Of a DNA stretch of 64,000 bases, positions 1-64,000 are shown one piece after another; within the stretch, counting starts at the first letter, position 1; each line of letters opens with the position of its first letter. The stretch comes from Planctomycetaceae bacterium (GTDB taxonomy: Bacteria; Planctomycetota; Planctomycetia; Pirellulales; Pirellulaceae), in contig JAIYDN010000108.1 in NCBI GenBank assembly GCA_027487485.1, forward strand, positions 124,001 to 188,000, in the 5' to 3' direction. The translations under genes and the position numbers were made by a program. The notes below the pieces were generated by a model. The model worked only from the letters and a program-made list of their open reading frames with translations, did not search any database and was not told where the DNA came from.

Positions 1-352
1 TCCAACATGACCCAGGTGATGGTGACTCACTTTAACCATCAACCAAAATTAGAACGAAGCTTTCAAGCAACCCTCACGTTTCCGGACGTGGTTCGGCGCG
101 AGAACCAATTCGTTGAGCAAGATAACGATCGAAAGTAAGAACAATGTCGCGGTCCCTGAGCCTGAGGCGCTAGCCGAGCTACGCCGCAAGAAGCCAGGCG
201 GGTGTATCAAGTGACTTGATGTCTGTCATTTCCCAGAATTTCGCGGAATAAGTATCGGATAATAGCGTTGTAATCACGTCAAGCCAAGACGCGAGAGTCT
301 TGACTGTTGTTTCCTGGAATTAGCATCGTTGAAAATTTTTGACAATTAAATA
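1..352. other. Intergenic region, no gene seen
   Basis: No convincing coding frame. It holds one copy of the dispersed palindromic repeat (listed separately) and the upstream region of the gene starting at 353. No clear promoter was identified. Confidence 0.5.
155..187. repeat. Dispersed palindromic repeat, copy 1 (half)
   Basis: Contains GAGCCTGAGGCGCTAGCCGA followed by GCTACGCCGC. This is the left arm of the repeat family found at least eight more times in the first 29 kb. Only one arm is clear here. Confidence 0.7.
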
Positions 353-1372
353 ATGGGTTGGTTTATGCATCACAAAGACAAAATTTCGGTACTCCATGAC
401 ATGCTCGTTGTGAAAGGTCGTATGGGACTGCTCAGGCCTGAAGAGTCTAGCATCTGGGTTTCGAAAATATATTCGCGACAGATCAACGCTGCGATATCTT
501 TGAAGAAATGGGGTGATCGACCGCTCGTGATAACTGCCCTTCTCGAACGCTCTTTGCGGCACTCCGAGGGTGAAGGCGTAGTGGAGGCCATCCGAAGACT
601 TTTGTATGACCTCATCGGCTTCGACGCATGCGCATTTGATTGTTCCAGGTTGTATTTTCCGTACGACCAAGTTGAGAACCTAGGCTGGCTGCTTGAACTT
701 TGTTCGGACGATATGACATTGAAAAATCCACTTCATGAATCGTTGGTCGAAGTGGCGTACCTATACTTTGAATGTCTGAAAGACTGGGAACAACGCGGGA
801 TATGTAAGATGAAAGACTGGATTAGCTACCAAGCAGAAGCGCTCTTTCAAGCGAATCAGGCGCCCTCGGATGCTGCTCAGGAACAGGCATATGCCACACG
901 CAAGATGGCTGAACCTCTTGCGTCCTGTTTGTGGCTGCCACTAATCTCCGGCAGTGGAATGTCGAGTTGGCGAAAACTTGTTCAGATGGGAGTGAATCCA
1001 CGAATTTGCGCCCTCGCTCTCGCGATGGCGTACATGGGACCAAGCTACATGAAGTCCAAGGTGGAGGTTGCTCGAGCGAATGGCGCTAACATCCCTGATT
1101 TTTCTAGTGCGCCCATGAGGCCATCTGACGATGCCGAGGTGTATTATCCTATCACAGTAAAGCGAGATGCAGAGGCAGGCAAGGAGTTGGATTTGATTCT
1201 TCCTGGAGCCAAAGACTGGATCGATATAGATGTACCTCAAAAGGAGTTTAGTCCGGATGATCCGACCAGATTCCAGTTCGTTGAGAATCTTGTTAACGAC
1301 AACGAGGGAATGAGCCGCATTTATCGTGGTCTTGATGCGACTGAATGGAACACTGCAATCTTGGATAATTAA
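353..1372 (+). CDS. Hypothetical protein, 339 aa
   Basis: Long open frame with normal codon use, no signal peptide and no membrane segment, so probably cytoplasmic. The middle part (about residues 120-260) is helix-rich with many Leu, Ala and Met; the last 70 residues are acidic and Pro/Asp-rich. I recognise no domain. The ATG at 353 has no obvious Shine-Dalgarno; an in-frame ATG lies four codons downstream. It stands alone on the plus strand, with repeat-bearing DNA on both sides, so context does not suggest a role. Confidence 0.6.
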   Translation: MGWFMHHKDKISVLHDMLVVKGRMGLLRPEESSIWVSKIYSRQINAAISLKKWGDRPLVITALLERSLRHSEGEGVVEAIRRLLYDLIGFDACAFDCSRLYFPYDQVENLGWLLELCSDDMTLKNPLHESLVEVAYLYFECLKDWEQRGICKMKDWISYQAEALFQANQAPSDAAQEQAYATRKMAEPLASCLWLPLISGSGMSSWRKLVQMGVNPRICALALAMAYMGPSYMKSKVEVARANGANIPDFSSAPMRPSDDAEVYYPITVKRDAEAGKELDLILPGAKDWIDIDVPQKEFSPDDPTRFQFVENLVNDNEGMSRIYRGLDATEWNTAILDN

Positions 1373-1730
1373 GTTGGCGGTGAGTCTAGGAGAACTTCCA
1401 ACTTTAATCGCAAGCTTTTCGCTGACTGCGACTTGAGCCCGAGGCGTTAGCCGAGTTTTAGATTCGGTCGGCTAGCATCACATGCTGGGCTGTTAGACGT
1501 TTGCTATCGCAACGTTTAGAGAGTAGATCGAATGGCCTCAATCACTTTGCGTGCACTTTGCAATCGACTTGCGAGAACTGATCCGAAGCGATTTAAGCGT
1601 TGACCAGCTTCCGATGTGAATTATCATGAGCCGCAGATCGTTAATCTCAGTATGGAAATTCTATACTGCGTAAACACTATTGTTTTTGCTCTCCTACGGT
1701 TTCCAACGGACTTAAGGAATCAAAATTGAA
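1373..1730. other. Intergenic region with one repeat copy
   Basis: No gene seen. It holds palindromic repeat copy 2 near 1434-1481 and the upstream region of the membrane protein gene at 1731. Confidence 0.5.
1434..1481. repeat. Dispersed palindromic repeat, copy 2
   Basis: The arms GAGCCCGAGGCGTTAGCCGA and TCGGCTAGC are separated by about 15 bases including GATTCGG. It can fold as a hairpin and belongs to the same family as the copies at 7831, 18717 and 23619. Confidence 0.75.
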
Positions 1731-2216
1731 ATGACAGATTTTCGAAGCATTGTTAGTTTGGCAGGGCTGTCTATTGGCGCCATCGGGGCAATTTGGATGC
1801 TGTTCCAATGTTGGCGTGCGTTTTATGCCAGAGGAAAAGTCATGGGAACACCTCAGGGTACCAATTCATCGCGATACATATTTTTGTTCGTAGTCGCACT
1901 TCTATGGCTCTTCGCCTTGGAGTTTGCGTTTTCCGGACAATGGATTAGATGCCTATTTTCAGTAGTCACGTCTTTATTTTTCCTGCTCATATCGATTGGA
2001 TCAGTTCTTATTTGCGAGAACGGCCTTTGGCTCCAATGGAATTTGGTTCCCTGGAAAAAAATTGAGTGCTGCGTTTGGCGAGAGGGAAATGTGCTGGCGA
2101 TCCGGATTAGAAAATACCGACGTGACATTGAGTTGACCATTCCAAGTGAAGACCGAGAGGCAGTTGCCTCGCTCGTAAGCGAGAAATTGAGTGTGTTGGC
2201 AGCCGACATTGATTAA
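1731..2216 (+). CDS. Small membrane protein, 161 aa (DUF5673-like tail)
   Basis: Three hydrophobic segments are visible at about residues 7-27, 46-64 and 70-93. A cytoplasmic-looking tail of about 65 residues follows, with a Trp/Lys/Arg-rich strand pattern (LVPWKKIECCVW) and an amphipathic C-terminal helix. The layout of membrane segments followed by a short PH-like beta domain resembles bacterial membrane proteins of the DUF5673 type; this is an inference from pattern only. The ATG at 1731 follows an AAGGAAT-like stretch about 13 bases upstream. No operon partner: the next gene is on the other strand. Confidence 0.6.
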   Translation: MTDFRSIVSLAGLSIGAIGAIWMLFQCWRAFYARGKVMGTPQGTNSSRYIFLFVVALLWLFALEFAFSGQWIRCLFSVVTSLFFLLISIGSVLICENGLWLQWNLVPWKKIECCVWREGNVLAIRIRKYRRDIELTIPSEDREAVASLVSEKLSVLAADID

Positions 2217-2272
2217 ATGGGATTTTCGACATCGGCTGGCGATAAGCGCGATAAAACTAAGCAAACACTTAT

Positions 2273-2984
2273 TCACAAAACACTAAGCACATGTGCATAA
2301 TTTTTCGAGCAAAATAAATGAACATGGATAGACAAGATGCGCAGGATGATTTCAAGTCGCTCCGGGCTAAGTTGCAACGCGGCTATCTTGGTAACCGCTA
2401 GCAAGAATCTGTTGCCGAATTTGGCTAATTTCAGTCCGTTGAGAATTGCCGACATTCCAATGAGTGAGTCCGGGTGGGGCTCAAGCAGCTTGGTTTTACC
2501 GTTCGCGGAATAAAGCTCTTTCTTGTTCGCGTCGGTAGCCAATCTACGCTTGAAATCATAAGGACAGAACATTGCTTCTTCGGTAGTCTCGAATTCGACA
2601 CCGTGTCCAACGAAACCGAGCATGACCACTCCCTCTTTGTTGCCACGTGTATTGAGAAGCGACAATTTTTTCTTAGATTGCTGATCGCGTTGCGTCCATC
2701 CTTGTGAGTAGATCGACTTCATAAGCACTAGCGAGTAGTACTTCCTTGATCGAACTCGTATCCGCCTCAGCGAATCGCAGCTTGCTAATCGAGCTGACTT
2801 CGTAGGAGTTAACCGCAAACAGCAGGGGATATTTTTTTGGAGCTGGACTTTGAGCAAAGAGCTGCAAAGGAAAGGCCAGCCAAAGTAGTCCATAGATCAA
2901 AAATCCTCTGATCGCATATTCTTTATGTCTGCTCCGAGTGGCGTGTGTTTTCATGGAGGCTTCTGTTATCATAATCAAACACAC
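2273..2984 (-). pseudogene. Broken caspase-like (C14) gene
   Basis: Two overlapping frames together encode a secreted caspase-fold protein like the two intact neighbours. The 5' frame (2984 to 2673) has a signal peptide and the first strand region (PLLFAVNSYE, FAEADTSSIKEVLL). The 3' frame (from about 2700) has VVMLGFVGHGVE with the catalytic His-Gly, MFCPYD, and LIGMSAILNGLKL. The intact genes read ILIADCCRSE next; here the frame runs into unrelated sequence, so the catalytic Cys is lost. At least one frameshift (near 2690-2700) and one C-terminal disruption are needed, so this is a decaying paralogue rather than two small genes. Confidence 0.8.
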
Positions 2985-3018
2985 TGTAGAGTTGCGAAAT
3001 ACATCACGACGTTGAAAA

Positions 3019-5556
3019 TCACTTCTTCTTGGCCTTCAGCGTGTCTAAGAAATCAACAATGGTCTCTTTGTTCTCGTCGGAACCATTCTTAACCAGTGCA
3101 GCTGCCTCTTCCTGAATTTCGATCGCTGCTGTAACATTTCCTTGTAAGTCAAGCAAATGCGCCACGGTATCCAAGCAAGCCGCTTTTGCGTCTCCAGAAA
3201 GTTGGCTTGCAGCAACCTTCGCAGCATCAACGGACATTGAAATCACACTTTCGTCTCTCCATTCTTCCGTGGATGCCAATTCAAATACCTGCCATGCAAT
3301 CGCATTGAGTTCGGTTGGTTGCTCTGAAGCGGATTCATAAAACTTTTCCAGGAGGTTCTGCAATTGGCCTCTCCGTTTCGGAATTTGAAGTAAGACAGAA
3401 AGTCGAAACATTTGAAATGAACTTCCGGAGTCGGTGATCGACTCCATTTCGTCGACAAGAATGTCCAACTGATTCTTGGATTTCAATTCGTTGCAAGCTT
3501 TGGAAAAATTGTCGGAACTTTTACCTTGGATCGCGCATTGCAAGAACCAATGCACGGCCTGCTTCAGGTCTTTTGCCGTTCCTTTTCCATCCAAGTAACA
3601 CTCTGCTACAGCTTCCTGTTCGTCCAATACTCCGGCTTGGGCCCCTTTGAGCCTAGTCTCAAACGCCGATCTCTCCCAATCATCGGCAACTTTTGCGTTT
3701 TTTTGAACGCCACGCCCGTCCCGGATTCTCATCGCAATATCTGTTTGAATGGATGCATTCGTTTTTGAATTATTAACAAGAATCTCAAGTCCTTTATCGT
3801 CGTTCTTTGGGGTTCCAATCCCTTCAAAAAAACAAGACGCATAGCAAGACGTACAGTATCGATCCCCTTTCGAAAACGCGAGCGACATCAATTCAAATGC
3901 TCTAGTCTTGTCAATTTGCACCACTTCCCCGTTTTCGAATTCGTGAGCCATCAAGTGAATTGCCGACGCCTTACCTAAATTGGATGCACGCTCAATCCAA
4001 CGATGCGACTCCTTCAGGTCTTTGGTCGTACCAATTCCGAGCGAATGTGCAGTCGACAAATAGAGCATACCGTTCACATTTCCCAGTTCCGCTGACCTGC
4101 GATACAAGCGGAACATTTCATCGAGGTCTTTCGATACTCCAAAACCAGTTTCATAAAGCGAACCAAGTTCCATCATTGCTTCTGTATTTTCCAATTTGAC
4201 TGCGGTTCGAAACCAGTTTACCGCCTGCTCAGGATTTGCTTTTATTCCAAGACCGTAGCGTAGTGCGACTCCCATCGCGACCTGCGCTTCTGTATCGCCT
4301 GCGTTCGCTATTTCAGATAACTTCGGAAAGGCTCGCTCGTACCAGTTCGCAGCAGTCACGGCATCATAGCTGCTTCCACCCCATTGTGAATAATAACTTC
4401 GTCCGACATAAGCACATGCGACTGGGTGCCCTCGTTCCGCTGCTTTTCGAAAGTAAGACAAAGCACGAATTTCGTCGATCTTTTGTCCTCGTCCATGATA
4501 GAGTTCAAGTCCGAGTTGGTAGTCCTTGTCTTCAGGAATTTCAGAAGGAGGCGGCTGGATATTGCTTCGATTAAATGCCAAGTCAGGTGATCCATGAAGC
4601 AACAGGTAGGGTGTTTGCTTTTGTCGACCGTTGAATTGTTTGGCTATGAGACGCGATACTTTGTCTTTCACTCGAAAGCTCAGTGAACCTAGGTTCAAAC
4701 TATCCGTTTGCGACAGCGATTCGATCTCGTCAAGCAAGCATTTCGTGAATGCACCGTGCTGCCAGTCGCTCGACTCGAACGCTTGTTCGTTGGCCGAGCA
4801 TGCAAAGATGGCTGCGGTGTTCTCAGGCAGGTCGGTCAAGGTTAACTTGGTGCCGAATGCTCTGCCTCGGGCTCGATTGGGCTCAGATCGGCAGCAGTCG
4901 GCGATGAGGATCTTGCTGCCTGCCGGTGAAAGTCGTAGCGAACGAAGAATGTCCGCCATCGAAATGAGACTCTCCGGATTCGGTTCCGACAGAGGCTGTC
5001 GATTGTTATCGAATAAGGCTTTTCCATTCGCAGTGACTTCTTGCATCCGTGTGTCATGCGGACAGAAATACGCTTCACGCGAACTGGAGACTTCTATCCC
5101 ATGCCCAAACAAACCAATGAGCACTACGCCATCTGAATTACTGACTCGATCGAGCGATTTCAATCGAGTTTGAATATTGGCCTGGTTTGCCTGTTCGCCC
5201 AAGAGCAGATCAACTTCGTATCCGCCTTTCCGCAAAAGCGCCCCAACCGCCACGGCATCTGCTTCAGGATACTCAAGCTGAACTTCATTCATGTGCGCAT
5301 GTTGGTATTTCGCGACACCGATAAGCAGGGCGTATTTCTTCGAGGCCTCACCAGCGACAGCCTTATCTGCAAGCAAGAATGCATGGAACACCGCGAAAAA
5401 AAGGAAAACCAAAATCTTGAAATCCAAGATAGCTTTGCATCTTATCTTTGGCGATTGTTTATTTTTCAGATTCGCACGTGGGTTCTTAATCGATACTAGC
5501 AATTGTTCCGTACGCTGCCAGACCATAGCGACAATATCTATAAACATGAATATCAT
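3019..5556 (-). CDS. Caspase-like peptidase with Sel1 repeats, 845 aa
   Basis: N-terminal hydrophobic segment (about residues 45-68) suggests export or a membrane anchor. A C14 caspase fold follows at about 72-325, with predicted catalytic His152 in GLFGHGIE and Cys222 in IADCCRSE. From about 340 to 700 there are Sel1-type helical repeats of about 36 residues (for example ALSYFRKAAERGHPVACAYV, AVNWFRTAVKLENTEAMMEL), a protein-interaction solenoid. The last 100 residues are helical without a clear repeat. Its ATG overlaps the stop of the upstream caspase-FGE gene as ATGA, so the two are translationally coupled. The first 40 residues look unlike a normal signal peptide; the true start may be internal. 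A caspase-like protease regulated through the Sel1 scaffold is the likely role; the substrate is unknown. Confidence 0.85.
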   Translation of the reverse strand: MIFMFIDIVAMVWQRTEQLLVSIKNPRANLKNKQSPKIRCKAILDFKILVFLFFAVFHAFLLADKAVAGEASKKYALLIGVAKYQHAHMNEVQLEYPEADAVAVGALLRKGGYEVDLLLGEQANQANIQTRLKSLDRVSNSDGVVLIGLFGHGIEVSSSREAYFCPHDTRMQEVTANGKALFDNNRQPLSEPNPESLISMADILRSLRLSPAGSKILIADCCRSEPNRARGRAFGTKLTLTDLPENTAAIFACSANEQAFESSDWQHGAFTKCLLDEIESLSQTDSLNLGSLSFRVKDKVSRLIAKQFNGRQKQTPYLLLHGSPDLAFNRSNIQPPPSEIPEDKDYQLGLELYHGRGQKIDEIRALSYFRKAAERGHPVACAYVGRSYYSQWGGSSYDAVTAANWYERAFPKLSEIANAGDTEAQVAMGVALRYGLGIKANPEQAVNWFRTAVKLENTEAMMELGSLYETGFGVSKDLDEMFRLYRRSAELGNVNGMLYLSTAHSLGIGTTKDLKESHRWIERASNLGKASAIHLMAHEFENGEVVQIDKTRAFELMSLAFSKGDRYCTSCYASCFFEGIGTPKNDDKGLEILVNNSKTNASIQTDIAMRIRDGRGVQKNAKVADDWERSAFETRLKGAQAGVLDEQEAVAECYLDGKGTAKDLKQAVHWFLQCAIQGKSSDNFSKACNELKSKNQLDILVDEMESITDSGSSFQMFRLSVLLQIPKRRGQLQNLLEKFYESASEQPTELNAIAWQVFELASTEEWRDESVISMSVDAAKVAASQLSGDAKAACLDTVAHLLDLQGNVTAAIEIQEEAAALVKNGSDENKETIVDFLDTLKAKKK

Positions 5557-7508
5557 CTCTGATTTAATTCCAATGGGAGCAAAACTACTCGAAAGCCAAG
5601 TGTCATTTCGCGATGGCTTGTGAAGAGACCTGAGCGGTGCGAGGAACGACTATCAACGGGGGCGTAAAGCCATGAGCCGCCTCTTATTGCTGCCAAGAGT
5701 ACACCCCGTGAATAGTTTTCCTTAATGCCGGGGTCTAAGAGTTCTTTCTCACTCAGCTCTGGAGTCGTTGTGTTACTGCACCATTCGGCTACGTTGCCGT
5801 GCATGTCGTGCAAACCAAAACTGTTTTCCAAAAATTTGCCGACTGGCGCAGTGAACACGTATCCATCCCTTTTTTCTAATACTGCGTTTTTAATGCCGAC
5901 AAAGCCCGGGAGTCGTGCCTGCATCGTCAGATCGCAAACATTAGCATATTTAGCGAGGTCTTCCCAATTGTCACCAAAACCAAACATTCCTGGATTCCCA
6001 GCACGCGCTGCGTACTCCCATTCCCGCTCTGACGGTAGACGATACACTTCGCCCTCCGTGATCCTTCCAAGCTTGCGCTCCTTTTCCGTTAGCCATGCGC
6101 AAAAAGCATTGGCATCGTTCCAGCTGACGTTTACAACGGGGTGGCTCATGAATTGCTCAATTGGATTATTCCAACCGGTATTCCAGGGGGTAAACCTTGG
6201 GCGCTGTGTAAAAGAGACACCATCGAAGCCAATTCCCCCTTCCTGATCCTTTTCCCCTTCCGTCATGTTTTTACTAGGGGAATCATGATAATACTTCAAG
6301 AACTGGCCAAGAGTAACTTCATGAACCCCCATGTACATTGCTTGCTCAAATTGACGGAGCCTTGAAGGCTGTTCTCCTTTCATACTGAATCCCTCGTAGG
6401 TAGACATGCCTCTTGCATGCAGATCTAAACTGGAATCGTTGGTGCCCATTATAAATGCGCCAGGAGGCAACAGTCGAAGTCGCATTCCAACTGAATTTTG
6501 CCTTTCAACCTCAATGCCATGATACTGTGCCCACGCCCGCTGCGACTTAAGGGCGGCTAAACTGCTCTGAGTACCGCCTGAAAAGTCGAATATTGCTGGC
6601 GATGTTTGTTTTTTGATTTGCTGCATACTAAGTTGAAGTTCAGGGGAACCTTGAATCAACAGGTAAGGAGTCTGCTTAGTATCTATATTGAAATTGCTGG
6701 AAACAAGGCTTGAGACGCGAGCTTTCACTCGAAAACTCAACGAGCCTAGGTTGAGGTCTCCAGATTTTGAGAGCGATTCGATTTCGTCGAGCAAGCATTT
6801 AGTGAATGCACCGTGCTGCCAGTCCTTGGACTCAAACGCTTGCTCGTTGGCCGAGCATGCAAAGAGGGCAGCGGTATTCTCTGGCAGGTCAGTCAAAGTT
6901 AACTTGGTTCCGAACGCTCTGCCTCGGGCTCGGTTTGGCTCGGATCGGCAACAGTCGGCGATGAGGACCTTGCTTCCTGCCGGTGATAGTCGCAGCGAAC
7001 GCAGAATTTCCGCCATCGATATGAGACTCTCAGGATTTGGTTCTGTTAGCGGCTGGCCATTGTTGTCGAACAAGGCTTTGCCACCCGCAGTGACTTCTTG
7101 CATCCGGGTGTCGTGCGGACAGAAGTAAGCATCGCGAGAGCTGGAGACCTCGATTCCATGTCCAAACAAACCAATGAGTACCACACCATCTGAGTTGCTG
7201 ACACGATCGAGCGATTTCAGTCGAGTTTGAATGTTGGCTTGGTTGGCCTGTTCGCCCAAGAGCATTTCAACTTCGTATCCGCCTTTCCGCAACAGAGCCC
7301 CAACCGCTTCGGCATCAGCCTCAGGGTACTCGAGCTGAGGTTCGTTCATGCGAGCGTGTTGGTATTTCGTTACGCCAATCAGCAGGGCGTGGCGATTGGA
7401 TAGGGAGGTTTCTTGGCCCATTACCGCCGCAGAACTTGCGACCAAAGCGCCCAAACATAGCGTGATCAACAGCGGAAGGCATATGGATTTTTTTTGAAGA
7501 CTGGGCAT
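5553..7508 (-). CDS. Caspase-like peptidase fused to FGE-sulfatase fold, 651 aa
   Basis: Signal peptide in the first about 30 residues. Caspase fold at about 38-285 with catalytic His117 (GLFGHGIE) and Cys187 (IADCCRSE), both present. A formylglycine-generating-enzyme (SUMF1/FGE) fold occupies about 330-648, with GAFIMGTN, NVSWNDANAFCAWL, RLPSEREWEYAARAG, HGNVAEWC and IRGGSW motifs. The last 50 residues have no Cys, so the oxidising Cys pair of true FGE enzymes is absent and the module probably binds rather than modifies. The caspase half is very similar to that of the downstream gene, also at DNA level. First gene of a coupled pair (ATGA overlap at 5553-5556). Bacterial caspase-FGE fusions are known as orthocaspase-type proteins; the in vivo role is unknown. 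Confidence 0.88.
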   Translation of the reverse strand: MPSLQKKSICLPLLITLCLGALVASSAAVMGQETSLSNRHALLIGVTKYQHARMNEPQLEYPEADAEAVGALLRKGGYEVEMLLGEQANQANIQTRLKSLDRVSNSDGVVLIGLFGHGIEVSSSRDAYFCPHDTRMQEVTAGGKALFDNNGQPLTEPNPESLISMAEILRSLRLSPAGSKVLIADCCRSEPNRARGRAFGTKLTLTDLPENTAALFACSANEQAFESKDWQHGAFTKCLLDEIESLSKSGDLNLGSLSFRVKARVSSLVSSNFNIDTKQTPYLLIQGSPELQLSMQQIKKQTSPAIFDFSGGTQSSLAALKSQRAWAQYHGIEVERQNSVGMRLRLLPPGAFIMGTNDSSLDLHARGMSTYEGFSMKGEQPSRLRQFEQAMYMGVHEVTLGQFLKYYHDSPSKNMTEGEKDQEGGIGFDGVSFTQRPRFTPWNTGWNNPIEQFMSHPVVNVSWNDANAFCAWLTEKERKLGRITEGEVYRLPSEREWEYAARAGNPGMFGFGDNWEDLAKYANVCDLTMQARLPGFVGIKNAVLEKRDGYVFTAPVGKFLENSFGLHDMHGNVAEWCSNTTTPELSEKELLDPGIKENYSRGVLLAAIRGGSWLYAPVDSRSSHRSGLFTSHREMTLGFRVVLLPLELNQR

Positions 7509-7989
7509 GGCAAGAATTCAGTAATGTGCTTAAGGACTTACGACAACCATTGTAATCGACGGCGCGGCTTCATGGTTTGGCGGGTGGCAGATGATCAGCG
7601 AGGGTTATTGACCTTCTAGGCGCCCGCATATGGAGAACGACGGGGAACGCCCATTGATGCGCACATTCTTAAAATATTTTTGAAAATTGGAGAACGCCGA
7701 TCGAATCCCGATGGCTCCACAAACGAAAATTCCCAACATTTACAATGAATCGGCTTCTTTGTGCTTCGACTTAGAAACGATGATTCCCAATCTTTTCCGA
7801 CCTGTAAGATTAAAATAAGTTGGAAGTTAATGAGCCTGACGCGCTAGCCGAATTCCAGAGCCGCAGCTCGGCTAGCCGACCGAATCTAAAAATCGGCTAG
7901 CGTCTCAGGATCACTGAGTGCGGTAAGTTTCATCATCCGGTTCCGCTCGGCTTCCTTGCCAGCGGAATGAGAAACAGAATCGTGCTGCA
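7509..7989. other. Intergenic region with double palindromic repeat
   Basis: No gene seen between two minus-strand genes. It contains the upstream region of the caspase-FGE gene (about 7509-7600) and the double repeat at 7831-7912. Confidence 0.5.
7831..7912. repeat. Dispersed palindromic repeat, copy 3 (double)
   Basis: GAGCCTGACGCGCTAGCCGA, then CTCGGCTAGCCGACCGA, then TCGGCTAGCGTCTCAGGATC. There are three GCTAGCCGA-type cores in 80 bases, so two hairpins can form. It lies downstream of the coiled-coil gene ending at 7990. Confidence 0.8.
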
Positions 7990-8781
7990 CTAGTTGGTAA
8001 CGCACGGTTCGCTGTCGATAGTCACTCCAAACAGCGTGTCGAAGGCCGCTGCCGATTCGCTCGATTCCATTTTGGAAATCGGTGCATTCGGTCGGTAGCT
8101 TGTCGAACTCTCACCAAGGATCACTTGCTCTACCTCAAGCTTCATCTCAAGTTCGTCCGCCAACTTTTGAGCGCTGAGGAGATCATCTTCGCTTGGTAGT
8201 GAGTCACCGCCGACTTGCACCTTGAGGGTCTCCGACTTCGCTTCGATAGTTTGCAATCGAACTGATAGGCTCTCAACCTTGTTTTGACGGTCTCGAATAC
8301 TATCAGCCAGGTCAGCTTGATTTTTTTCGAGATCAACCAATGCTGCCTGCTTGGAGGCGAGCAGGTTGTCGCTCAAACGGTAGGTGACCATACGATCTGC
8401 AAGCTCTTTGCCAAGAGCTTCCAAGTTCGTGTTGCTAACCAATCGAACACCAGAACCACCCGGCAGACGACTGCGGATTGCCGTCATCTGTAGCTTGTCA
8501 AGTTCCTGTTTGGCCGCAAGCGACGCGACTTCTTCTTTGCTGCGTTTCAGCTTGACGGCGAGCTCGGCGCTCTTGCGTATGCTCCCCTTCAAGCCCTCCT
8601 TCGTATCGGTGAGCATCACGCGAAGCTTCGCTTGCTTTGCGTCAAAAGGGATCTGGTCATCTACTGCTTTAACTCCTGAATCGTACGCGATACGAAGGTA
8701 GTCCCATGCATCCTTTCTTCCAACGAGAGCCACCAATCCTCCAGCTCCAAGTACTGTTACTAATACAACTTTTTTCAACAT
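7990..8781 (-). CDS. Membrane-anchored coiled-coil protein, 263 aa (paralogue A)
   Basis: One N-terminal hydrophobic helix (about residues 4-20, VVLVTVLGAGGLVALVG) followed by the family-specific DAWDYLRIAYDSG stretch. Then come long charged coiled-coil helices (about 45-100 and 125-215) split by the conserved RSRLPGG segment. Homologous to the genes ending at 9944 and 17765 (same N-terminal motif, same RSRLPGG insert, same gene length). The ATG at 8781 is preceded by GGAGTTTC with suitable spacing. The topology resembles envelope-stress or scaffold proteins, but I do not recognise a named family. Confidence 0.75.
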   Translation of the reverse strand: MLKKVVLVTVLGAGGLVALVGRKDAWDYLRIAYDSGVKAVDDQIPFDAKQAKLRVMLTDTKEGLKGSIRKSAELAVKLKRSKEEVASLAAKQELDKLQMTAIRSRLPGGSGVRLVSNTNLEALGKELADRMVTYRLSDNLLASKQAALVDLEKNQADLADSIRDRQNKVESLSVRLQTIEAKSETLKVQVGGDSLPSEDDLLSAQKLADELEMKLEVEQVILGESSTSYRPNAPISKMESSESAAAFDTLFGVTIDSEPCVTN

Positions 8782-8973
8782 TTTGAAACTCCAATGGTGC
8801 GAAATGCTCGAACAAACTCAAACTGTGCACGCTGCACAGATTTGCTAACGCATCAAGCCAGCCGTGTATTCCCTAAATTCCGAAACAATCCGCATCCTCG
8901 ACACATCATCCACGTCTCGACTGGAGGAGACAGACGGTTACTTCCAACGAACTACCGTCTTTTCCTTAGTTTC

Positions 8974-9792
8974 TTATCCCATTCCTTGGGTAAGAATGAC
9001 AACTCGCGCGTCGACATTGAGAATCTGTAATCCATTTGCAGTTTCGACGAGCGGATTCTCCCAATGCGCGTGACCTCGAATCACTAAAGGTCGGTCGAGC
9101 AATCCAAGCGACTCACGAATGGAAGGCGTGCCGAGATAGCCGAACTTCGGCGCATTCGGTCCATCATGCATCAGTAGGATGTCTGGTTGCTTGTTAGCTA
9201 ACGAAAAGATGAAGTTCTCGAAGCTCTCTGCCGTTTTTCTCCATGCCTTCGCGGGGTTTCCAACGATCCCACTGATGCCAGCAACTTCGAGGCCGGATAC
9301 CGTCTTGCTATTGCAATCAAGAAAATAGAGTGGAGGGCGAAACGTGGGGGGCCGGAAGGGATCGGTGCCAAAAGTATCGTGATTTCCCGCTACCCCTACT
9401 ACCCACGAGAACTCGCTACCAAATGCATTCCAAACCGAAGTTACGTCTCCTGAACCACCCCGCTTGTCAAGATTTGGTACGGTATAAAAATCACCACAAA
9501 GGAGTACGCCAACTTGCTCGGCGGACGAGTGGATCAATGGGATTACCGACTCTCGAAGGACCTTCGGTAGCCATTCGCCCAGAAGTCTCAATTCAGCCTC
9601 AGATTGAAACTGAAAATGCTCGCGCCCTTGCAGGTCGGATGTGACAACGAGTGCGTCTACTCCCTGAGGCATTCGGTCCACAGTTCCGACAAACACAGGA
9701 AGGAGATCCTCGAAAAAACTGCCAATCCCACGACCAGCATTGAGGAACGGCAATTCAACAAAAGGCTTTTCCTCTAAATTCAATATTCGCAT
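8974..9792 (-). CDS. Calcineurin-like metallophosphoesterase, 272 aa
   Basis: Dimetal phosphoesterase signature in order: TSDLQG (metal Asp), LLCGDF, VAGNHDTFG (the GNHD core), LMHDGP and IRGHAHW (the GHxH-like box). No signal peptide, so cytoplasmic. It lies between two coiled-coil paralogues on the same strand, with gaps of about 150-190 bases, so an operon is possible but not shown. The substrate cannot be deduced; such enzymes include phosphodiesterases and pyrophosphatases. Confidence 0.85.
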   Translation of the reverse strand: MRILNLEEKPFVELPFLNAGRGIGSFFEDLLPVFVGTVDRMPQGVDALVVTSDLQGREHFQFQSEAELRLLGEWLPKVLRESVIPLIHSSAEQVGVLLCGDFYTVPNLDKRGGSGDVTSVWNAFGSEFSWVVGVAGNHDTFGTDPFRPPTFRPPLYFLDCNSKTVSGLEVAGISGIVGNPAKAWRKTAESFENFIFSLANKQPDILLMHDGPNAPKFGYLGTPSIRESLGLLDRPLVIRGHAHWENPLVETANGLQILNVDARVVILTQGMG

Positions 9793-9887
9793 TGTTGCCT
9801 CTCATTGAGCAGGAACGCGTTGCTTCAAACACTGCCAACCGGTTTGGGCGGCAGCGGACGCTTCACAGGTGATCCGATGTTTCCAAT

Positions 9888-10743
9888 TTCCGCGTGGCGT
9901 CCTTGCCGGCGGAAATGGTGTCTACCTTAAAATTTGACGGGACCTACTTGTCGCTGTCGGAGGTACTGACATTAGCAACTCCGAACAAGACATCGAACGC
10001 GGTGGCAGAATCGATGGAGCCGGCTGCTGATTCATTGACCGCGGATTCGAAGCGATCAAAGTTCTCGTAGAGAACGTGCTGTTCTACTTCGAGTTTCTTT
10101 TCGAGTGTATCGGCGAGCACAAGCGCTCGTTGGATGTCATCGTCGCTCGGAAGCGAGTTGCCACCGTTGCGGAACTTGATGGTTTCAGCAACCGTTTCAA
10201 TGCTCTGCAAACGAGTCTCGAGTTTCGCGATCACGTTTTTTCGATCACGCATGGCGTTCTCCAGCAGCCCCATGTTCTTCTCCAACTCAGCAACTGCCGT
10301 TTTCTTGGACTCAAGCAACTCATTGCTGAGGCGATATGCATCCAAGCGGCGGTTCAGTTCTACGCCAAGATTGGCGGAATTGGAGGTGCTAACCATGTGA
10401 ACATTTGAGCCACCAGGCAGACGGCTACGAATTGCCGCCATTTCGTTTTTCTCCGCGTTAAGCTTGTCAGAGAGCTTTTCGATTGCCGTCTTTCCTCGTT
10501 TGACGTCGACCGAGATTTCCGCGACTTTGCGCTGGCTTGCGATCATCGCCTTCTTAGCATCGTCGGTCATCAACTGAAGCTTGGCCTTCTTAACACTGAA
10601 CGGAATTTGTCCGTCGATTGCTTCGATTGCTCCATCGCGTCCCACTCGAAAATAGTCCCATGCGTCGCGCGTCCCGATCAACGCTACGGCAGCACCCGCG
10701 ACCAAAATTACCCCTGCAAATATCGTCTTCATAAGATACTCCA
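9888..10743. repeat. Left direct repeat bracketing the RtcB island
   Basis: About 0.85 kb including coiled-coil paralogue B and its 3' flank (TGGCGTCCTTGCCGG). It is nearly identical to 17706-18565 in the same orientation, including third-position bases, so it is a recent duplication. Exact ends were judged by eye. Confidence 0.85.
9944..10732 (-). CDS. Membrane-anchored coiled-coil protein, 262 aa (paralogue B)
   Basis: Hydrophobic N-terminal helix (TIFAGVILVAGAAVALIG), then TRDAWDYFRVGRDG, coiled-coil helices and the conserved AAIRSRLPGGSNVHM segment. The start is set at the ATG at 10732 because GGAG lies just upstream and the near-identical gene at 17765-18553 begins at the same codon; a longer frame to 10768 exists. 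About nine in ten residues match that copy, so they are a recent duplicate. Function unknown. Confidence 0.78.
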   Translation of the reverse strand: MKTIFAGVILVAGAAVALIGTRDAWDYFRVGRDGAIEAIDGQIPFSVKKAKLQLMTDDAKKAMIASQRKVAEISVDVKRGKTAIEKLSDKLNAEKNEMAAIRSRLPGGSNVHMVSTSNSANLGVELNRRLDAYRLSNELLESKKTAVAELEKNMGLLENAMRDRKNVIAKLETRLQSIETVAETIKFRNGGNSLPSDDDIQRALVLADTLEKKLEVEQHVLYENFDRFESAVNESAAGSIDSATAFDVLFGVANVSTSDSDK

Positions 10744-11090
10744 ACCTTGTTATTGAACTGCATTTCATTGGGAACGAGGCACTTTGCCAGTTCCCTCCTA
10801 AGGAGCTAACGAAGGTTCGTACAACTTATTCCCCGGAAGTTCTGGATTTCTCAATCGCAATTATTTTCCAGCCAAAATCGCAGGATGACTGGCTGATGGG
10901 GTAACGTTCTCGCGTTTTTGGAAGCAGCAATCCCGGCAGGTAAAAGACGTACGACGCTCGCCCAATTCCCAACAACAAGGTCATTTCATGGACTTTGCTT
11001 TTCTCAAAGATATGCCTTTGGTATCAAAAGGGATTCTTAGATTTACCCGCATCGTTATCTTCGACCTGTGGAATAGGTATATTTGGCGAG

Positions 11091-11942
11091 ATGAAACACA
11101 CCAAGAGAACTCGAGATCAGTTGACAGAGACAAAACGCACCGGCCGGTCTGACAATAGAGTGTCTAACGAATCTACCCCAAAAACTGCGATTGATCTTGT
11201 CGCACTTGTTAAGGCCGCATACCAGCAGGCAGAGAAAGCCCAGATTCATTGCGCTTACACCACCGATTCCCGGCAACTAAATGGGCCTTACAACTTCAAT
11301 CATTCATCCTCCCTTGCTTCAGGTAGAGCTTCGCATCTCGATCCCCTGCTCATCGTTCAGAAAGATCGAGCCGACGGCCTTAAGGAAATTCGAGAGAATT
11401 TTGTTGATCGTGTAGAGGAGCACTGCTGGATATTCATTCCTCAGCTCAAGATTTGGATCGACGACACAACGACTGTTTCTGCCGGTAGTGTTGGGTCTGA
11501 CCTATTCCTACGTGTTAAGCTTTTGCAGACTTTCCCAGAGATAGAAGTATTTCATACCCATCCAGATGGTCTTTACGCTGCATTGCATGCTGAAGGAGAG
11601 CTTTCAAGTCATCACCGACTAATCGCGCCGACACCAAGCCTCGGGGACCAGTTTGGCGCAGCGATGATTGAGGATCTCGGTGGGCCCAACTGTAGCCTCA
11701 AGAGCCATATTATTAGCTATCACGGGGTGACCTCGTACCAGCAAACCAAGGAATTTCGTAGGGATGCTGGTATGAGAGGAGGCTCGTTTCAATGGGATTT
11801 CAATTCGGTAGACCGCACAGCCCCGGCTTGTAAAGAGATCTCTCGAATCTGTAGTGCAATGGAAGATTCAGTTCCTTGTATTCGCGCAGATGGTTCTAAG
11901 ACAGCTACATGGTTGATTCGGTTCACCCCATTCGAAGAATAA
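11091..11942 (+). CDS. JAB/MPN-like protein, 283 aa
   Basis: The core (about residues 140-195) contains EVFHTHPDG followed later by PTPSLGDQFGA, that is His155-x-His157 and Ser183-x-x-Asp186. This matches the order of metal ligands in JAB/JAMM metalloproteases, although the spacer between HxH and SxxD is longer than usual (about 25 residues). The upstream catalytic Glu is not obvious. The ATG at 11091 has GGCGAG just upstream; a longer frame begins at 10995. It precedes the RtcB-like gene on the same strand by about 280 bases. A deubiquitinase-like or amidohydrolase activity would be a guess; JAB assignment is moderate. Confidence 0.6.
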   Translation: MKHTKRTRDQLTETKRTGRSDNRVSNESTPKTAIDLVALVKAAYQQAEKAQIHCAYTTDSRQLNGPYNFNHSSSLASGRASHLDPLLIVQKDRADGLKEIRENFVDRVEEHCWIFIPQLKIWIDDTTTVSAGSVGSDLFLRVKLLQTFPEIEVFHTHPDGLYAALHAEGELSSHHRLIAPTPSLGDQFGAAMIEDLGGPNCSLKSHIISYHGVTSYQQTKEFRRDAGMRGGSFQWDFNSVDRTAPACKEISRICSAMEDSVPCIRADGSKTATWLIRFTPFEE

Positions 11943-11988
11943 TCGCTGACATCGACGTTGTTCTTGGTTGGGTTGCCTCTATTCATGA

Positions 11989-12237
11989 TTGGAACCAGAC
12001 CAACAGCAGAGTGCCGCATCCGATATTTTTTGGGGAATCCAAAAGAAAACAGGGAACATCTTTCCACTGCATACGTTCTTTGACTTAGCAGCTCGGCGAT
12101 TTATGCAAGGGAATGCCATCAGAATGGTTAGCAGTTTGAAAGACCTACATTGCATGATCTCGGTCACAGTTGATTTGGGCCGGTGCACTTTTCGTAGCGT
12201 TCAATTAAAAGGTGGTATGGAAAATGGAAATAGTTAA
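11989..12237 (+). CDS. Possible small protein, 82 aa (uncertain)
   Basis: Open frame filling the gap between the JAB-like and RtcB-like genes and overlapping the RtcB start by 14 bases. The only upstream start is a TTG directly after a stop; the first ATG would give only about 43 residues. Composition is protein-like (Leu, Val, Phe, Arg mixed). No family recognised. It may be the remainder of a small gene in the same operon or chance. Confidence 0.28.
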   Translation: MEPDQQQSAASDIFWGIQKKTGNIFPLHTFFDLAARRFMQGNAIRMVSSLKDLHCMISVTVDLGRCTFRSVQLKGGMENGNS

Positions 12238-13150
12238 TCTTTCTTCAGAGCCGATCGGCAGGCTTCATTCTTGGATTCCACATAGTTTGCGTGCGGAAAA
12301 GGTCGTTTTTCTTCCTGACGCTTGTCCTGGAAAATCTCCGTTACCTACGGGCACAGTCGTTTTAACAAGACAGGACGATTGGCGTCAGTTCGCAATTTCG
12401 GATTGTGGTTGTGGGATGCGACTTTTGAGATCTAGTCTGTCTCCGTCTGAATTGGATCGTTCAAGATGGGATCGCGTTGCAAACATTCTGCGAGGCAACA
12501 AAGGTGGCCTCGGTGACCTTGGCGGCGGCAATCACTTTCTGGACGCACTTGAACCCTACGACGACGGGCCAATGCACTTCTTGATTCACACTGGATCGCG
12601 GAATGAATCGGGGCATGTTGACGCATACATCGAAAATCCAGCTCGTTTTGACCAAGAATTTGATCGCGTCGTCAAGTGGGCGGCTGACAATCGTGCAGCT
12701 ATCCATGATGCTCTGGCTCGCGTGTTTGGCGAGTTAGAAGTCGTCCTGGATTTGCCGCATAATACGTATGAAATCCTTAATGACGGAGCAGTAATCATTC
12801 GGAAGGGCTCTGTTTTCGTTACGCCTGGTGAACTATCCGTTTTGCCCTCCCACATGTCCGGTGACGTCGTACTTGTTCGAGCTACAGAACGTGTTGGAGA
12901 AATCCTAAACTCGATCAGTCACGGAACCGGACGAAAGATGTCGCGAAGTGACTGCAAGCCATTGGCCGACAGTTTTGACTTCGACGCGTTGAGGCGGAAA
13001 ATATTGATTCCAACCGACGTATACGATTCATCATTGCGTACAGATGGACCATTCGCGTACCGCGACCTCGACGAATGTCTCGCATTGATCGAACATTATG
13101 TAGCAACCGAAACGCGATTCAGTGTGATCGGGTACATGGGACACCTTTGA
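12224..13150 (+). CDS. rtcB: RtcB-type 3'-phosphate RNA ligase, compact form, 308 aa
   Basis: All RtcB active-site blocks are present in order: DCGCGM with Cys63, LGGGNHF with Asn103 and His104, IHTGSRN with His122, LPHNTYE with His179, IRKGS, and SHGTGR with His233, the predicted guanylylated His. The family joins 2',3'-cyclic phosphate or 3'-phosphate RNA ends to 5'-OH ends using GTP and Mn2+. At 308 residues it is shorter than classical RtcB (about 400-480). The ATG at 12224 has AAAAGGTGG eight bases upstream. It sits between a JAB-like and a DUF3841 gene, not next to rtcA or an archease, so the role is more likely RNA repair in an accessory setting than tRNA splicing. Confidence 0.88.
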   Translation: MEIVNLSSEPIGRLHSWIPHSLRAEKVVFLPDACPGKSPLPTGTVVLTRQDDWRQFAISDCGCGMRLLRSSLSPSELDRSRWDRVANILRGNKGGLGDLGGGNHFLDALEPYDDGPMHFLIHTGSRNESGHVDAYIENPARFDQEFDRVVKWAADNRAAIHDALARVFGELEVVLDLPHNTYEILNDGAVIIRKGSVFVTPGELSVLPSHMSGDVVLVRATERVGEILNSISHGTGRKMSRSDCKPLADSFDFDALRRKILIPTDVYDSSLRTDGPFAYRDLDECLALIEHYVATETRFSVIGYMGHL

Positions 13151-13153
13151 CAA
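13102..13153. repeat. Duplicated RtcB 3' end, source copy
   Basis: The last about 50 bases of the RtcB-like gene, containing AACGCGATTC and GTGATCGGG. They recur, about 84% identical, at 13832-13883 downstream of the DUF3841 gene. Confidence 0.75.
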
Positions 13154-13195
13154 ACACGCGTTCGCTCGTTTAAGGACTAGGAAAGGAAATAGGGA

Positions 13196-13801
13196 ATGAA
13201 GCTGTGGACAGTACAACCGATTTCAGTTTGGCACCAAATTGAGGCCGATGGCCGAGCGCTCGTGGATCGCTTCCAAGTCAATGACAGCGGCCACGTGTGC
13301 GAAAGTTATCGATGGTTAATTTATCAGCTGAGCTATCGAATCAAGGATTCAAAAGGTTGGCACCCCTGGTTTGCGTATTGCGCAAAGCCCGATTTGCGTC
13401 GAAAGCAATATGATCGCCCGCAGGGTAAGCATGTCATGATCGAGTTCGAGCCGCCGGAGGACGAGGTGGTATCGTTTTCCACTTGGGCATGGTGCAAAAT
13501 ATACTCGGGCCATTACCTCTCGGTCTCGCGCGCAGATGAACTCGCGTGGCAGACGAGGTTTCGGCAATCCACGGGAGTAGCCTATGAGGATATGTATTTT
13601 CATGAGATTGTCACTGGGCTTCCCCAAACTTGGCAAGTGGAAATAGAAGCCAGTTGGTTGCGGCTCTTTCAGCCGGATTTACCAGCCCGCTCATGGGAAT
13701 ACGGAGCCAAATCAGTGACACGCGAAGCCGTCGTCGAACAGCTCCATTCCGACTGGATCAAAGATGTTAAAATCTTTCAGGGCCGATGTGCAAAATACTG
13801 A
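13196..13801 (+). CDS. DUF3841 domain protein, 201 aa
   Basis: Begins with MKLWTVQP, the usual N-terminus of DUF3841 proteins, and keeps the family's aromatic-rich pattern (YRWLIYQL, WHPWFAYC, WAWCKIYSG, SWLRLFQPD). No signal peptide or membrane segment; no catalytic motif known to me. Start supported by AGGAAAGGAAATAGGG upstream. Lies 45 bases after the RtcB-like gene on the same strand, so co-transcription is likely. It is flanked on both sides by copies of the RtcB 3' end, suggesting it was inserted or duplicated there. Confidence 0.75.
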   Translation: MKLWTVQPISVWHQIEADGRALVDRFQVNDSGHVCESYRWLIYQLSYRIKDSKGWHPWFAYCAKPDLRRKQYDRPQGKHVMIEFEPPEDEVVSFSTWAWCKIYSGHYLSVSRADELAWQTRFRQSTGVAYEDMYFHEIVTGLPQTWQVEIEASWLRLFQPDLPARSWEYGAKSVTREAVVEQLHSDWIKDVKIFQGRCAKY

Positions 13802-13831
13802 GCCGTTGATGTTTGTCTGACGATGCCGCAA

Positions 13832-13883
13832 AGCAACCCAAACGCGATTCAGCGTGATCGGGCATATGGCACACCCTCGACAA
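13832..13883. repeat. Duplicated RtcB 3' end, second copy
   Basis: Matches 13102-13153 with about eight differences in 50 bases but is not part of an open ligase frame. It is either a relic of a second RtcB gene or the far border of an inserted block. Confidence 0.75.
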
Positions 13884-13905
13884 TCTCAAGCAATTTATAG
13901 CGACA

Positions 13906-15738
13906 ATGACAATCGAAAAAATTTTCACAAAAGCGATTGCCGAAGAGATCTTCCGAACCAATTTTGAGGAGGCGGAGTTAAGTCAATTCACGGCCATCGA
14001 AGAGGATGCTGCGTGGGTGTTGCATTTTTTCGAGGGAGGCAGTCTCAATCTGGGAGGACTTAAGGAGATTTCGGATTCGGTGGCCGAGGTCCTTTCGAAT
14101 TACAAAGTGAACTTGTGGCTGGACGGCTTGCGAGACCTGTCCGATTCGGCCGCTGTAAGCCTAAGTAAGCATGAGGGCAACCTCTCATTGGACAGTATCA
14201 CCTGCGTAACCGATCAAGTAGCCGAGAGTCTTGGTCGGCACGTGGGTAGTCTCAATATTGGCTTGACGAGTATTTCCGACGAAGTAGCCAAAAGTCTAAG
14301 CAAACATCGAGGCACCCTCCATCTCCCAGACCTCATTTGTTTATCGGATGAAGCGGCTGAATCTTTTTCCAATCATGTGGGTTTGCTTACTCTGGATGGA
14401 ATTGAAACGCTCTCCGATGCCGCTACTGAAAGCTTAAGCCAACACGAAGGGGAGCTTTCGCTTACGGGCCTATCCACTTTGTCCGATTCGCGAGGCCATT
14501 TGCTATTGGCTGCCAGACTCGCCGGAAAAGACGACCAATTGAATTTTTTTAAATTGAATCATCTGTCTGTGCAGGCCGGCTCCAAACTTTGCAAACACCA
14601 ACATCGACTGTACCTTAGCGGTCTGCTGGAACTTTCGGATGAATTAACGCAAGTTCTGGCAAAGCACAATGGCCGAGGGCTTGCCTTTGATAAGCTCACG
14701 AGTCTTTCCACAATCGGAGCGATATCGCTTTCGGAGTACCGAGGTGACCTCTCATTTGGCGGCCTTTCTAGCATATCTGTAGCTACCGCAAAGGCACTAT
14801 CGAAACACGCTGGCGAAGCTCTTTCGCTGGCAGGACTGAAAGACCTGAGCGATGAAGTCGCAACAGAGCTCGGTTTTCATGTGGGTGAACTTTACTTGGC
14901 TGGTTTGAATAAAATCTCCGACGCTGCGGCGATCGGCCTTGCACGGCACAATGGGCCACTCTATTTGTCGGGGCTCTTGGAAATTTCGGAAGCGGTAGCG
15001 AAGCAGTTGAGTAAACACGTTGGCGAACTTTTCTTGTGGGGCTTGACTGAGATCTCAGATGTAGTTGCGCTCGAACTTGCACGGCATAAGGGGTATCTCG
15101 GTCTAAGTTATCTAACGGCTATTTCAGATAATGCAGCGAAGTACTTGAGTGGGCATGTTGGCGGTCTTTCCCTTGCCGGTCTGACCACATTGTCGGATGC
15201 TGCTGCTGGGGCGCTTGCAAATTACAACGGCCAACTTAGTCTGGCCGGGTTAACGTGCTTATCGGATAATGCGGGGAACATAGCTCTTGCAAGAAAACTG
15301 GTGAGGCCTAAGGGGGCGGCTTGGTTTCCTAACCTATGCGACCTTTCTGTGTCAGCGGCATTGGAACTAGCAAAAAACAAAGGGGCTCTATGCATGAATG
15401 CCCTGACCAGTTTGTCCGACGAGTTGGCAGAAAGTCTCTGTCGCGGACACAAGGGTCGCATCGAGCTCAACGGCCTACTTGAGCTATCGGATAACGCAGC
15501 TGCAAGTCTGAGCCAAAACGATGGCTCGCTGGAACTGAATGGTCTAACGCAACTGACGGACCTTGCAGCCGAAAATCTGAGTCCAATGAAAAGAGGGCTG
15601 TTTTTGGATGGCCTACGAAATCTTTCGGATCAAGCCGCCCTGGCCCTTGCAAAACACCCCGGCCCCTTGTCCATCAATCTACGTAGGATTTCTGAAAGCG
15701 CCGCCTCGATTCTCCGAAGGCACGCTTCATTAGGATAG
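13906..15738 (+). CDS. Leucine-rich solenoid repeat protein, 610 aa
   Basis: After about 45 residues without repeats, almost the whole protein is a tandem array of a unit of about 20-23 residues. The consensus is LSDxxAxxLSKHxGxLxLxGL; more than 20 units are visible (GLKDLSDEVATELGFHVGEL, GLNKISDAAAIGLARHNGPL and so on). This is a leucine-rich-repeat-like right-handed solenoid, typical of planctomycete cytoplasmic repeat proteins and probably used for protein binding. There are two irregular units (around residues 195 and 460). No signal peptide. It starts 22 bases after the duplicated RtcB end, so it may share transcription with the RtcB/DUF3841 genes. Confidence 0.85.
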   Translation: MTIEKIFTKAIAEEIFRTNFEEAELSQFTAIEEDAAWVLHFFEGGSLNLGGLKEISDSVAEVLSNYKVNLWLDGLRDLSDSAAVSLSKHEGNLSLDSITCVTDQVAESLGRHVGSLNIGLTSISDEVAKSLSKHRGTLHLPDLICLSDEAAESFSNHVGLLTLDGIETLSDAATESLSQHEGELSLTGLSTLSDSRGHLLLAARLAGKDDQLNFFKLNHLSVQAGSKLCKHQHRLYLSGLLELSDELTQVLAKHNGRGLAFDKLTSLSTIGAISLSEYRGDLSFGGLSSISVATAKALSKHAGEALSLAGLKDLSDEVATELGFHVGELYLAGLNKISDAAAIGLARHNGPLYLSGLLEISEAVAKQLSKHVGELFLWGLTEISDVVALELARHKGYLGLSYLTAISDNAAKYLSGHVGGLSLAGLTTLSDAAAGALANYNGQLSLAGLTCLSDNAGNIALARKLVRPKGAAWFPNLCDLSVSAALELAKNKGALCMNALTSLSDELAESLCRGHKGRIELNGLLELSDNAAASLSQNDGSLELNGLTQLTDLAAENLSPMKRGLFLDGLRNLSDQAALALAKHPGPLSINLRRISESAASILRRHASLG

Positions 15739-15746
15739 CGACTAAA

Positions 15747-15772
15747 ACACGCACGCGTGGCGGGTTTTTTGT
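15747..15772 (+). terminator. Possible intrinsic terminator after the repeat protein gene
   Basis: CACGCACGCGTG can form a short stem (CACGC/GCGTG) and is followed by GCGGGTTTTTTG. It lies nine bases after the stop at 15738 in the correct orientation. Stem is short, so moderate support. Confidence 0.5.
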
Positions 15773-16063
15773 TGGCGTGTTCGGGGCAGCCAGCTTGCCC
15801 AGGGGCCGAGCCTTTTAGTAACTTTCCAAGTTGTCTCGGGCCGACTCTTTGCGGAATATAAAACATGTGGTCAAATCATTGCGTCGACTGAGGAGAAGTG
15901 CACCACCTCGCCCTGCTCGACTTGGCGATGATTTGTTCCCGATACCGAGCTCATTGACTACGCGATAAAATCTCCTTCGAGCTTTCTCTTTTAGGTGCCT
16001 GCGTCGCAGGATCGGCAGCCTCGGCCCCAGTGGGCGACTATCCTTGATAATCTCAGGCTAACG

Positions 16064-16873
16064 TTAAGGAAGTAACTCTGCGATCTCGGGACTGTAGGCC
16101 ATTAAAGTTTGATAACCTAATTCCTTAAGCTTTGGAATCCTATGGGAAAGAAGCGCATATCCGATTGCCACTGCACTGGCATTATCTGACTTCGCGAGGT
16201 ACTGCTCTGCCGCGTTCAAACAAAGATCAGCGGCTTCTTCAAAAAGCGCGGCGCTTAACAGAGCAGCCCTTTGCACCGTTTCCTGCGAAATTAAATGACC
16301 GTGGGTTTCCTTAACATAGGGCTCTAAATCAGTTCTCTCTATCGTCTGCTGACAAAAGTCTCTAAGTTTGCTAAAATCATGCGGTGCCGCAACTAACTCT
16401 TGCGCCAGTTCGATAGCCCTCGCCGTATCCAGATCGAGAAGCAGCTCAATCGCGTTGACTCGGAAAGACTCATCAGGATCATATCGAACAACCCCGACAG
16501 CAGTGGATAGAGCAAGGAGAGGGTTTTCGCGGCAAAGATGCAGAAGCATGTCCTCCCTGACAGTAGAGTCTGAATCATTGAGGCTCACCTCAATCACCAA
16601 ATCAGCCAGTGCTGAATTGTGGCGAACGATAGCATATACCGCGGCCTGACGAATCTCAAACTGGTCTGCAGAAACAGCGATACCAGCGATGACTCCCTGA
16701 ACAGCAGGCTGATCACCAAAATATTTACTAAGATCCGTGATGTCAGAATTACGAAGCATAGTCCCTCTTTCGGCGGCATGCACCGGTATGCTCTGGGGCT
16801 CAAGCCGACGCTCAGCATCTTTAGCGCCGATTGCTCCATGTAGTAGTTCTTGAAAATTGTAATGCTGGTTCAT
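16064..16873 (-). CDS. HEAT-like helical repeat protein, 269 aa
   Basis: Alpha-helical throughout, with paired helices that repeat about every 30-35 residues (FEIRQAAVYAIVRHNSALAD, STVREDMLLHLCRENPLLAL, SFRVNAIELLLDLDTARAIE), the pattern of HEAT/PBS-lyase repeats. No signal peptide. I set the start at the ATG at 16873; a GTG at 16924 would add 17 residues and neither has a strong ribosome site. Convergent with the solenoid repeat gene. Likely a protein-binding scaffold; no enzymatic motif. Confidence 0.65.
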   Translation of the reverse strand: MNQHYNFQELLHGAIGAKDAERRLEPQSIPVHAAERGTMLRNSDITDLSKYFGDQPAVQGVIAGIAVSADQFEIRQAAVYAIVRHNSALADLVIEVSLNDSDSTVREDMLLHLCRENPLLALSTAVGVVRYDPDESFRVNAIELLLDLDTARAIELAQELVAAPHDFSKLRDFCQQTIERTDLEPYVKETHGHLISQETVQRAALLSAALFEEAADLCLNAAEQYLAKSDNASAVAIGYALLSHRIPKLKELGYQTLMAYSPEIAELLP

Positions 16874-16924
16874 AGTCGTCACCGTCGCTTCCTTCAGATC
16901 GAACTCCAACTTCGGGAACGCCAC

Positions 16925-17249
16925 CTGTTCTACCTATTACGTTGAAGTCTTGACTCATTCGGATTTCAATTCAGCAGTCGTTTTTACCACATTATTCATA
17001 TAAAAGGAATCTGCTGCATCCATAACCTTCTGGGGATTTGATAGCCCACGGGGCCTTACCGATTAACGTGTCTATCAGATAATGCGGGGAACATAGCTCG
17101 TGCAAGAAAACTGGTGAGGTCTAAGGGGGCAGCTTGGTTTCCTAACCTACGCTGTTTACGGAACTGCGTTGCAGAGTGGTTTTAGAGTCGTGAGACTTGC
17201 TCAAGATCCGGCTAGATTCGGATCCTTAGCAGGATCCACTACGACTAAC
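16925..17249. other. Intergenic region with a relic of the solenoid gene
   Basis: No intact gene. 17063-17152 is a copy of part of the solenoid repeat gene (listed separately); the rest shows nothing recognisable. Confidence 0.6.
17063..17152 (+). pseudogene. 90-bp relic of the solenoid repeat gene
   Basis: About 92% identical to 15250-15339 inside the intact gene (shared runs GATAATGCGGGGAACATAGC and GCAAGAAAACTGGTGAGG). Outside these borders similarity stops. It is the remainder of a second repeat gene or of a gene-conversion donor. Confidence 0.8.
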
Positions 17250-17594
17250 CTAGTTCGTATGATTCTCATCCAAGAATTCGCGTACAAATTGTGGAAGTTC
17301 ATCAAAATCCAAATACCTCAACTCACTTGTGAATCCGCCGTCTGTCGCGAGATACCAACTTTCGACAAGATATCCAGAGTCACCGACTAAGGATTCGTAA
17401 AACTCTTGGCTTAATCCGTCGCTCCCAGAAACCACTTTGACGATTTTGCCACCTTCCCAATAAACGTTGCACCGCGTTGGTTCGTAAGGGTTGCAGTCGG
17501 AAGGCCCATTTCCTAATTCCAAGGCACGATTCATGGCTCTTAGGCGTGCTTCTGAGGGACGCCTACTGCGATCATCCTGGCCATCAAACTCCAT
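17250..17594 (-). CDS. Small hypothetical protein, 114 aa
   Basis: Cytoplasmic-looking, mixed alpha/beta, with CNVYWEGGKIVKVVSG and a C-terminal acidic helix (FDELPQFVREFLDE). The ATG at 17594 has AAGGA eight bases upstream and is preferred to the longer frame from 17684. No family recognised; such small beta proteins are often immunity or inhibitor-like, but nothing here proves it. It is the last gene before the right direct repeat. Confidence 0.55.
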   Translation of the reverse strand: MEFDGQDDRSRRPSEARLRAMNRALELGNGPSDCNPYEPTRCNVYWEGGKIVKVVSGSDGLSQEFYESLVGDSGYLVESWYLATDGGFTSELRYLDFDELPQFVREFLDENHTN

Positions 17595-17705
17595 TGACAA
17601 ATATCCTTTCCGGGGCACTTTTCTGAGCTGATTTACGTCGTACCGATTTGGTGTCTTTTGCGAAACTTGTTTCGGATTACACAATGATTGTTCTAGACAA
17701 ACTCC

Positions 17706-18565
17706 GCTTCCCGCATGGCGTCCTTGCCGGTGGACATGATGTCAATCTTAAGGCTCTAATGGCCTTACTTGTCGCTGCAGAAGTCACTGACATTGGTAAC
17801 TCCGAACATGACATCGAAGGCAGCGGCAGAATCGATGGATTCGGCTGCTGATTCATTGACCGCGGACTCGAAGCTATCAAAGTTCTCGTACAGAACGTGC
17901 TGCTCGACTTCGAGTTTCTTTTCCAATTCATCGGCGAGCCCGATTGCTCGTTGGATGTCGTCATCGCTCGGAAGTGAGTTGCCACCGTTGCGGAACTTGA
18001 TGGTTTCAGCAACCGTTTCAATGCTCTGCAAACGAGTCTCGAGTTTCGCGATCATGTTCTTTCGATCACGAATAGCGTTGTCCAGTAGCCCCATGTTTTT
18101 TTCCATCTCAGCAACTGCCGTTTTCTTGGACTCCAGCAACTCATTGCTAAGTCGATATGCGTCCAAGCGACGATTCAGTTCTACGCCAAGGTTGGCGGAA
18201 TTGGAGGTGCTAACCATGTGAACATTTGATCCTCCAGGCAGACGGCTACGAATTGCCGCCATCTCGTTTTTCTCCGCGTTAAGCTTGCTAGAGAGCTTTT
18301 CGATGGCAGTCTTTCCTCGTTTGAGTTCGACCGAAATTTCCGCGACTTTGCGATGGATTGCGACCATTGCCTTCTTAGCGTCATCGGTCATCAACTGAAG
18401 CTTAGCCTTTTTGACACTGAACGGAATTTGTCCATCGATTGCTTCGATAGCACCATCGCGTCCCACTCGAAAATAGTCCCATGCATCGCGCGTCCCGATC
18501 AACGCTACGGCAGCACCCGCGACCAAAATTACCCCTACAAATATTGTCTTCACCTGATACTCCAA
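17706..18565. repeat. Right direct repeat bracketing the RtcB island
   Basis: Near-identical, same-orientation copy of 9888-10743, including the 3' flank (TGGCGTCCTTGCCGG). The pair can recombine to delete the 7 kb between them. Confidence 0.85.
17765..18553 (-). CDS. Membrane-anchored coiled-coil protein, 262 aa (paralogue C)
   Basis: Nearly identical to paralogue B: same hydrophobic N-terminus (TIFVGVILVAGAAVALIG), TRDAWDYFRVGRDG, RSRLPGGSNVHM and C-terminal AAAFDVMFGV. Start set to the GTG at 18553 because GGAGTATC sits at the same distance as before the ATG of paralogue B; an ATG four codons upstream is possible. Probably a membrane-tethered coiled coil; function unknown. Confidence 0.78.
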   Translation of the reverse strand: MKTIFVGVILVAGAAVALIGTRDAWDYFRVGRDGAIEAIDGQIPFSVKKAKLQLMTDDAKKAMVAIHRKVAEISVELKRGKTAIEKLSSKLNAEKNEMAAIRSRLPGGSNVHMVSTSNSANLGVELNRRLDAYRLSNELLESKKTAVAEMEKNMGLLDNAIRDRKNMIAKLETRLQSIETVAETIKFRNGGNSLPSDDDIQRAIGLADELEKKLEVEQHVLYENFDSFESAVNESAAESIDSAAAFDVMFGVTNVSDFCSDK

Positions 18566-19089
18566 TTAAGTCACTGATCCAAAATCACTGAGAACGACGC
18601 ACCCTGTTCGTTCGCACGAAGGATTTAACGAAGGTAGGTGGAATCCATTCCGAAGGATCTTCGGATTTCTCGTTTTTCTTAGTTGGTTCAAAGATGACCA
18701 ATCAACGGCTTTCTAGTGCCCGAGGTGTTAGCCGAGCAAATCTAGAAATCGGCTAACGCCTCAGGCTCAAGGCGAAGCGTGCGCAAAGACTTGCAACCCC
18801 AAAGCAGGAAGATATCAAAGCACCTCAGGCTCCGGCGGTGCTGATCCATTCGAAGCGTGCCCAAGAATCGAGTTCACGCAGAGATTGTGTCAATTCGGGG
18901 GAAAGCAGATCTCATCGTTCACGAATTTTTCAGATTCACGGGAATATCCTTTTGATGAAAACGTTTCGTTGATATCGGCTCGCAATGAACTCACTTTCAA
19001 ACAGAAACAGAAAGTTGGGTTCGGCAGCCTCGATTGTCACAGTGTTTTTTGAATCATTACTCCCCCAAATGTTTGAGAGGAAAATCATC
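18566..19089. other. Intergenic region with palindromic repeat
   Basis: No gene supported. Holds repeat copy 4 at 18717-18771. The frame from 18985 is open but the following gene is better started at 19090. Confidence 0.5.
18717..18771. repeat. Dispersed palindromic repeat, copy 4
   Basis: GCCCGAGGTGTTAGCCGA, 13 bases, then TCGGCTAACGCCTCAGGCTC: a near-complete inverted repeat with both arms. Confidence 0.8.
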
Positions 19090-19707
19090 ATGTTTGCAAG
19101 TCTTCTGCGAATGCTCAAGCTCTTTACCGTTGCCGTTGGTGCGATTGTTCTACTTCTTTCCGGATTGTGGGCCGTTTCGTGTTTCCAGGCCTGGCGACAA
19201 AATGCTTTTGAGGACCGTTTCAGCTTCCTGGAAGGGAAAATCGAAGATTACCGGAAGATAATGAACGCCCCTCATGATCATGCAATTTCCAGTGTCGAAC
19301 CAATCCAGCTCTCTGGAAAGCCTATCGTTATCTGTGCCGGACCAAATGATAACAACCCCTGGCCTCTCCGAAGGAATACTAGTCAAATCGATCCACTGAT
19401 GACTTCGCTACCTGCCGGGCTCGTTCCAAGGACCACAGATGAGATCAAGTATGTTGTGTCGCTCCGTTGGGGTGATGAAGTTGTCGGAACTTTCTCGGAC
19501 GGTTCAGTCGCTATTAGGGAAACGTGCCTTGTCGATGTTTTTGAAACGGCTTCGGGAAAAAGGATCCTGTCACGAAATTTTGTTGGCGGCGAACCACCGA
19601 CAAGCAAAAGGGAGAACAAAAACAGTTCTTCGCGAGAGAAAGTGTACGGTGCTGGCTGTCAGTATGAAATCGTGAAATACTTCGGACAGATTTTTAATGC
19701 GATCTAA
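19090..19707 (+). CDS. Membrane-anchored hypothetical protein, 205 aa
   Basis: Hydrophobic helix at about residues 7-30 (LFTVAVGAIVLLLSGLWAVS) followed by an extracytoplasmic domain of about 170 residues with beta-strand character (KPIVICAGPNDNNPW, YVVSLRWGDEVVGTF, CLVDVFETASGKRIL). No known domain. The ATG at 19090 is chosen because the segment before it looks non-coding. A lone gene on the plus strand ahead of the cytochrome gene. Confidence 0.6.
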   Translation: MFASLLRMLKLFTVAVGAIVLLLSGLWAVSCFQAWRQNAFEDRFSFLEGKIEDYRKIMNAPHDHAISSVEPIQLSGKPIVICAGPNDNNPWPLRRNTSQIDPLMTSLPAGLVPRTTDEIKYVVSLRWGDEVVGTFSDGSVAIRETCLVDVFETASGKRILSRNFVGGEPPTSKRENKNSSSREKVYGAGCQYEIVKYFGQIFNAI

Positions 19708-19935
19708 TTGCTACAATCCAAGTACCTTCATCGGGCTAATAGCAACTGCGGATGGATTCCTTCAGCAGTGGAGGGGCGCACTCACGCTCGAAAGCGAACA
19801 AAGAAAAACGAAAGTTTCTGTGGAAATAATGAACGATGAATTCTAGATCACGCGAGGCTTTACGTTAGAAGAACCGTCGAATAGACTCTACTGAAGTTTC
19901 AAGGGATATCCAATGCGCTTTTTCTTGAGGGTCGA

Positions 19936-21771
19936 ATGCGTGGCTTCGAAGGTTCGAGTGTTTATTGCCGGTTTGCCGGTTCGCTGTTGTTGACCTTTGG
20001 CTTTGCTAATCAACCGGACGTTTTTGCAAATGAGCCGGACAACTTGGCCCAACAAGCAGGGCAGATTTTGAATCGCTATTGCTCTCGTTGCCATAACGGC
20101 GAAGGCTCTGATTCTGGTTATGCCTTTAACGTTAGAAACACGGAGAGCTTGGTTGGGGAGGGAGTTGTTGTGGCTAAGGACGCAGCTTCGTCGCAACTCT
20201 ACCGCGATCTCGAAAACGGTCGAATGCCGCCGAAAAATCAGCCTCATTTACCGAAGCCATCGCCTGCCGAAGCGCTTATCGTAAAGAATTGGATCGAGTC
20301 TGGGGCGGCAACCATTCCTAAACCTGAAAAGCGAGTTCCTTTTGTTGGTATCAAAGACAATCTGACCGCGATTCGCGATCATTTTTCTACTTTAACGGAA
20401 TTGCAACGACGAACAACCCGTTACTTCACTCTTACAAATCTTTGGAACGATTCGTCGGTGGACGACGATCATCTACGCAACGTACGCGCAGGACTTTCCA
20501 AAGTGCTAAACAGTCTTTCTTGGGCTCCCGAGATCGTTCTGCCAGAAGCGGTCGACGATCATGGGATTGTCTACGCTGTGGATATCTCAAAACTACAATG
20601 GACTCGGGAGCACTGGAATGCTCTGGTCAAGGATTATCCGTACGGACTAAGCTACGGTTCGCATCCAGATCGTGAGCTAAAAAAACTCGATGATGAAATA
20701 ACAAGCAAAGCAAAAGACAGTCAGTTGCTCCACTTGAGAGCAGACTGGCTAGTTAGCAATGCCACGAAACCGCGTCTCTACCATAAGCTGCTTTACGAAC
20801 TAGTAATTCCTGATCTTGTTGATCGCGTCGACGATCTATCCCTACCAGCTAATCCCAAACGTATGTCGGATGCTGACCTTGAGAAATTTCTAGGGGTTAA
20901 TGTCACGGAGAATCTGTTTGGACGTGGCGGAAGGGTGGTTCGCTCCGGCTTCACTCAAAGCGGCATATCAGGGCAGAATCGAATGTTAGAGGTTCACGAG
21001 ATTTCTAAGGGGCGATATTACTGGAAAAGCTATGATTTCTTGGCTAGCACGCGAGAATCGATTCTTGCCGAGTTCCCATTAGGGCCGTTGAATGAAAAGA
21101 ACGCTTTTGCTGAGTTGGCTTTTCGGCATGACGGTGGAGAAATGATCTTCACACTTCCGAACGGGATGCAGGGTTACTTGCTGGCTTCCGCGGCTGGTCT
21201 TCGGCTTGATGCCGGTCCGATTGAAATCGTTGGCGACTCGCTGCGAACCTCGGGCACTCAAGCGATTGTGACCGGACTTTCCTGCATTGCTTGTCATCGT
21301 GTGGGAATGGTGGAGCCGCCCAGCGACGAAATCCGCGAGTTTGCTTCGGTTTTCGGCGCGGCGAGGGAGCGTGTGGAGCAGCTGTACCTGCCCAAGGATG
21401 AGATGTCCGATTTGATCTCGTCAATACAAACCGCATTCAAGACAAGCTGCGAGAAAGCGACAGGTTCGTTCTTGGTTTCTGGGAACGAGCAGAGGCTAGA
21501 ATTTGATCGATTTCAAGAACCAGTTGCGGAAGTGAGCCGGCGTTTTTTGCTCGAATCACTCAACATCGAAGCTATCGCTTGCGAACTCGACGAGAGCAAT
21601 CCAGGTGCTTTGCTTAACGTTTTGAAAAAGTCTCGAACGCTTCGAGGGCTTGGGCTCAACGTACTGACTCGCGATAATGGAGTAGTAAAGCGAGACGCAT
21701 GGGAAAGTCGTGCTGCATTTTCAATGATGCAGGAGACGGCAAGAGAACTTAGTTTTGGCCCTAGTCGATAG
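19936..21771 (+). CDS. Secreted dihaem planctomycete-type cytochrome c protein, 611 aa
   Basis: N-terminal hydrophobic export signal (about residues 11-26). First haem site CSRCH at 49-53 in the planctomycete-cytochrome context (AGQILNRYCSRCHNGEG, with DLENGRMPPKNQPHLP later supplying the distal Met region). Second haem site CIACH at 450-454. Between them is a long helical/beta region without a known fold. Probably periplasmic electron transfer or substrate oxidation; it lacks the DUF1549/DUF1553 domains that usually accompany this cytochrome module. First of a plus-strand run of secreted proteins. Start ATG not supported by a strong ribosome site. Confidence 0.8.
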   Translation: MRGFEGSSVYCRFAGSLLLTFGFANQPDVFANEPDNLAQQAGQILNRYCSRCHNGEGSDSGYAFNVRNTESLVGEGVVVAKDAASSQLYRDLENGRMPPKNQPHLPKPSPAEALIVKNWIESGAATIPKPEKRVPFVGIKDNLTAIRDHFSTLTELQRRTTRYFTLTNLWNDSSVDDDHLRNVRAGLSKVLNSLSWAPEIVLPEAVDDHGIVYAVDISKLQWTREHWNALVKDYPYGLSYGSHPDRELKKLDDEITSKAKDSQLLHLRADWLVSNATKPRLYHKLLYELVIPDLVDRVDDLSLPANPKRMSDADLEKFLGVNVTENLFGRGGRVVRSGFTQSGISGQNRMLEVHEISKGRYYWKSYDFLASTRESILAEFPLGPLNEKNAFAELAFRHDGGEMIFTLPNGMQGYLLASAAGLRLDAGPIEIVGDSLRTSGTQAIVTGLSCIACHRVGMVEPPSDEIREFASVFGAARERVEQLYLPKDEMSDLISSIQTAFKTSCEKATGSFLVSGNEQRLEFDRFQEPVAEVSRRFLLESLNIEAIACELDESNPGALLNVLKKSRTLRGLGLNVLTRDNGVVKRDAWESRAAFSMMQETARELSFGPSR

Positions 21772-21840
21772 AATGACTATGATCCATCTTTCGGTGGTTC
21801 AATCCAACTATAAAACGGTGTTGCCAGGGAGTAAACTGGA

Positions 21841-23166
21841 ATGTTGATGGTGCGAAGTTCGTTATTCTTTTTGTTCGCTACAATCTGTATCTCTGCGATG
21901 GGGCTCGGTGAGTCTCAAGCGGGAGATCCGCCATCTATGCCTTTCGAAGGACAGATGGCATCTCTCTGTGCCGACATAGAAAAGGCAATGGAACAAGACC
22001 CCATTTTGAGAGAGCACAAGAAGTTTCGTATTGGCCGAGTGATTTGCGATCAATCTCGCGACGTCAATTTTGAGCCAAGGATCATCCGCGGGATCGAGAA
22101 GACTCTCGCAGGACGAGTCGACGAAAAATCCAAAATCGCGTTGGCTGGCAAGTACCAGTTCTTGGAGTCCGAATCCGCTGACAATGCGGGATTCGAAGTC
22201 CTCGTGATCAAGTTGACTTTTGTTGATAACAAGGGGAGGGAACTTGGCTCGTTCAGCGCAGACACGAGCTCGAATGACAAAGCTAATCCAAGTAGGGAGG
22301 ACCTTCCTCCAGAACTTCCTGCGGAACTGGAGAAGAAAATTGAATTCAGCCGTGAGATCAATAGCAGTGCGGATATCGCCGTAGCTGTTGGAGCAACGGT
22401 TTCCTTTGAGTCTAAGCCAACGGAGTCGAAACCGACATTTCAGGAACGAAACAAACTAGTGAGCAATGCGTTTGAATCACCATCTTTTGGACTGATCGAG
22501 GGGAGCAAAACACAAGTAACGACGCCGGGTGGCAAGCGATATGCTGTTGAAATCATTAAGGGCCCCATCGTAAGCAAGGAGGTAAAGAAGAAAAATTTCG
22601 CGGCTGGAATGAAACCGGTAGTGCCGATCGAAAAAAGGGGGCATGCTTATGTGCCAATCGCAATTGGTGAAGCATATGCTTTCCATATCTACAATTACGA
22701 TCTCGAAAAAGCTGTGCTTGCGAAAATCCGAATTGACGGGCTAGATTCAATCAACACGTTCAACGAAGACGTTTTGATCGACGCGAACGGTAAGGAAACT
22801 CCGCTTCTCTATGCTGGTTACACTCTTCCTGCGGCTACGAATACCGGTCCTGCTTTGAATGGGGTTTACGGATGGCTGAGAACGACAAAGGAAAAAGCAG
22901 AAGAGAGTGCTTACGAATTTGTGATCAACAAGTTCGGTGAGGGAGTTGCGTCAAAACGAATGGCAACGAGCGGAGTTGGTGTCATCACCGTTGAGTTTTA
23001 TGAGGAACTAAAGCTCGTTGGCGGCACGCGGGGTGTCGGTGATAAAGGCGAAACCGGCAAGGGCCAAGCTATTAAACTGGATTTAAAAGTCGTCAATGTG
23101 AAGACGGCCCAAGACCCTACCGCCATCATTTCGATTCGATACAACGACCCAAACGAGGTGGAGTAA
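21841..23166 (+). CDS. Secreted protein of unknown family, 441 aa (paralogue 1)
   Basis: Signal peptide in the first about 27 residues (SLFFLFATICISAMGLGESQA). The N-terminal half (KFRIGRVICDQSRDVNFEPR, ALAGKYQFLESES) has an alternating pattern like a small-molecule or FlgO-type fold. The C-terminal half is beta-rich (HAYVPIAIGEAYAFHIYNYD, GVGVITVEFYEELKL). It shares this whole layout with the gene at 23846, so they form a paralogous pair. No catalytic motif. Lies 69 bases after the cytochrome gene. Confidence 0.75.
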   Translation: MLMVRSSLFFLFATICISAMGLGESQAGDPPSMPFEGQMASLCADIEKAMEQDPILREHKKFRIGRVICDQSRDVNFEPRIIRGIEKTLAGRVDEKSKIALAGKYQFLESESADNAGFEVLVIKLTFVDNKGRELGSFSADTSSNDKANPSREDLPPELPAELEKKIEFSREINSSADIAVAVGATVSFESKPTESKPTFQERNKLVSNAFESPSFGLIEGSKTQVTTPGGKRYAVEIIKGPIVSKEVKKKNFAAGMKPVVPIEKRGHAYVPIAIGEAYAFHIYNYDLEKAVLAKIRIDGLDSINTFNEDVLIDANGKETPLLYAGYTLPAATNTGPALNGVYGWLRTTKEKAEESAYEFVINKFGEGVASKRMATSGVGVITVEFYEELKLVGGTRGVGDKGETGKGQAIKLDLKVVNVKTAQDPTAIISIRYNDPNEVE

Positions 23167-23258
23167 CGCGTTCGAGATTTGTCGTCAAATTTGATTCAGC
23201 TGCACTCGCATTTAACATTTTTTGATCTGTGCGATTGAAATACGCAGGGAGCTTACTG

Positions 23259-23302
23259 CGCCTCAGGCGTTAGCCGATTTTATGAATCGCAATCGGCAAG
23301 CT
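23259..23302. repeat. Dispersed palindromic repeat, copy 5
   Basis: CGCCTCAGGCGTTAGCCGAT, then ATCGGCAAGCTAGG after 15 bases; the right arm is degenerate. Confidence 0.65.
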
Positions 23303-23618
23303 AGGAGGTCTTCTCACATTCAAGAACAACAAATCGCTGGCTTTGTTGAGCTCAAAGCGAAGACTGCGAAAGAATTGCGTCTAAAGTGGAACGATCTCCA
23401 GCACCAGTCCAAAAGATGGAGCGGTCAGCACTCGGGAACGCCAATCGCTAGTGCGAAAAAGAGTCCCAGAATTAACAAATAATTAGCAACATCCGGTGGT
23501 ATTCCCCGATAACAAATTGGACAGCGAGCTAAGACGACCGTTGTTTCGGAATCAAGAAGCTTATTCCCAAATTGCAAAAAATCTCGACCGATACGATTGA
23601 AGTTAGCTGGGAGTTTAC

Positions 23619-23679
23619 TGAGCATGAGGCGCTAGCCGATTTCCAGCGGCGTAGCTCGGCTAGCACCTCAGGCTCAATG
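23619..23679. repeat. Dispersed palindromic repeat, copy 6
   Basis: GAGCATGAGGCGCTAGCCGA, TTTCCAGCGGCGTAGC, then TCGGCTAGCACCTCAGGCTC. Flanks (TTTACTGAGCAT before, CAATGA after) are also shared with copy 8, so the unit is longer than the palindrome. Confidence 0.85.
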
Positions 23680-23845
23680 AATTGCAAAGCAAATTCATGA
23701 TGAATCGTATTGGTCGAAAACTTTTTGGGAATAACGGTCGAGCAGCACCGTTATCCTAGCAGTGCAGACACGCAGGTCTCACGCAAGCACTCTTCGTAAA
23801 AAATCAAATTCAATCCAAACTCGCTATTGAAACACGGCTCCAAAC

Positions 23846-25156
23846 ATGGCTATCCAACGCAGATCATTCCTTGTGGCTGTCTCCGGACTCATATCGATTC
23901 CATTCCATTCGGTTTCCCTTGCTCTCAATCCACTGGAACCGAGCCCTGTTTCATTCGATGGTCAACTGACGTCTATTTGCGATGAGATAAAAAAGCTCAT
24001 GGCCAAGGACCCGATTCTTGCTGAGCTTAAGACGCTAAAAATTGGACGTGTCGTCTCCCCATTCTTGCCCGATGTCAACTTCGAACCCGCGATTCTTCGC
24101 GAACTTCGATTGCAATTGTCGAACATTGTCAACGACCAGTCGAACCTTGTGCTTTTTGGCGAGTACGAGATCTTGGAATCGGAAACAGAGGACAACAAGG
24201 GATTGCAAGTCGTGGTTTTGAAGTTAATCCTTCGAAACCGAAAAGGTTCCGAAGTCGCGCAGGTCGTCGGCGACGCAAAAGTTAAGACTGTCCCATCGGT
24301 TGCTCCCAAGGACTTTCATTTTGAGCGAGAGATCAACAATAACAGCGATATTGCTCAGATCATGGGTGCGACAGTGAAGTTTGATTCGAAGTCTTCGTTT
24401 GCGGCCAACAATAAGTTTGTCAGCGAAGCGTTCCCTAATCCGTCCAATAATCATTCAGTTAAACCTTGCTTTGGCCTTATTAAGGATAGCCTCACGCAGG
24501 TAACAACATTGGACGGGACACGATACGGTGTCGAAATCATAAAGCGAGAGAGGACTCCACAAGAGAAAAATGGAAACAGAAGTGACGATGGCACAAAGCT
24601 TCCGATGAGTCCAGTTAGACCGATAGCGGTTCGAGGTTTTGCCTACGTTCCTATTGTGATTGATGAGGTTTTTGCAATTCGGATTTATAATTACGACAAG
24701 ACAAAGGGAGTCTTGGCTCGTATCAAAATCGATGGTTTAGATGTTCTCAATACGTATAACGAAGATGGCGTGGAGTATCCAGGGTACGTATTGAATGCTG
24801 CCAAGGAGGATGGCAGCCCATCTTCTTCGACAATTCAAGGCTGGCTAAGGACATTGACTTCGAAAGGCGAATCAAAAGCAAGTAGCGATGACAAGCCCAA
24901 TTCGTACCAGTTCGTCATCAACGAACTTGGTAAAGGCAGTGCGACGGAAAAAGGAGTCGCCTCTGGGGTTGGCGTCATCACGGTATCATTTTTTGAGGAG
25001 CTCAAACTTGGCAATTCAAGGGGCGCCGCAAGGCCAGGGGAAGCAGCACGTGGTAAGGAGATAAATGTCATATACAAGACAGCCAATATTAGTGCCGTGA
25101 AAGAGCCGACCGAAGTGATCTCCGTTCGCTACAACGAGCCAACAGGCCTTCAGTAA
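23846..25156 (+). CDS. Secreted protein of unknown family, 436 aa (paralogue 2)
   Basis: Signal peptide (RRSFLVAVSGLISIPFHSVS, with a twin-Arg-like start). Same order of conserved blocks as the gene at 21841: ILAELKTLKIGRVVSPFLPD, FGEYEILESETEDN, REINNNSDIAQIMGATVKFD, AYVPIVIDEVFAIRIYNYD, VGVITVSFFEELKL. The two differ mainly in short charged insertions. Function unknown; likely extracytoplasmic. Confidence 0.75.
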   Translation: MAIQRRSFLVAVSGLISIPFHSVSLALNPLEPSPVSFDGQLTSICDEIKKLMAKDPILAELKTLKIGRVVSPFLPDVNFEPAILRELRLQLSNIVNDQSNLVLFGEYEILESETEDNKGLQVVVLKLILRNRKGSEVAQVVGDAKVKTVPSVAPKDFHFEREINNNSDIAQIMGATVKFDSKSSFAANNKFVSEAFPNPSNNHSVKPCFGLIKDSLTQVTTLDGTRYGVEIIKRERTPQEKNGNRSDDGTKLPMSPVRPIAVRGFAYVPIVIDEVFAIRIYNYDKTKGVLARIKIDGLDVLNTYNEDGVEYPGYVLNAAKEDGSPSSSTIQGWLRTLTSKGESKASSDDKPNSYQFVINELGKGSATEKGVASGVGVITVSFFEELKLGNSRGAARPGEAARGKEINVIYKTANISAVKEPTEVISVRYNEPTGLQ

Positions 25157-25180
25157 CCAAAGCATAGCGAAGTATGGATA

Positions 25181-25239
25181 TGAGCCTGAGGCGCTAGCCA
25201 ATTTTTTGCAGTGCAATAGGCCAGCGTGTCAGGTGCAAT
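25181..25239. repeat. Dispersed palindromic repeat, copy 7
   Basis: GAGCCTGAGGCGCTAGCCAA, then a degenerate right arm GGCCAGCGTGTCAGGTGC. It lies in the gap between two plus-strand genes. Confidence 0.7.
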
Positions 25240-25304
25240 TGGTACGTTTCATCCAATTTTTCGTTTACTAATCCCTTCACAATGACAACAAACAAGGTGT
25301 TCCC

Positions 25305-26816
25305 ATGCGCATATCGACAGTCGAAGGACCTCAAGTGGCGGGTCATATCAGGAATTGTTTGCTTCCGACTTTGCAGTTGCCGTTTGGAATGCTGCAGATT
25401 CTGGTTCTCGCATTCTTGACTTGCACTCAAGCATCGCAACTGATGGCCGATGACAATGATTCCAAGTCCGAAACTCGGGTTGTTTGCCAACGCATGTTGG
25501 ATCAGGCGACGGAATCGGCTGAAAAAGGAGAATTGAATGTGGCGGTAACACAGGCGAATGAAGCGGTAGTGTACGCCAAGAAAGAGTTTGGCGAAGCGGA
25601 CGCATTGTTTGTATCGTGTCTTCGCCAGCTGGCATCGGTGAATTCCAAACAAGGCGATCATGCGAAAGCGATTGAGCTCGAGAAGCGTTGTCTTGCTTTG
25701 CTGCGAAAGCTGCATGGCGGCAATCATCCCGACGTCGCGCAATCGCTCGGCGACCTCGGGACTCTCTACTTGACTTTAGGTCGATATCGCGAGGCAAATG
25801 ATCATTTGCAGGAAGCATTTGAAATTGCCAGTAAGACGCTTGATGAAGATGACCCCATGGTCCTCAAGATCGTTTCTGCAGTCGCAAAGCTCTTTGCCCT
25901 TACCGGTCAAAATGAACAGTCGGAGGACCTTCAGCGGCGAATAATCTCCGTTCGGATTGAAAAGCATGGGGTGGCAGCTCCGGAAACCGTAAAAGCCATA
26001 CTTGAGCTTTGTGATCTCAAGGTCAATATGAACGAAGTTGAAGAGGCCGAGCGAACTCTATCCGACGCACTCGAACAATTGACGGAGGTTCTTGGCAAAG
26101 AAAACCTTTTGGTTGGTCAGATTTCTGCAAAGCTTGCCGATCTCAATCGTCAGCTTGATAACTTGCACCGAGCGGTAGCACTTTACGAGGACGCAATTGC
26201 TATCGCGAAACAATCGCTGGCAGCAGACAACCCAATGGAGCCATTTCTGCGTCAGCAATTGGCAGTGACTTACTTCGATATGGGACAGTTGGACAAAGCC
26301 GAGCCGCTCTTCAAATCTTCGTTGACGGACCTGCAGCGGATTCTCGGTGACAACCATGTCGAGACCTGCCTAAATCTCAGCGGCTTGGCTTTGATCCATC
26401 GAGAAAAAGCGGACTTGGACCAGGCCGAGAAGTTCGCTCGTCGTAATTTGGAAATCCGTCAGAAGCAATTCGGCAAAGAGCATTTCGAGTGCAGCCTTGC
26501 CAACAACACGCTTGGATTGGTCTTCTACTCGCAAATGAAATTTTCCGATGCTGAAGATTGCTTTCGGCGCGCGTTGCGGGCTTGGGACAAAGCGGGAATC
26601 CCAAACGCTTCCCAGTACGCTACCACGGCCGATAATTTAATCCAATTGTTGACGGAAACGAATCAGCGCGGTGAAGCGGCTATGGTTAAGGCAATTGCTC
26701 GCGACAAACTGAGCCCGAAGATGCGCATCCCAAATCAAGCTGCCATCGAGTCCGAAGCACAGCAAGCTGCTCAAGATGCTGTACGGGATTTTCAACGTAG
26801 CCTACTCAATCGGTAA
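25305..26816 (+). CDS. Secreted TPR protein (kinesin-light-chain type), 503 aa
   Basis: Hydrophobic N-terminal segment (about residues 22-47, LPFGMLQILVLAFLTC) and then TPR repeats of about 42 residues typical of the TPR_12 class (LGDLGTLYLTLGRYREANDH, LSGLALIHREKADLDQAEKF, NTLGLVFYSQMKFSDAEDCF). About nine repeats. Exported or membrane-tethered protein-binding scaffold. Same strand as the secreted pair upstream and the sigma factor downstream. Confidence 0.85.
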   Translation: MRISTVEGPQVAGHIRNCLLPTLQLPFGMLQILVLAFLTCTQASQLMADDNDSKSETRVVCQRMLDQATESAEKGELNVAVTQANEAVVYAKKEFGEADALFVSCLRQLASVNSKQGDHAKAIELEKRCLALLRKLHGGNHPDVAQSLGDLGTLYLTLGRYREANDHLQEAFEIASKTLDEDDPMVLKIVSAVAKLFALTGQNEQSEDLQRRIISVRIEKHGVAAPETVKAILELCDLKVNMNEVEEAERTLSDALEQLTEVLGKENLLVGQISAKLADLNRQLDNLHRAVALYEDAIAIAKQSLAADNPMEPFLRQQLAVTYFDMGQLDKAEPLFKSSLTDLQRILGDNHVETCLNLSGLALIHREKADLDQAEKFARRNLEIRQKQFGKEHFECSLANNTLGLVFYSQMKFSDAEDCFRRALRAWDKAGIPNASQYATTADNLIQLLTETNQRGEAAMVKAIARDKLSPKMRIPNQAAIESEAQQAAQDAVRDFQRSLLNR

Positions 26817-27467
26817 GGGCGGGAGTAGTTCTTGGAATTCAGATTTGGCGATTTGCGCTTTACGCAGGCGTGCTGCGTGAATTCCACAACAACACTGGTT
26901 TTTGGATCTTCGATCGCAAGCAGAAAGGATTTCGTAATTGGTGCAATGCTATCGACCTGTACAATTGAAACAAGTTGCGAGCTTACTGAGCATGAAACGC
27001 TTGCCGATTTCCAGCGGCGTAGCTCGGCTAGCGGCCACTGGCTCAATGATTTGCATGGGAAAATTCAAATTGAATCGTAGAGTTCGAAAATTTTCAGGAA
27101 TGATTTGCCGGTGAACGCGTTCAATGGGAGTAAGCTCACTTTACCATTACTCAAAACCCAGACGCGACCAGAAAAAATCATGCGCAAGACAGTTCAAAAG
27201 CGTGTTTTGCAAGGCTGTTTGCCGACCAGCAGCGGAGGGATAGCAACGTCAATTCTCATTTCAAGCCTTTTTGAACATTTTTGTCAAAGAGAGTTCTGTC
27301 CAAGATTGGCATTACACCAGTTCCCTGGATTCTGGCCAGCCCGAACAAAAAAGCCGCATCTTGAGTATACTGGAGCTCAATCGTTCCCTTTTGCTTTTAT
27401 CGTTGCCGATAAACCTTTCACCGCAGATCGAAAGTGGATTTTTACGGTGTCAAACGAATCGAATTTG
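26817..27467. other. Intergenic region upstream of the sigma factor
   Basis: Holds repeat copy 8. The frame upstream of the sigma factor (from 27105) is open but has no domain content and is not taken as coding. Confidence 0.5.
26984..27047. repeat. Dispersed palindromic repeat, copy 8
   Basis: GAGCATGAAACGCTTGCCGA, TTTCCAGCGGCGTAGC, CTCGGCTAGCGGCCACTGGC. The centre is identical to copy 6; the outer arms have drifted. Confidence 0.8.
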
Positions 27468-27998
27468 ATGTCCACAATTGCAACTGACTTGCTCGCTTTA
27501 TTTGAAGCCAACCGGTTGGCAGTTTGTAGGTTTTTGCGTTCACTGGGAATCGACGAAGATCAGGCCCAAAGTATCGTTCAGGACGTGTGGATCAAGGCAC
27601 AAATCGAGGTTGAAAGAGGAGGCCAGATTAATCGCAGTTGGCTCTTTTCTGTTGCAAGGAACCTGTACTTCGATCAGTACCGAACTCAGCAGCGTCGCCG
27701 AACGATTTCATTCGATGACGCAGGTTCCCTCGACGCTCCACATGACCCGCAAGCAGTAGATAAACCGCCGTTTGCTGGGTTACAGCACGAAGAACTGCAA
27801 ATTGCAATTCGGGAATGCAAGCGACGACTTCCTGAAAGTCAGCAGCGAGCGCTCGACCTAAAGTTTTTTGAAGGGTTGGAATACTCGAAGATTCAAGAAA
27901 TTATGGACAGGAGTTACCAAGCCTGTGTGAAGCTGGTTTTTACGGCCAAGCAAAACATGGAACAGTGCCTTAGGTCAAAAGGAGTCGTTGAATCATGA
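27468..27998 (+). CDS. ECF-type RNA polymerase sigma factor, 176 aa
   Basis: Region 2 is seen at about residues 10-75 (FEANRLAVCRFLRSLGIDED, QSIVQDVWIKAQ, SWLFSVARNLYFDQYR) and region 4 at about 110-165 (LPESQQRALDLKFFEGLEYS, IQEIMDRSYQACVKLVFTAK). Start chosen at the ATG at 27468, where the sigma fold begins. Overlaps the next gene by four bases (ATGA), a layout typical for an ECF sigma factor and its membrane regulator. Directs RNA polymerase to an unknown set of promoters, possibly envelope stress. Confidence 0.85.
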   Translation: MSTIATDLLALFEANRLAVCRFLRSLGIDEDQAQSIVQDVWIKAQIEVERGGQINRSWLFSVARNLYFDQYRTQQRRRTISFDDAGSLDAPHDPQAVDKPPFAGLQHEELQIAIRECKRRLPESQQRALDLKFFEGLEYSKIQEIMDRSYQACVKLVFTAKQNMEQCLRSKGVVES

Positions 27999-29035
27999 GA
28001 CTATTACGCGACGACGCACGTGTTTCAAGCATTTTAGTTTTCTCGATGCCAGATGAGGGGACGTCACTCGATTTTGCGCGCTGGCTTGAAACGAGACTCA
28101 CCGAACCGGATTTCCATCAATTAGTAGCCGAGCTGGAATCGGTCAGGGATTACGTTCAACCTATCGACGATGAAGTAAATCCTCCGCCGACTCAGACACT
28201 TGAAAGCATAATTGGAGAATTTCTGTCTAAAGTTCTCGATGAGGGCCTATGCATCCTTGCCGAGGATGGCAGAAAAGAGAAGCTGCAGTCGCTTTATCAA
28301 ACTCCGAAAGCATTGGAAGAACTTCATTTTCGTATTCACGCAGATGGAGGGGAGTATTGGCAGAAAAAGATTCAGACTGCATCAGCTCCTCGTTCCGCAC
28401 TCATGCAAAGCAAGCCAAAGACTCGTGAAAGCAACGGCGCGGTCATTGATTCCGAACTCAGGTCGGATTCAGCTCAGTCAGAAAAATCGATCCCAAGCGA
28501 TCCAAAACCTATTGTCACCCTCGCTTCCAAGAATAGATCATGGTTATACCCAGCTGTGATTAGTAGCCTATGCTCCGCAGCGGCAGTTTTTGCAATCATG
28601 ACATCTATGCCTAAGGACTCCGGTGATTTGTCGCTTCAACGATTTGAGTGCCAGTGGTCTGTCGCTGAACTCGAACGCACGAAGGATCGAAAAGACTTTT
28701 TCCGAAAGGTTTCGTTCCTGGCAAACTGGCCGGACGAACCGCAGAAGAACGCTGCATCTTTAGCCAGGGAGATTGCTCAATATCGCTCTGCCTGCTCGTC
28801 GTTGATTATGGCCAATTTTCGAATGTTATCTCCTGATGAACAGGATTTTTTTCGACAGAAATGCAAAGCTTGGTCTGTCAAATTTGATGCTCAATTGTCA
28901 AAAATAGAAGATGCTCAATTGTCAAAGATAGGAACGGTAGGCGATGCTTCCCTTAACGAAGTGCATGGCGCAGTAGGTGATATCATCAAGCAACTGAAAA
29001 AATCTCTTAACGACAAGATCGATTCGTTCGGTTGA
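27995..29035 (+). CDS. Membrane partner of the ECF sigma factor, 346 aa
   Basis: Cytoplasmic N-terminal part of about 185 residues, one transmembrane helix (about 186-206, WLYPAVISSLCSAAAVFAIM) and an extracytoplasmic C-terminal part of about 135 residues, mostly helical. The topology and the ATGA overlap with the sigma gene suggest an anti-sigma factor, but no zinc-binding HxxxCxxC motif is visible in the N-terminus, so the mechanism may differ. A short tandem duplication encodes DAQLSKIE/DAQLSKIG near residues 302-317. Confidence 0.65.
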   Translation: MRLLRDDARVSSILVFSMPDEGTSLDFARWLETRLTEPDFHQLVAELESVRDYVQPIDDEVNPPPTQTLESIIGEFLSKVLDEGLCILAEDGRKEKLQSLYQTPKALEELHFRIHADGGEYWQKKIQTASAPRSALMQSKPKTRESNGAVIDSELRSDSAQSEKSIPSDPKPIVTLASKNRSWLYPAVISSLCSAAAVFAIMTSMPKDSGDLSLQRFECQWSVAELERTKDRKDFFRKVSFLANWPDEPQKNAASLAREIAQYRSACSSLIMANFRMLSPDEQDFFRQKCKAWSVKFDAQLSKIEDAQLSKIGTVGDASLNEVHGAVGDIIKQLKKSLNDKIDSFG

Positions 29036-29089
29036 TCTGAAAAAACCTTGGGACAAGACAAGGCACGTTACTGGGCTCGATTGTGTGTG

Positions 29090-29115
29090 TCTCGGCTAGC
29101 AACGGTTCGGCGGCA
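29090..29115. repeat. Dispersed palindromic repeat, copy 9 (fragment)
   Basis: TCTCGGCTAGCAACGG followed by TTCGGCGGC; only one arm remains. It marks the edge of the repeat-bearing chromosomal DNA before the mobile element. Confidence 0.5.
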
Positions 29116-29202
29116 CGAAACAAGTGGTCGATTCAATAGAAAATCGAAACGGTTTGGCACTGAGAAGACAAAAAACCAACATTTTCATGGGTTATACCAA
29201 AA

Positions 29203-29246
29203 CACGTTTTGAGCACTTTTGGGTCCCCAAAGGTGCTCAAAACGTG
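29203..29246 (-). terminator. Strong bidirectional hairpin/terminator
   Basis: Perfect 14-bp stem CACGTTTTGAGCAC / GTGCTCAAAACGTG around TTTTGGGTCCCCAAAG, which itself can pair. A T-run follows on both strands (CTTTT on plus; TTTTGG on minus). Ends transcripts of the 61-aa gene on the minus strand and possibly those coming from the sigma operon. Confidence 0.75.
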
Positions 29247-29268
29247 CTTTTCAAAGAACTGCAAATTC

Positions 29269-29454
29269 CTACCGAGCTGCCACCTCGGCCTGCTCTGGTT
29301 TTGGTTCAACAGGTACCGTTGGGGCAGCGAGTGATGCGGGCGTTGCTCTGGCTTCCTGCTCCTGGGCCAGCTGCCTTGCGAGTTCTTGAAGCCACAGTTT
29401 AGCGATGGCGACACCGATGAGTTTGGCGACAGATCGCCAGGTTGGTTGGTTCAT
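29269..29454 (-). CDS. Small protein, 61 aa
   Basis: MNQPTWRSVAKLIGVAIAKL followed by an Arg/Gln/Glu helix and a Pro/Ala/Glu-rich tail. AGGAGA precedes the ATG by seven bases. The first 25 residues are amphipathic rather than a true membrane span. It lies downstream of the serine recombinase on the same strand, between two strong terminators, so it has its own transcript. Function unknown; possibly an accessory of the element. Confidence 0.5.
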   Translation of the reverse strand: MNQPTWRSVAKLIGVAIAKLWLQELARQLAQEQEARATPASLAAPTVPVEPKPEQAEVAAR

Positions 29455-29479
29455 TCGAAATCTCCTGGTTAAAAGAAAA

Positions 29480-29503
29480 AGGCCCTGACTTGTATCAGGG
29501 CCT
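29480..29503 (-). terminator. Intrinsic terminator of the serine recombinase gene
   Basis: On the minus strand AGGCCCTGA, six-base loop, TCAGGGCCT then TTTTTCTTTT: a nine-bp GC-rich stem with a T-run, 43 bases after the stop at 29546. Confidence 0.9.
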
Positions 29504-29545
29504 ATTGGTTGCGTTAAGGTACGGTTGGAAGTTCAACGCGGCTTG

Positions 29546-31522
29546 CTAGGTTGTGTTCAATAGATCGTCGGCGGAATTCGAGTCGGTCTCGGCACGCCTG
29601 ACAGAAGCGTCGTTGGAGCTGCCTTCTATGCCATTCTTGTACCGTTTGTAGTAGCTGTAAAGATTGCCTATCGTCATGCCAGATATCTTGGCGATGTCGG
29701 CCCACTTCATGCCAGAGTCACGCATCTGAACAATTTTTGGCCCCCATTCATCAACCTTGGTTGGCTTACCTAAATCGACGCTAAACGACTTTGAGGCAGG
29801 CCCTTCAAAAGTTTCGGATTCCAACATGCTCGCCGTCAATTGACCGCAATCGCTTTGCTCAAGAGCATTGACGAAGGCTGCATATCGGTTGAAGTCGAAT
29901 CGCAGTCGCATGAAGCCACGTTTCTTGGCAACGGCAAGGACGGGTTCTGCCGTGATTGTTTTGATCAGTTTTCGCAGCAGCAGCATGGACTCCGGCGATT
30001 CGGACTCAAACAATTCTGCCGTATTGAGAAGTTGCGATTGAATCCATTCCGGGCTTGGAAAACGGTTAAGAACGGACTTCCTTGCATCGGCATTCGCCCG
30101 TTCACGCTCCAATTCCTGGATCTGAGACGAAAGGGTCTTAATGCGTTCAAGAATGGCTCCGATATCGTGCGCCCCCTCGTACTCTAAAACCTTGATCAAC
30201 TTGTTCTTGGCACGTTGGCACTCCGCGATAGCGGCATCGATTCGAGCCTGATCGCTGGGTGTTTTCGCATAGACACGTTCAAGATAGGCCTTCACTTCAT
30301 GGTGGATCTCTTCGTAAAAACTTGGCTCATTTTTCAACTCATCCAACACAACTGCAACGACCCGTGTTCTTGCTAATTCGGCTGGCACATACGCGTGCAT
30401 GTCACAGCGTTCATCGTTCTTTTTTGCGATCGGGCAGATATAGTAGGGGTACTTCTTGTGACCTGCCTGATGCATTTTTGCTCCACAACCACAGGTGATT
30501 AGCCCCGACAAAATGTCTTGGGGGTAAACGTCAGACGGATGGGAACGAGGCCCGCGTTTGTCTTGGCTAGGCTTGAAACCAAACTTACCCTCTAAAGTAC
30601 GAAATCTTTCGCAGGCTGCATTCCAGGTTGAGTCGTCAATGATGCGGGCTTCCGGTCGCTTCATGATCACGTGTTCGCTCGGGTCCGTTTTCACTTGTCG
30701 CTTATTACCAGCGGAATCACGAATAGTCGTCGTCACCCCATATTGCCAAATTCCAATGTACTTCGAGTTCACCAGCAGGCGTCTGACCTGCTGGTGCGAC
30801 CAATTCGTGTCCTTAACACGATTGCCTCGTGGAATCTTGCGACGAGTGAACTCTCGGGCGATGCCGGCAAGCGATTTTCCACCAACAAACAGAGCAAAAG
30901 CTTCTCGAACGACTGCGGCTTGCGATTCGTCGATTTTGATACCCTTTCGCGGCTTCTGTCCTCGAGCATATTGCTCCATTGGATCGCCATCGACGTAAAA
31001 AGATTTGTAACCAAAGGGCAGATCGCCAGCGCTGAGTCCCGCTCGCACTCGTCCTTCTTTACCGCGTCGGACTCGTCTTGCCGTCTCTGCAACAGATGCC
31101 TTGTTGGACATCTGTTTGAAGGTCGTTGCCATTTCCCAGCCGACGTTGGTTGAGTCGATGCTCTCGCCGCACGCGATGAAACGGCCCTGGTAAAACTTAA
31201 TATCTTCGATGACATTTGTCGCATTATTTGCACGGGTCAGTCGAGACAATTCATCTACAACGAGTAACGCGACCAGCCCCCGTTTGATTAGCTTCAGCAG
31301 TTTTTGAAAGCCTGGGCGATCCTCTCGCGTTCCGCTAAGCCCCTCGTCGGTAATGACTTCAGCATTTGTGTGATCGATGCCTTCTCGATCGAGGTACTGT
31401 CGAATCTGTCTGATTTGATCTTCGCAGCTCTGTTCGTTCTGCATGTCTGTCGAATAACGAGCGTATAAGACCGTTACCCGTTTGGAATCGAGACTGGTTG
31501 CATTGTAATTTTTGGCAATCAT
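29546..31522 (-). CDS. Large serine recombinase, 658 aa
   Basis: Resolvase catalytic domain at about residues 15-160 with VTVLYARYSTD (catalytic Ser24), DEGLSGTREDRPGFQ and VVDELSRLTR. A recombinase domain follows at about 185-290 (DLPFGYKSF, IAREFTRRKIP, GIWQYG), then a zinc ribbon (LITCGCGAKMHQ, YYICPIAKKNDERC) and a coiled-coil stretch. The C-terminus carries an HTH-like segment (MRDSGMKWADIAKISGMTIG). Start at the ATG at 31522 (GGAAG upstream); the open frame extends further but is not domain-bearing. Site-specific integrase/excisionase of a mobile element. Confidence 0.92.
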   Translation of the reverse strand: MIAKNYNATSLDSKRVTVLYARYSTDMQNEQSCEDQIRQIRQYLDREGIDHTNAEVITDEGLSGTREDRPGFQKLLKLIKRGLVALLVVDELSRLTRANNATNVIEDIKFYQGRFIACGESIDSTNVGWEMATTFKQMSNKASVAETARRVRRGKEGRVRAGLSAGDLPFGYKSFYVDGDPMEQYARGQKPRKGIKIDESQAAVVREAFALFVGGKSLAGIAREFTRRKIPRGNRVKDTNWSHQQVRRLLVNSKYIGIWQYGVTTTIRDSAGNKRQVKTDPSEHVIMKRPEARIIDDSTWNAACERFRTLEGKFGFKPSQDKRGPRSHPSDVYPQDILSGLITCGCGAKMHQAGHKKYPYYICPIAKKNDERCDMHAYVPAELARTRVVAVVLDELKNEPSFYEEIHHEVKAYLERVYAKTPSDQARIDAAIAECQRAKNKLIKVLEYEGAHDIGAILERIKTLSSQIQELERERANADARKSVLNRFPSPEWIQSQLLNTAELFESESPESMLLLRKLIKTITAEPVLAVAKKRGFMRLRFDFNRYAAFVNALEQSDCGQLTASMLESETFEGPASKSFSVDLGKPTKVDEWGPKIVQMRDSGMKWADIAKISGMTIGNLYSYYKRYKNGIEGSSNDASVRRAETDSNSADDLLNTT

Positions 31523-31874
31523 TTGAAAAACTTCCGTGTATTGGATATTGGTTTGGAAAAATCGAGTGAAGTCCAATGCGATGTTGGATTTCGAAATCAA
31601 AAGCCGGCTCAGCAGCCTGCCTCCATGAACTTTTGACTGGTCTTGTTCGAACGCAACCGCCGACAAGGCGGCTCGCCGCGAAACGTGTTTGTTTGGTCGC
31701 GGCAGGCGTTGCCAACCAGGTGGAGGACGTGGCAAGAGTCCGGGACTGCTCGCTTGGAATTTCTGAATTTGGTTCATATTGGTAGGGTTGGTTTTGGTGA
31801 TCGAGTGTTGGCTGGGATAAGACGGCTTCCGAAACCTGTTGACGAGACTGTTCAAACAAGACTTGGTAAGAGCA

Positions 31875-32210
31875 TCAGACTGACGCCCCTTTCGTTGGGG
31901 CTTTGGCCTGACTTCTGACGTCGTTTGAATCTGGTTGTTCGGCCGGAGAATCGGCCAGCAGTAGATGCGAAGAAAGCTCGATAGCCTTGGCGAAGAGGTC
32001 TATTTTCCCCGATGCATCCAGAAGCGAAAAAGCGTCCAGAAGGAAGGTGACGGAATCGGACGGGTACTCTTCCAGGCACTTTTTCGCAGCATCTTTAACT
32101 ATCTGCTGCGTATTTCCGGACGGGCTCGGCACCAGATAGGTGTATTTAACGTAAGTTCTTTCGAACGCTGTATTTAGCGTACCAATCTGTCGGTCAGATT
32201 GAGCGATCAC
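31875..32210 (-). CDS. Possible small protein, 111 aa
   Basis: Frame with GTG start at 32210 preceded by GGAGGA at good distance. The product is acidic and helical in the C-terminal half (DSVTFLLDAFSLLD, IDLFAKAIELSSHLLL). Divergent from the tyrosine recombinase gene, sharing the 32223-32239 palindrome as promoter region. No family recognised. Confidence 0.4.
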   Translation of the reverse strand: MIAQSDRQIGTLNTAFERTYVKYTYLVPSPSGNTQQIVKDAAKKCLEEYPSDSVTFLLDAFSLLDASGKIDLFAKAIELSSHLLLADSPAEQPDSNDVRSQAKAPTKGASV

Positions 32211-32222
32211 AAACCAAAGTTC

Positions 32223-32239
32223 CTCCGTAAATTACGGAG
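32223..32239. promoter_or_regulatory. Palindrome between divergent element genes
   Basis: CTCCGTAAATTACGGAG is a perfect 8+1+8 palindrome, 20 bases before the integrase ATG and 13 bases before the GTG of the divergent frame. It is a candidate operator, and its arms supply GGAG for both directions. Confidence 0.55.
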
Positions 32240-32258
32240 ATTCCAAGGAATCGCTCAA

Positions 32259-33473
32259 ATGGCATCAAAAAAGGTACCGTCTTATACCCTTCACAAAGCA
32301 AGTGGAAGGGCCGTTGTCCGACTTTCCGGTAGGGACCACTATCTAGGTCCCTACGGCACTCAGGAAAGTCACCAAGCCTACAATCGGCTTATCGCGGAAT
32401 GGCTATCTACGCAACGGTCAAAGCAACCAACCAAACCCAAATCACTACAACAACTCGACGGTATGCTGGTCGTTCAAGTAATTGATCGATACCGAACGTT
32501 CGCCGAGACGTACTACGCTAAGGATGGCAAACCAACCAAGGAATTCGAAAACCTAAAGTACGCCTTGAAGCCCCTTAGGGAGCTGTACGGTTCCACGCCT
32601 GCTCGCGATTTCGGTCCTAAAAACCTAAAGGCGATGCAGCAGCATTTCGTGGCTGCAAGAATCTGCCGAACTCAAATAAACAAACGCATTGATAAAATCA
32701 AGCGAATGTTCAAATGGGCTGTTAGCGAAGAACTGGTCCCGCCCACAGTCCTTGAAGGCCTTCGATCTGTTAATGGACTTCGCTATGGCCGGACTGATGC
32801 TGTCGAGCTGCCACCAGTGACACCGATCGACGATAAATGGGTGGACGCCTGCCTACCTTTCATGTCCAAGGAGGCTGCTGCCATGGTGCAGTTGCAACGA
32901 CTCGCAGGGATGCGTCCGCAGGATGTGGTTGCGATGCGACTGGACGAACTCGATCGAACAGGAACCGTTTGGATCTACAGTCGCCAAGAACATAAGAACC
33001 GTTGGCGAGGCCACGATCGAAATATCTATCTTGGCCCGAAGGCTCAAGCCATTTTGAAACCATTTATTGATGACATCGGGGATTCGGTGTTCCTGTTCAG
33101 CCCTAGGCGGGCGGAAGAACGGAGGAACTCGTTGAGGAAAGCTCAACGCAAGTCGAAGATTACTCCGTCGCAAATAGCGAGAAAGCCGATTTCAAATCCC
33201 AAAAGAGCAAAAAGGGAATCTTACGACGTCGCTAGCTATCGCAGAGCAATCAAATACGCAATCAAGTCCGCTAATAAAGCCCGACAGTCCGAGGAGCAGA
33301 TACCTGAATGGTATCCGCTCCAACTTCGCCACTCGTGTGCTACACAGATTCGTAGGGTAGCTGGTCTTGAGGCCGCTCAGGTGACACTTGGACACGCTCG
33401 AGCTGACATAACCCAAATCTACGCTGAACGCGATCAGCAACTCGCGTTGCAGGTCGCTCAGAACTTTGGATAG
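32259..33473 (+). CDS. Tyrosine recombinase/integrase, 404 aa
   Basis: N-terminal SAM-like core-binding domain (about 65-160) and a C-terminal catalytic domain (about 190-400) with RLAGMRPQDVVAMRL (first Arg), LRHSCATQIRR (HxxR box) and LGHARADITQIYAE (catalytic Tyr). ATG at 32259 with AAGGAA ten bases upstream. Cuts and rejoins DNA at attachment sites. It faces away from the serine recombinase, so the region may be two nested elements. Confidence 0.9.
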   Translation: MASKKVPSYTLHKASGRAVVRLSGRDHYLGPYGTQESHQAYNRLIAEWLSTQRSKQPTKPKSLQQLDGMLVVQVIDRYRTFAETYYAKDGKPTKEFENLKYALKPLRELYGSTPARDFGPKNLKAMQQHFVAARICRTQINKRIDKIKRMFKWAVSEELVPPTVLEGLRSVNGLRYGRTDAVELPPVTPIDDKWVDACLPFMSKEAAAMVQLQRLAGMRPQDVVAMRLDELDRTGTVWIYSRQEHKNRWRGHDRNIYLGPKAQAILKPFIDDIGDSVFLFSPRRAEERRNSLRKAQRKSKITPSQIARKPISNPKRAKRESYDVASYRRAIKYAIKSANKARQSEEQIPEWYPLQLRHSCATQIRRVAGLEAAQVTLGHARADITQIYAERDQQLALQVAQNFG

Positions 33474-33522
33474 CACGAGATGCAATTAACACTCGGGAGA
33501 AATAAATCTCTACCAGACAACA

Positions 33523-33555
33523 CAGGGCCTTGGGCGAAAAATGCCAAAGGCTCTG
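33523..33555. terminator. Hairpin between convergent genes
   Basis: CAGGGCCTTGGGC / GCCAAAGGCTCTG around GAAAAAT, with one mismatch and one G-U pair. It lies between the ends of the integrase (plus) and the AAA gene (minus). No long T-run, so a weak terminator call. Confidence 0.45.
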
Positions 33556-33576
33556 CAATCCTGAATTCCATAAGTA

Positions 33577-34830
33577 CTAATGCTGCGGTGCGCTGGTCAC
33601 CATGGTTTGCAGCAATCTGTAGCCATCGTACAGTCGTCCATTTTTACGGGCTACAGCATCTTTCTGCTTGCATATCGTGCCTCCTCCTAAAAGTTCGCCG
33701 AGCAACCGTGTGCAGAGCGAATTGGTGAGCTTCAGACGGTTTCTGATTTCCGTTTTCATCATGATTTCCCCAATTGGTTGATCTTCCAGTAGTTGAATGA
33801 TGGCTGCTTTGTCTCTTCGATCCTTATCTCGGACTTTATGTTCATGGTCGCCTGATTCATCCAAAGACAGCTCCGCGGTGTCGCGGTCCGGATCAACATG
33901 AATCGTGCAGGACAGACGAGTGAGCCGATTTTCTTCAAATTCTTCAATAATCTCCACTCGCTCTTGCCAAAAGTGGCCTTCGGACCCGCCGACGGACATG
34001 TCAATTTTATGCCGACGTTGCGGGCCACCCGAAAACTTACCAACCCGATTCATTAATATCCACTGGCGGAAATATGCCGCTTTTCCGGCGCCGCATAGAC
34101 TAGCCAATGTCGGATTGCTCTTTTCGCGAGCGGCAACACGAAAGTGGTCAACGCCAATAAAGGTTATTCCGCGGTCTTCGTAGGGTTGCGTAAGCTGCTT
34201 CAATTGACGCCCGTTGTTGATTATGCTTGCTTGCTCATCGTTCAACGAGAGGTACAGCGGATCGAGAATCACCACTTCTGGTTCGTGGATGTCGAGCTGT
34301 GCTTCGACAGCCACCAACGTTGAGGGTTCCGAAAAATTAGGAACTTCAGTTGTAATCCAAAGCTTATCTCTAATCGAATCAGAAGACAGATGATTGGCTT
34401 TCAACCAGGCATTCACCGTAGCCCAAACCTTTGAATGCCCGGATTCGCCGCACATTAGCAATACACGGCGAGGCACTGGAATTCGATATACACCCAGAAA
34501 ATTTTGGCCAGTGACAAGTGACAGTGCCATGCTAGTGGCAAGTGTTGTCTTCATCGATTTGTATTGAGCACCTAGGATGCAAGGTTGCTTTTCAACAAGG
34601 GTATTCTCGATTAAAAACTTTGGGGGCTTGTAAGACTGACTCATCTCGTCTGGTGACAAGAACCTTAGCCCGGGATAACTAACCAGCAGTTCTTTTGAAA
34701 GTTGGTTTGTAGCGAGCGCTCGGAGAGTTTCAGGATCGTGCTCCACGGGTGGATCGTCAGAGACGACAACCGTGTAGGGCTGGGAACCTAAATCCATCTC
34801 AACTGGTCGGGATATTTGACTTGCGTTCAT
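33577..34830 (-). CDS. AAA (RepA/AAA_25-type) replicative ATPase, 417 aa
   Basis: RecA-like ATPase with Walker A GAQYKSMKT at residues 87-95 and Walker B VVILDPLYLS, the pattern of RepA/DnaB-type hexameric helicases of the AAA_25 group. The last 90 residues look like a winged helix (AAIIQLLEDQPIGEIMMKTE). AGGAGAG lies seven bases before the ATG. Third gene of an operon HTH - prim-pol - AAA, with gaps of 23 and 17 bases. Likely replicates the element after excision. Confidence 0.88.
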   Translation of the reverse strand: MNASQISRPVEMDLGSQPYTVVVSDDPPVEHDPETLRALATNQLSKELLVSYPGLRFLSPDEMSQSYKPPKFLIENTLVEKQPCILGAQYKSMKTTLATSMALSLVTGQNFLGVYRIPVPRRVLLMCGESGHSKVWATVNAWLKANHLSSDSIRDKLWITTEVPNFSEPSTLVAVEAQLDIHEPEVVILDPLYLSLNDEQASIINNGRQLKQLTQPYEDRGITFIGVDHFRVAAREKSNPTLASLCGAGKAAYFRQWILMNRVGKFSGGPQRRHKIDMSVGGSEGHFWQERVEIIEEFEENRLTRLSCTIHVDPDRDTAELSLDESGDHEHKVRDKDRRDKAAIIQLLEDQPIGEIMMKTEIRNRLKLTNSLCTRLLGELLGGGTICKQKDAVARKNGRLYDGYRLLQTMVTSAPQH

Positions 34831-34847
34831 TTTTGCTCTCCTAGTTG

Positions 34848-35759
34848 TTAAATGTTTTCTTTGCTGCGAAGCTTGTTAACGAGCTTGGCCAGCGACCAAT
34901 TTACATGGCCGGATTCTGGTGATAGATCGCCAGCATTGGTTGAGAAAACGGTAAAAATCTCCTTGCCGTCTTCGAGGGCTGTGTTGAATTTCCCAGAGAC
35001 GCCGCCGGATTTACCGGGCCTGGCGAAAGATTGATTGTCTGCAGTAGTCCATCCACATTTTATAAGCTCTTGTCGTGCAAGTTCACCCGTCACAGGAGTA
35101 GCCGTACGACTAGCATGACTCCGGGATGTGTACCGTTCAATTGATGACTTAAGTAGCTTCTTTCGCTCAGCTTCAACCTTTCGATCAGTGTTGTCGAATG
35201 CAAGACAGCATTGCCAAATGTGCACACGCTCCTCCTGCGTAATCAGCGGTATACGCGGAAAATTCGGCCATTGACGGATGGCATACAAATTACCAGACCT
35301 GTGTGTTGAAGCAGCCGAACCTGGTGCGATGGTGTAAGCCCCTTCGCCACGCGATTCTATCCGTACCTTGCCGTTTTCGTCGTGCGCAATCTTCATACTC
35401 GGGCTGACGATTGAACAGCGGGTCAAAATATGCATGCCGCCACTAGGGGTGGCATTGATTACAAGTCGCGATCTCAGCGTAGGATCAATTTTTTCAAGCA
35501 AGGCCTCGACGCATTGCGGGTCGTCGACGTCGATTGTCTCCTGGCCTTGCGATATCGATCCGTTGATCAACGCAAACGCGTCGTATCGTTGCTCCCAATC
35601 CTTTATTTCATCCTCCCTAGCCCGTCTTTTCTGGTAGTCCAGCCAAGGTTCAGCCGCAGCTTTTGTACCGTCGGATCGTATGGCTATCGGATTTAGTCCC
35701 GCTTCCCAGTACTGTCGAACCGGGCTTTTTTGAATACGTGAATTCTGCTGTATAGTCAT
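34848..35759 (-). CDS. Bifunctional primase/polymerase (prim-pol), 303 aa
   Basis: N-terminal prim-pol domain at about residues 15-190 with GLNPIAIRSDGTKA, INGSISQGQETIDVDDPQ (the metal-binding DxD) and ATPSGGMHILTR (the His-containing motif). The C-terminal part is a shorter helical region. Element-encoded priming enzyme, next to its helicase. AAGGG stands seven bases before the ATG. Confidence 0.88.
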   Translation of the reverse strand: MTIQQNSRIQKSPVRQYWEAGLNPIAIRSDGTKAAAEPWLDYQKRRAREDEIKDWEQRYDAFALINGSISQGQETIDVDDPQCVEALLEKIDPTLRSRLVINATPSGGMHILTRCSIVSPSMKIAHDENGKVRIESRGEGAYTIAPGSAASTHRSGNLYAIRQWPNFPRIPLITQEERVHIWQCCLAFDNTDRKVEAERKKLLKSSIERYTSRSHASRTATPVTGELARQELIKCGWTTADNQSFARPGKSGGVSGKFNTALEDGKEIFTVFSTNAGDLSPESGHVNWSLAKLVNKLRSKENI

Positions 35760-35782
35760 GATAAAACCCTTGTTTTGAAAAA

Positions 35783-36058
35783 TTACCAGCCAACGCGCGT
35801 TAGCGACTCTGTTGCCCTGTTGATGTCTTTTGACCGGATGACGCTATTGTTGGTCTTGGTAGATGGAGAACGTGACGCAACAAAACTATCAAAGTCTTCC
35901 AACGTCGTGTACCATGTCCCCCCGATGCGTCTGGCGGCAAGCTTGCCCGATGCCCGCCATCTATGCAGTGTCTGAATCGCTATGCCTCGCGTTATGCCGC
36001 GATTCTTGAGTTCTGTGCTCAGCTCTGCAAATGTGAAAAGTGAATCTTGATGCTTCAT
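35783..36058 (-). CDS. Excisionase-like HTH protein, 91 aa
   Basis: MerR/HTH_17-type winged helix: FTFAELSTELKNRGI, AIQTLHRWRASGKLAARRIG, TWYTTLEDFDSFVASR. First gene of the replication operon; probably both activates or represses it and acts as a recombination directionality factor. Confidence 0.82.
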   Translation of the reverse strand: MKHQDSLFTFAELSTELKNRGITRGIAIQTLHRWRASGKLAARRIGGTWYTTLEDFDSFVASRSPSTKTNNSVIRSKDINRATESLTRVGW

Positions 36059-36132
36059 TTTAAAAACCTTTTGGTTAGTGAAAGTTACCCCTACGACGCA
36101 ATCAGGGTTGCATAAAAAGACACCTCTTCAAT

Positions 36133-36154
36133 GCGCAGAAATGTACTTCTGCGC
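36133..36154. promoter_or_regulatory. Inverted repeat upstream of the replication operon
   Basis: GCGCAGAA, six bases, TTCTGCGC: a perfect 8-bp inverted repeat about 75 bases upstream of the HTH gene start, a candidate operator for that protein. Confidence 0.5.
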
Positions 36155-36744
36155 TCGCGATGCACTAGTTCCGCGCTGGGCAGGATTGTTGTGCCAGTTG
36201 GCTTAAAGACATGGCGTAGCCATGAAAATGAAGGCCATCAAGCGTATGCGGATTTTGCTACAGATGGCTTTAGGCAGGTCCCAAAAAAACGAGCGCGGAA
36301 CAAAGTTCTGCGCCTGACGGCGGCATTCGGCTGATGTACAGCAGCCGAATCGGTGTCGTTCGGAAGATAGGGTTGCTTTGATCGATGAAGCAGGTACGGT
36401 ACTAAGCTCCCAGGCTGGGTTGGGCAAGGAAAGAGTTGGGCAAAGGTACCTGCAGATATTTGGTTGGCAACAACTCCGTGTGGCTGAATGATACAAATCG
36501 GGTTGGTGGATGGCTTATCGGGTGAGGTCTGTTTTTGAACAGGCGGAGAGGTGGGTGGGGACGAGTGTCGAATTCTCCCCCGATAGGTGAGCGTACCCGA
36601 CACTCGTCCGGACTTCTCGTTGGAAGGGTTGCGTTGTGGCGCTCGATAGTCTGAGTTGATCTGCAGAGCTTTGTGTCGCATGCGACGTTTCGCAGATTGG
36701 GTCATTTTCGGTATCCGCTTTGTCCTGTTACTCCTGCGTGCGGT
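36155..36744. other. Non-coding or decayed DNA in the element
   Basis: Open frames on both strands here have no protein-like pattern. It contains a 12-bp inverted repeat at 36559-36609 (GGACGAGTGTCG / CGACACTCGTCC). Confidence 0.5.
36559..36609. repeat. Perfect 12-bp inverted repeat
   Basis: GGACGAGTGTCG and CGACACTCGTCC separated by 27 bases. Could be a hairpin, a recombinase site or an origin feature. Confidence 0.6.
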
Positions 36745-37105
36745 AGATCTAGACAGACTTTGGATGAGACACGCCACCTTCCAACGATCCGGTAGCAACT
36801 CCACCATGCGCGCCGTTCCTCCTGGCATTTGCGTGATGGTAATCTTCAAGTACATCCCCATGTCGATCTGCCGATGGTGCGCGTTGGCAACAATGCCATA
36901 AGACTTGCGTTACGTTATGCATTCCAGCTCGCATGCTGACTACGAACAGCCAGTTCTTGCGCCCGATCGGAACACGCTTCATGAATCTATCGACATGTTT
37001 GTTGTCGATCGGATGCCGACCGTCCGTTGCGTACACGCACAACGCATCCCAATGGTTGCGAACGTAGTTGAGCGCACCACCTAGCTTACTGGCAGGCAAT
37101 CGCCC
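36745..37105 (-). pseudogene. IS66 transposase C-terminal relic
   Basis: The frame from 37099 reads SKLGGALNYVRNHWDALCVY, then DGRHPIDNKHVDRFMKRVPI and GRKNWLFVVS, all hallmarks of the IS66 transposase C-terminal region. After about residue 65 the homology moves to another frame (YLKITITQMPGGTARMVELL, PDRWK), the end of IS66. The N-terminal three quarters are missing and there is at least one frameshift. Confidence 0.85.
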
Positions 37106-37127
37106 CTAATGAGGACAGTTGCGGAGG

Positions 37128-37188
37128 GTCTGATGGGAGGGGAGAGTCTGATGGGAGGGTCTGATGGGAAAAAAGGGGGGAGTCTGAT
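37128..37188. repeat. Short direct repeats (GTCTGATGGGAGG), iteron-like
   Basis: GTCTGAT starts at 37128, 37146, 37159 and 37182; the first three are followed by GGGA. Spacing is irregular (18, 13, 23). Confidence 0.65.
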
Positions 37189-37244
37189 TGATGAAAGTGC
37201 TTCGTTGGACATTTTTATTTTTTTGTGACTGGAAGGGGAGGACG

Positions 37245-37314
37245 CACAGGTTCACAAGTACAAGTTGGAGGGGGGTGTGTATACACCCTCCCTCTTTGTA
37301 CTTGTGAACCTGTG
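37245..37314. repeat. 70-base hairpin with 19-bp perfect arms
   Basis: CACAGGTTCACAAGTACAA at 37245-37263 pairs perfectly with TTGTACTTGTGAACCTGTG at 37296-37314. The 32-base centre (GGAGGGGGGTGTGTAT, ACACCCTCCCTC) can continue the stem with slippage. Confidence 0.85.
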
Positions 37315-37789
37315 ATCCTAACCAGTTAAACCTTGTTTTCTTGCCTCCCTTTTCCGTGAAAGAACTGGAGACATCCCAATGCTATCTGAGATCAAAAAAA
37401 ACGACCTTCAGCTGCCAAAAAACGACGAGACCAAGTGCTTCCCGGGATGGCTTAAGCCATCCGTCTAAAATCAAAACCATGTTTTTTGGTTACACGGGTC
37501 TCCGATGGCTTTTTTCGGAGCAAAAAGCACCTTTACCATCATGTCGAGTAACGGGTTACTCACCAATGAAAACACAGGGAATTCACACCGACCTTCCCGG
37601 TCAACTCGGATCTTTTTCTGAAGTTTAAAACACCCCCCTCGTGCATCCGAAAATGCCTCTTCGACACAGCCGTCCGTAGGGTTTTTTCAGTTGGCTCCGA
37701 CGTGTCTTCCAAAAACGCATTTACGGGCCCTTGTCAGCTCCCGATGCGATCACGATGGTTGGGGTATTCGAAGGAGCCGGGATGCAACC

Positions 37790-39169
37790 ATGCTCGATTT
37801 CAACGCACGCATAAAGTATGTTGTGGGAAAAGCACCCGCAATCAGTCATCCCTGTCAAGCCACCACTCTAAACATGATACGCCGCGTCAAATATCCATAT
37901 TGGCAAGAGCCGTACCCATCCATGTCATGGTCTTTCCTGTACCCGCCTACGATATCCGATAGCACCACGGAAGCTGCGGCCTTCTCGATCGGTAGATTAG
38001 TGAACTTGCTTCGGTTCGCAGACGAGTATGACTTCTACATCAACACCTACCTGTGGAGAAACGTTACCGCCATCCCCGATGCTTGTAACGCAATATCCGA
38101 GTGTGCCAAAAAGTTTAATGCTGAGATAGCTAAAAAGATCAATGGACATGTAGATCAATATATCGGGATCCTGACAGAACCAGTCCAAGGGAGAGTCGAA
38201 GACCCCGCAGAAGTGTCTGAGTTTCTAGTGGACATCGCTAATCTTCAGAATGTTGGCCAACTCATTGAGCGAACCCCACTTCGTTTTGCGTCTCGTGGCG
38301 CTGGCGAGTGGAGCTGGGAGGGTAGACATGTCCTTCTATTTATTAAAAATGCCTTCCTCTCAACCAAATGGTACGGAGATTATTTGTCAGGATTGAACTT
38401 CGATGAACAACTTCGGCCAAACGGAATCGCGGCTCTGATCGATGTAGGACCTGCAGATTCGAAATTGTTGGCCCCTGGAGTATTTCTGCCTTCAAGTGAT
38501 TCAGTGTCTACTGCCCCATCGACATCACCGACAACTTCAACCTCCTCCGCAGGGATCGCAACCTCAGAACTTCCTCCATCCAACCCATTCGCCCTCCAAA
38601 CTCATTACCCCCCAGCCGTAGCCCCTATTCCGACATGGCACGGCAGTCTACTCGGTTACGACCGGAAGTTACTCCCCAACACACACCAAGGTATTGTGCG
38701 GTCTAGAAAGGATTTATTTGATAGATTTCGGGCTAGCGTGTCTGAATCAACACTACCTGAGATAGCCGCCCCCCCAGCTTCCGTCGAACAATTTGTTGCG
38801 AACTTGTTCCATGGCTCCGACTCGATACTTCAATTGCCTTCACCCCTGGATGACGTTGAGATCAACATGGAAAGTCGAACGGTGAGCATGGGCACAAAAA
38901 CACAGAATTTCCAAATTGGAGATACCTTTGGAGCGATACTAATGTTCGCGAAAGCATTTCCAAACGGACTCCCTAACGATCAGATTACAGGGAAGAGGCT
39001 TGCCGAGGTACAGGGGTTGGATGGAACTAACTTGAGCAACAAAGCTGACCCTGGTGAAATTCGTACGATAGTCAATGCGGCAAGAAGGCAGCTGAAGAAG
39101 TTGGGGCTGACCATAAGTGAAGGAAAGTCTGATCAACCTAGAAAGCTGGAAATACTGGCTGACACTTGA
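37790..39169 (+). CDS. Unknown 459-aa protein
   Basis: The frame is longer (from 37691, a TTG), but the in-frame ATG at 37790 is preferred. Three parts are visible: an N-terminal helical region (about 1-220), a Ser/Thr/Pro-rich linker (about 240-280, PSTSPTTSTSS), and a C-terminal domain (about 340-455). The last part reads like a winged-helix/transcriptional-output domain (IQIGDTFGAILMF-like pattern, NDQITGKRLAEVQG, IRTIVNAARRQLKKLGLTIS). No signal peptide. I do not recognise a family. GC and codon use resemble neighbours. Confidence 0.6.
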   Translation: MLDFNARIKYVVGKAPAISHPCQATTLNMIRRVKYPYWQEPYPSMSWSFLYPPTISDSTTEAAAFSIGRLVNLLRFADEYDFYINTYLWRNVTAIPDACNAISECAKKFNAEIAKKINGHVDQYIGILTEPVQGRVEDPAEVSEFLVDIANLQNVGQLIERTPLRFASRGAGEWSWEGRHVLLFIKNAFLSTKWYGDYLSGLNFDEQLRPNGIAALIDVGPADSKLLAPGVFLPSSDSVSTAPSTSPTTSTSSAGIATSELPPSNPFALQTHYPPAVAPIPTWHGSLLGYDRKLLPNTHQGIVRSRKDLFDRFRASVSESTLPEIAAPPASVEQFVANLFHGSDSILQLPSPLDDVEINMESRTVSMGTKTQNFQIGDTFGAILMFAKAFPNGLPNDQITGKRLAEVQGLDGTNLSNKADPGEIRTIVNAARRQLKKLGLTISEGKSDQPRKLEILADT

Positions 39170-39210
39170 GCGATGGCTCAGCACCCATCATCGGTAGGGC
39201 AAACCACCTT

Positions 39211-39573
39211 CTACTCCCAACCGCCAGCCTGGAGCGACTTGAGCCCATATCGCTGCCAGTGTTCGTGGTAGATCTGGCAATGCTGCTGGGGATCGAATGG
39301 CTCCCTGCGTGACATAGCAAACGCCCAGGCGAGAATCAGCCCGCTGATGTCATCGGCGTGGGATATTTTGTATTTGGTCACCGCATCGCGTTTAAGAGGA
39401 GAATCCGCTGCCCAAAGCGACCAGCCACTACGAAGTCCCTGGCCTACTGGGAAATGCTGTTCGCTTGCGTCCGAAGCTAGAACAACCTTACGATCCTCAT
39501 CGCTCAGCGAATCCACCAGCATCTGGACGGCGGATCGAACGGTTGATGGCACTTTGTCTTGATTGATATTCAT
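39211..39573 (-). CDS. DUF6794-type protein, 120 aa
   Basis: Pattern STVRSAVQMLVDSLSDEDRK, then HFPVGQGLRSGWSLW and HADDISGLILAWAF matches the DUF6794 layout (EAVDILLxxLSEEDK, FHFGLGMxIRNxFGLW, HPDDASxIIIEALW). Start at the ATG at 39573. Small cytoplasmic protein, role unknown. Next to a PEP-CTERM gene by 44 bases, probably not functionally linked. Confidence 0.65.
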   Translation of the reverse strand: MNINQDKVPSTVRSAVQMLVDSLSDEDRKVVLASDASEQHFPVGQGLRSGWSLWAADSPLKRDAVTKYKISHADDISGLILAWAFAMSRREPFDPQQHCQIYHEHWQRYGLKSLQAGGWE

Positions 39574-39617
39574 ACAATCGCTTCCGTTACCACGGCAAAG
39601 CTGGGGGCTTATGCTGT

Positions 39618-40676
39618 TCAGTCCACCAAAAAGTTGCTGGTATTTGGATTGCTCGTGTACGACCTTTTGCAAGACCGAAACCGAAGCAAAAACATACATG
39701 CGATAGCTGAAAGTGCTATGCTGCCCGGCTCGGGTACGGCAGTGATGTTGGTTAACAGAACAGCTTGATCAAGGCCATTTAATCGAGCTGTGGCAATGAT
39801 CACTCCGTTGTCGTTGATATCGCTCGCCGAAAGAATGGTCCATGCTGAAAACTGGGGATCCAGTAGGCCAGTCAAGCTCCGCATTCCGAGAGCAGAATCG
39901 TAGATGAAAGCTCCGGACCCGTGGGAAACACCCACTGCTGTTAAAGAATTGTTAAGGCCAAGCGCGATCGCAGAAGTATCGGTGGGGGAAAGCTTCCCAA
40001 TATTCACCAGACTGTTCGTGTCAAAAGTCAGGATGGCTGCATCGGTTCCGAAAGAGCCCGAAAGGACGCGACTGTTAGTCATGTCCGTCGGCAAAAACGC
40101 CCCTAGACTCACTCTTGGAGAAGCGGCCGACGTGCTAAAATACCCTGCACTATTATTGTTTACTGTCCCCGCAAATTCTCCGCTATCGTTAATTGCAATA
40201 CCGCGAGTGTCCGCAGTCGGATAGGCCGTAGTTAACGCGTTGGAAGGCGACCAAAGATTCGTCCTGTCTGCCGCGCCGAAATTCCGTGTTCCAATGACAT
40301 TCCCATTCGCATTTATCCCATTCGCTTCCCCATTGGTAGGCCCTAGAAAAGTCATCCCGTTCGTCGAATCCCAGCGAAACGGCTGGCCTGTGCCTCGTCC
40401 AACTACTGTCCCGTTGGATGAAATATCCCTCGCAAAAGTACTACCCGTCCCTGAGCTCGGAATCAACGTCGAAGCCAGCCCATCCCAAAAAAACGAGTTC
40501 GTGATTCCTGCGCCCGAATCATACGTCCCCGTCGCCTGCCCGCTATTATTCAACGCTACGCCAGCACTTGAAGTTCCAGCAGGGCCAATTACCCTCAACG
40601 AGAACACATAGTCGGCGAAAAGATTGCTTGTAGTTAAAGCGATAACGACCAGTGACAAGACGATTTTCTTAAGCAT
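39618..40676 (-). CDS. PEP-CTERM sorted secreted protein with HAF-type repeats, 352 aa
   Basis: Signal peptide in the first 21 residues. Then come repeats of about 45 residues of the HAF/beta-propeller type (ALNNSGQATGTYDSGAGITN, INANGNVIGTRNFG, INDSGEFAGTVNNNSAG). The C-terminal sorting signal is VPEPGS, a hydrophobic helix and an Arg-rich end. A tail of about 17 residues after the Arg cluster is unusual; PEP-CTERM proteins normally end close to it. Likely exported and anchored or released via exosortase. Confidence 0.85.
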   Translation of the reverse strand: MLKKIVLSLVVIALTTSNLFADYVFSLRVIGPAGTSSAGVALNNSGQATGTYDSGAGITNSFFWDGLASTLIPSSGTGSTFARDISSNGTVVGRGTGQPFRWDSTNGMTFLGPTNGEANGINANGNVIGTRNFGAADRTNLWSPSNALTTAYPTADTRGIAINDSGEFAGTVNNNSAGYFSTSAASPRVSLGAFLPTDMTNSRVLSGSFGTDAAILTFDTNSLVNIGKLSPTDTSAIALGLNNSLTAVGVSHGSGAFIYDSALGMRSLTGLLDPQFSAWTILSASDINDNGVIIATARLNGLDQAVLLTNITAVPEPGSIALSAIACMFLLRFRSCKRSYTSNPNTSNFLVD

Positions 40677-40776
40677 TTGATTATCACTCGATGGATAGTT
40701 CGATACGGTAAGGCTTTCCCTAAGAATAAAAGAACTATCCTTGTTTTACAATTCAATTACCTCCGACTCCGTTGAA

Positions 40777-41751
40777 TTATCTCGAAAGGGCGTTTAACGA
40801 GGTTCGCCATTGCTCGGCAAGTCGATGCGATGCTTGAAGTGCGCGTTGCTGAGCTACTCTACCAGCTTGCTTTAGATACCCCTCGTCCAGATTGATGGGG
40901 TTGCCTCGTTCGCTTCCAATAGATTGCCTCAGGTCATCCAGGACGTTTTGGGCGTAGACTGACTGGGTTGCAGCAACACGACTCTCGGCTAGCCAAACTT
41001 GAGGGTCCATCCACTTGGAATCCTGCGTTAAGTTCGAAAGCAGTTCTTGATCCTTCGAAATCTCATTAATCCTTCTTCTCGTGTCACGCAAGCTGAAATC
41101 CCGACCAAGCAAACCGTCCCAAAGTGCATGCATGTTTCGATTCTGCTTCGTGAAGATTCGATTCGCTCCTCGGTCGCCATCCTCCTCGGTGAAGATACCT
41201 TCCATGTAAAGGCTCCCAGCGTGGCATGGTTGGTGAACATCCGCAACAAGATGTCCGATCCAACACAATGCAAGGGCGCGATCCGTTGGGGCTGACATGG
41301 TGTCACCAAGAACCTTGCTGCAAAGCTCGATAGCCTGCGAAGCGTGCAAGTCCTGGGTTTGCATCGTTGCGTCGATTGGAAGCGGTCCTGGAGCGTTTGG
41401 AACGTTGAGCTCCGCTCTGTCACCGATGACCAGAGTCGCCCCTAGTTCGTAGTGCCAAGTTGGACGGTTGTACTTCGGCTGGCTTCTCGCGACATCGGGC
41501 CAGTATCCAACCCGACCGACTTTCCAGCGTTGTTCTTCCTCTTGGTTAGGAAGTCCTTTCGGTGGAACGAAATCATCCAGGTATCGGGGATGTTGGGCCA
41601 AGATCTCGAGGAATTTCGTTTGTTCCTCTGCGGATAGCAAATCAAAGGCCATTAACGAAATGATATGGTGCCCTCCCTCCGACCATGCATGAACTGTCAT
41701 TGGCTGAAGGACGATTAGAAACGCTAGCAGGTTGCAAAGTAGTTTTTTCAT
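40777..41751 (-). CDS. S1/P1-type zinc nuclease, 324 aa
   Basis: Signal peptide ends VHA, leaving Trp23 as mature N-terminus, the known Zn ligand of P1 nuclease (WSEGGHH). Further ligands fit: VGYWPDVAR, TWHYEL, WIGHLVADVHQPCHAG and NMHALWDGLLGRD. Extracytoplasmic phosphodiesterase cutting single-stranded DNA/RNA and removing 3'-phosphates. Monocistronic. Confidence 0.9.
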   Translation of the reverse strand: MKKLLCNLLAFLIVLQPMTVHAWSEGGHHIISLMAFDLLSAEEQTKFLEILAQHPRYLDDFVPPKGLPNQEEEQRWKVGRVGYWPDVARSQPKYNRPTWHYELGATLVIGDRAELNVPNAPGPLPIDATMQTQDLHASQAIELCSKVLGDTMSAPTDRALALCWIGHLVADVHQPCHAGSLYMEGIFTEEDGDRGANRIFTKQNRNMHALWDGLLGRDFSLRDTRRRINEISKDQELLSNLTQDSKWMDPQVWLAESRVAATQSVYAQNVLDDLRQSIGSERGNPINLDEGYLKQAGRVAQQRALQASHRLAEQWRTSLNALSR

Positions 41752-41920
41752 GTGGCGATTGTACCTTTTGCTTGAACGTCGTGCTCACCGAAACTAGACT
41801 GTTTGTTGTCCTGGCCAAGAATTCTCGAAGGTTGACGTAACGGTCAGGACGGGCAGCCTCTTGGACTAGGAAGTCGGCGGGGGCTGTTTTTATTAGTACA
41901 TTCCCGGAAGATTCACAAAC

Positions 41921-42121
41921 ATGGGATTCACCTTCACGACGACACACAACGGCGAAACTGACAAGCTTGGTTTGGCCTCGGAGCTCGAGCGATTCGCTAA
42001 CTGCCAGTGGATAGGTGACCACTATACGCTCGAGCAAGCGTCTTCCCTCGTGATGGAACGCTTTCGAAAGATGGTCGAGCAACAGCTTGAGTTGATCGAG
42101 CTGCATGTTGAAAGGGAATAA
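41921..42121 (+). CDS. Possible small protein, 66 aa
   Basis: MGFTFTTTHNGETDKLG, then an amphipathic helix rich in Glu/Leu to the end (FRKMVEQQLELIELHVERE). GGAAGA precedes the ATG by nine bases. Reads like a real small acidic helical protein, but no family is known to me. Confidence 0.42.
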   Translation: MGFTFTTTHNGETDKLGLASELERFANCQWIGDHYTLEQASSLVMERFRKMVEQQLELIELHVERE

Positions 42122-42683
42122 TCCCCATGCTTGCTCCAAATGGGCTTGCGAGCGTCGGTAGCCCTAGAATGTACCCAAGATCTAGGAATCGGTTGTCGTT
42201 GGTGATGTTTTTTTTGCAGTCCATAGGTCAGTCCGTTACCACTGGATCCCATACGTTTGTGAAAGATTTGGGACGCGGGAGAAGTCCAGGACAAGGACAA
42301 GGACAAGGACAAGGACAAAGCGATTCGTTTATCCGGTGGCGGCTTCCTGGCGGTTTACCGCGATATTGGCCGAAAGGATGTCGGGGATTTGTTGCGGGGA
42401 GTAGTACTCGCCCTCTTTCTTACCAGATCCAGAGGCAAATGACGTCGTGCTAAACTTGGCCCATGCTGCTCAAATACAGGCTACTCGCTCTACCTGAAAC
42501 GCCAATCAATCTGGTTTAGGCCGCAACTTTGGGAGTGGTATATGAAAATAAGAATCAGTCCTTCCCCAGTCGGAAAGATCCAACTGTAATTTTAGGCCCC
42601 CGGCCACGCGACGCAGATTTAAGCTCTTGCATGTCCCTGCTCGTCCACTTGCCAAATCTGTCCGTCCGTAACGTCCAGTGCGG
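42122..42683. other. Non-coding region with a hexanucleotide repeat
   Basis: No gene seen. Contains five GGACAA units at 42289-42318. Confidence 0.5.
42287..42319. repeat. Hexanucleotide tandem repeat (GGACAA)5
   Basis: Five consecutive GGACAA units preceded by CCA and followed by AGCG, a slippage-prone microsatellite in a non-coding stretch. Confidence 0.85.
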
Positions 42684-43274
42684 TCAAGTAGCCTCCAAAC
42701 CGCATCCGGTGTCGATGCAGATAAGATGTCCACAGTCCAGTATCTCGCCGTTGCTTTGTGGCGTGTGGCCTACTACCGCAATTTTTTCTGAGTAGTGCGG
42801 CCCCGGAATCTCTGCTAACGGCAACCACAATGCCGTATTTGAATCGTGTTGTTCGAGTGGCCAGTTGGGAGCGTAGTTCGCGTGAATGAAAAAATGGCTT
42901 TCGGTTTCGTAAAATCGCCTGAGATTGGACAGGAAGTCGATGTGCCCCTGCGGAATCTTGCTCATGTCCTGGTCGGCTCCGTAGGATTTCAGAGCCGTGT
43001 CTCCGCCATTCTCAAGCCAAGTGCGAAAGTACCTGCCGTCAGCCAGTGCGTCCAGAAACATTTCCTCATGATTGCCCAGCAGCGGAACGACATGGCAGTA
43101 GTCCGCTAATTCGATGATTTGCTCGATCACACCCCGACTATCCGGTCCGCGATCGATGTAATCGCCTAAGAACACGACAGTGTCCTCCTGGCGAGGAGAA
43201 GCAAAATCAAGAATCGATTTCAATGCAGCTGAATGGCCATGTATATCACCAATTGCGATAATCCGCGAATGCAT
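42684..43274 (-). CDS. PPP-family serine/threonine protein phosphatase, 196 aa
   Basis: Metal and phosphate motifs in order: IIAIGDIHGH, FLGDYIDRGPDSRG, LLGNHEEM, FIHANYAPN, VVGHTPQSNG. Compact bacterial PPP (PrpA/ApaH-like) enzyme hydrolysing phosphoserine/threonine or dinucleoside phosphates. GGAG is seven bases before the ATG at 43274. Ends about 20 residues shorter than the family average. Confidence 0.9.
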   Translation of the reverse strand: MHSRIIAIGDIHGHSAALKSILDFASPRQEDTVVFLGDYIDRGPDSRGVIEQIIELADYCHVVPLLGNHEEMFLDALADGRYFRTWLENGGDTALKSYGADQDMSKIPQGHIDFLSNLRRFYETESHFFIHANYAPNWPLEQHDSNTALWLPLAEIPGPHYSEKIAVVGHTPQSNGEILDCGHLICIDTGCGLEAT

Positions 43275-43392
43275 CATCGACTCCAACCTTTAATCCCAGC
43301 AAGAGCCTTTCTTCCACGCACCACGGTTTGCCAATGCCAACCACCGGAGCGCCCTATTCGTTTCAATTCAAGGTAACCCGAGGAAAACATGT

Positions 43393-43845
43393 CTACCCTG
43401 GCCTTTGAAGCGTTTTGAAGTAGCGGCGTTCAGCAAGTACCGTCGGTTTCCCTAAAATATCGCGAGCGCAAATCCAGCATGCTTCTTCTGCATCTAAGTA
43501 CTCCGGCGCGACCACTTTCTGACAGTAACGGCATTTCCGGTGATAGGATTCGCGAATGCGCCGAGCGGTTGCAATCATTGATGCAAGGGCGACAAGAAGT
43601 TCGTCTTTAGGTATTCTCCGCCAATTCAAAGATGCAATTGGCAATGGGCACACGACCAAATCGTCTTCCATATCCAGTTTTGCGGAGTACACCGCAACTG
43701 TGACCTTGCTCCTTTTGATTTGAACGACCACATCCGGCACTTCGCCACCGATCATGGTTAGAGTGTCAGCCCGATAGGACTCAGTACTCACGTCAAGTAT
43801 GTCTGTAATCTCGCTCTTTAGTGATTCTAAGTTCCAGGTGTCCAT
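43393..43845 (-). CDS. Hypothetical protein with C-terminal zinc ribbon, 150 aa
   Basis: Start at 43845, with GGAGGA five bases before ATG. The middle is alpha/beta (VTVAVYSAKLDMEDDLVVCP). The C-terminal CRYCQKVV ... CWIC pair looks like a four-Cys zinc site. Cytoplasmic; function unknown. Upstream frame to 43974 not needed. Confidence 0.6.
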   Translation of the reverse strand: MDTWNLESLKSEITDILDVSTESYRADTLTMIGGEVPDVVVQIKRSKVTVAVYSAKLDMEDDLVVCPLPIASLNWRRIPKDELLVALASMIATARRIRESYHRKCRYCQKVVAPEYLDAEEACWICARDILGKPTVLAERRYFKTLQRPG

Positions 43846-44011
43846 ATTGTCCTCCATTCGTCTGGGTTTTCGTTTTGTCTCCGGCTGATCGATTGCACTT
43901 GCGTCACCCCTACAATTGGAGGGGTAGCACACTTGTTTCGAAATAGGCTGCGAACTGCCGCCCGTTGCATGCAAGTCCTCATTTAGGGTATCAGAATTGG
44001 CAGTCCCATCG

Positions 44012-44359
44012 TTACGGGGCGAACACCCGTTTGCATTGACGCATGGTTTCGCGGTGGATCTCGATTACTTTATCGATACTGCCATCAGCTGCGCGTTGGT
44101 ATCCACCGGCCAGATTCCATGCGACCGGAATCTTGTGCCGGCAACAGAATTCAAAAACCATAGAGTCACGACGGGACAATTCTTCGTTGGTGAGTAAGCC
44201 ACCTAATGGATCGTCGATATGCGCAGGCACACGTCCAACATCCCGTGGAGACCTCGATGTCAATACAACGACATTTCGTTTGACTTGGGCTCGGTGGCCG
44301 AGCGACATATACCAAAACCACCATTGCGGCCATGAGTAGCCCTCGCTTGGGCAATTCAT
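44012..44359 (-). pseudogene. Histone-deacetylase-like C-terminal relic
   Basis: DDPLGGLLTNEELSRRD, then VFEFCCRHKIPVAWNLAGGY followed by IHRETM match the end of bacterial HDAC-family (acetoin-utilisation/acetylpolyamine aminohydrolase) proteins. The N-terminal two thirds with the zinc site are missing, and the part before DDPLGG is out of frame. Not functional as a deacetylase. Confidence 0.7.
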
Positions 44360-44709
44360 CGAAACGAAGCGGATTACCGGCTTCGGTTCCTGCCTCAGTG
44401 TTTATTGATGTAGTTTGCAATTCCGAGTGCTGTTGCTTAGGGTGTCGGCGTACTTGGATAAACCTTTGCGTCGATTGCTCCATGGTAAAATATCGTAGGT
44501 GCGATCTTGCGGAAAGCGATCTGGGCGATAAGGGAACAGATCGGCGATGTTTTCCGTGGTTACTCTCATCTCAAAACACAACATTTGCCTGATTCTGGGA
44601 GCTGTTGCGTCTTGTCACGCATCCTCCCTATGGCTTCAGCACGCGCACCGCTTTTAGTCAAGTTGCCGAAACAATTACCACCACACCGTTCCAGATAGAG
44701 AGATTCACT

Positions 44710-45213
44710 ATGCAGATTCCAGACACTTTCCCTCAGCGCAAAACGGAATGTCAGCTGACCGATATCATACACACACTGAGCCTGATTCGCGTTCAAGCCG
44801 AATCGGCTATGGAGCCCCCGACTGTCCATGAAGACTTAAAAGATCAGTCTCAGACGCTACACAATGGCAAGGCGAAGCCAGAAGCAGGAACAGCTATGCT
44901 TGAACTGAAGCAGAACCAGAACCTGAACGATGGGCGGCTGACTCCATCCGATGAGCTCTTCAGGCAGGTCGAGGAGAAGCGATTGCTCCGCAAAGCGGAG
45001 AAAGACAAGCTGATCGGCGAACTAAAGCAATGCACTCAGGATTTTGTTCGCGAAGTAAAATTGTATTCGCAACAAAGCCAAGGCGAGATGCCTCAAGTCT
45101 ATTTTGATTTGATGTTGCTTTACACATACCAGACCTACTTACTTATCGACATTGCAAAAATGAGTTCTTGTGGCGATGTCGACGTGATGGGATTCGAATC
45201 TGCGACCCGTTGA
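44710..45213 (+). CDS. Hypothetical protein, 167 aa
   Basis: ATG at 44710 (frame open from 44605). Mainly helical and charged (FRQVEEKRLLRKAEKDKLIG, LKQCTQDFVREVKLYSQQ), ending with a Leu/Tyr-rich helix. No signal peptide. No family recognised. The stop region overlaps a tRNA-like sequence on the other strand. Confidence 0.5.
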   Translation: MQIPDTFPQRKTECQLTDIIHTLSLIRVQAESAMEPPTVHEDLKDQSQTLHNGKAKPEAGTAMLELKQNQNLNDGRLTPSDELFRQVEEKRLLRKAEKDKLIGELKQCTQDFVREVKLYSQQSQGEMPQVYFDLMLLYTYQTYLLIDIAKMSSCGDVDVMGFESATR

Positions 45214-45850
45214 GCCTAAACCAGCGGCAAGCCAGCTATCCACCAACGAAAACTTGGGGGTGAGGTCACTTCTATTCGACATTGCCACCAACTCTTAAAC
45301 CAAAATCGGCTGTCACATGCGTTCGTGCCAATTCACGGCAAAGAAGTCGCCGAGCTGCTCGCTGTCTGGTGCCAAGCCACGGTACGGGGCATGCGACGTA
45401 TTATCGACGCTACCCGACATAAAGCTATGATGCCCGGCATCATCCGGCCCGATGCCAACAACGGCCTTTAGTGGTACGACCGCAAAACGAGCCGAAATCG
45501 CAGCCCTCATTGCCGGCAGCTCAATTGCGAGAAATCGCTCCGGTGTGATTGACAGGATCGCCGAAAAGCAACTTGAACCTGTTTCTGAGCTGTCAGAGCG
45601 AAAGTAATTTGGGGGGACAATTCGTGCTCAGGACACGCCCTCCTTTGTCGTTAACTGTATTTGCGTTTCTGTCCGGCTGCTGTGTTCGGTTCTTTCCTGA
45701 CTGCGGTGATCCAAGCCATATTCAATGCGGGTTCCGTTAGGATTGGATTGTTTTCGGCACACTTTAGTCACTGTCACGACTCAGCGAACTACCCCGTGAT
45801 GCATCCGTTGGTTCGGCCTCGTACACTTCGCCAATCCTCCGGCTTACGTG
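45214..45850. other. Decayed intergenic region
   Basis: Several short frames, none convincing. The minus-strand frame 45313-45510 may be a relic. No clear repeats. Confidence 0.45.
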
Positions 45851-46753
45851 CTAGTTCCGCGGGAAGCTATCCTCCGACCGTAACCGTTTGACGAGAGTCT
45901 CGTAGTCTTCGTTCTTATGATCAGATAACGCATTTGCGAGCTCACCACGCAATTGCTTCACGTAACGCGGTCCATAAAGAGTAGCATATTCCAGCAAATC
46001 AGTTAGCCAGCTTTCTACAAGCTCGGGTGAAGCTTTGGCCGCCTCGGCCGACCGGACCTGCATACATTGAAGGATATACTTGCGGCGCCCAGGACTTGCG
46101 GAGGCAGCGAATTCCGCCAAGATTTGGGCGTCGATGTAAGCGTCCAGTCGCCGATCATCCGATATCTCCATCGTTGCCAAAGGAAGCTCTCTTCGGGCCT
46201 TGTTTAGGCGACGGTTCAGACCAGCAATTCCAGGTGATAGGACCCTCTGCATTGCCCAATCTAAGTCGCCCAACCCGTCGCTCGGTGCGGCGTTCAACTC
46301 GGCGGGGCGGACTCCGGCAGACAAACTTTTGTCATCATCTTCGGGTTCTCTCGCGCCAATGACACCCCAGATTCGGTCAGGGAACTTTGGGTCAAACCGC
46401 CCCTCGAACCAGTCTCGAGACGTGTCTCGTTGTGGTTGTCGGAAGTCAATTTTGAATCGGAGGATGCTGTCCGAGAACTCCAATTCGCTCACGGCGTATC
46501 CCCACTTCCGCTCCCTATCATCCCCTGGAGCGAGTCGAACTTTGCCGTCCGCGATCTTCAACTCCACGACGCCGAGGCCGTCCACGGAGGCCTCGGCATT
46601 GACAACTGTCAGCCGCCACTTCTTAGCGATCTCTTCGGGGACAACATCAATTGCTGGTGTCTGCCCGAGAGCTAGATTACATCCGCAAACCCCGGAAACC
46701 ACGATGATAATTGTAGCCGCTTTAAACTCAAACAATCTCAAAATCGCATTCAT
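45851..46753 (-). CDS. Secreted protein of the PadR operon, 300 aa
   Basis: Export signal with a possible lipobox (SGVCGCN, residues 20-26). Beta-rich N-terminal half (VVNAEASVDGLGVVELKIAD, SILRFKIDFRQPQ) and a helical C-terminal half (RRLDAYIDAQILAEFAASAS, LVESWLTDLLEYA). Last gene of the minus-strand run that starts with padR; 64 bases after the S41 protease gene. No known domain. Confidence 0.65.
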   Translation of the reverse strand: MNAILRLFEFKAATIIIVVSGVCGCNLALGQTPAIDVVPEEIAKKWRLTVVNAEASVDGLGVVELKIADGKVRLAPGDDRERKWGYAVSELEFSDSILRFKIDFRQPQRDTSRDWFEGRFDPKFPDRIWGVIGAREPEDDDKSLSAGVRPAELNAAPSDGLGDLDWAMQRVLSPGIAGLNRRLNKARRELPLATMEISDDRRLDAYIDAQILAEFAASASPGRRKYILQCMQVRSAEAAKASPELVESWLTDLLEYATLYGPRYVKQLRGELANALSDHKNEDYETLVKRLRSEDSFPRN

Positions 46754-46817
46754 ATGGTTTCCTCATTGTATTATCGCCGACAGAACAGAATCGGAATCTG
46801 TTCCGACTTTGTAATCG

Positions 46818-47741
46818 TCACGGTAACGACAGTAGATCGATCGCCTGATCGAATACTGTGTCACGAGTCTTTGAAGGCGCTACAAATTCTTCGGGTTGAA
46901 CGCCGCGGCCTTCGATTGGCGTTCCATCCAGTTCCATTGACAGCCAACTGGAATACCAAACGCTGACTCCATTGGAGAGCTTGACGGGTCGGGGATTGCC
47001 GCTGGCTCCACGTGTTGGCTGACCGATGACCGTGACGCGTGGAAGGGACTTCATCATTTTGGCGAATCCTTCACCACTACTCACGCATCCTGGTCCAATC
47101 AAGCATACGACCGGCCCTTGGTAGGCTCCGCGAGGGTCAGGGTCCAAGTACTGTGATTGCACCTCGATCATCCCATAGGGAGGCACATTGCTTCGACGCT
47201 TAGCTCGCGAATACTTGACACGAGTATCGGCAAAGACCCCAGCAATGCGAGCAGCAAGTGGCTCGGAACCACCATGGTTTGCGCGAATGTCAACGATCAT
47301 ACCAGGGCAATCGAATAGTTTGTGGATCGCTTCCAAGAACGGTTTGCAGTCCGCTTCGGCTGGCAGCGAATTGACCACAACGACTCCTGCTCCACTTTTG
47401 TCACGTCCGCAGTAACCAATCCTCTCGGCTTCAAAAAGGTCAGACAATTGTTTCGGCAGGTACTCTGCATCGTAATTGGGCTTGCGATAGGACCGATGCG
47501 TTCCAAGTCTCTCGCCGTTCACTTCGATCCAGACATGTATATCCTGAAGCTCAGCAAGCATCGGCAAAATCGCATTCGCAAATTCTTCGGGTGACTTAGC
47601 AACTTCAGCTGGACCTCTGAAGCGTTCTGCTAACGCATCCCAGTCGATTCCCTTGAGTTCGGTAAAGCTGTAGTTCCTTTTCAGCTCGAAAAGCAAGCTA
47701 TCGAAAGGGCTTTTCCGTGGTTGCCTCCTCAACAACCACAT
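46818..47741 (-). CDS. S41-family serine protease domain, 307 aa
   Basis: LQDIHVWIEVNG, MIVDIRANHGGSEPLAARIA and VCLIGPGCVSSGEGFAKMMK (nucleophile Ser) followed by VIGQPTRGASGNP are the C-terminal-processing-peptidase/tricorn core. No PDZ domain or own signal peptide is visible. Its start overlaps the end of the upstream carbohydrate-binding-like gene by 44 bases in another frame. The upstream frame would continue smoothly into this one (EKPF to DSLLFELKRNYSF) with a +1 shift at CCCTTTCGATAG. So it was probably one protein with a secreted N-terminus. Confidence 0.8.
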   Translation of the reverse strand: MWLLRRQPRKSPFDSLLFELKRNYSFTELKGIDWDALAERFRGPAEVAKSPEEFANAILPMLAELQDIHVWIEVNGERLGTHRSYRKPNYDAEYLPKQLSDLFEAERIGYCGRDKSGAGVVVVNSLPAEADCKPFLEAIHKLFDCPGMIVDIRANHGGSEPLAARIAGVFADTRVKYSRAKRRSNVPPYGMIEVQSQYLDPDPRGAYQGPVVCLIGPGCVSSGEGFAKMMKSLPRVTVIGQPTRGASGNPRPVKLSNGVSVWYSSWLSMELDGTPIEGRGVQPEEFVAPSKTRDTVFDQAIDLLSLP

Positions 47742-48756
47742 TCTTGATTTGCAATGATCCGGACTTGGAAAGAAAAATCATCAAGGACGTCTTGGCTGAA
47801 TTCTCCGCTGGGCTAAATTGAACTTGCATTTCCTTCCAGGCGTTGAGAAGGCTCAAGTCTTCGACCTTAGAATTAATAGGTTTGCCATTTGAATCAAAAT
47901 CGAAAACGCCAACGTAGCAATTGTCGAATTGACCGCCTTGTCGCTGAACATTCTTGGCTAGCGCAGAGAATCGAGCGGTATACGTCTTGCCTGGTTTAAC
48001 ATCAAGTTCCTGAGAGACCGATTGCCAAGCAACAGTGTTGGCTTTTCCGCTCATCTCGATACCACCCCCCTTGATGGGTTCGACCGTTGATATTGGCTTG
48101 TTTCCACCGTTTTGAGCTCCAATTTCTAAGCTCCAACCTGCTGGCTTGCCATTGGTCCAAGACCGGAAATCTCCATTGGCGATCAATGTCGGTTCGATTT
48201 CGATGATCTTGAAGTCTTTGACACCGAGCAAGCCCGTTTTCGATAGGAAAATGGAGATCTTCGTCTCCTTGGCAGTTTTTGGAACGCTGTATTCCAGTTC
48301 AATCGTCTCCCAGTCCTTGGTCTCGGGAGAAAGATCGCGAAACATCGGTCTTAGGTCACTACTTTTCTTGTCAGTGCTAAACCAACCAACGTAACAGTTA
48401 TCGAATTGGGCTCCTTCACGCTTGATTCCCTTGCTTCGAGCGCTGAACTCCAATCGATATCTTTTGCCGGGTTGGACCTGCACGTTTTGCGACACAATCT
48501 GCCACGCTTTGGTCTTGCTGTCTCCGGAAAGCAGTATTGCTGGACCTCCGATTTTTGCAACCTTCGAGAGTGGTGTGTTACCACCGTTCGCAGCTCCGAT
48601 TTCTACTTTCCATCCGCTGGGCAATCCATCGCTCCATTCCTCGAATGATGCATTCTCGACTCGAACCGAGTCCCCGGTCTGCGCAAAGGATTGCGAGAGA
48701 GACATGAAGAAAGAAAGAATGGATAACAACCATTTCGATGTCACATAGTGGTGCAT
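47698..48756 (-). CDS. Secreted protein with two CBM-like beta-sandwich domains, 352 aa
   Basis: Signal peptide in the first 25 residues. Two homologous domains of about 160 residues each: NASFEEWSDGLPSGWKVEIG ... FDNCYVGWFS and NGDFRSWTNGKPAGWSLEIG ... FDNCYVGVFD. This is a jelly-roll carbohydrate/ligand-binding pattern (CBM4/9-like). Stops after TTEKPFR where it overlaps the S41 gene; see there for the likely frameshift fusion. Starts seven bases after the upstream gene. Confidence 0.8.
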   Translation of the reverse strand: MHHYVTSKWLLSILSFFMSLSQSFAQTGDSVRVENASFEEWSDGLPSGWKVEIGAANGGNTPLSKVAKIGGPAILLSGDSKTKAWQIVSQNVQVQPGKRYRLEFSARSKGIKREGAQFDNCYVGWFSTDKKSSDLRPMFRDLSPETKDWETIELEYSVPKTAKETKISIFLSKTGLLGVKDFKIIEIEPTLIANGDFRSWTNGKPAGWSLEIGAQNGGNKPISTVEPIKGGGIEMSGKANTVAWQSVSQELDVKPGKTYTARFSALAKNVQRQGGQFDNCYVGVFDFDSNGKPINSKVEDLSLLNAWKEMQVQFSPAENSAKTSLMIFLSKSGSLQIKNVVVEEATTEKPFR

Positions 48757-48763
48757 GATTTCC

Positions 48764-49507
48764 TCAATGAGAATTGGCGCGAATCAGTGGTGAACCAGCG
48801 GTCTTGAAGACAAGCTCGACAGGAGTCAGTGCTTGTCCGTTCTGATCTTTGAAGTTTTGGTTGGAAGTTGAATTTAGGGTTAGTACGTACTCCGTATTTG
48901 GCTCTAACCTAACTGGCAGGATACAAGTCTTAAGGTCTTCGGTGTAGTGAATCTGTCCAGTAATCTCAGGAAAGGATTTGTCTGTTTCGCACCACGACCA
49001 ACTCTTGTCGAGCATTGGTTTGCTAAACGTCGCCCGAATCTCGGTTAGACTCGGATCAACCTCCGTGGCGCCAACTTTAGGGAAGACGCCAACAAGTGTT
49101 GGAGCCGCAGCGTCGCTGATTGAGACAATTTGTGATTGCAAATCCTGTATCGTTTGCGTTAGCTTCGCGACGGCAGCATTCTGATTGCGATTCAAGTTGC
49201 TAGACCACCATGCCATTGATATTAAGCCGGCCACAAAAACAAGGACTCCCACTGCTTGAATCCGTTGAAGTGCCCGTCTCTCCCCCAATTGTACGGACTG
49301 GCATTTCTTTTCTACTTGCTCGAAAACGCCAAACTCTTCGCGTGCCGCTCTTTTCGCTTCATCGGGAGGGAGTCCTGATCGCAAATTGGATTCTTCTAGC
49401 ATGGCCTGATGAAACTCAAGTTCGTCGCGAATCTCTTCCTTGATCACAGACGTAGCGCGACTGTCAGGCAATCGGATGTACGTCGAAAGATAATCGGAGA
49501 TGGTCAT
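48764..49507 (-). CDS. Membrane protein with permease-prefix and SbsA Ig-like domains, 247 aa
   Basis: Start at 49507 (ATGA overlap with the padR stop); the longer frame is a shadow. Residues 1-60 (EIRDELEFHQAMLEESNLRS, LPPDEAKRAAREEFG) are the ABC-permease-prefix/DUF1700-like helical domain often encoded after PadR. A transmembrane helix at about 82-100, a short coiled coil, then an Ig-like domain (VGVFPKVGATEVDPSLTEIR, IRATFSKPMLDKSW). Likely anchors an extracytoplasmic sensor or binding domain. Confidence 0.8.
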   Translation of the reverse strand: MTISDYLSTYIRLPDSRATSVIKEEIRDELEFHQAMLEESNLRSGLPPDEAKRAAREEFGVFEQVEKKCQSVQLGERRALQRIQAVGVLVFVAGLISMAWWSSNLNRNQNAAVAKLTQTIQDLQSQIVSISDAAAPTLVGVFPKVGATEVDPSLTEIRATFSKPMLDKSWSWCETDKSFPEITGQIHYTEDLKTCILPVRLEPNTEYVLTLNSTSNQNFKDQNGQALTPVELVFKTAGSPLIRANSH

Positions 49508-49875
49508 GAGCTCACCTTTTGGAACGTTGCCTCTTCCGTTGGTGGATTCAAGATGGCGGAAATGGCTGCGACCATCTGGTTCCAACGCGAGATCTCCACC
49601 TTGAGTTGTTTTTTTCCTTCGTGCGTAATGCGGTAATACTTCGCGCGTCGGTTGCTTTCCGATAGTCCCCACTCGGCAGTGATCCAGCCTCGTCGTTCGA
49701 TGCGGTGCAATGCAGGGTAGAGCGAGCCTGTCTCCACTTTGATGTGATCTGAGCTGCGCTGGTTGATCACCTGGGCAATTGCAAAGCCGTGCAACACGTC
49801 GTTTCTTAGTGCTTGCAAGATCAGCATGTCCAATGTTCCTTGGACCATATCCACTGGTCCATTGTCTTTCCCCAT
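49504..49875 (-). CDS. PadR-family transcriptional regulator, 123 aa
   Basis: Winged helix: VQGTLDMLILQALRNDVLHG, SLYPALHRIERRGWITAEWG, AKYYRITHEGKKQLKVEISR, all diagnostic of PadR. AAGGAG is six bases before the ATG at 49875. First gene of the operon, so probably autoregulates it. Confidence 0.92.
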   Translation of the reverse strand: MGKDNGPVDMVQGTLDMLILQALRNDVLHGFAIAQVINQRSSDHIKVETGSLYPALHRIERRGWITAEWGLSESNRRAKYYRITHEGKKQLKVEISRWNQMVAAISAILNPPTEEATFQKVSS

Positions 49876-49881
49876 GTACAA

Positions 49882-50470
49882 CTCCTTGGAAAGTGTGAGG
49901 CTCTTGTGTAGACGTTCTACAGGAAAGGGTATCTAGGTGCGGGCGAGACGTCAACTATCGGACAGAACTTTTTAACGGCGAGAGAAAAAAGTTTGCGTTT
50001 CTCGCGTCATCTTCCGATCGATCGGACTTCTTGCAACGATTTTTGCGCGTGATGTTGTTCCCAACTCCGATTGTACTGATCGACTTTGCCTTTCATCGGC
50101 GCGCAAAGGACGAACCGTCCAACGGACTTAGCCGGATTACTACCTCGGTCACGCCCTCCTGTGCGCGTTGACGCAGTGGCGGCTGTTGTCAAATCGACCG
50201 CTTAGTACGTGGGTTTCCTTTATGACAGGGGTGTTGAGTTAAAAGCGAGTCGCTTGTCCGATCTTCGCAGGTTGCGTTGTTATCAAAGTCGCACCGGTTT
50301 GGGTGACGTTTGGGTGACCGGTGCGTCCAGGGCGCCCAACAATGTTGGCCGACACGTTCATGTAGAGAACGTTTCGTCCAGAATGTAAGTCGCAGCCAAA
50401 AACAGGCAACAGGGTCTCACCCAGACCTGACCTGTTGACCGTTTCTGTTCTGTTTCCCTAGCGATTACAC
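49882..50470. other. Divergent intergenic region
   Basis: No gene supported. Includes GCACCGGT / ACCGGTGC (50291-50298 and 50317-50324) enclosing two copies of TTTGGGTGA, a palindrome of unknown role, and a GGACGAACCGTCC sequence near 50107 that recurs near 53519. Confidence 0.5.
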
Positions 50471-50473
50471 GGC

Positions 50474-50544
50474 CTTCTAAAGAAATAGAAGATTTGGCTT
50501 GACGTTGTGAAAGTAACTCAATATCTTCTATTTGCATCGAAGAT
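50474..50544 (+). promoter_or_regulatory. BlaI-type promoter and operators
   Basis: -35 TTGACG (50499-50504), 17 bases, -10 TATCTT (50522-50527). Two dyads surround it: CTTCTA-N6-TAGAAG (50474-50491), and ATCTTC-N10-GAAGAT (50523-50544) over the -10. In addition AAATAGAAGAT and ATCTTCTATTT are perfect 11-bp inverted arms. Fits repression by the BlaI-like product of the next gene. Confidence 0.75.
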
Positions 50545-50570
50545 TTCGCGAACAACTGCAAGAGGAGACT

Positions 50571-50963
50571 ATGGCTAGAGCGGCATCAACTCAACCCACC
50601 GACCTAGAGCTACTCATTCTCAAGATCCTATGGGGCGAATCTCCACTCCCGGTCCGTGAAGTGAGACAACGACTCGCTGAAACAGGGCGGGAGTTGGCCC
50701 ACACGACCGTGATTACGACATTGAATGTGATGGTCGAAAAAGGCCAGCTCACTCGAAAGAGAGACCAGAACGCGTTTTTGTTTTCACCCAAAATTGCGAA
50801 AGAAGCCACTTCGCAGAAAATGTTGGGGGATTTGGTTGATCGATTATTTGATGGCTCGGCGGCAGCAGTTATGGCAAGTCTGTTCCAACGAAAAGGACTA
50901 AAGCCAGACGAGATCCGAGAGCTTCGACGTCTTTTGAACGACAAGATCAAGGAGAAGGAATGA
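50571..50963 (+). CDS. blaI: BlaI/MecI-type repressor, 130 aa
   Basis: Winged helix with LELLILKILWGESPLPVREV, TVITTLNVMVEKGQLTRKRD, then a dimerisation tail. AGAGGAG precedes the ATG by three bases. Overlaps the M56 gene as ATGA-type junction at 50960. Expected to repress its own operon until cut by the M56 protease. Confidence 0.92.
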   Translation: MARAASTQPTDLELLILKILWGESPLPVREVRQRLAETGRELAHTTVITTLNVMVEKGQLTRKRDQNAFLFSPKIAKEATSQKMLGDLVDRLFDGSAAAVMASLFQRKGLKPDEIRELRRLLNDKIKEKE

Positions 50964-53287
50964 TGTTCAATGACCAATTCCTGGGCGAGACATTTGTGAT
51001 TCGCATCGTTCTTTCGCTACTTCACTCCAGTTGGCAACTTGGGTTGGTTGCTGCTGTTGCGTACGCATTGATTCAATGTTCACGAACGGCGAATGTTCGG
51101 TACGCCATTGGCGTTTACTCGCTTGCATTGATGACAGCTTGTCCATGCATTACGTTTTATTGGCTATCGACTCAGGCGTCCCCTTCAAGGACGATGCACA
51201 CCGAAATGACGAATGACCACGCAGTTAGTCTTGCTAACGCTCGGTCTCGGGGGCCAGAGGCATTGACACCGGCCCTCTCGATCGAATCGGCTGACGTCAA
51301 CTCGACTCAAAAGCAAAGCGTATCGCTATCTGCATCAGCCTCGAGAACGAAGCAATCTCCCATCGGATCCGCGATTGCGCTCGCATCACCGGGGATATTC
51401 GTGCTTTATACGTTCGGTATGTTCGTAATGTTTTCTAGATTGATGTTGGCTTGGATCGGTACATTCCGACTTAAAAGATCTTCCGTTCCTATCAGAAGTG
51501 AACTTCTGTTGGAAGCATTGGCGATTGCTGCGAAAAGGGTCGGCGTTCGAACGCTTCCGTCCATATTGCATTGCGGCAGAGCGATCGTTCCTGTGGTGAC
51601 TGGCATCATTAAGCCGACAATTCTTCTGCCTGCGTCCATGTTGACTTCGCTCAGTGTCAGTCAGCTAGAAGTAATTCTAGCCCACGAACTGGCTCATGTG
51701 CGGCGGCTGGATACGGTTGTGATCGCATTTCAGCGTTTGGTCGAAGCCGTATTGTTCTTCCACCCCGCTGTTTGGTTGATTAGCAATCGAATCAACGCGG
51801 AACGCGAGCAATGTTGCGATGACTTGGTAGTACGAACTGGTTGGAACGCAACGGTTTATGCAGATGCACTGATTCGAGTTGCCGAGCTCTGCGATCAGCC
51901 CACTTCGCCAAGTGGTTTGATGGCTGCTGCATCGGGCGGTTCTCCTTCGGAACTGAAGCGGCGCATTATGAAACTGCTTGATCCTGAATCCAAAAATCTG
52001 CGATATGGATTTCGAGGTGGCGAAGTATTCTGCTTGGCTGCGATGCTTTCTATCGGAGCCATGGCCGCACTGTGGATAGATCGCGCCATTGCTTCCCCAC
52101 AAAAGAACATTGGTCTTCGAATGGTCCCTGTGACCGTCGTGAATGGCGATACAGGCAAGCCAGCGAAGAATGTACGGATTGAATTCAGCAACGACAAATC
52201 GGTTGTTGAAACATTGACTGACGAAGATGGTCGAATCCATTTGTCATTGGAGCCAGGCAAGTACAAAGTCAACTATCTGGTTGAGTACGGCACGCCCTAC
52301 GTTTCCAGAGATTCTCAAGAGGATGGAATCGAATTTGAGGTATCAAGTCGAGATGGTCAGCAGTCGACTCTGGAGATTCGCCTTGAACCAGCTGCAACGG
52401 TCGACATCCAAATCGTGGACGAAGTGACGGGTCTTCCGCTTGAGGGAGTCGACATTCGATATCTGATGAACGACGAACAAGTCCCGCGTGAATACGCGTG
52501 GCGATCCTACCAGGCCCCCAGCTCTGTGATGGTTGACAAGCCTCGGACGGATTCTAAAGGGAAGATGCGAGTCTTCTTCAAGCCCGGACTGGTAAGCATT
52601 TTCGCTGGTGGGGAGGCGATCCCAAAGGGTTACTATTCGTCGGCAAGGAGAATTCAACTGGCCTCGGGCGACCGGAAGTCATTGACAATAGCGATGGGGA
52701 CCACGGCACCATTTAGAATAGAGTTGAAGCAACTCGACGAAGAACAGATTCGCTCGCTATCCAATTCCGTAGATTTGCAAATCAAAGATCCCGAGAAAAT
52801 CTACATAAGAGCCATTCCGACAAACCGCCCGATGGAGTTCATGTGGAGGGTTCGTGTTCCAAAGAATTTCCAACCCGGTTACAATGTAACAACCGAAGGT
52901 GGAGGTTCTACCGGAAGTACTGTAGTTTCACCGAATTCTAGCCGTGCGCGCGATTTCGTCTTGCATGCCAATTTGCATACCAATTCGAAATTCATGGTTT
53001 TCGAATCCGTCGCTTCACCCTCATCAAATGGCATTTCTGCCGTTGCTTCCCAAAGTCTGCTGCACAGTAAAAGTCGAATTCGCTTGATCAACGAGCCAAC
53101 GAAAATCGAAGTGAAACAGATTGGATCGGTGATCCAAGAGGAATTTTCCATTGAACAGGAAATCAAGCTTCTAACGATTCATGCAAAGCCAGATGATTCT
53201 CAAGAGGGAACACAAGAGATCTTCGGCTATTCGCTTTTACCGCCCGGAAGTAGCAAACTGCAACATTCTCATCCTGCCGCTCGGTAA
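50960..53287 (+). CDS. BlaR1-type M56 membrane protease with extra C-terminal domains, 775 aa
   Basis: Four membrane helices in the first about 360 residues around the zinc motif HELAH (242-246) and EREQCCDDLVV. After the last helix (about 350-370), instead of a penicillin-binding sensor, there are beta-rich domains of carboxypeptidase-regulatory-like type (VTVVNGDTGKPAKNVRIEFS, GRIHLSLEPGKYKVNYLVEY; second about 475-560). So the signal sensed is probably not a beta-lactam; no beta-lactamase gene follows. Partner of BlaI upstream. Confidence 0.88.
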   Translation: MMFNDQFLGETFVIRIVLSLLHSSWQLGLVAAVAYALIQCSRTANVRYAIGVYSLALMTACPCITFYWLSTQASPSRTMHTEMTNDHAVSLANARSRGPEALTPALSIESADVNSTQKQSVSLSASASRTKQSPIGSAIALASPGIFVLYTFGMFVMFSRLMLAWIGTFRLKRSSVPIRSELLLEALAIAAKRVGVRTLPSILHCGRAIVPVVTGIIKPTILLPASMLTSLSVSQLEVILAHELAHVRRLDTVVIAFQRLVEAVLFFHPAVWLISNRINAEREQCCDDLVVRTGWNATVYADALIRVAELCDQPTSPSGLMAAASGGSPSELKRRIMKLLDPESKNLRYGFRGGEVFCLAAMLSIGAMAALWIDRAIASPQKNIGLRMVPVTVVNGDTGKPAKNVRIEFSNDKSVVETLTDEDGRIHLSLEPGKYKVNYLVEYGTPYVSRDSQEDGIEFEVSSRDGQQSTLEIRLEPAATVDIQIVDEVTGLPLEGVDIRYLMNDEQVPREYAWRSYQAPSSVMVDKPRTDSKGKMRVFFKPGLVSIFAGGEAIPKGYYSSARRIQLASGDRKSLTIAMGTTAPFRIELKQLDEEQIRSLSNSVDLQIKDPEKIYIRAIPTNRPMEFMWRVRVPKNFQPGYNVTTEGGGSTGSTVVSPNSSRARDFVLHANLHTNSKFMVFESVASPSSNGISAVASQSLLHSKSRIRLINEPTKIEVKQIGSVIQEEFSIEQEIKLLTIHAKPDDSQEGTQEIFGYSLLPPGSSKLQHSHPAAR

Positions 53288-54099
53288 TTCCAACGTTGGG
53301 GTCGATTCACCGTTACAGGATTCGGACATTTGAAAAATCTAAATCTCCTCAAAACCTATCGTGCTAGTCAAAATTGTGGCCAAAGTCCGTTGCTTTTCCG
53401 CAACCGCCAACCTGCTCCGGTTTTACACGCGTTTGACACGCCGGAGCGCGCGTGAGGACTTCTTGATTGCGCGAACGGGAAGATTTTAGGCCCAATTGCG
53501 GTCGCCGTTCGTGCCCCAGGACGAACCGTCCTTAGATATCAAGTTACTCAGCACCGGTTTGACACGCCGGAGCGTCGAATCGGAAGAACCAGCTTTTAGA
53601 AGAAGTGACTGACAAATCGGACTTGGCCCATCGAGTACCCGTGCTCTCCTGGCCTAGCCTGACTGCTGTCTTCCCGCATAGTTCACTGCGGGGCCGTCTC
53701 GGTACGGTCGCTGAGAATAATTCCGGAAAGCCTAGTTTGCAGAAAACTGGCGGACAGCAGGGCTGCCATCTCGCCAGTCGAACGAGCGATGGAAAACGAA
53801 CCTCCGACTTTGCCGCCGTCTGTTTAGGCTCGATACCGTCGACTAAGTCGCGGAGCATCTGGGTTCGCTGGCCTTTGCAGTTACGTGCTGCATCAGCTGC
53901 GATCTGGAGTGCCATGGACGCAAAGTGTTCGCCACTGCCCTCGCCACAGCTTTTCAGAAGTAAATGTGCTTGTCCGTTCGTGGCCAGGATTCGACGTCGT
54001 GTTGGATAACCTCACGTGTCTCCCATGGTTCGTAATGCGGTTGTACCACGGAATGGGCGACAGTCCGTCCGACGAGGTGTTGGGACCGTTCCTCTACTC
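53288..54099. other. Non-coding region before the RT operon terminator
   Basis: Frames on both strands (for example 53605 plus, 53544 minus) are not protein-like. TTTGACACGCCGGAGCG occurs twice (about 53429 and 53557). Nothing else recognised. Confidence 0.5.
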
Positions 54100-54147
54100 A
54101 AAATACAAAAAATACGGCGGCCAACGCACAAAGGTGCGGGCCGCCGT
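54100..54147 (-). terminator. Strong terminator of the RT operon
   Basis: ACGGCGGCC (54114-54122) pairs perfectly with GGCCGCCGT (54139-54147) and inside CGCAC with GTGCG around AAAG. On the minus strand ATTTTTTGTATTTT follows. Defines the 3' end of the operon transcript about 160 bases after the RT stop. Confidence 0.92.
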
Positions 54148-54330
54148 CTAAAAGCAAAAAAGCCTCGATATTGCCCAAAAAGAGCGGTGCCGACCGGTCG
54201 GTCTGGCTCAAAAGCCCATATGGGATCCCTGGGAGAATACACCATATGTTGCCGTACTCGGTAAGGTCGATATCCTGCGTGGTTAGGTGAGGGTTATCCG
54301 TCGAACTCCCCTAGGGGTTACCGTCGAAAT
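54148..54330 (-). ncRNA. Candidate structured RNA downstream of the RT
   Basis: Between the RT stop and the terminator lie perfect palindromes CCGACCGGTCGG (54190-54201), CCCATATGGG (54215-54224), GGGATCCC (54222-54229) and, over the RT stop, CCCCTAGGGG (54308-54317) flanked by two CCGTCGAA copies. Transcribed with the RT if the terminator is used. A non-coding template/primer RNA is an inference by analogy with other RT systems. Confidence 0.4.
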
Positions 54331-55639
54331 TCCACTGTAGCCACTCCGGGTTCCCAGGTGGAGACATCTCCGGGTTTACCACCCTTCGATCGCCTTCACC
54401 ATTCCATCTTCCACCCGCTAATTCCCATTGTCTTAGGATGAGATTTTGGTCCGCATCCGTTACTTCTGAGCCAGCCAGTAGGGTCGTGAGAACCTCCATG
54501 CAGTATTCTCGTCCAGCAGTAGCGTATACGTGTCCTGTTGATGCTGCATAGCTTATCAGAGCGTTTCTAACCTCAGATCTAGGATCTGGTGCAAGAACTA
54601 GCCTTCTGATGCCATCTGTGACTCTGGCAAGTCTCCCGGGCATAAACCGGAATATTACTCGATTGTCTTCTACCGTTAGTTGATTTCCCAGTACCGTGGT
54701 TTGGGATCCTTGTTGCCTTAGATCTACGGGTGGGGATTGTGAGCTGTAGGATAATCCTGCAGAACCTAACGATGTCGTGTGCATCTGTATTGACGTGTGT
54801 ATCAACTGCTCTTGATGTGATATGTACGCGACGTTATCGACATACACCAGTGGGTTCAAGACTCCCACTCCTTCTGACAGATTGGCATTCTGCTGAAGGC
54901 ACGCGTTCATTGTAAGCGTAAAAAGAATCGGTGAAAATGGATGGCCTTGCGCCAGTCCGATTATTTCGCCCGACGCACCATGGGGGGTCATAATCTGCTG
55001 AAGTGTGTTCACTACTTCTGGCCTGAACCCCATTTGGTGTAATACGCTGGTTACTGCGTTCAGCCGTACATTGTCAAATGCTCTCGCAACATCGACTTCA
55101 TGCGCGAAAAGGGGCTGCCCCGGCGGAGCCTCCAGCACAGCCCGCTCTACTGCTTTCAAGAACGTCCGCACACCGCGGTTGGGTAGCGATCCATGAAAGA
55201 TTGGGCCGACTAGGCGTGCAACGGCTCTTGTTAGATAACTAGCCGCTGCACCATGCACGATTCGCTCGATAAGCGGGAGCAGCCGAAGCGTTCGCACACG
55301 ACCGTCGGGACGGGGAATATCAACCTGTCTGAGCCGGCTCGGTCCATACTGCCCCGCGTGAATCGCTGCAATGACAGGGCGACACAGTCTTGCCACATCA
55401 GCACGGAAAAGATGACGAAGCTGCACGCCGTCGACTCCTGCTGCGTTACCCATGGTGTTTCGCATCGAGTCGAACCAGTTCAACGTGTTTTCGAGACCGT
55501 ATAGCACGAGTACCGTAATGTCGTCGATTAGCAACGGTAGCGTCTGATGCAGGCTCGTCGTCTGTCTCGTATTGCGAGACGGATCACGCATGCCAGACGA
55601 TCCCTCGTTCATTTGATTGAAAGCTGTACGTCTAGACAT
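54311..55639 (-). CDS. Divergent reverse transcriptase, 442 aa
   Basis: RT palm motifs in order: IPRPDGRVRTLRLLPLIERI (motif 1/2), AHEVDVARAFDNVRL with catalytic Asp183, GLAQGHPFSPIL (QG and SP, as in group II-like/Abi/UG RTs), then LVYVDNVAYIS. The normal YxDD box is YVDN here, with Asp268 kept and Asn269 replacing the second Asp. N-terminal extension of about 65 residues and a C-terminal thumb-like helical part of about 150 residues. No maturase, endonuclease, Cas1 or nitrilase domain. Its ATG overlaps the end of the upstream pseudo-helicase gene by eight bases, so the two are co-translated. Group not assigned. Confidence 0.85.
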   Translation of the reverse strand: MSRRTAFNQMNEGSSGMRDPSRNTRQTTSLHQTLPLLIDDITVLVLYGLENTLNWFDSMRNTMGNAAGVDGVQLRHLFRADVARLCRPVIAAIHAGQYGPSRLRQVDIPRPDGRVRTLRLLPLIERIVHGAAASYLTRAVARLVGPIFHGSLPNRGVRTFLKAVERAVLEAPPGQPLFAHEVDVARAFDNVRLNAVTSVLHQMGFRPEVVNTLQQIMTPHGASGEIIGLAQGHPFSPILFTLTMNACLQQNANLSEGVGVLNPLVYVDNVAYISHQEQLIHTSIQMHTTSLGSAGLSYSSQSPPVDLRQQGSQTTVLGNQLTVEDNRVIFRFMPGRLARVTDGIRRLVLAPDPRSEVRNALISYAASTGHVYATAGREYCMEVLTTLLAGSEVTDADQNLILRQWELAGGRWNGEGDRRVVNPEMSPPGNPEWLQWNFDGNP

Positions 55640-57119
55640 TTCGCACGACTCCTTGATTCTCTTGGATCAGCAGTCGACGAGCCTGGTCGAGCCAGTGCTG
55701 TTGTGCGTCCACTGCTGCTGGTAGGTAGCCCAGTTCTGCATAAGCGCGCCGACGTTCTCGATTCCAGCCTCCCACGGTTTGCAGAAATTCAGAATGAGCT
55801 CTATTGTTCGATTGCGGAAAATCTTGGATATCGACGATGCTGACGTCAACTCCCAGAGGAATCCTGCCCGACAGCGTGCGGTAAAGATCTAGAAATGAAG
55901 CTCTGGAGCCAGCCCACACAATCTTCGTGTTGCGATCGATCGTGATACCAGAAAGCTCTGCGGATGTGACGGTTTGAATTTCTGGAGCGTTTTCGATCGC
56001 CCTAGTCCCTGCGACAAGCTGACGGAAACCATCGACCGAACGCCGACGAGCAAAAACAAGAACGATGTTGTCTATACCTGCTCGGAAATTCGGTCGGACA
56101 ATCAACTTGTGGATCGCTCTTAGTCGTCGGTTTTCTGCGTCTAGTGCGTCGACAAACTCGAAGTCGTTGTTGAGCACCAGGTTTCCACTGACATTCCAGT
56201 TGATGTTGGCAAATGCGATACGGGGCTGGGGGAGAATTCTCGCTCCACGCGTTAGAATGCCCCTGGTGAAGCCTGCGTATTCAAACAGACGAGGCTGCCA
56301 CTTGGGATCGACCGCTACGCTGTGACTGGCACATACGATGATTCTTGTGTAATCTCGAGCGTCGTTAAAGTAGTTGAAAAGCGGTTCGGCGAGCAAGAGT
56401 CGCTCGTCGACAATGAAGATAAGGTCAAACTTCCAAACCCCACCTATTTCGTTATTATTCGCAAGCGACGTTGGCGTCCCGATGATAACTCGTCGAAAAT
56501 TGAGTCCAGGCCTTCTTCTTGAGATTTCGTTGTCCGGTAGCGTCTCAAATGCCACAAATGAGTTCGAACGAACAAGTCCTCGATCAATTTGACGTTTGAG
56601 CTGCCAACAAGATTCGCGATTTGTTGTCAAAACAGCGACTCGGGCTTGGGGGAAATCCTCCGCCGCTGCGGCTATTAACGTACCGATACTAGCATGGCTG
56701 GAGTACTCTATCAAAGAATGCTGATTCGAAAGGATGAAATCTTGCGAGGCCAGCGGAAGGCGTCGGGATGTAGCTTCGCCCGCAGAATTCGATTCGACAT
56801 TTGCTTGCAGCCTTCCACCCGCTTGTTCATCACTCGACAAGTTCGTAACTTGGCTGGTTTGAAGCGGTATGCCTCTGCTCGCAAGCTCTCTCTCAACTAG
56901 CGAAAACAATGGACGTCGGAAGTATGGTTCAGCGGCAGGAATGTCGCTATAAATCATGGTTTGTCGCGTTCGACGAACCTGGGTGCCTGCCCCAGACCGA
57001 ACGGTTGTGTATGCCTTGCTTGACATCGTGAAGGGCAACTGGCCCTCGATACCAACTGACTGATGAAAAATGGAAAGTGAAAACGGATCACCTCCTGGTT
57101 GTAGCTCAATTTGAGACAT
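55632..57119 (-). CDS. Degenerate SF2-helicase-like protein, 495 aa
   Basis: After about 120 unstructured residues, two RecA-like lobes can be traced. Motif Ia VAVLTTNRESCWQLKRQI (161-178), Ib VIIGTPTSLANN (211-222), II FDLIFIVDER (231-240), III IVCASHSV (261-268), IV IVLVFARRRSVDGF (352-365). The Walker A position (about 138-147, IEYSSHASIGT) lacks the GKT lysine. Asp238-Glu239 remain. So ATP hydrolysis is doubtful; it may bind nucleic acid for the RT. Start at ATG 57119 is preferred; an open frame reaches 57371. First gene of the RT operon. Confidence 0.7.
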   Translation of the reverse strand: MSQIELQPGGDPFSLSIFHQSVGIEGQLPFTMSSKAYTTVRSGAGTQVRRTRQTMIYSDIPAAEPYFRRPLFSLVERELASRGIPLQTSQVTNLSSDEQAGGRLQANVESNSAGEATSRRLPLASQDFILSNQHSLIEYSSHASIGTLIAAAAEDFPQARVAVLTTNRESCWQLKRQIDRGLVRSNSFVAFETLPDNEISRRRPGLNFRRVIIGTPTSLANNNEIGGVWKFDLIFIVDERLLLAEPLFNYFNDARDYTRIIVCASHSVAVDPKWQPRLFEYAGFTRGILTRGARILPQPRIAFANINWNVSGNLVLNNDFEFVDALDAENRRLRAIHKLIVRPNFRAGIDNIVLVFARRRSVDGFRQLVAGTRAIENAPEIQTVTSAELSGITIDRNTKIVWAGSRASFLDLYRTLSGRIPLGVDVSIVDIQDFPQSNNRAHSEFLQTVGGWNRERRRAYAELGYLPAAVDAQQHWLDQARRLLIQENQGVVRNV

Positions 57120-58262
57120 AGATCTAAAACTCTTTTGACCAAGGACAAAAACAATAAACGCCTGAAGCGGCAGCAGAAGCCGTTGTAGAAGACTCAGAAG
57201 CGGGCAGTACACCCTCTTCAGATCCAGGTTATTAGCAGCAGTTGTGCGATAGCGGTGACCCGCGAAAGAGCACAACCCGGTTTTTGTTTTGCGATCCCGA
57301 CAGTTTTGGCAGCCGGCAGATCGAGGTCGATCGGATGCAAACTGCGTGCCGGGTATTATTTTGACACCCAAGCACGATTTGTGTCGGTATAATCAGCCGA
57401 CAGCGTGAATGTAGTGCAAGGTCAAAGTGATGCAACCCTGGAAATGCGAAAATGTTGAAACAAACCTTTGAAGCGGATTGCGAACCTTGGCTGCCAGGCT
57501 GAGCTCGAAAGGAACATCAGAGGGAAGATCTCGCAGGTAGCAAGGAGTCGTTGCACTGGATGCCCCTTTTTCACGAAGTTCCTGATGATCCTGCTTCATG
57601 GTCGTCACGTCCGATTGCCGTCTCATTTTATTGGCCCCGTACACAGGGACGATTGCGCCGGCGTCATCGACTCACCAGTTTTCTTTAGCGACAGAGATAA
57701 GAGATGCAGAAACAAAACTGGGAACTGTCCATTTTGCTAAAGCCCATTGCACTTTCAACGCAGGTGGGCACTCGTCGATGGAGGCGGCATGTAGCGAACG
57801 CTCTAGCTATGGCAAACCTCTTCAGCACTATCGTCAGCCAAAGTGCCTCGGCTATGCCACCGATCGTCTCAATCACTCGACACAGGTAGACGCTTATGGA
57901 GAAAGACTGCGTGAGCTCGGTAGTTGCTTACCTCGAGCACCTAACGACTTGGTTCAATCCGAGATCCCTGATAATGAATCGACACTCGGCCAGAGTAGAC
58001 AATTACTCATTTGACGCAAATATTTCGCACACGTTGATCCCTTTGGCGAGTGCTGAACAGTGTGTACAGCATGTGTGGAACAATCGCATGGGACAGACAA
58101 CTAGCCCAGAACAAGTAGCCTTCAACCACAGTGTGCACCAGATCTAAATGGCAAAATGAATCGGCATTCGTACTACAAAAAGAGTAACTGGTTACTCAAT
58201 TTCCGCAAAAGTTTTGCATCAACTGACTCGACGTCGCGACTGGAAAGTGCGATAAAACATGA
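57120..58262. other. Non-coding region between RT operon and HTH gene
   Basis: No convincing gene (a possible 83-codon minus frame at 57393-57644 has no pattern). Holds the promoter region of the RT operon, which I could not pin down; a TTGACA (57361) and TATAAT (57388) on the plus strand are 21 bases apart, too far for a normal promoter. Confidence 0.45.
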
Positions 58263-59180
58263 ATGGCAAAAGAGCACTCAACCTCCAAAACACGCAGGAA
58301 AGCCGTTACGATGCTTCGCAGGGGCGTACCCATTGCAAAGGTTGCCGTCAAGCTACAGGTCAATCGAACAACCGTATTGCGATGGCATCAGCGATATAAA
58401 GAGGATGAAGTCGCAGGACTGGACCAACGGGCCAGGAGCGGCCGACCGCGTGTAAAGTTGCCTACATCAGCGGCGAACGTCAGGTCGATCATTTTGAAGC
58501 CTGCTTTGAAGAATGATGGTCATCCGCAGCTCTGGACAGTAAGTCGGCTTAGCAAATCGCTATCCAAGAAACGAGGATCTAAGACATCCGACAAAACGGA
58601 CACGCTACGTCGCCGACTAGCCGAGGTCGGCATTGAACACCCGAAGCCGGCAAAAAGCGTGCGAGACGCTTACCGAGCAGCTTTGGTTCGATGGAATTCC
58701 ATCGCGAAGGAAATACGTACGGCCGTGAAGAAAGACAATTCAAGGCTCTTCGCGATTCGAGAAGCCAAGGTGTTCGTCGAACGCCTGGCTGGTGGACCAG
58801 AGGACCTCAAGCTATCAACCCGCCCAACCGGAAAAAGAGACGACCGTGAATACGTTGATACATTGTTTGCAATCAGCGATAAACGTCGGCTTGTTTTCCA
58901 ATTCTATCCCAAACAACCGAGCGATGCGGATATTGCCAGCTTCGTACAACGACTGTACGAACGCAACAAGAGAAGGCCTTTGGCAGTAGTTTTATCGTAT
59001 GCATGCAAACGCAAGAGTGTCATTAAGCATTGTGCTGAGGACAAATGTCCCCGACTGAGTCTGTACGAGATTCCAACATTAGCCAAGGCGAAAGCATCGA
59101 AGAAGAAGACCACAAGGCTGGATCGAGAAGTCTACGTCGATTGTTGCATCGCAAAGCTGTTCAATAAAAGAACTCGGTGA
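58263..59180 (+). CDS. IS630-type HTH transposase-like protein, 305 aa
   Basis: N-terminal helix-turn-helix of IS630/Tc1 type (RRKAVTMLRRGVPIAKVAVK, NRTTVLRWHQRYKEDEVAGL, DQRARSGRPR) and a second winged-helix-like part (WTVSRLSKSLSKKRG, LRRRLAEVGIEHPKP). The C-terminal half should hold DDE residues, but LFAISDKRRLVFQFYP and PLAVVLSYACKRKS show no full DDE set, so it may be inactive or divergent. No terminal inverted repeats were detected by eye. Confidence 0.7.
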   Translation: MAKEHSTSKTRRKAVTMLRRGVPIAKVAVKLQVNRTTVLRWHQRYKEDEVAGLDQRARSGRPRVKLPTSAANVRSIILKPALKNDGHPQLWTVSRLSKSLSKKRGSKTSDKTDTLRRRLAEVGIEHPKPAKSVRDAYRAALVRWNSIAKEIRTAVKKDNSRLFAIREAKVFVERLAGGPEDLKLSTRPTGKRDDREYVDTLFAISDKRRLVFQFYPKQPSDADIASFVQRLYERNKRRPLAVVLSYACKRKSVIKHCAEDKCPRLSLYEIPTLAKAKASKKKTTRLDREVYVDCCIAKLFNKRTR

Positions 59181-59316
59181 GACAAACCTCGCGGGGTTGC
59201 TCGCCGAGTATGATCGCGTTACAGTCGCGATGTCAGATGGCAACTGGAAAGCCGAAATCCCACTGCCGCCTGCTTCGGCGGCTAACTAAACACCCAGCAA
59301 GACACAACAAACAGCA

Positions 59317-60291
59317 ATGAAAACCAGACACTTTGCCAACACAGGACGATCCGTATCTGAGATAGGTCTTGGCTGCTGGCAGTTGGGAGCAGACTGGGGA
59401 CACGTAAGCGACAACGAAGCCCTTCGTATTTTGGAAACGGCCGTCGAAAGCGGCGTTACGTTTTTGGATACTGCTGATGTTTACGGCGGTGGGCGATCCG
59501 AGTCATTGATCGGCCAATTCACCAAAAGCCTACAGGACTACTTGTTCATAGCCACGAAGATTGGTCGAAGAAACTACCCTGGCCCTTACACACCTGAGGT
59601 CATCCGCCAACACATCAACGATTGCCGGCAACGACTGGGCGTGGATGCTTTGGATCTCGTACAACTTCATTGCATCCCGCCCCAGTTTATGGCGTCGGGT
59701 GAAGTGTTTGATACCCTGAGAGCGTGCAAGCAAGATGGATTAGTTAAAAACTTCGGTGCCAGTGTTGAGTCGATGGATGAAGCTCTGATGATCCTAGATC
59801 AACCGGAACTAACGTCGCTGCAAATCATTTTCAACATTTTCCGCCAGAAGCCCATAAGCACTCTGTTCGACAAGGCCATAGCCAAAAATGTCGGCATCAT
59901 TGTGCGACTGCCGTTGGCCAGCGGTTTACTGGCTGGGAAGTTCACGAGCGAAACAACGTTCGCCATGGACGACCACCGCAACTACAACAAAGACGGCGAA
60001 GCGTTCAATGTGGGTGAAACGTTTGCCGGATTGCCACTTGCAAAGGGCGTTGAGCTATCAGAGCGGATCAAGGCTTTTGTACCCGATGGCATGACGATGG
60101 CGCAGTTTTCGCAGCGTTGGATCCTGGATCACGACGCGGTATCCACTGTCATTACGGGCGCATCGCACCCATCTCAAGTTGCAGACAATGTTGCCGTATC
60201 CGAATTGCCCCCGCTTACAAGGGAAGTACACCGACAGCTTGCCGTGATTTACGAAAACTGGATAAATGAACACATTCGCGGCTTGTATTGA
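59317..60291 (+). CDS. Aldo/keto reductase, 324 aa
   Basis: TIM-barrel AKR with catalytic tetrad Asp51 and Tyr56 (FLDTADVYGGGRSE), Lys81 (FIATKIGR) and His118 (LVQLHCIP), plus the NADPH-binding VITGASHPSQVADN near the C-terminus. Cytoplasmic reduction of aldehydes/ketones, substrate unknown. Own transcript; start 25 bases after a plain intergenic stretch. Confidence 0.92.
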   Translation: MKTRHFANTGRSVSEIGLGCWQLGADWGHVSDNEALRILETAVESGVTFLDTADVYGGGRSESLIGQFTKSLQDYLFIATKIGRRNYPGPYTPEVIRQHINDCRQRLGVDALDLVQLHCIPPQFMASGEVFDTLRACKQDGLVKNFGASVESMDEALMILDQPELTSLQIIFNIFRQKPISTLFDKAIAKNVGIIVRLPLASGLLAGKFTSETTFAMDDHRNYNKDGEAFNVGETFAGLPLAKGVELSERIKAFVPDGMTMAQFSQRWILDHDAVSTVITGASHPSQVADNVAVSELPPLTREVHRQLAVIYENWINEHIRGLY

Positions 60292-60374
60292 GCGACGCAA
60301 AATGCGGATTTCCCACTGCACAGACTCTTGCATGCGCCGCACAGGGGTGTCCAACCGGTGCGAGTTGACGCTAG

Positions 60375-60809
60375 GTAGACTCACCTCAGCGGATACCCAA
60401 TCGGGCCGCATTACGGGGAAGAGTAAAACGCAAAGTCGCATTCCAAGGCGAAGCTCACAAGCGTCGCGATGCCGCCAGAGCTGCGAGGGTCAAGCTGGCT
60501 CAATCTGGTCGGATTCCAAGGATCGCTAAGCTAGTGGCATTGGCCAGTCGTATGCAATCGATGATTGAATCCGGACAGGTAGAAAGCTTCCAGCAGCTTG
60601 CAGGATTCGGCAGAATCAGTCAGCCGAGGATGACGCAGATTATGAGCTTGCTGAACTTGGCATCGGATATTCAGGAGGAGCTGCTTTACCTGCCGGAAGT
60701 AATGCAGGGGAAAGCGAAGGTACATGAGAGGTTACTACGGCCACTGACGACTGAACTGGACTGGCGGGTGCAGAGGAGGATGTGGGCGAGGATTTGGAAG
60801 CGGCAATAA
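60375..60809 (+). pseudogene. 5'-truncated HTH gene of the recombinase-associated type
   Basis: Open from a stop at 60372. Reads RIPRIAKLVALASRMQSMIE, FQQLAGFGRISQPRMTQIMS, LLNLASDIQEELLYLPEV, a helix-turn-helix segment seen in small proteins encoded next to serine recombinases. No ATG at the 5' side; the first start would be the GTG at 60534 inside the conserved helix. No recombinase adjoins it here, so it is probably a relic. Confidence 0.6.
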
Positions 60810-60990
60810 ATTGAAAGGGTGAAATCACGGAACCATTTTTTATCGCAAAATAGTTCCCCAAGGCTGGTATACAGAAGTACGACGACACAAGCCTATGGAC
60901 GTGGGAATTAAGAGGATAAATCGCGGCCAACTTGGAATGGGATTCGGTCAGAGCCGACGGATTCGGCTAGCTTCATATCCACAGGAAGGC

Positions 60991-63921
60991 TTATTGTATC
61001 CCGCCGGGCTTGCTCATCCATGCGGCACATGTCGCGATGAGAGTGGCCTTGTCGATGGGCTTGGAAACATAGTCATCGCATCCTGCGTCCATACATTTCT
61101 TCCTGTCGTCGGCCATTGCATGCGCGGTCAGGGCTATGATCGCAAGCTTAGAACCGCGATCTCGCAAGGTGCTGGCTAGGCAGTAGCCGTCCATTTCGGG
61201 CATCTGCATATCTGTCAGCAACAAGTCGAAGGGCGTTCCTGCAGCCTCTGCTTGCTTGAGAATGTGCAAAGCAATTTGTCCGTTATCGGCGGTCTCGACG
61301 GTGGCCCCAGCCTTTCGCAACATGAATGCGATCAGGCGCTGGTTGTCCAAACCGTCCTCGGCTAGCAGGATGCGACCGCTGAGATTCAATGCCGCTGCGA
61401 TTGGCTTAGCCTCGTCTTTTGACTTGATTGGGGTCGGGCTCTGCATCATTGTGCTTCCCTCGACGTGCTCAATTGGTAGGACGATGCGGAAGCACGAACC
61501 CTTTCCTAATTCGGAGTATAAAAGGGTAACGTCGCCACCCATAATCCTGGCAAGTCGGCGGCTGATAACTAGCCCAAGTCCCGTTCCACCGTACTTACGG
61601 GTCACCGTGGTATCTGCCTGTCCAAAGGCGGCGAACAGTCCCTGAACTTGCTCTGAAGTCATACCCGGCCCGGTGTCCGCAATATCGATTACCAGCCGAG
61701 GTTGCCGATCCTGATCTTCTACTTCAACGTTGACTCTTACCGTTCCCTGCTCAGTGAACTTGATTGCGTTGCCTAAGATATTCATCAAAATCTGCCTAAG
61801 ACGGGTCGGATCGGTTAGGATTCGGTCAGGCACTGGACTGGAGAATGCAATGCTCAGGACTAGCCCCTTGCCAGCAACCTTCTGGCGCATCAGCATCTCA
61901 ACCTCGCACAGGACGTTGACCAGAGGAGTATCGATTTTTTCGACGGCTAATTTATCGGCCTCGATCTTGGACAAGTCGAGGATGTCGTTAATGACCGTAA
62001 GCAAGTGAGCTCCTGCTTTCTTGATCGTGTCAAGGATCTGCTTTCGTTTATCGGGCGTTTGGTCGACTGTCCCGTCTTCACCCAAAATGTCAGCGAATCC
62101 GAGGATCGCTGTTAGCGGGGTGCGGATCTCATGGCTCATGTTGGTCAAAAACTCGCTCTTGGCCCGGCTGGCAACGTCGGCGGCCGTGTGGGCTAACTTC
62201 AGACTCTGCTCCGCTTGTTTACGTTCGGTGATGTCGGTGATGGACCCGGCCATGCGCAGCGGTTTGCCGTCGGCGTCCCACATCGCCTGGCCACTGGCTC
62301 GGAACCAGCGATAGTCGCCGCACTTGAGGCGCATCCGGTATTCGAGGTCGTAAGGCGCACGCTGCTCGAGGTGGGACTGGAGGGCGGCGAACGTGCCGGG
62401 GCGATCCTCGGGGTGAAGGTGATCGACCCAGGTCTGATAATGCGGCAGCAACTCGGCGGTGGTGTAGCCGAGCAGTTCGCACCAGCGGTCGGAGAAGTAG
62501 TCGGCATTGGTGACCACATCCCAATCCCAGATGCCATCGACCGCGCCCCTCGCCACGAGTTCGAAGCGTTCGCTGCTGTGCCGGAGTTCGTCCTTTGCCC
62601 GCTTGCGCTCGGTGATGTCGCGGGTGATGAGGATGAAATGAGTTAGGACACCCTGCGGATCGAGCACCGGCGTGATCGTCAACTCGTTCCAGAACGGGGT
62701 GCCGTCCTTGCGGTAGTTGAGGATCTCGCCGGAAAAATCATTGCCGTCCTCCAGCACCTGCCGGATGGCCGCCACCGTCACCGGGTCGGTGCCCGGGCCC
62801 TGCAGGAAATTGCAATTCCAGCCCATGATCTCCCGCTCGCTGTAGCCAGTGATCGCGGTGAAGGCGGTGTTCGCCGTCACGATCATCTGGTCGGGCCCGG
62901 TGACGATGACACCCTGTGAGATGTTTTTGAGGACGCGGTCGGCCAGAAGCAGATTTGATTCGGCCCGCTTCCGGTCGGTGACATCGATGGAAATCCCAGT
63001 CAACCGGAGCGGGTGGCCGGCGAAGTCCCGGGAGAGGGTTCCCCACTCCTGCAACCACCGCTCGGAGCCGGCCGGGTCCACCACCCGGTACAGGTTGCGG
63101 TACTCGGTCCCCATCACCAGGCACTCGGCCACCCCGGCATCGAACAGCCCCACGTCGTCGGGGTGAACTCGGGCTCTGACCGCGGCGACCGGCTCGGGTG
63201 CGTCCACGTTCACCGGGAGCGAGGGGACGGTGCTGAAGTACCGTACCACCGCATCAGAGGCGGCGTCCCAGACGAACCCGATGGCAGCGGCGGCCGTGAG
63301 CGCAACTCGGAGTCGCTCCTCGCTCTCCCACAGCGCCGCTTCGGCCCGCTTGCTCTCGCCGATATCGGTCAACGTCATGCGGTGCAGGGGCGTGCCGTCG
63401 TCGGCGCACGCGGCGGACATCGCCACCAGCACCCAGAGGTGGTGGCCGTCGGGCTTCACTACCCGCAGCTCACACGACTGCGGCTCCCCGGTATCGACGA
63501 GGCGTGTGCGGCATAGGTAATAGGCCTCCTGGTCGGCGTTGAAAATGGAGCGGGAGACCGGCCGGTTGGTCAACGCTCCGCGGTCCTCGCCCAGCATGGC
63601 GGCGGCGGTCAGGTTGGCTTGAAGGATCAGCCCGCTCTCGCGGACGACGAGGTAGCCCACCGGGGCGAGATCGAAGAGGTCGAAATAGCGGGCGCGGGAC
63701 GTGGCGAGTTCGTGCTGGGCGCGACGCAGCTCCTCGTTCTGCAGCTCGATCTGTTTTTCTCGTAATTCGTTCTGCGTGGCATCGGACGCGAGCGTGGCCA
63801 GACTTTCCGGCAACACTTCAGCTTTTGCCTGACGGGCTACTTCGGCACGCGATTTAAGGTCGGCGGCAGCTGCCAGTGAATCCGGCGTTGGTTTCATTGC
63901 TTGCTTTCGGTTTGCTTGCAT
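60991..63921 (-). CDS. Multi-PAS hybrid histidine kinase with receiver, 976 aa
   Basis: N-terminal helix, then four PAS/PAC domains (about 65-185, 200-320, 325-445, 450-570; PAC ends such as ITDITERKQAEQ). HisKA has FLTNMSHEIRTPLTAILGFA with phospho-acceptor His597. HATPase boxes ILGNAIKFTE, DTGPGMTSEQ and YGGTGLGLVISRRL follow, then a receiver with Asp904 (LLLTDMQMPEMDGY). No membrane helix, so a cytoplasmic sensor. Codons for residues 1 to about 568 are clearly GC-richer than the HisKA-to-receiver part, with the change near 62215. Orphan: no response regulator next to it. Confidence 0.93.
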   Translation of the reverse strand: MQANRKQAMKPTPDSLAAAADLKSRAEVARQAKAEVLPESLATLASDATQNELREKQIELQNEELRRAQHELATSRARYFDLFDLAPVGYLVVRESGLILQANLTAAAMLGEDRGALTNRPVSRSIFNADQEAYYLCRTRLVDTGEPQSCELRVVKPDGHHLWVLVAMSAACADDGTPLHRMTLTDIGESKRAEAALWESEERLRVALTAAAAIGFVWDAASDAVVRYFSTVPSLPVNVDAPEPVAAVRARVHPDDVGLFDAGVAECLVMGTEYRNLYRVVDPAGSERWLQEWGTLSRDFAGHPLRLTGISIDVTDRKRAESNLLLADRVLKNISQGVIVTGPDQMIVTANTAFTAITGYSEREIMGWNCNFLQGPGTDPVTVAAIRQVLEDGNDFSGEILNYRKDGTPFWNELTITPVLDPQGVLTHFILITRDITERKRAKDELRHSSERFELVARGAVDGIWDWDVVTNADYFSDRWCELLGYTTAELLPHYQTWVDHLHPEDRPGTFAALQSHLEQRAPYDLEYRMRLKCGDYRWFRASGQAMWDADGKPLRMAGSITDITERKQAEQSLKLAHTAADVASRAKSEFLTNMSHEIRTPLTAILGFADILGEDGTVDQTPDKRKQILDTIKKAGAHLLTVINDILDLSKIEADKLAVEKIDTPLVNVLCEVEMLMRQKVAGKGLVLSIAFSSPVPDRILTDPTRLRQILMNILGNAIKFTEQGTVRVNVEVEDQDRQPRLVIDIADTGPGMTSEQVQGLFAAFGQADTTVTRKYGGTGLGLVISRRLARIMGGDVTLLYSELGKGSCFRIVLPIEHVEGSTMMQSPTPIKSKDEAKPIAAALNLSGRILLAEDGLDNQRLIAFMLRKAGATVETADNGQIALHILKQAEAAGTPFDLLLTDMQMPEMDGYCLASTLRDRGSKLAIIALTAHAMADDRKKCMDAGCDDYVSKPIDKATLIATCAAWMSKPGGIQ

Positions 63922-64000
63922 TCCATCGTGACGATCACACGAATTTTCCCGGTCTCATCGGAACGGATGCTCATTAAGTCCGGAACATACGAGCACGAAA

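Follow-up and report, generated by a model that had tools for sequence, protein, structure and literature searches.

An operon pairing a group II-lineage reverse transcriptase with a predicted pseudo-helicase in Planctomycetaceae: a candidate anti-phage system

The window analysed here, a 64,000-nt stretch of a Planctomycetaceae bacterium contig, carries on its minus strand a two-gene operon, delineated by ORF calling, in which a gene for a 495-aa partner protein lies upstream of a reverse transcriptase (RT) gene. We think it rather likely that the pair is an undescribed, probably anti-phage, RT-based system whose pseudo-helicase serves as the nucleic-acid-binding subunit of the RT. That both proteins would act as one machine is suggested by their conserved pairing, three fusions, the kept polymerase aspartates and the lost ATPase motifs. 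An anti-phage function is our best guess and is favoured because members of the family are found as island cargo with defence genes among their neighbours.

Organization of the operon

The partner and RT reading frames overlap by 8 bp and are followed by a single strong terminator, an arrangement described in an earlier note on this DNA and confirmed here. The terminator fold has a predicted energy of -27.3 kcal/mol (z -5.0), which none of 200 shuffled sequences equals. A simple terminator scan missed this element, which was picked up by folding against shuffles. The partner ORF is read from an ATG; an alternative in-frame TTG at 57371 would yield a 579-aa product. The features of the operon are as follows.

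55632..57119, minus strand: partner gene, encoding a 495-aa predicted two-RecA-domain pseudo-SF2 helicase (ORF from ATG; fold comparison; profile match)
54311..55639, minus strand: RT gene, encoding a 442-aa group II-lineage RT with a YVDN motif C (ORF, Pfam, NCBIfam, family profile)
55632..55639, minus strand: 8-bp overlap of the partner and RT reading frames (ORF ends)
54108..54147, minus strand: strong intrinsic terminator 3' of the operon (folding against shuffles)
56670..56714, minus strand: degenerate Walker A region, partner residues 136-150 (alignment; coordinates by hand from the ORF)
56394..56408, minus strand: motif II relic DERLL, partner residues 238-242 (alignment; coordinates by hand)
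55091..55093, minus strand: RT motif A catalytic Asp, D183 (alignment; coordinates by hand)
54833..54844, minus strand: RT motif C YVDN, residues 266-269 (alignment; coordinates by hand)

The partner resembles an SF2 helicase deprived of its ATPase motifs

Neither Pfam nor PADLOC nor PHROGs assigns the 495-aa partner to a family; NCBIfam gave a lone sub-threshold match (PhnH, 14 bits), and the protein as a single query matched no PDB sequence at E values up to 10. Its predicted structure was assigned a DEAD-box-like SF2 fold by Foldseek (E 6e-10), and the partner family profile matches RadD (E 7.6e-4). The order of SF2 motifs is discernible, and structure comparison together with the RadD match indicates two RecA-like lobes. 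The AlphaFold models have low mean pLDDT values (50.9 for the partner, whose model was the one used for the fold search, and 48.9 for the RT), and in the partner model confidence is low everywhere but at residues 141-270 and in parts of the second lobe. Whole-chain structure matches of the partner gave TM-scores of about 0.25 with large r.m.s.d. values, which leave the orientation of the lobes unsupported. A RecA-like fold is supported by the predicted structure and by the profile match.

The partner shares RecA-like lobes in SF2 order with DEAD-box, RadD and XPB helicases but differs from them at the residues that define the ATPase. The GK[T/S] P-loop is absent from the aligned Walker A region of all 18 partners compared, and the Walker B DE is retained in only 4 of the 18, so that the combination of the two, as found in active SF2 helicases, is lacking in the partner. 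A single GKT string occurs in the later set of loci (in genome G920), at a position that we read as the motif Ia region. From these alignments, the partner appears to have kept two RecA-like SF2 lobes and to have lost the residues for ATP hydrolysis, in keeping with the proposal in the earlier note that it follows the SF2 motif order without the Walker A lysine.

The reverse transcriptase carries an altered motif C

The window RT matches Pfam RVT_1 with 45 bits (cut-off 29.6) and the group II maturase model TIGR04416 with 66.6 bits, far under its curated cut-off of 300. Its motif C reads YVDN instead of YxDD, a change that the earlier note had overlooked. We aligned 19 RTs of the family, five of them database proteins and 14 taken from loci. 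All 19 share the Asp of motif A, the first Asp of motif C and the QG of motif B, and the second motif C position is Asn in 18, with Asp in G577 alone. Among the 15 RTs of the last search round that are adjacent or fused to a partner, 11 have DN and four have DD. Most family RTs thus carry YxDN, and a second group carries YxDD, in several cases with an RNase H domain. RNase H follows the RT in G801 (DN) and G577 (DD) according to Pfam; in G167, G277 and G621 it is assigned putatively, from our inspection of the sequence.

In a tree of 45 RTs, 26 family members (19 with demonstrated partner adjacency, five database proteins without context, and those of G489 and G621) are split from 19 other RTs by a branch with 100/100 support, and none of these 19 has DN in motif C. 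The six DD sequences form a clade (100/99) and the 20 DN sequences are supported at 85/92, although the root is not fixed and long branches make the details unsure. A YxDD ancestor bearing RNase H is possible for the family. As it keeps the Asp of motif A and the first one of motif C, we consider the RT probably able to polymerize, with its metal use or its product changed.

Pairing of the two genes is conserved across genomes

The protein database held four partner and five RT relatives beyond those of the window. Two of them (P0002 and P0007), listed with contigs of equal length (83143), may lie together, and no pairing is visible for the other database relatives. A family-level genome search uncovered a remote pair from the same genus (G020), and alignments that included it opened up further members. 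The proportion of genomes with a partner match varies with the profile used, each count taking in the window's own genome: earlier profiles matched 1 of 99 relatives and 1 of 392 genomes of the phylum, both being that genome; the family-level search matched 3 of 241 genomes, one of them spuriously; other rounds matched 11 of 396 genomes of the order and 6 of 324 of the phylum; and an iterated profile matched 34 of 268 genomes of the class. In the class search, loci were read for 30 of the 34 matched genomes, all but G072, G1005, G1018, G1052 and extra rows representing second copies and fragments. Genome size and gene content suggest that the genomes are those of Planctomycetota. A match in G569 was dropped, as it lies on the opposite strand of a 435-aa ORF that we read as radical-SAM-like.

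The first 16 loci that were read comprise 13 with partner and RT in tandem, one with the partner at a contig end (G743), one that a contig end interrupts (G621) and one with the RT beside a truncated, convergent partner-like ORF (G489). The partner lies directly upstream of 13 of 15 family RTs, those of G489 and G621 being the others; homologues of the RT are therefore not mostly solitary. The earlier note had named three grounds for abandoning its idea, namely RT homologues mostly standing without the partner, a partner that is not RecA-like, and a match of the pair to a named DRT type; none of them applies. The genes overlap in 14 pairs including that of the window, by 4 bp in ten and by 8, 8, 11 and 17 bp in the others. 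In five further loci, the overlap is 4 bp (G234 and G411), a gap of about 0.5 kb holds a small ORF (G167 and G277), or the RT follows a partial partner about 0.4 kb further on (G312). Among 20 later loci, the RT is adjacent to or fused with the partner in 15, with gaps of up to about 505 nt.

Taken over the 39 partner loci (the window, the 13 pairs, the five further loci and the 20 later ones, with G743, G621 and the locus of G489, which was located through its RT, standing outside the count), the RT is the next gene on the same strand at 34, with gaps of up to about 510 nt and three fusions included, a coupling tighter than the earlier note had guessed. When the window and the four loci that were located through their RT (two in G490, and those of G632 and G577) are subtracted, the count is 29 of 34. 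The RT of G970 starts about 1.3 kb downstream of the partner, and four of the 39 loci (G975, G1000, G955 and G982) have no RT within the 1.3-1.5 kb of flank fetched; the partner match of G1000 is interrupted by stops. The fusions are single ORFs of 928 aa (G1055), 996 aa (G948) and 998 aa (G920).

Between close relatives, dN/dS is 0.17-0.29 for the partner (four pairs of loci) and for the RT (four pairs), the window copy being left out of both sets, so that purifying selection acts on both genes among these relatives; the value between the two G490 partner copies is saturated. Because the pair is conserved across many genomes and close relatives show these ratios, the pair in the window is not a product of chance. 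The partner had no match in plasmids or phages at E values up to 1. RT matches there were distant (577 plasmid and seven phage records, none covering 80%), and viral contigs gave no match with close alignments. Two genome-contig loci with weak Cloacimonadota RTs were rejected, as the tree groups both with ordinary RTs.

Comparison with known reverse transcriptase systems

The closest PDB sequences are those of group II intron RT/maturases such as the GsI-IIC RT, which the family RT profile matches with 169 bits over positions 49-368. In contrast to group II introns, no intron RNA was found at the window locus, and its RT has YxDN, scores 67 of the 300 bits required of a maturase and is accompanied by a pseudo-helicase. 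The pair resembles the DRT/UG classes (PADLOC 2.0.0) in joining an RT to a partner gene and in having defence genes nearby in several genomes. The best named model for the window RT is UG21, with 25.9 bits over about 58 residues, next to 61 bits for the generic RT model; for 19 family members, the best named models are Drt9 (E 6e-18) and UG4 (E 1.3e-14), next to 4e-37 for the generic RT model. No named DRT/UG class thus stands out as a clear best match. To our knowledge, no DRT/UG class pairs with an SF2-fold protein.

Titles and abstract openings, a partial coverage of the literature that excludes the UG/Abi and DRT screens, yielded no description of this pair of an RT and a helicase-like protein. 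DRT10 combines a SLATT partner with an ncRNA (PMC12632851). G2L5 is a planctomycete RT class (Planctomyces maris and Blastopirellula marina) that, in the accessible parts of its description, is unplaced in trees and devoid of intron RNA, with no mention of a helicase partner there (PMC4244168, PMC8934634). G2L5 could be kin of the present RT family.

RNA elements were sought around the RT gene. Rfam gave no match in the window at gathering thresholds and none in 53000-58400 at E values up to 10, and at L052:6500-7700 it gave three chance-level matches and nothing else. A diversity-generating retroelement was rejected, as the longest pair of direct repeats near the RT (23 nt, within 53000-58600) is too short for a template and variable repeat. 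In two groups of close relatives, the 100-290 nt after the RT stop are conserved like the coding part. These regions match neither one another nor other fetched loci, their fold z-scores are -1.4 to -1.6 (0.1 for the 3' region of the window) and part of the conserved region is terminator-like; a shared ncRNA 3' of the RT was rejected on these grounds and is kept merely as a lead. The searches established no ncRNA common to the family loci.

Some copies lie on genomic islands and near defence genes

The operon regions of G632 and G234, genomes of different families, are 92.5% identical over 4570 nt. Their collinearity extends as far as a copied tmRNA 3' end; upstream of it, on the same strand and at distances of about 40 and 45 kb, respectively, stands the intact tmRNA. 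Identity between the two genomes is 96.9% over 1569 nt from the 3' part of the tmRNA on, against 77% over 142 for the tmRNA 5' part. Judging by these alignments, both operons ride a transferred tmRNA island, the right end of which is the same in G411. At the first G490 copy and in G065, the locus includes a tRNA-Arg next to an ORF that resembles an integrase (Phage_integrase in Pfam for G490, our own reading for G065). For the window copy, we found no island border, with no tRNA or tmRNA in the window, no tmRNA 3' end and no empty site; the empty-site search located a flank orthologue without synteny.

Seven of ten hand-picked island or neighbour proteins matched PADLOC models (mad7, mad8, UG33 DRT, CARF, two MTases and PDC-S68). 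We also compared unpicked proteins encoded within 16 kb of ten loci with random control proteins, accepting PADLOC models at E 1e-30 or better. The 76 neighbours (77 before removal of one very long ORF) matched the type I REase, type I MTase, LmuA, LmuB and mad2 models, with one member each, and the 76 controls (reduced from 79 via 77) matched three RtcR models, with one member each and most likely by one protein. Since counts are per model rather than per protein, and one protein may account for both mad2 and MTase_I, the neighbours hold three to five such proteins, most likely four; the resulting enrichment, about 4/76 versus 1/76, is weak and indicates a trend only. Some family copies thus lie on mobile islands, and some lie near MADS-, Lamassu-, restriction-modification- or DRT-like genes.

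Discussion

The earlier note had offered phage defence or a domesticated retroelement as the role of the pair. The island and defence-gene context favours the former, with a weak control. We regard it as rather unlikely that the pair serves a mobile element, through maintenance, replication priming or island regulation, and not host defence. Regulator- and partition-like genes do recur nearby, since of 17 loci five have a MerR-like family (below the Pfam cut-off) and three a ParB-like one; a DUF1016_N-like family is present in four genomes, a DUF5906/Toprim-like protein lies by the G020 pair, and in G632, G234 and G411 the pair marks the end of the island. However, neither a MerR- nor a ParB-like family is found at 11 of the 17 loci (some on short contigs), and the tmRNA islands have another candidate recombinase directly after the tmRNA, a 608-aa ORF that is putatively assigned by our own reading and in which Pfam finds an HTH only.

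A domesticated or still mobile retroelement, in which RT and partner would copy or splice their own RNA as group II introns do, seems quite improbable. The group II lineage of the RT, the RNase H on several family RTs and the multiple copies or fragments in some genomes (two in G490, several in G1046 and G065) would fit such an element, but neither a group II intron RNA nor any other Rfam family was found at the window locus, its RT is the only RVT_1 match in the source genome, and the two G490 partners are just 56% identical, unlike the products of recent retrotransposition. It is very improbable that both subunits are pseudo-enzymes forming an RNA-binding scaffold devoid of polymerase activity, by outline analogy with Prp8 and Brr2. 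The Asn at the second motif C position and the degenerate Walker A region, recorded above in 18 of 19 RTs and 18 of 18 partners, are what such a scaffold might show, yet the Asp of motif A, the first Asp of motif C and the QG of motif B are invariant in the RT, and negative-strand RNA virus polymerases with GDN are active.

We return to the preferred reading, an RT-based and probably anti-phage system. The pair would belong to a family of RT systems not named before, with two subunits that are fused in some members, in which a polymerase of group II-intron lineage may work without intron RNA and with YxDN replacing YxDD. The partner, its ATPase residues lost, would most likely bind nucleic acid constitutively, as a clamp by which the template, primer or product of the RT is held or selected. 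The pair would move as cargo of mobile genomic islands, near defence genes in some genomes, and would most likely provide anti-phage defence through DNA synthesis, as with other DRTs. In this proposal, we infer the physical complex, the polymerase activity, the template, the phage trigger and the defence itself. More tentatively, the pair could represent a new class of RT immunity, in which a former RNA helicase without ATPase, sometimes in one polypeptide with the RT, clamps the RT's template or primer and so stands in for the usual ncRNA or adds to it, and the YxDN site gives rise to an unusual DNA product.

An RT family with a dedicated pseudo-helicase is apparently unnamed in the literature searched, though its partner occurs in more than a tenth of the genomes examined in one class. 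Since YxDD has naturally become YxDN in this family, what the second catalytic Asp does can be tested in living RTs. The partner would be an SF2 motor turned structural subunit, in outline comparable to Prp8 with Brr2. If the pair is indeed immune in function, it would add a new architecture to the DRTs.

Mobile-element-like genes around the pair

Immediately after the tmRNA in the island shared by G632 and G234, two genomes of different families, lies a gene for a 608-aa protein, and resembling proteins are encoded near the pairs of two other genomes:

L113:1279-3105, 608-aa protein, G632, immediately after the tmRNA
L114:1177-3003, 608-aa protein, G234, immediately after the tmRNA
L077:17554-19299, 581-aa protein, near the G081 pair
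L092:301-2124, 607-aa protein, near the G167 pair

Three of these proteins were scanned against Pfam: two showed an HTH at the C-terminus, and the third had no match. These proteins possibly constitute an unannotated recombinase family.

In the window, ORFs that we read from sequence as serine-recombinase-like, tyrosine-recombinase-like, AAA-like and primase-like occupy positions 29546-35759, approximately 20 kb from the pair; this segment may be a mobile element, which need not include the pair. Upstream of the operon, an ORF at 58263-59180 appears IS630-type-transposase-like, the name being our own reading.

Variation within the pair

At two loci, a small ORF in the 159-167 aa range separates the partner and RT genes:

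L092:9286-9765, G167
L093:9417-9920, G277

The G167 ORF had no match in Pfam. In G490, which harbors two copies of the pair, the RT of the second copy (L048:5494-6642) diverges from the family at its C-terminus beyond motif C, as after a frameshift.

Recurrent neighbors and a second RT system

A gene set comprising an AAA ATPase, a DUF1257-like protein and unknown proteins recurs near some pairs (the G032, G435, G490, G510, G632 and G081 neighborhoods) and is joined by a PD-(D/E)XK nuclease in three of them. The G632 tmRNA island encodes an additional RT (L113:6204-8135), which matches DRT class UG33 at 415 bits and adjoins mad8- and mad7-like genes. Together with the RT of the pair, this island thus carries two different RT systems.
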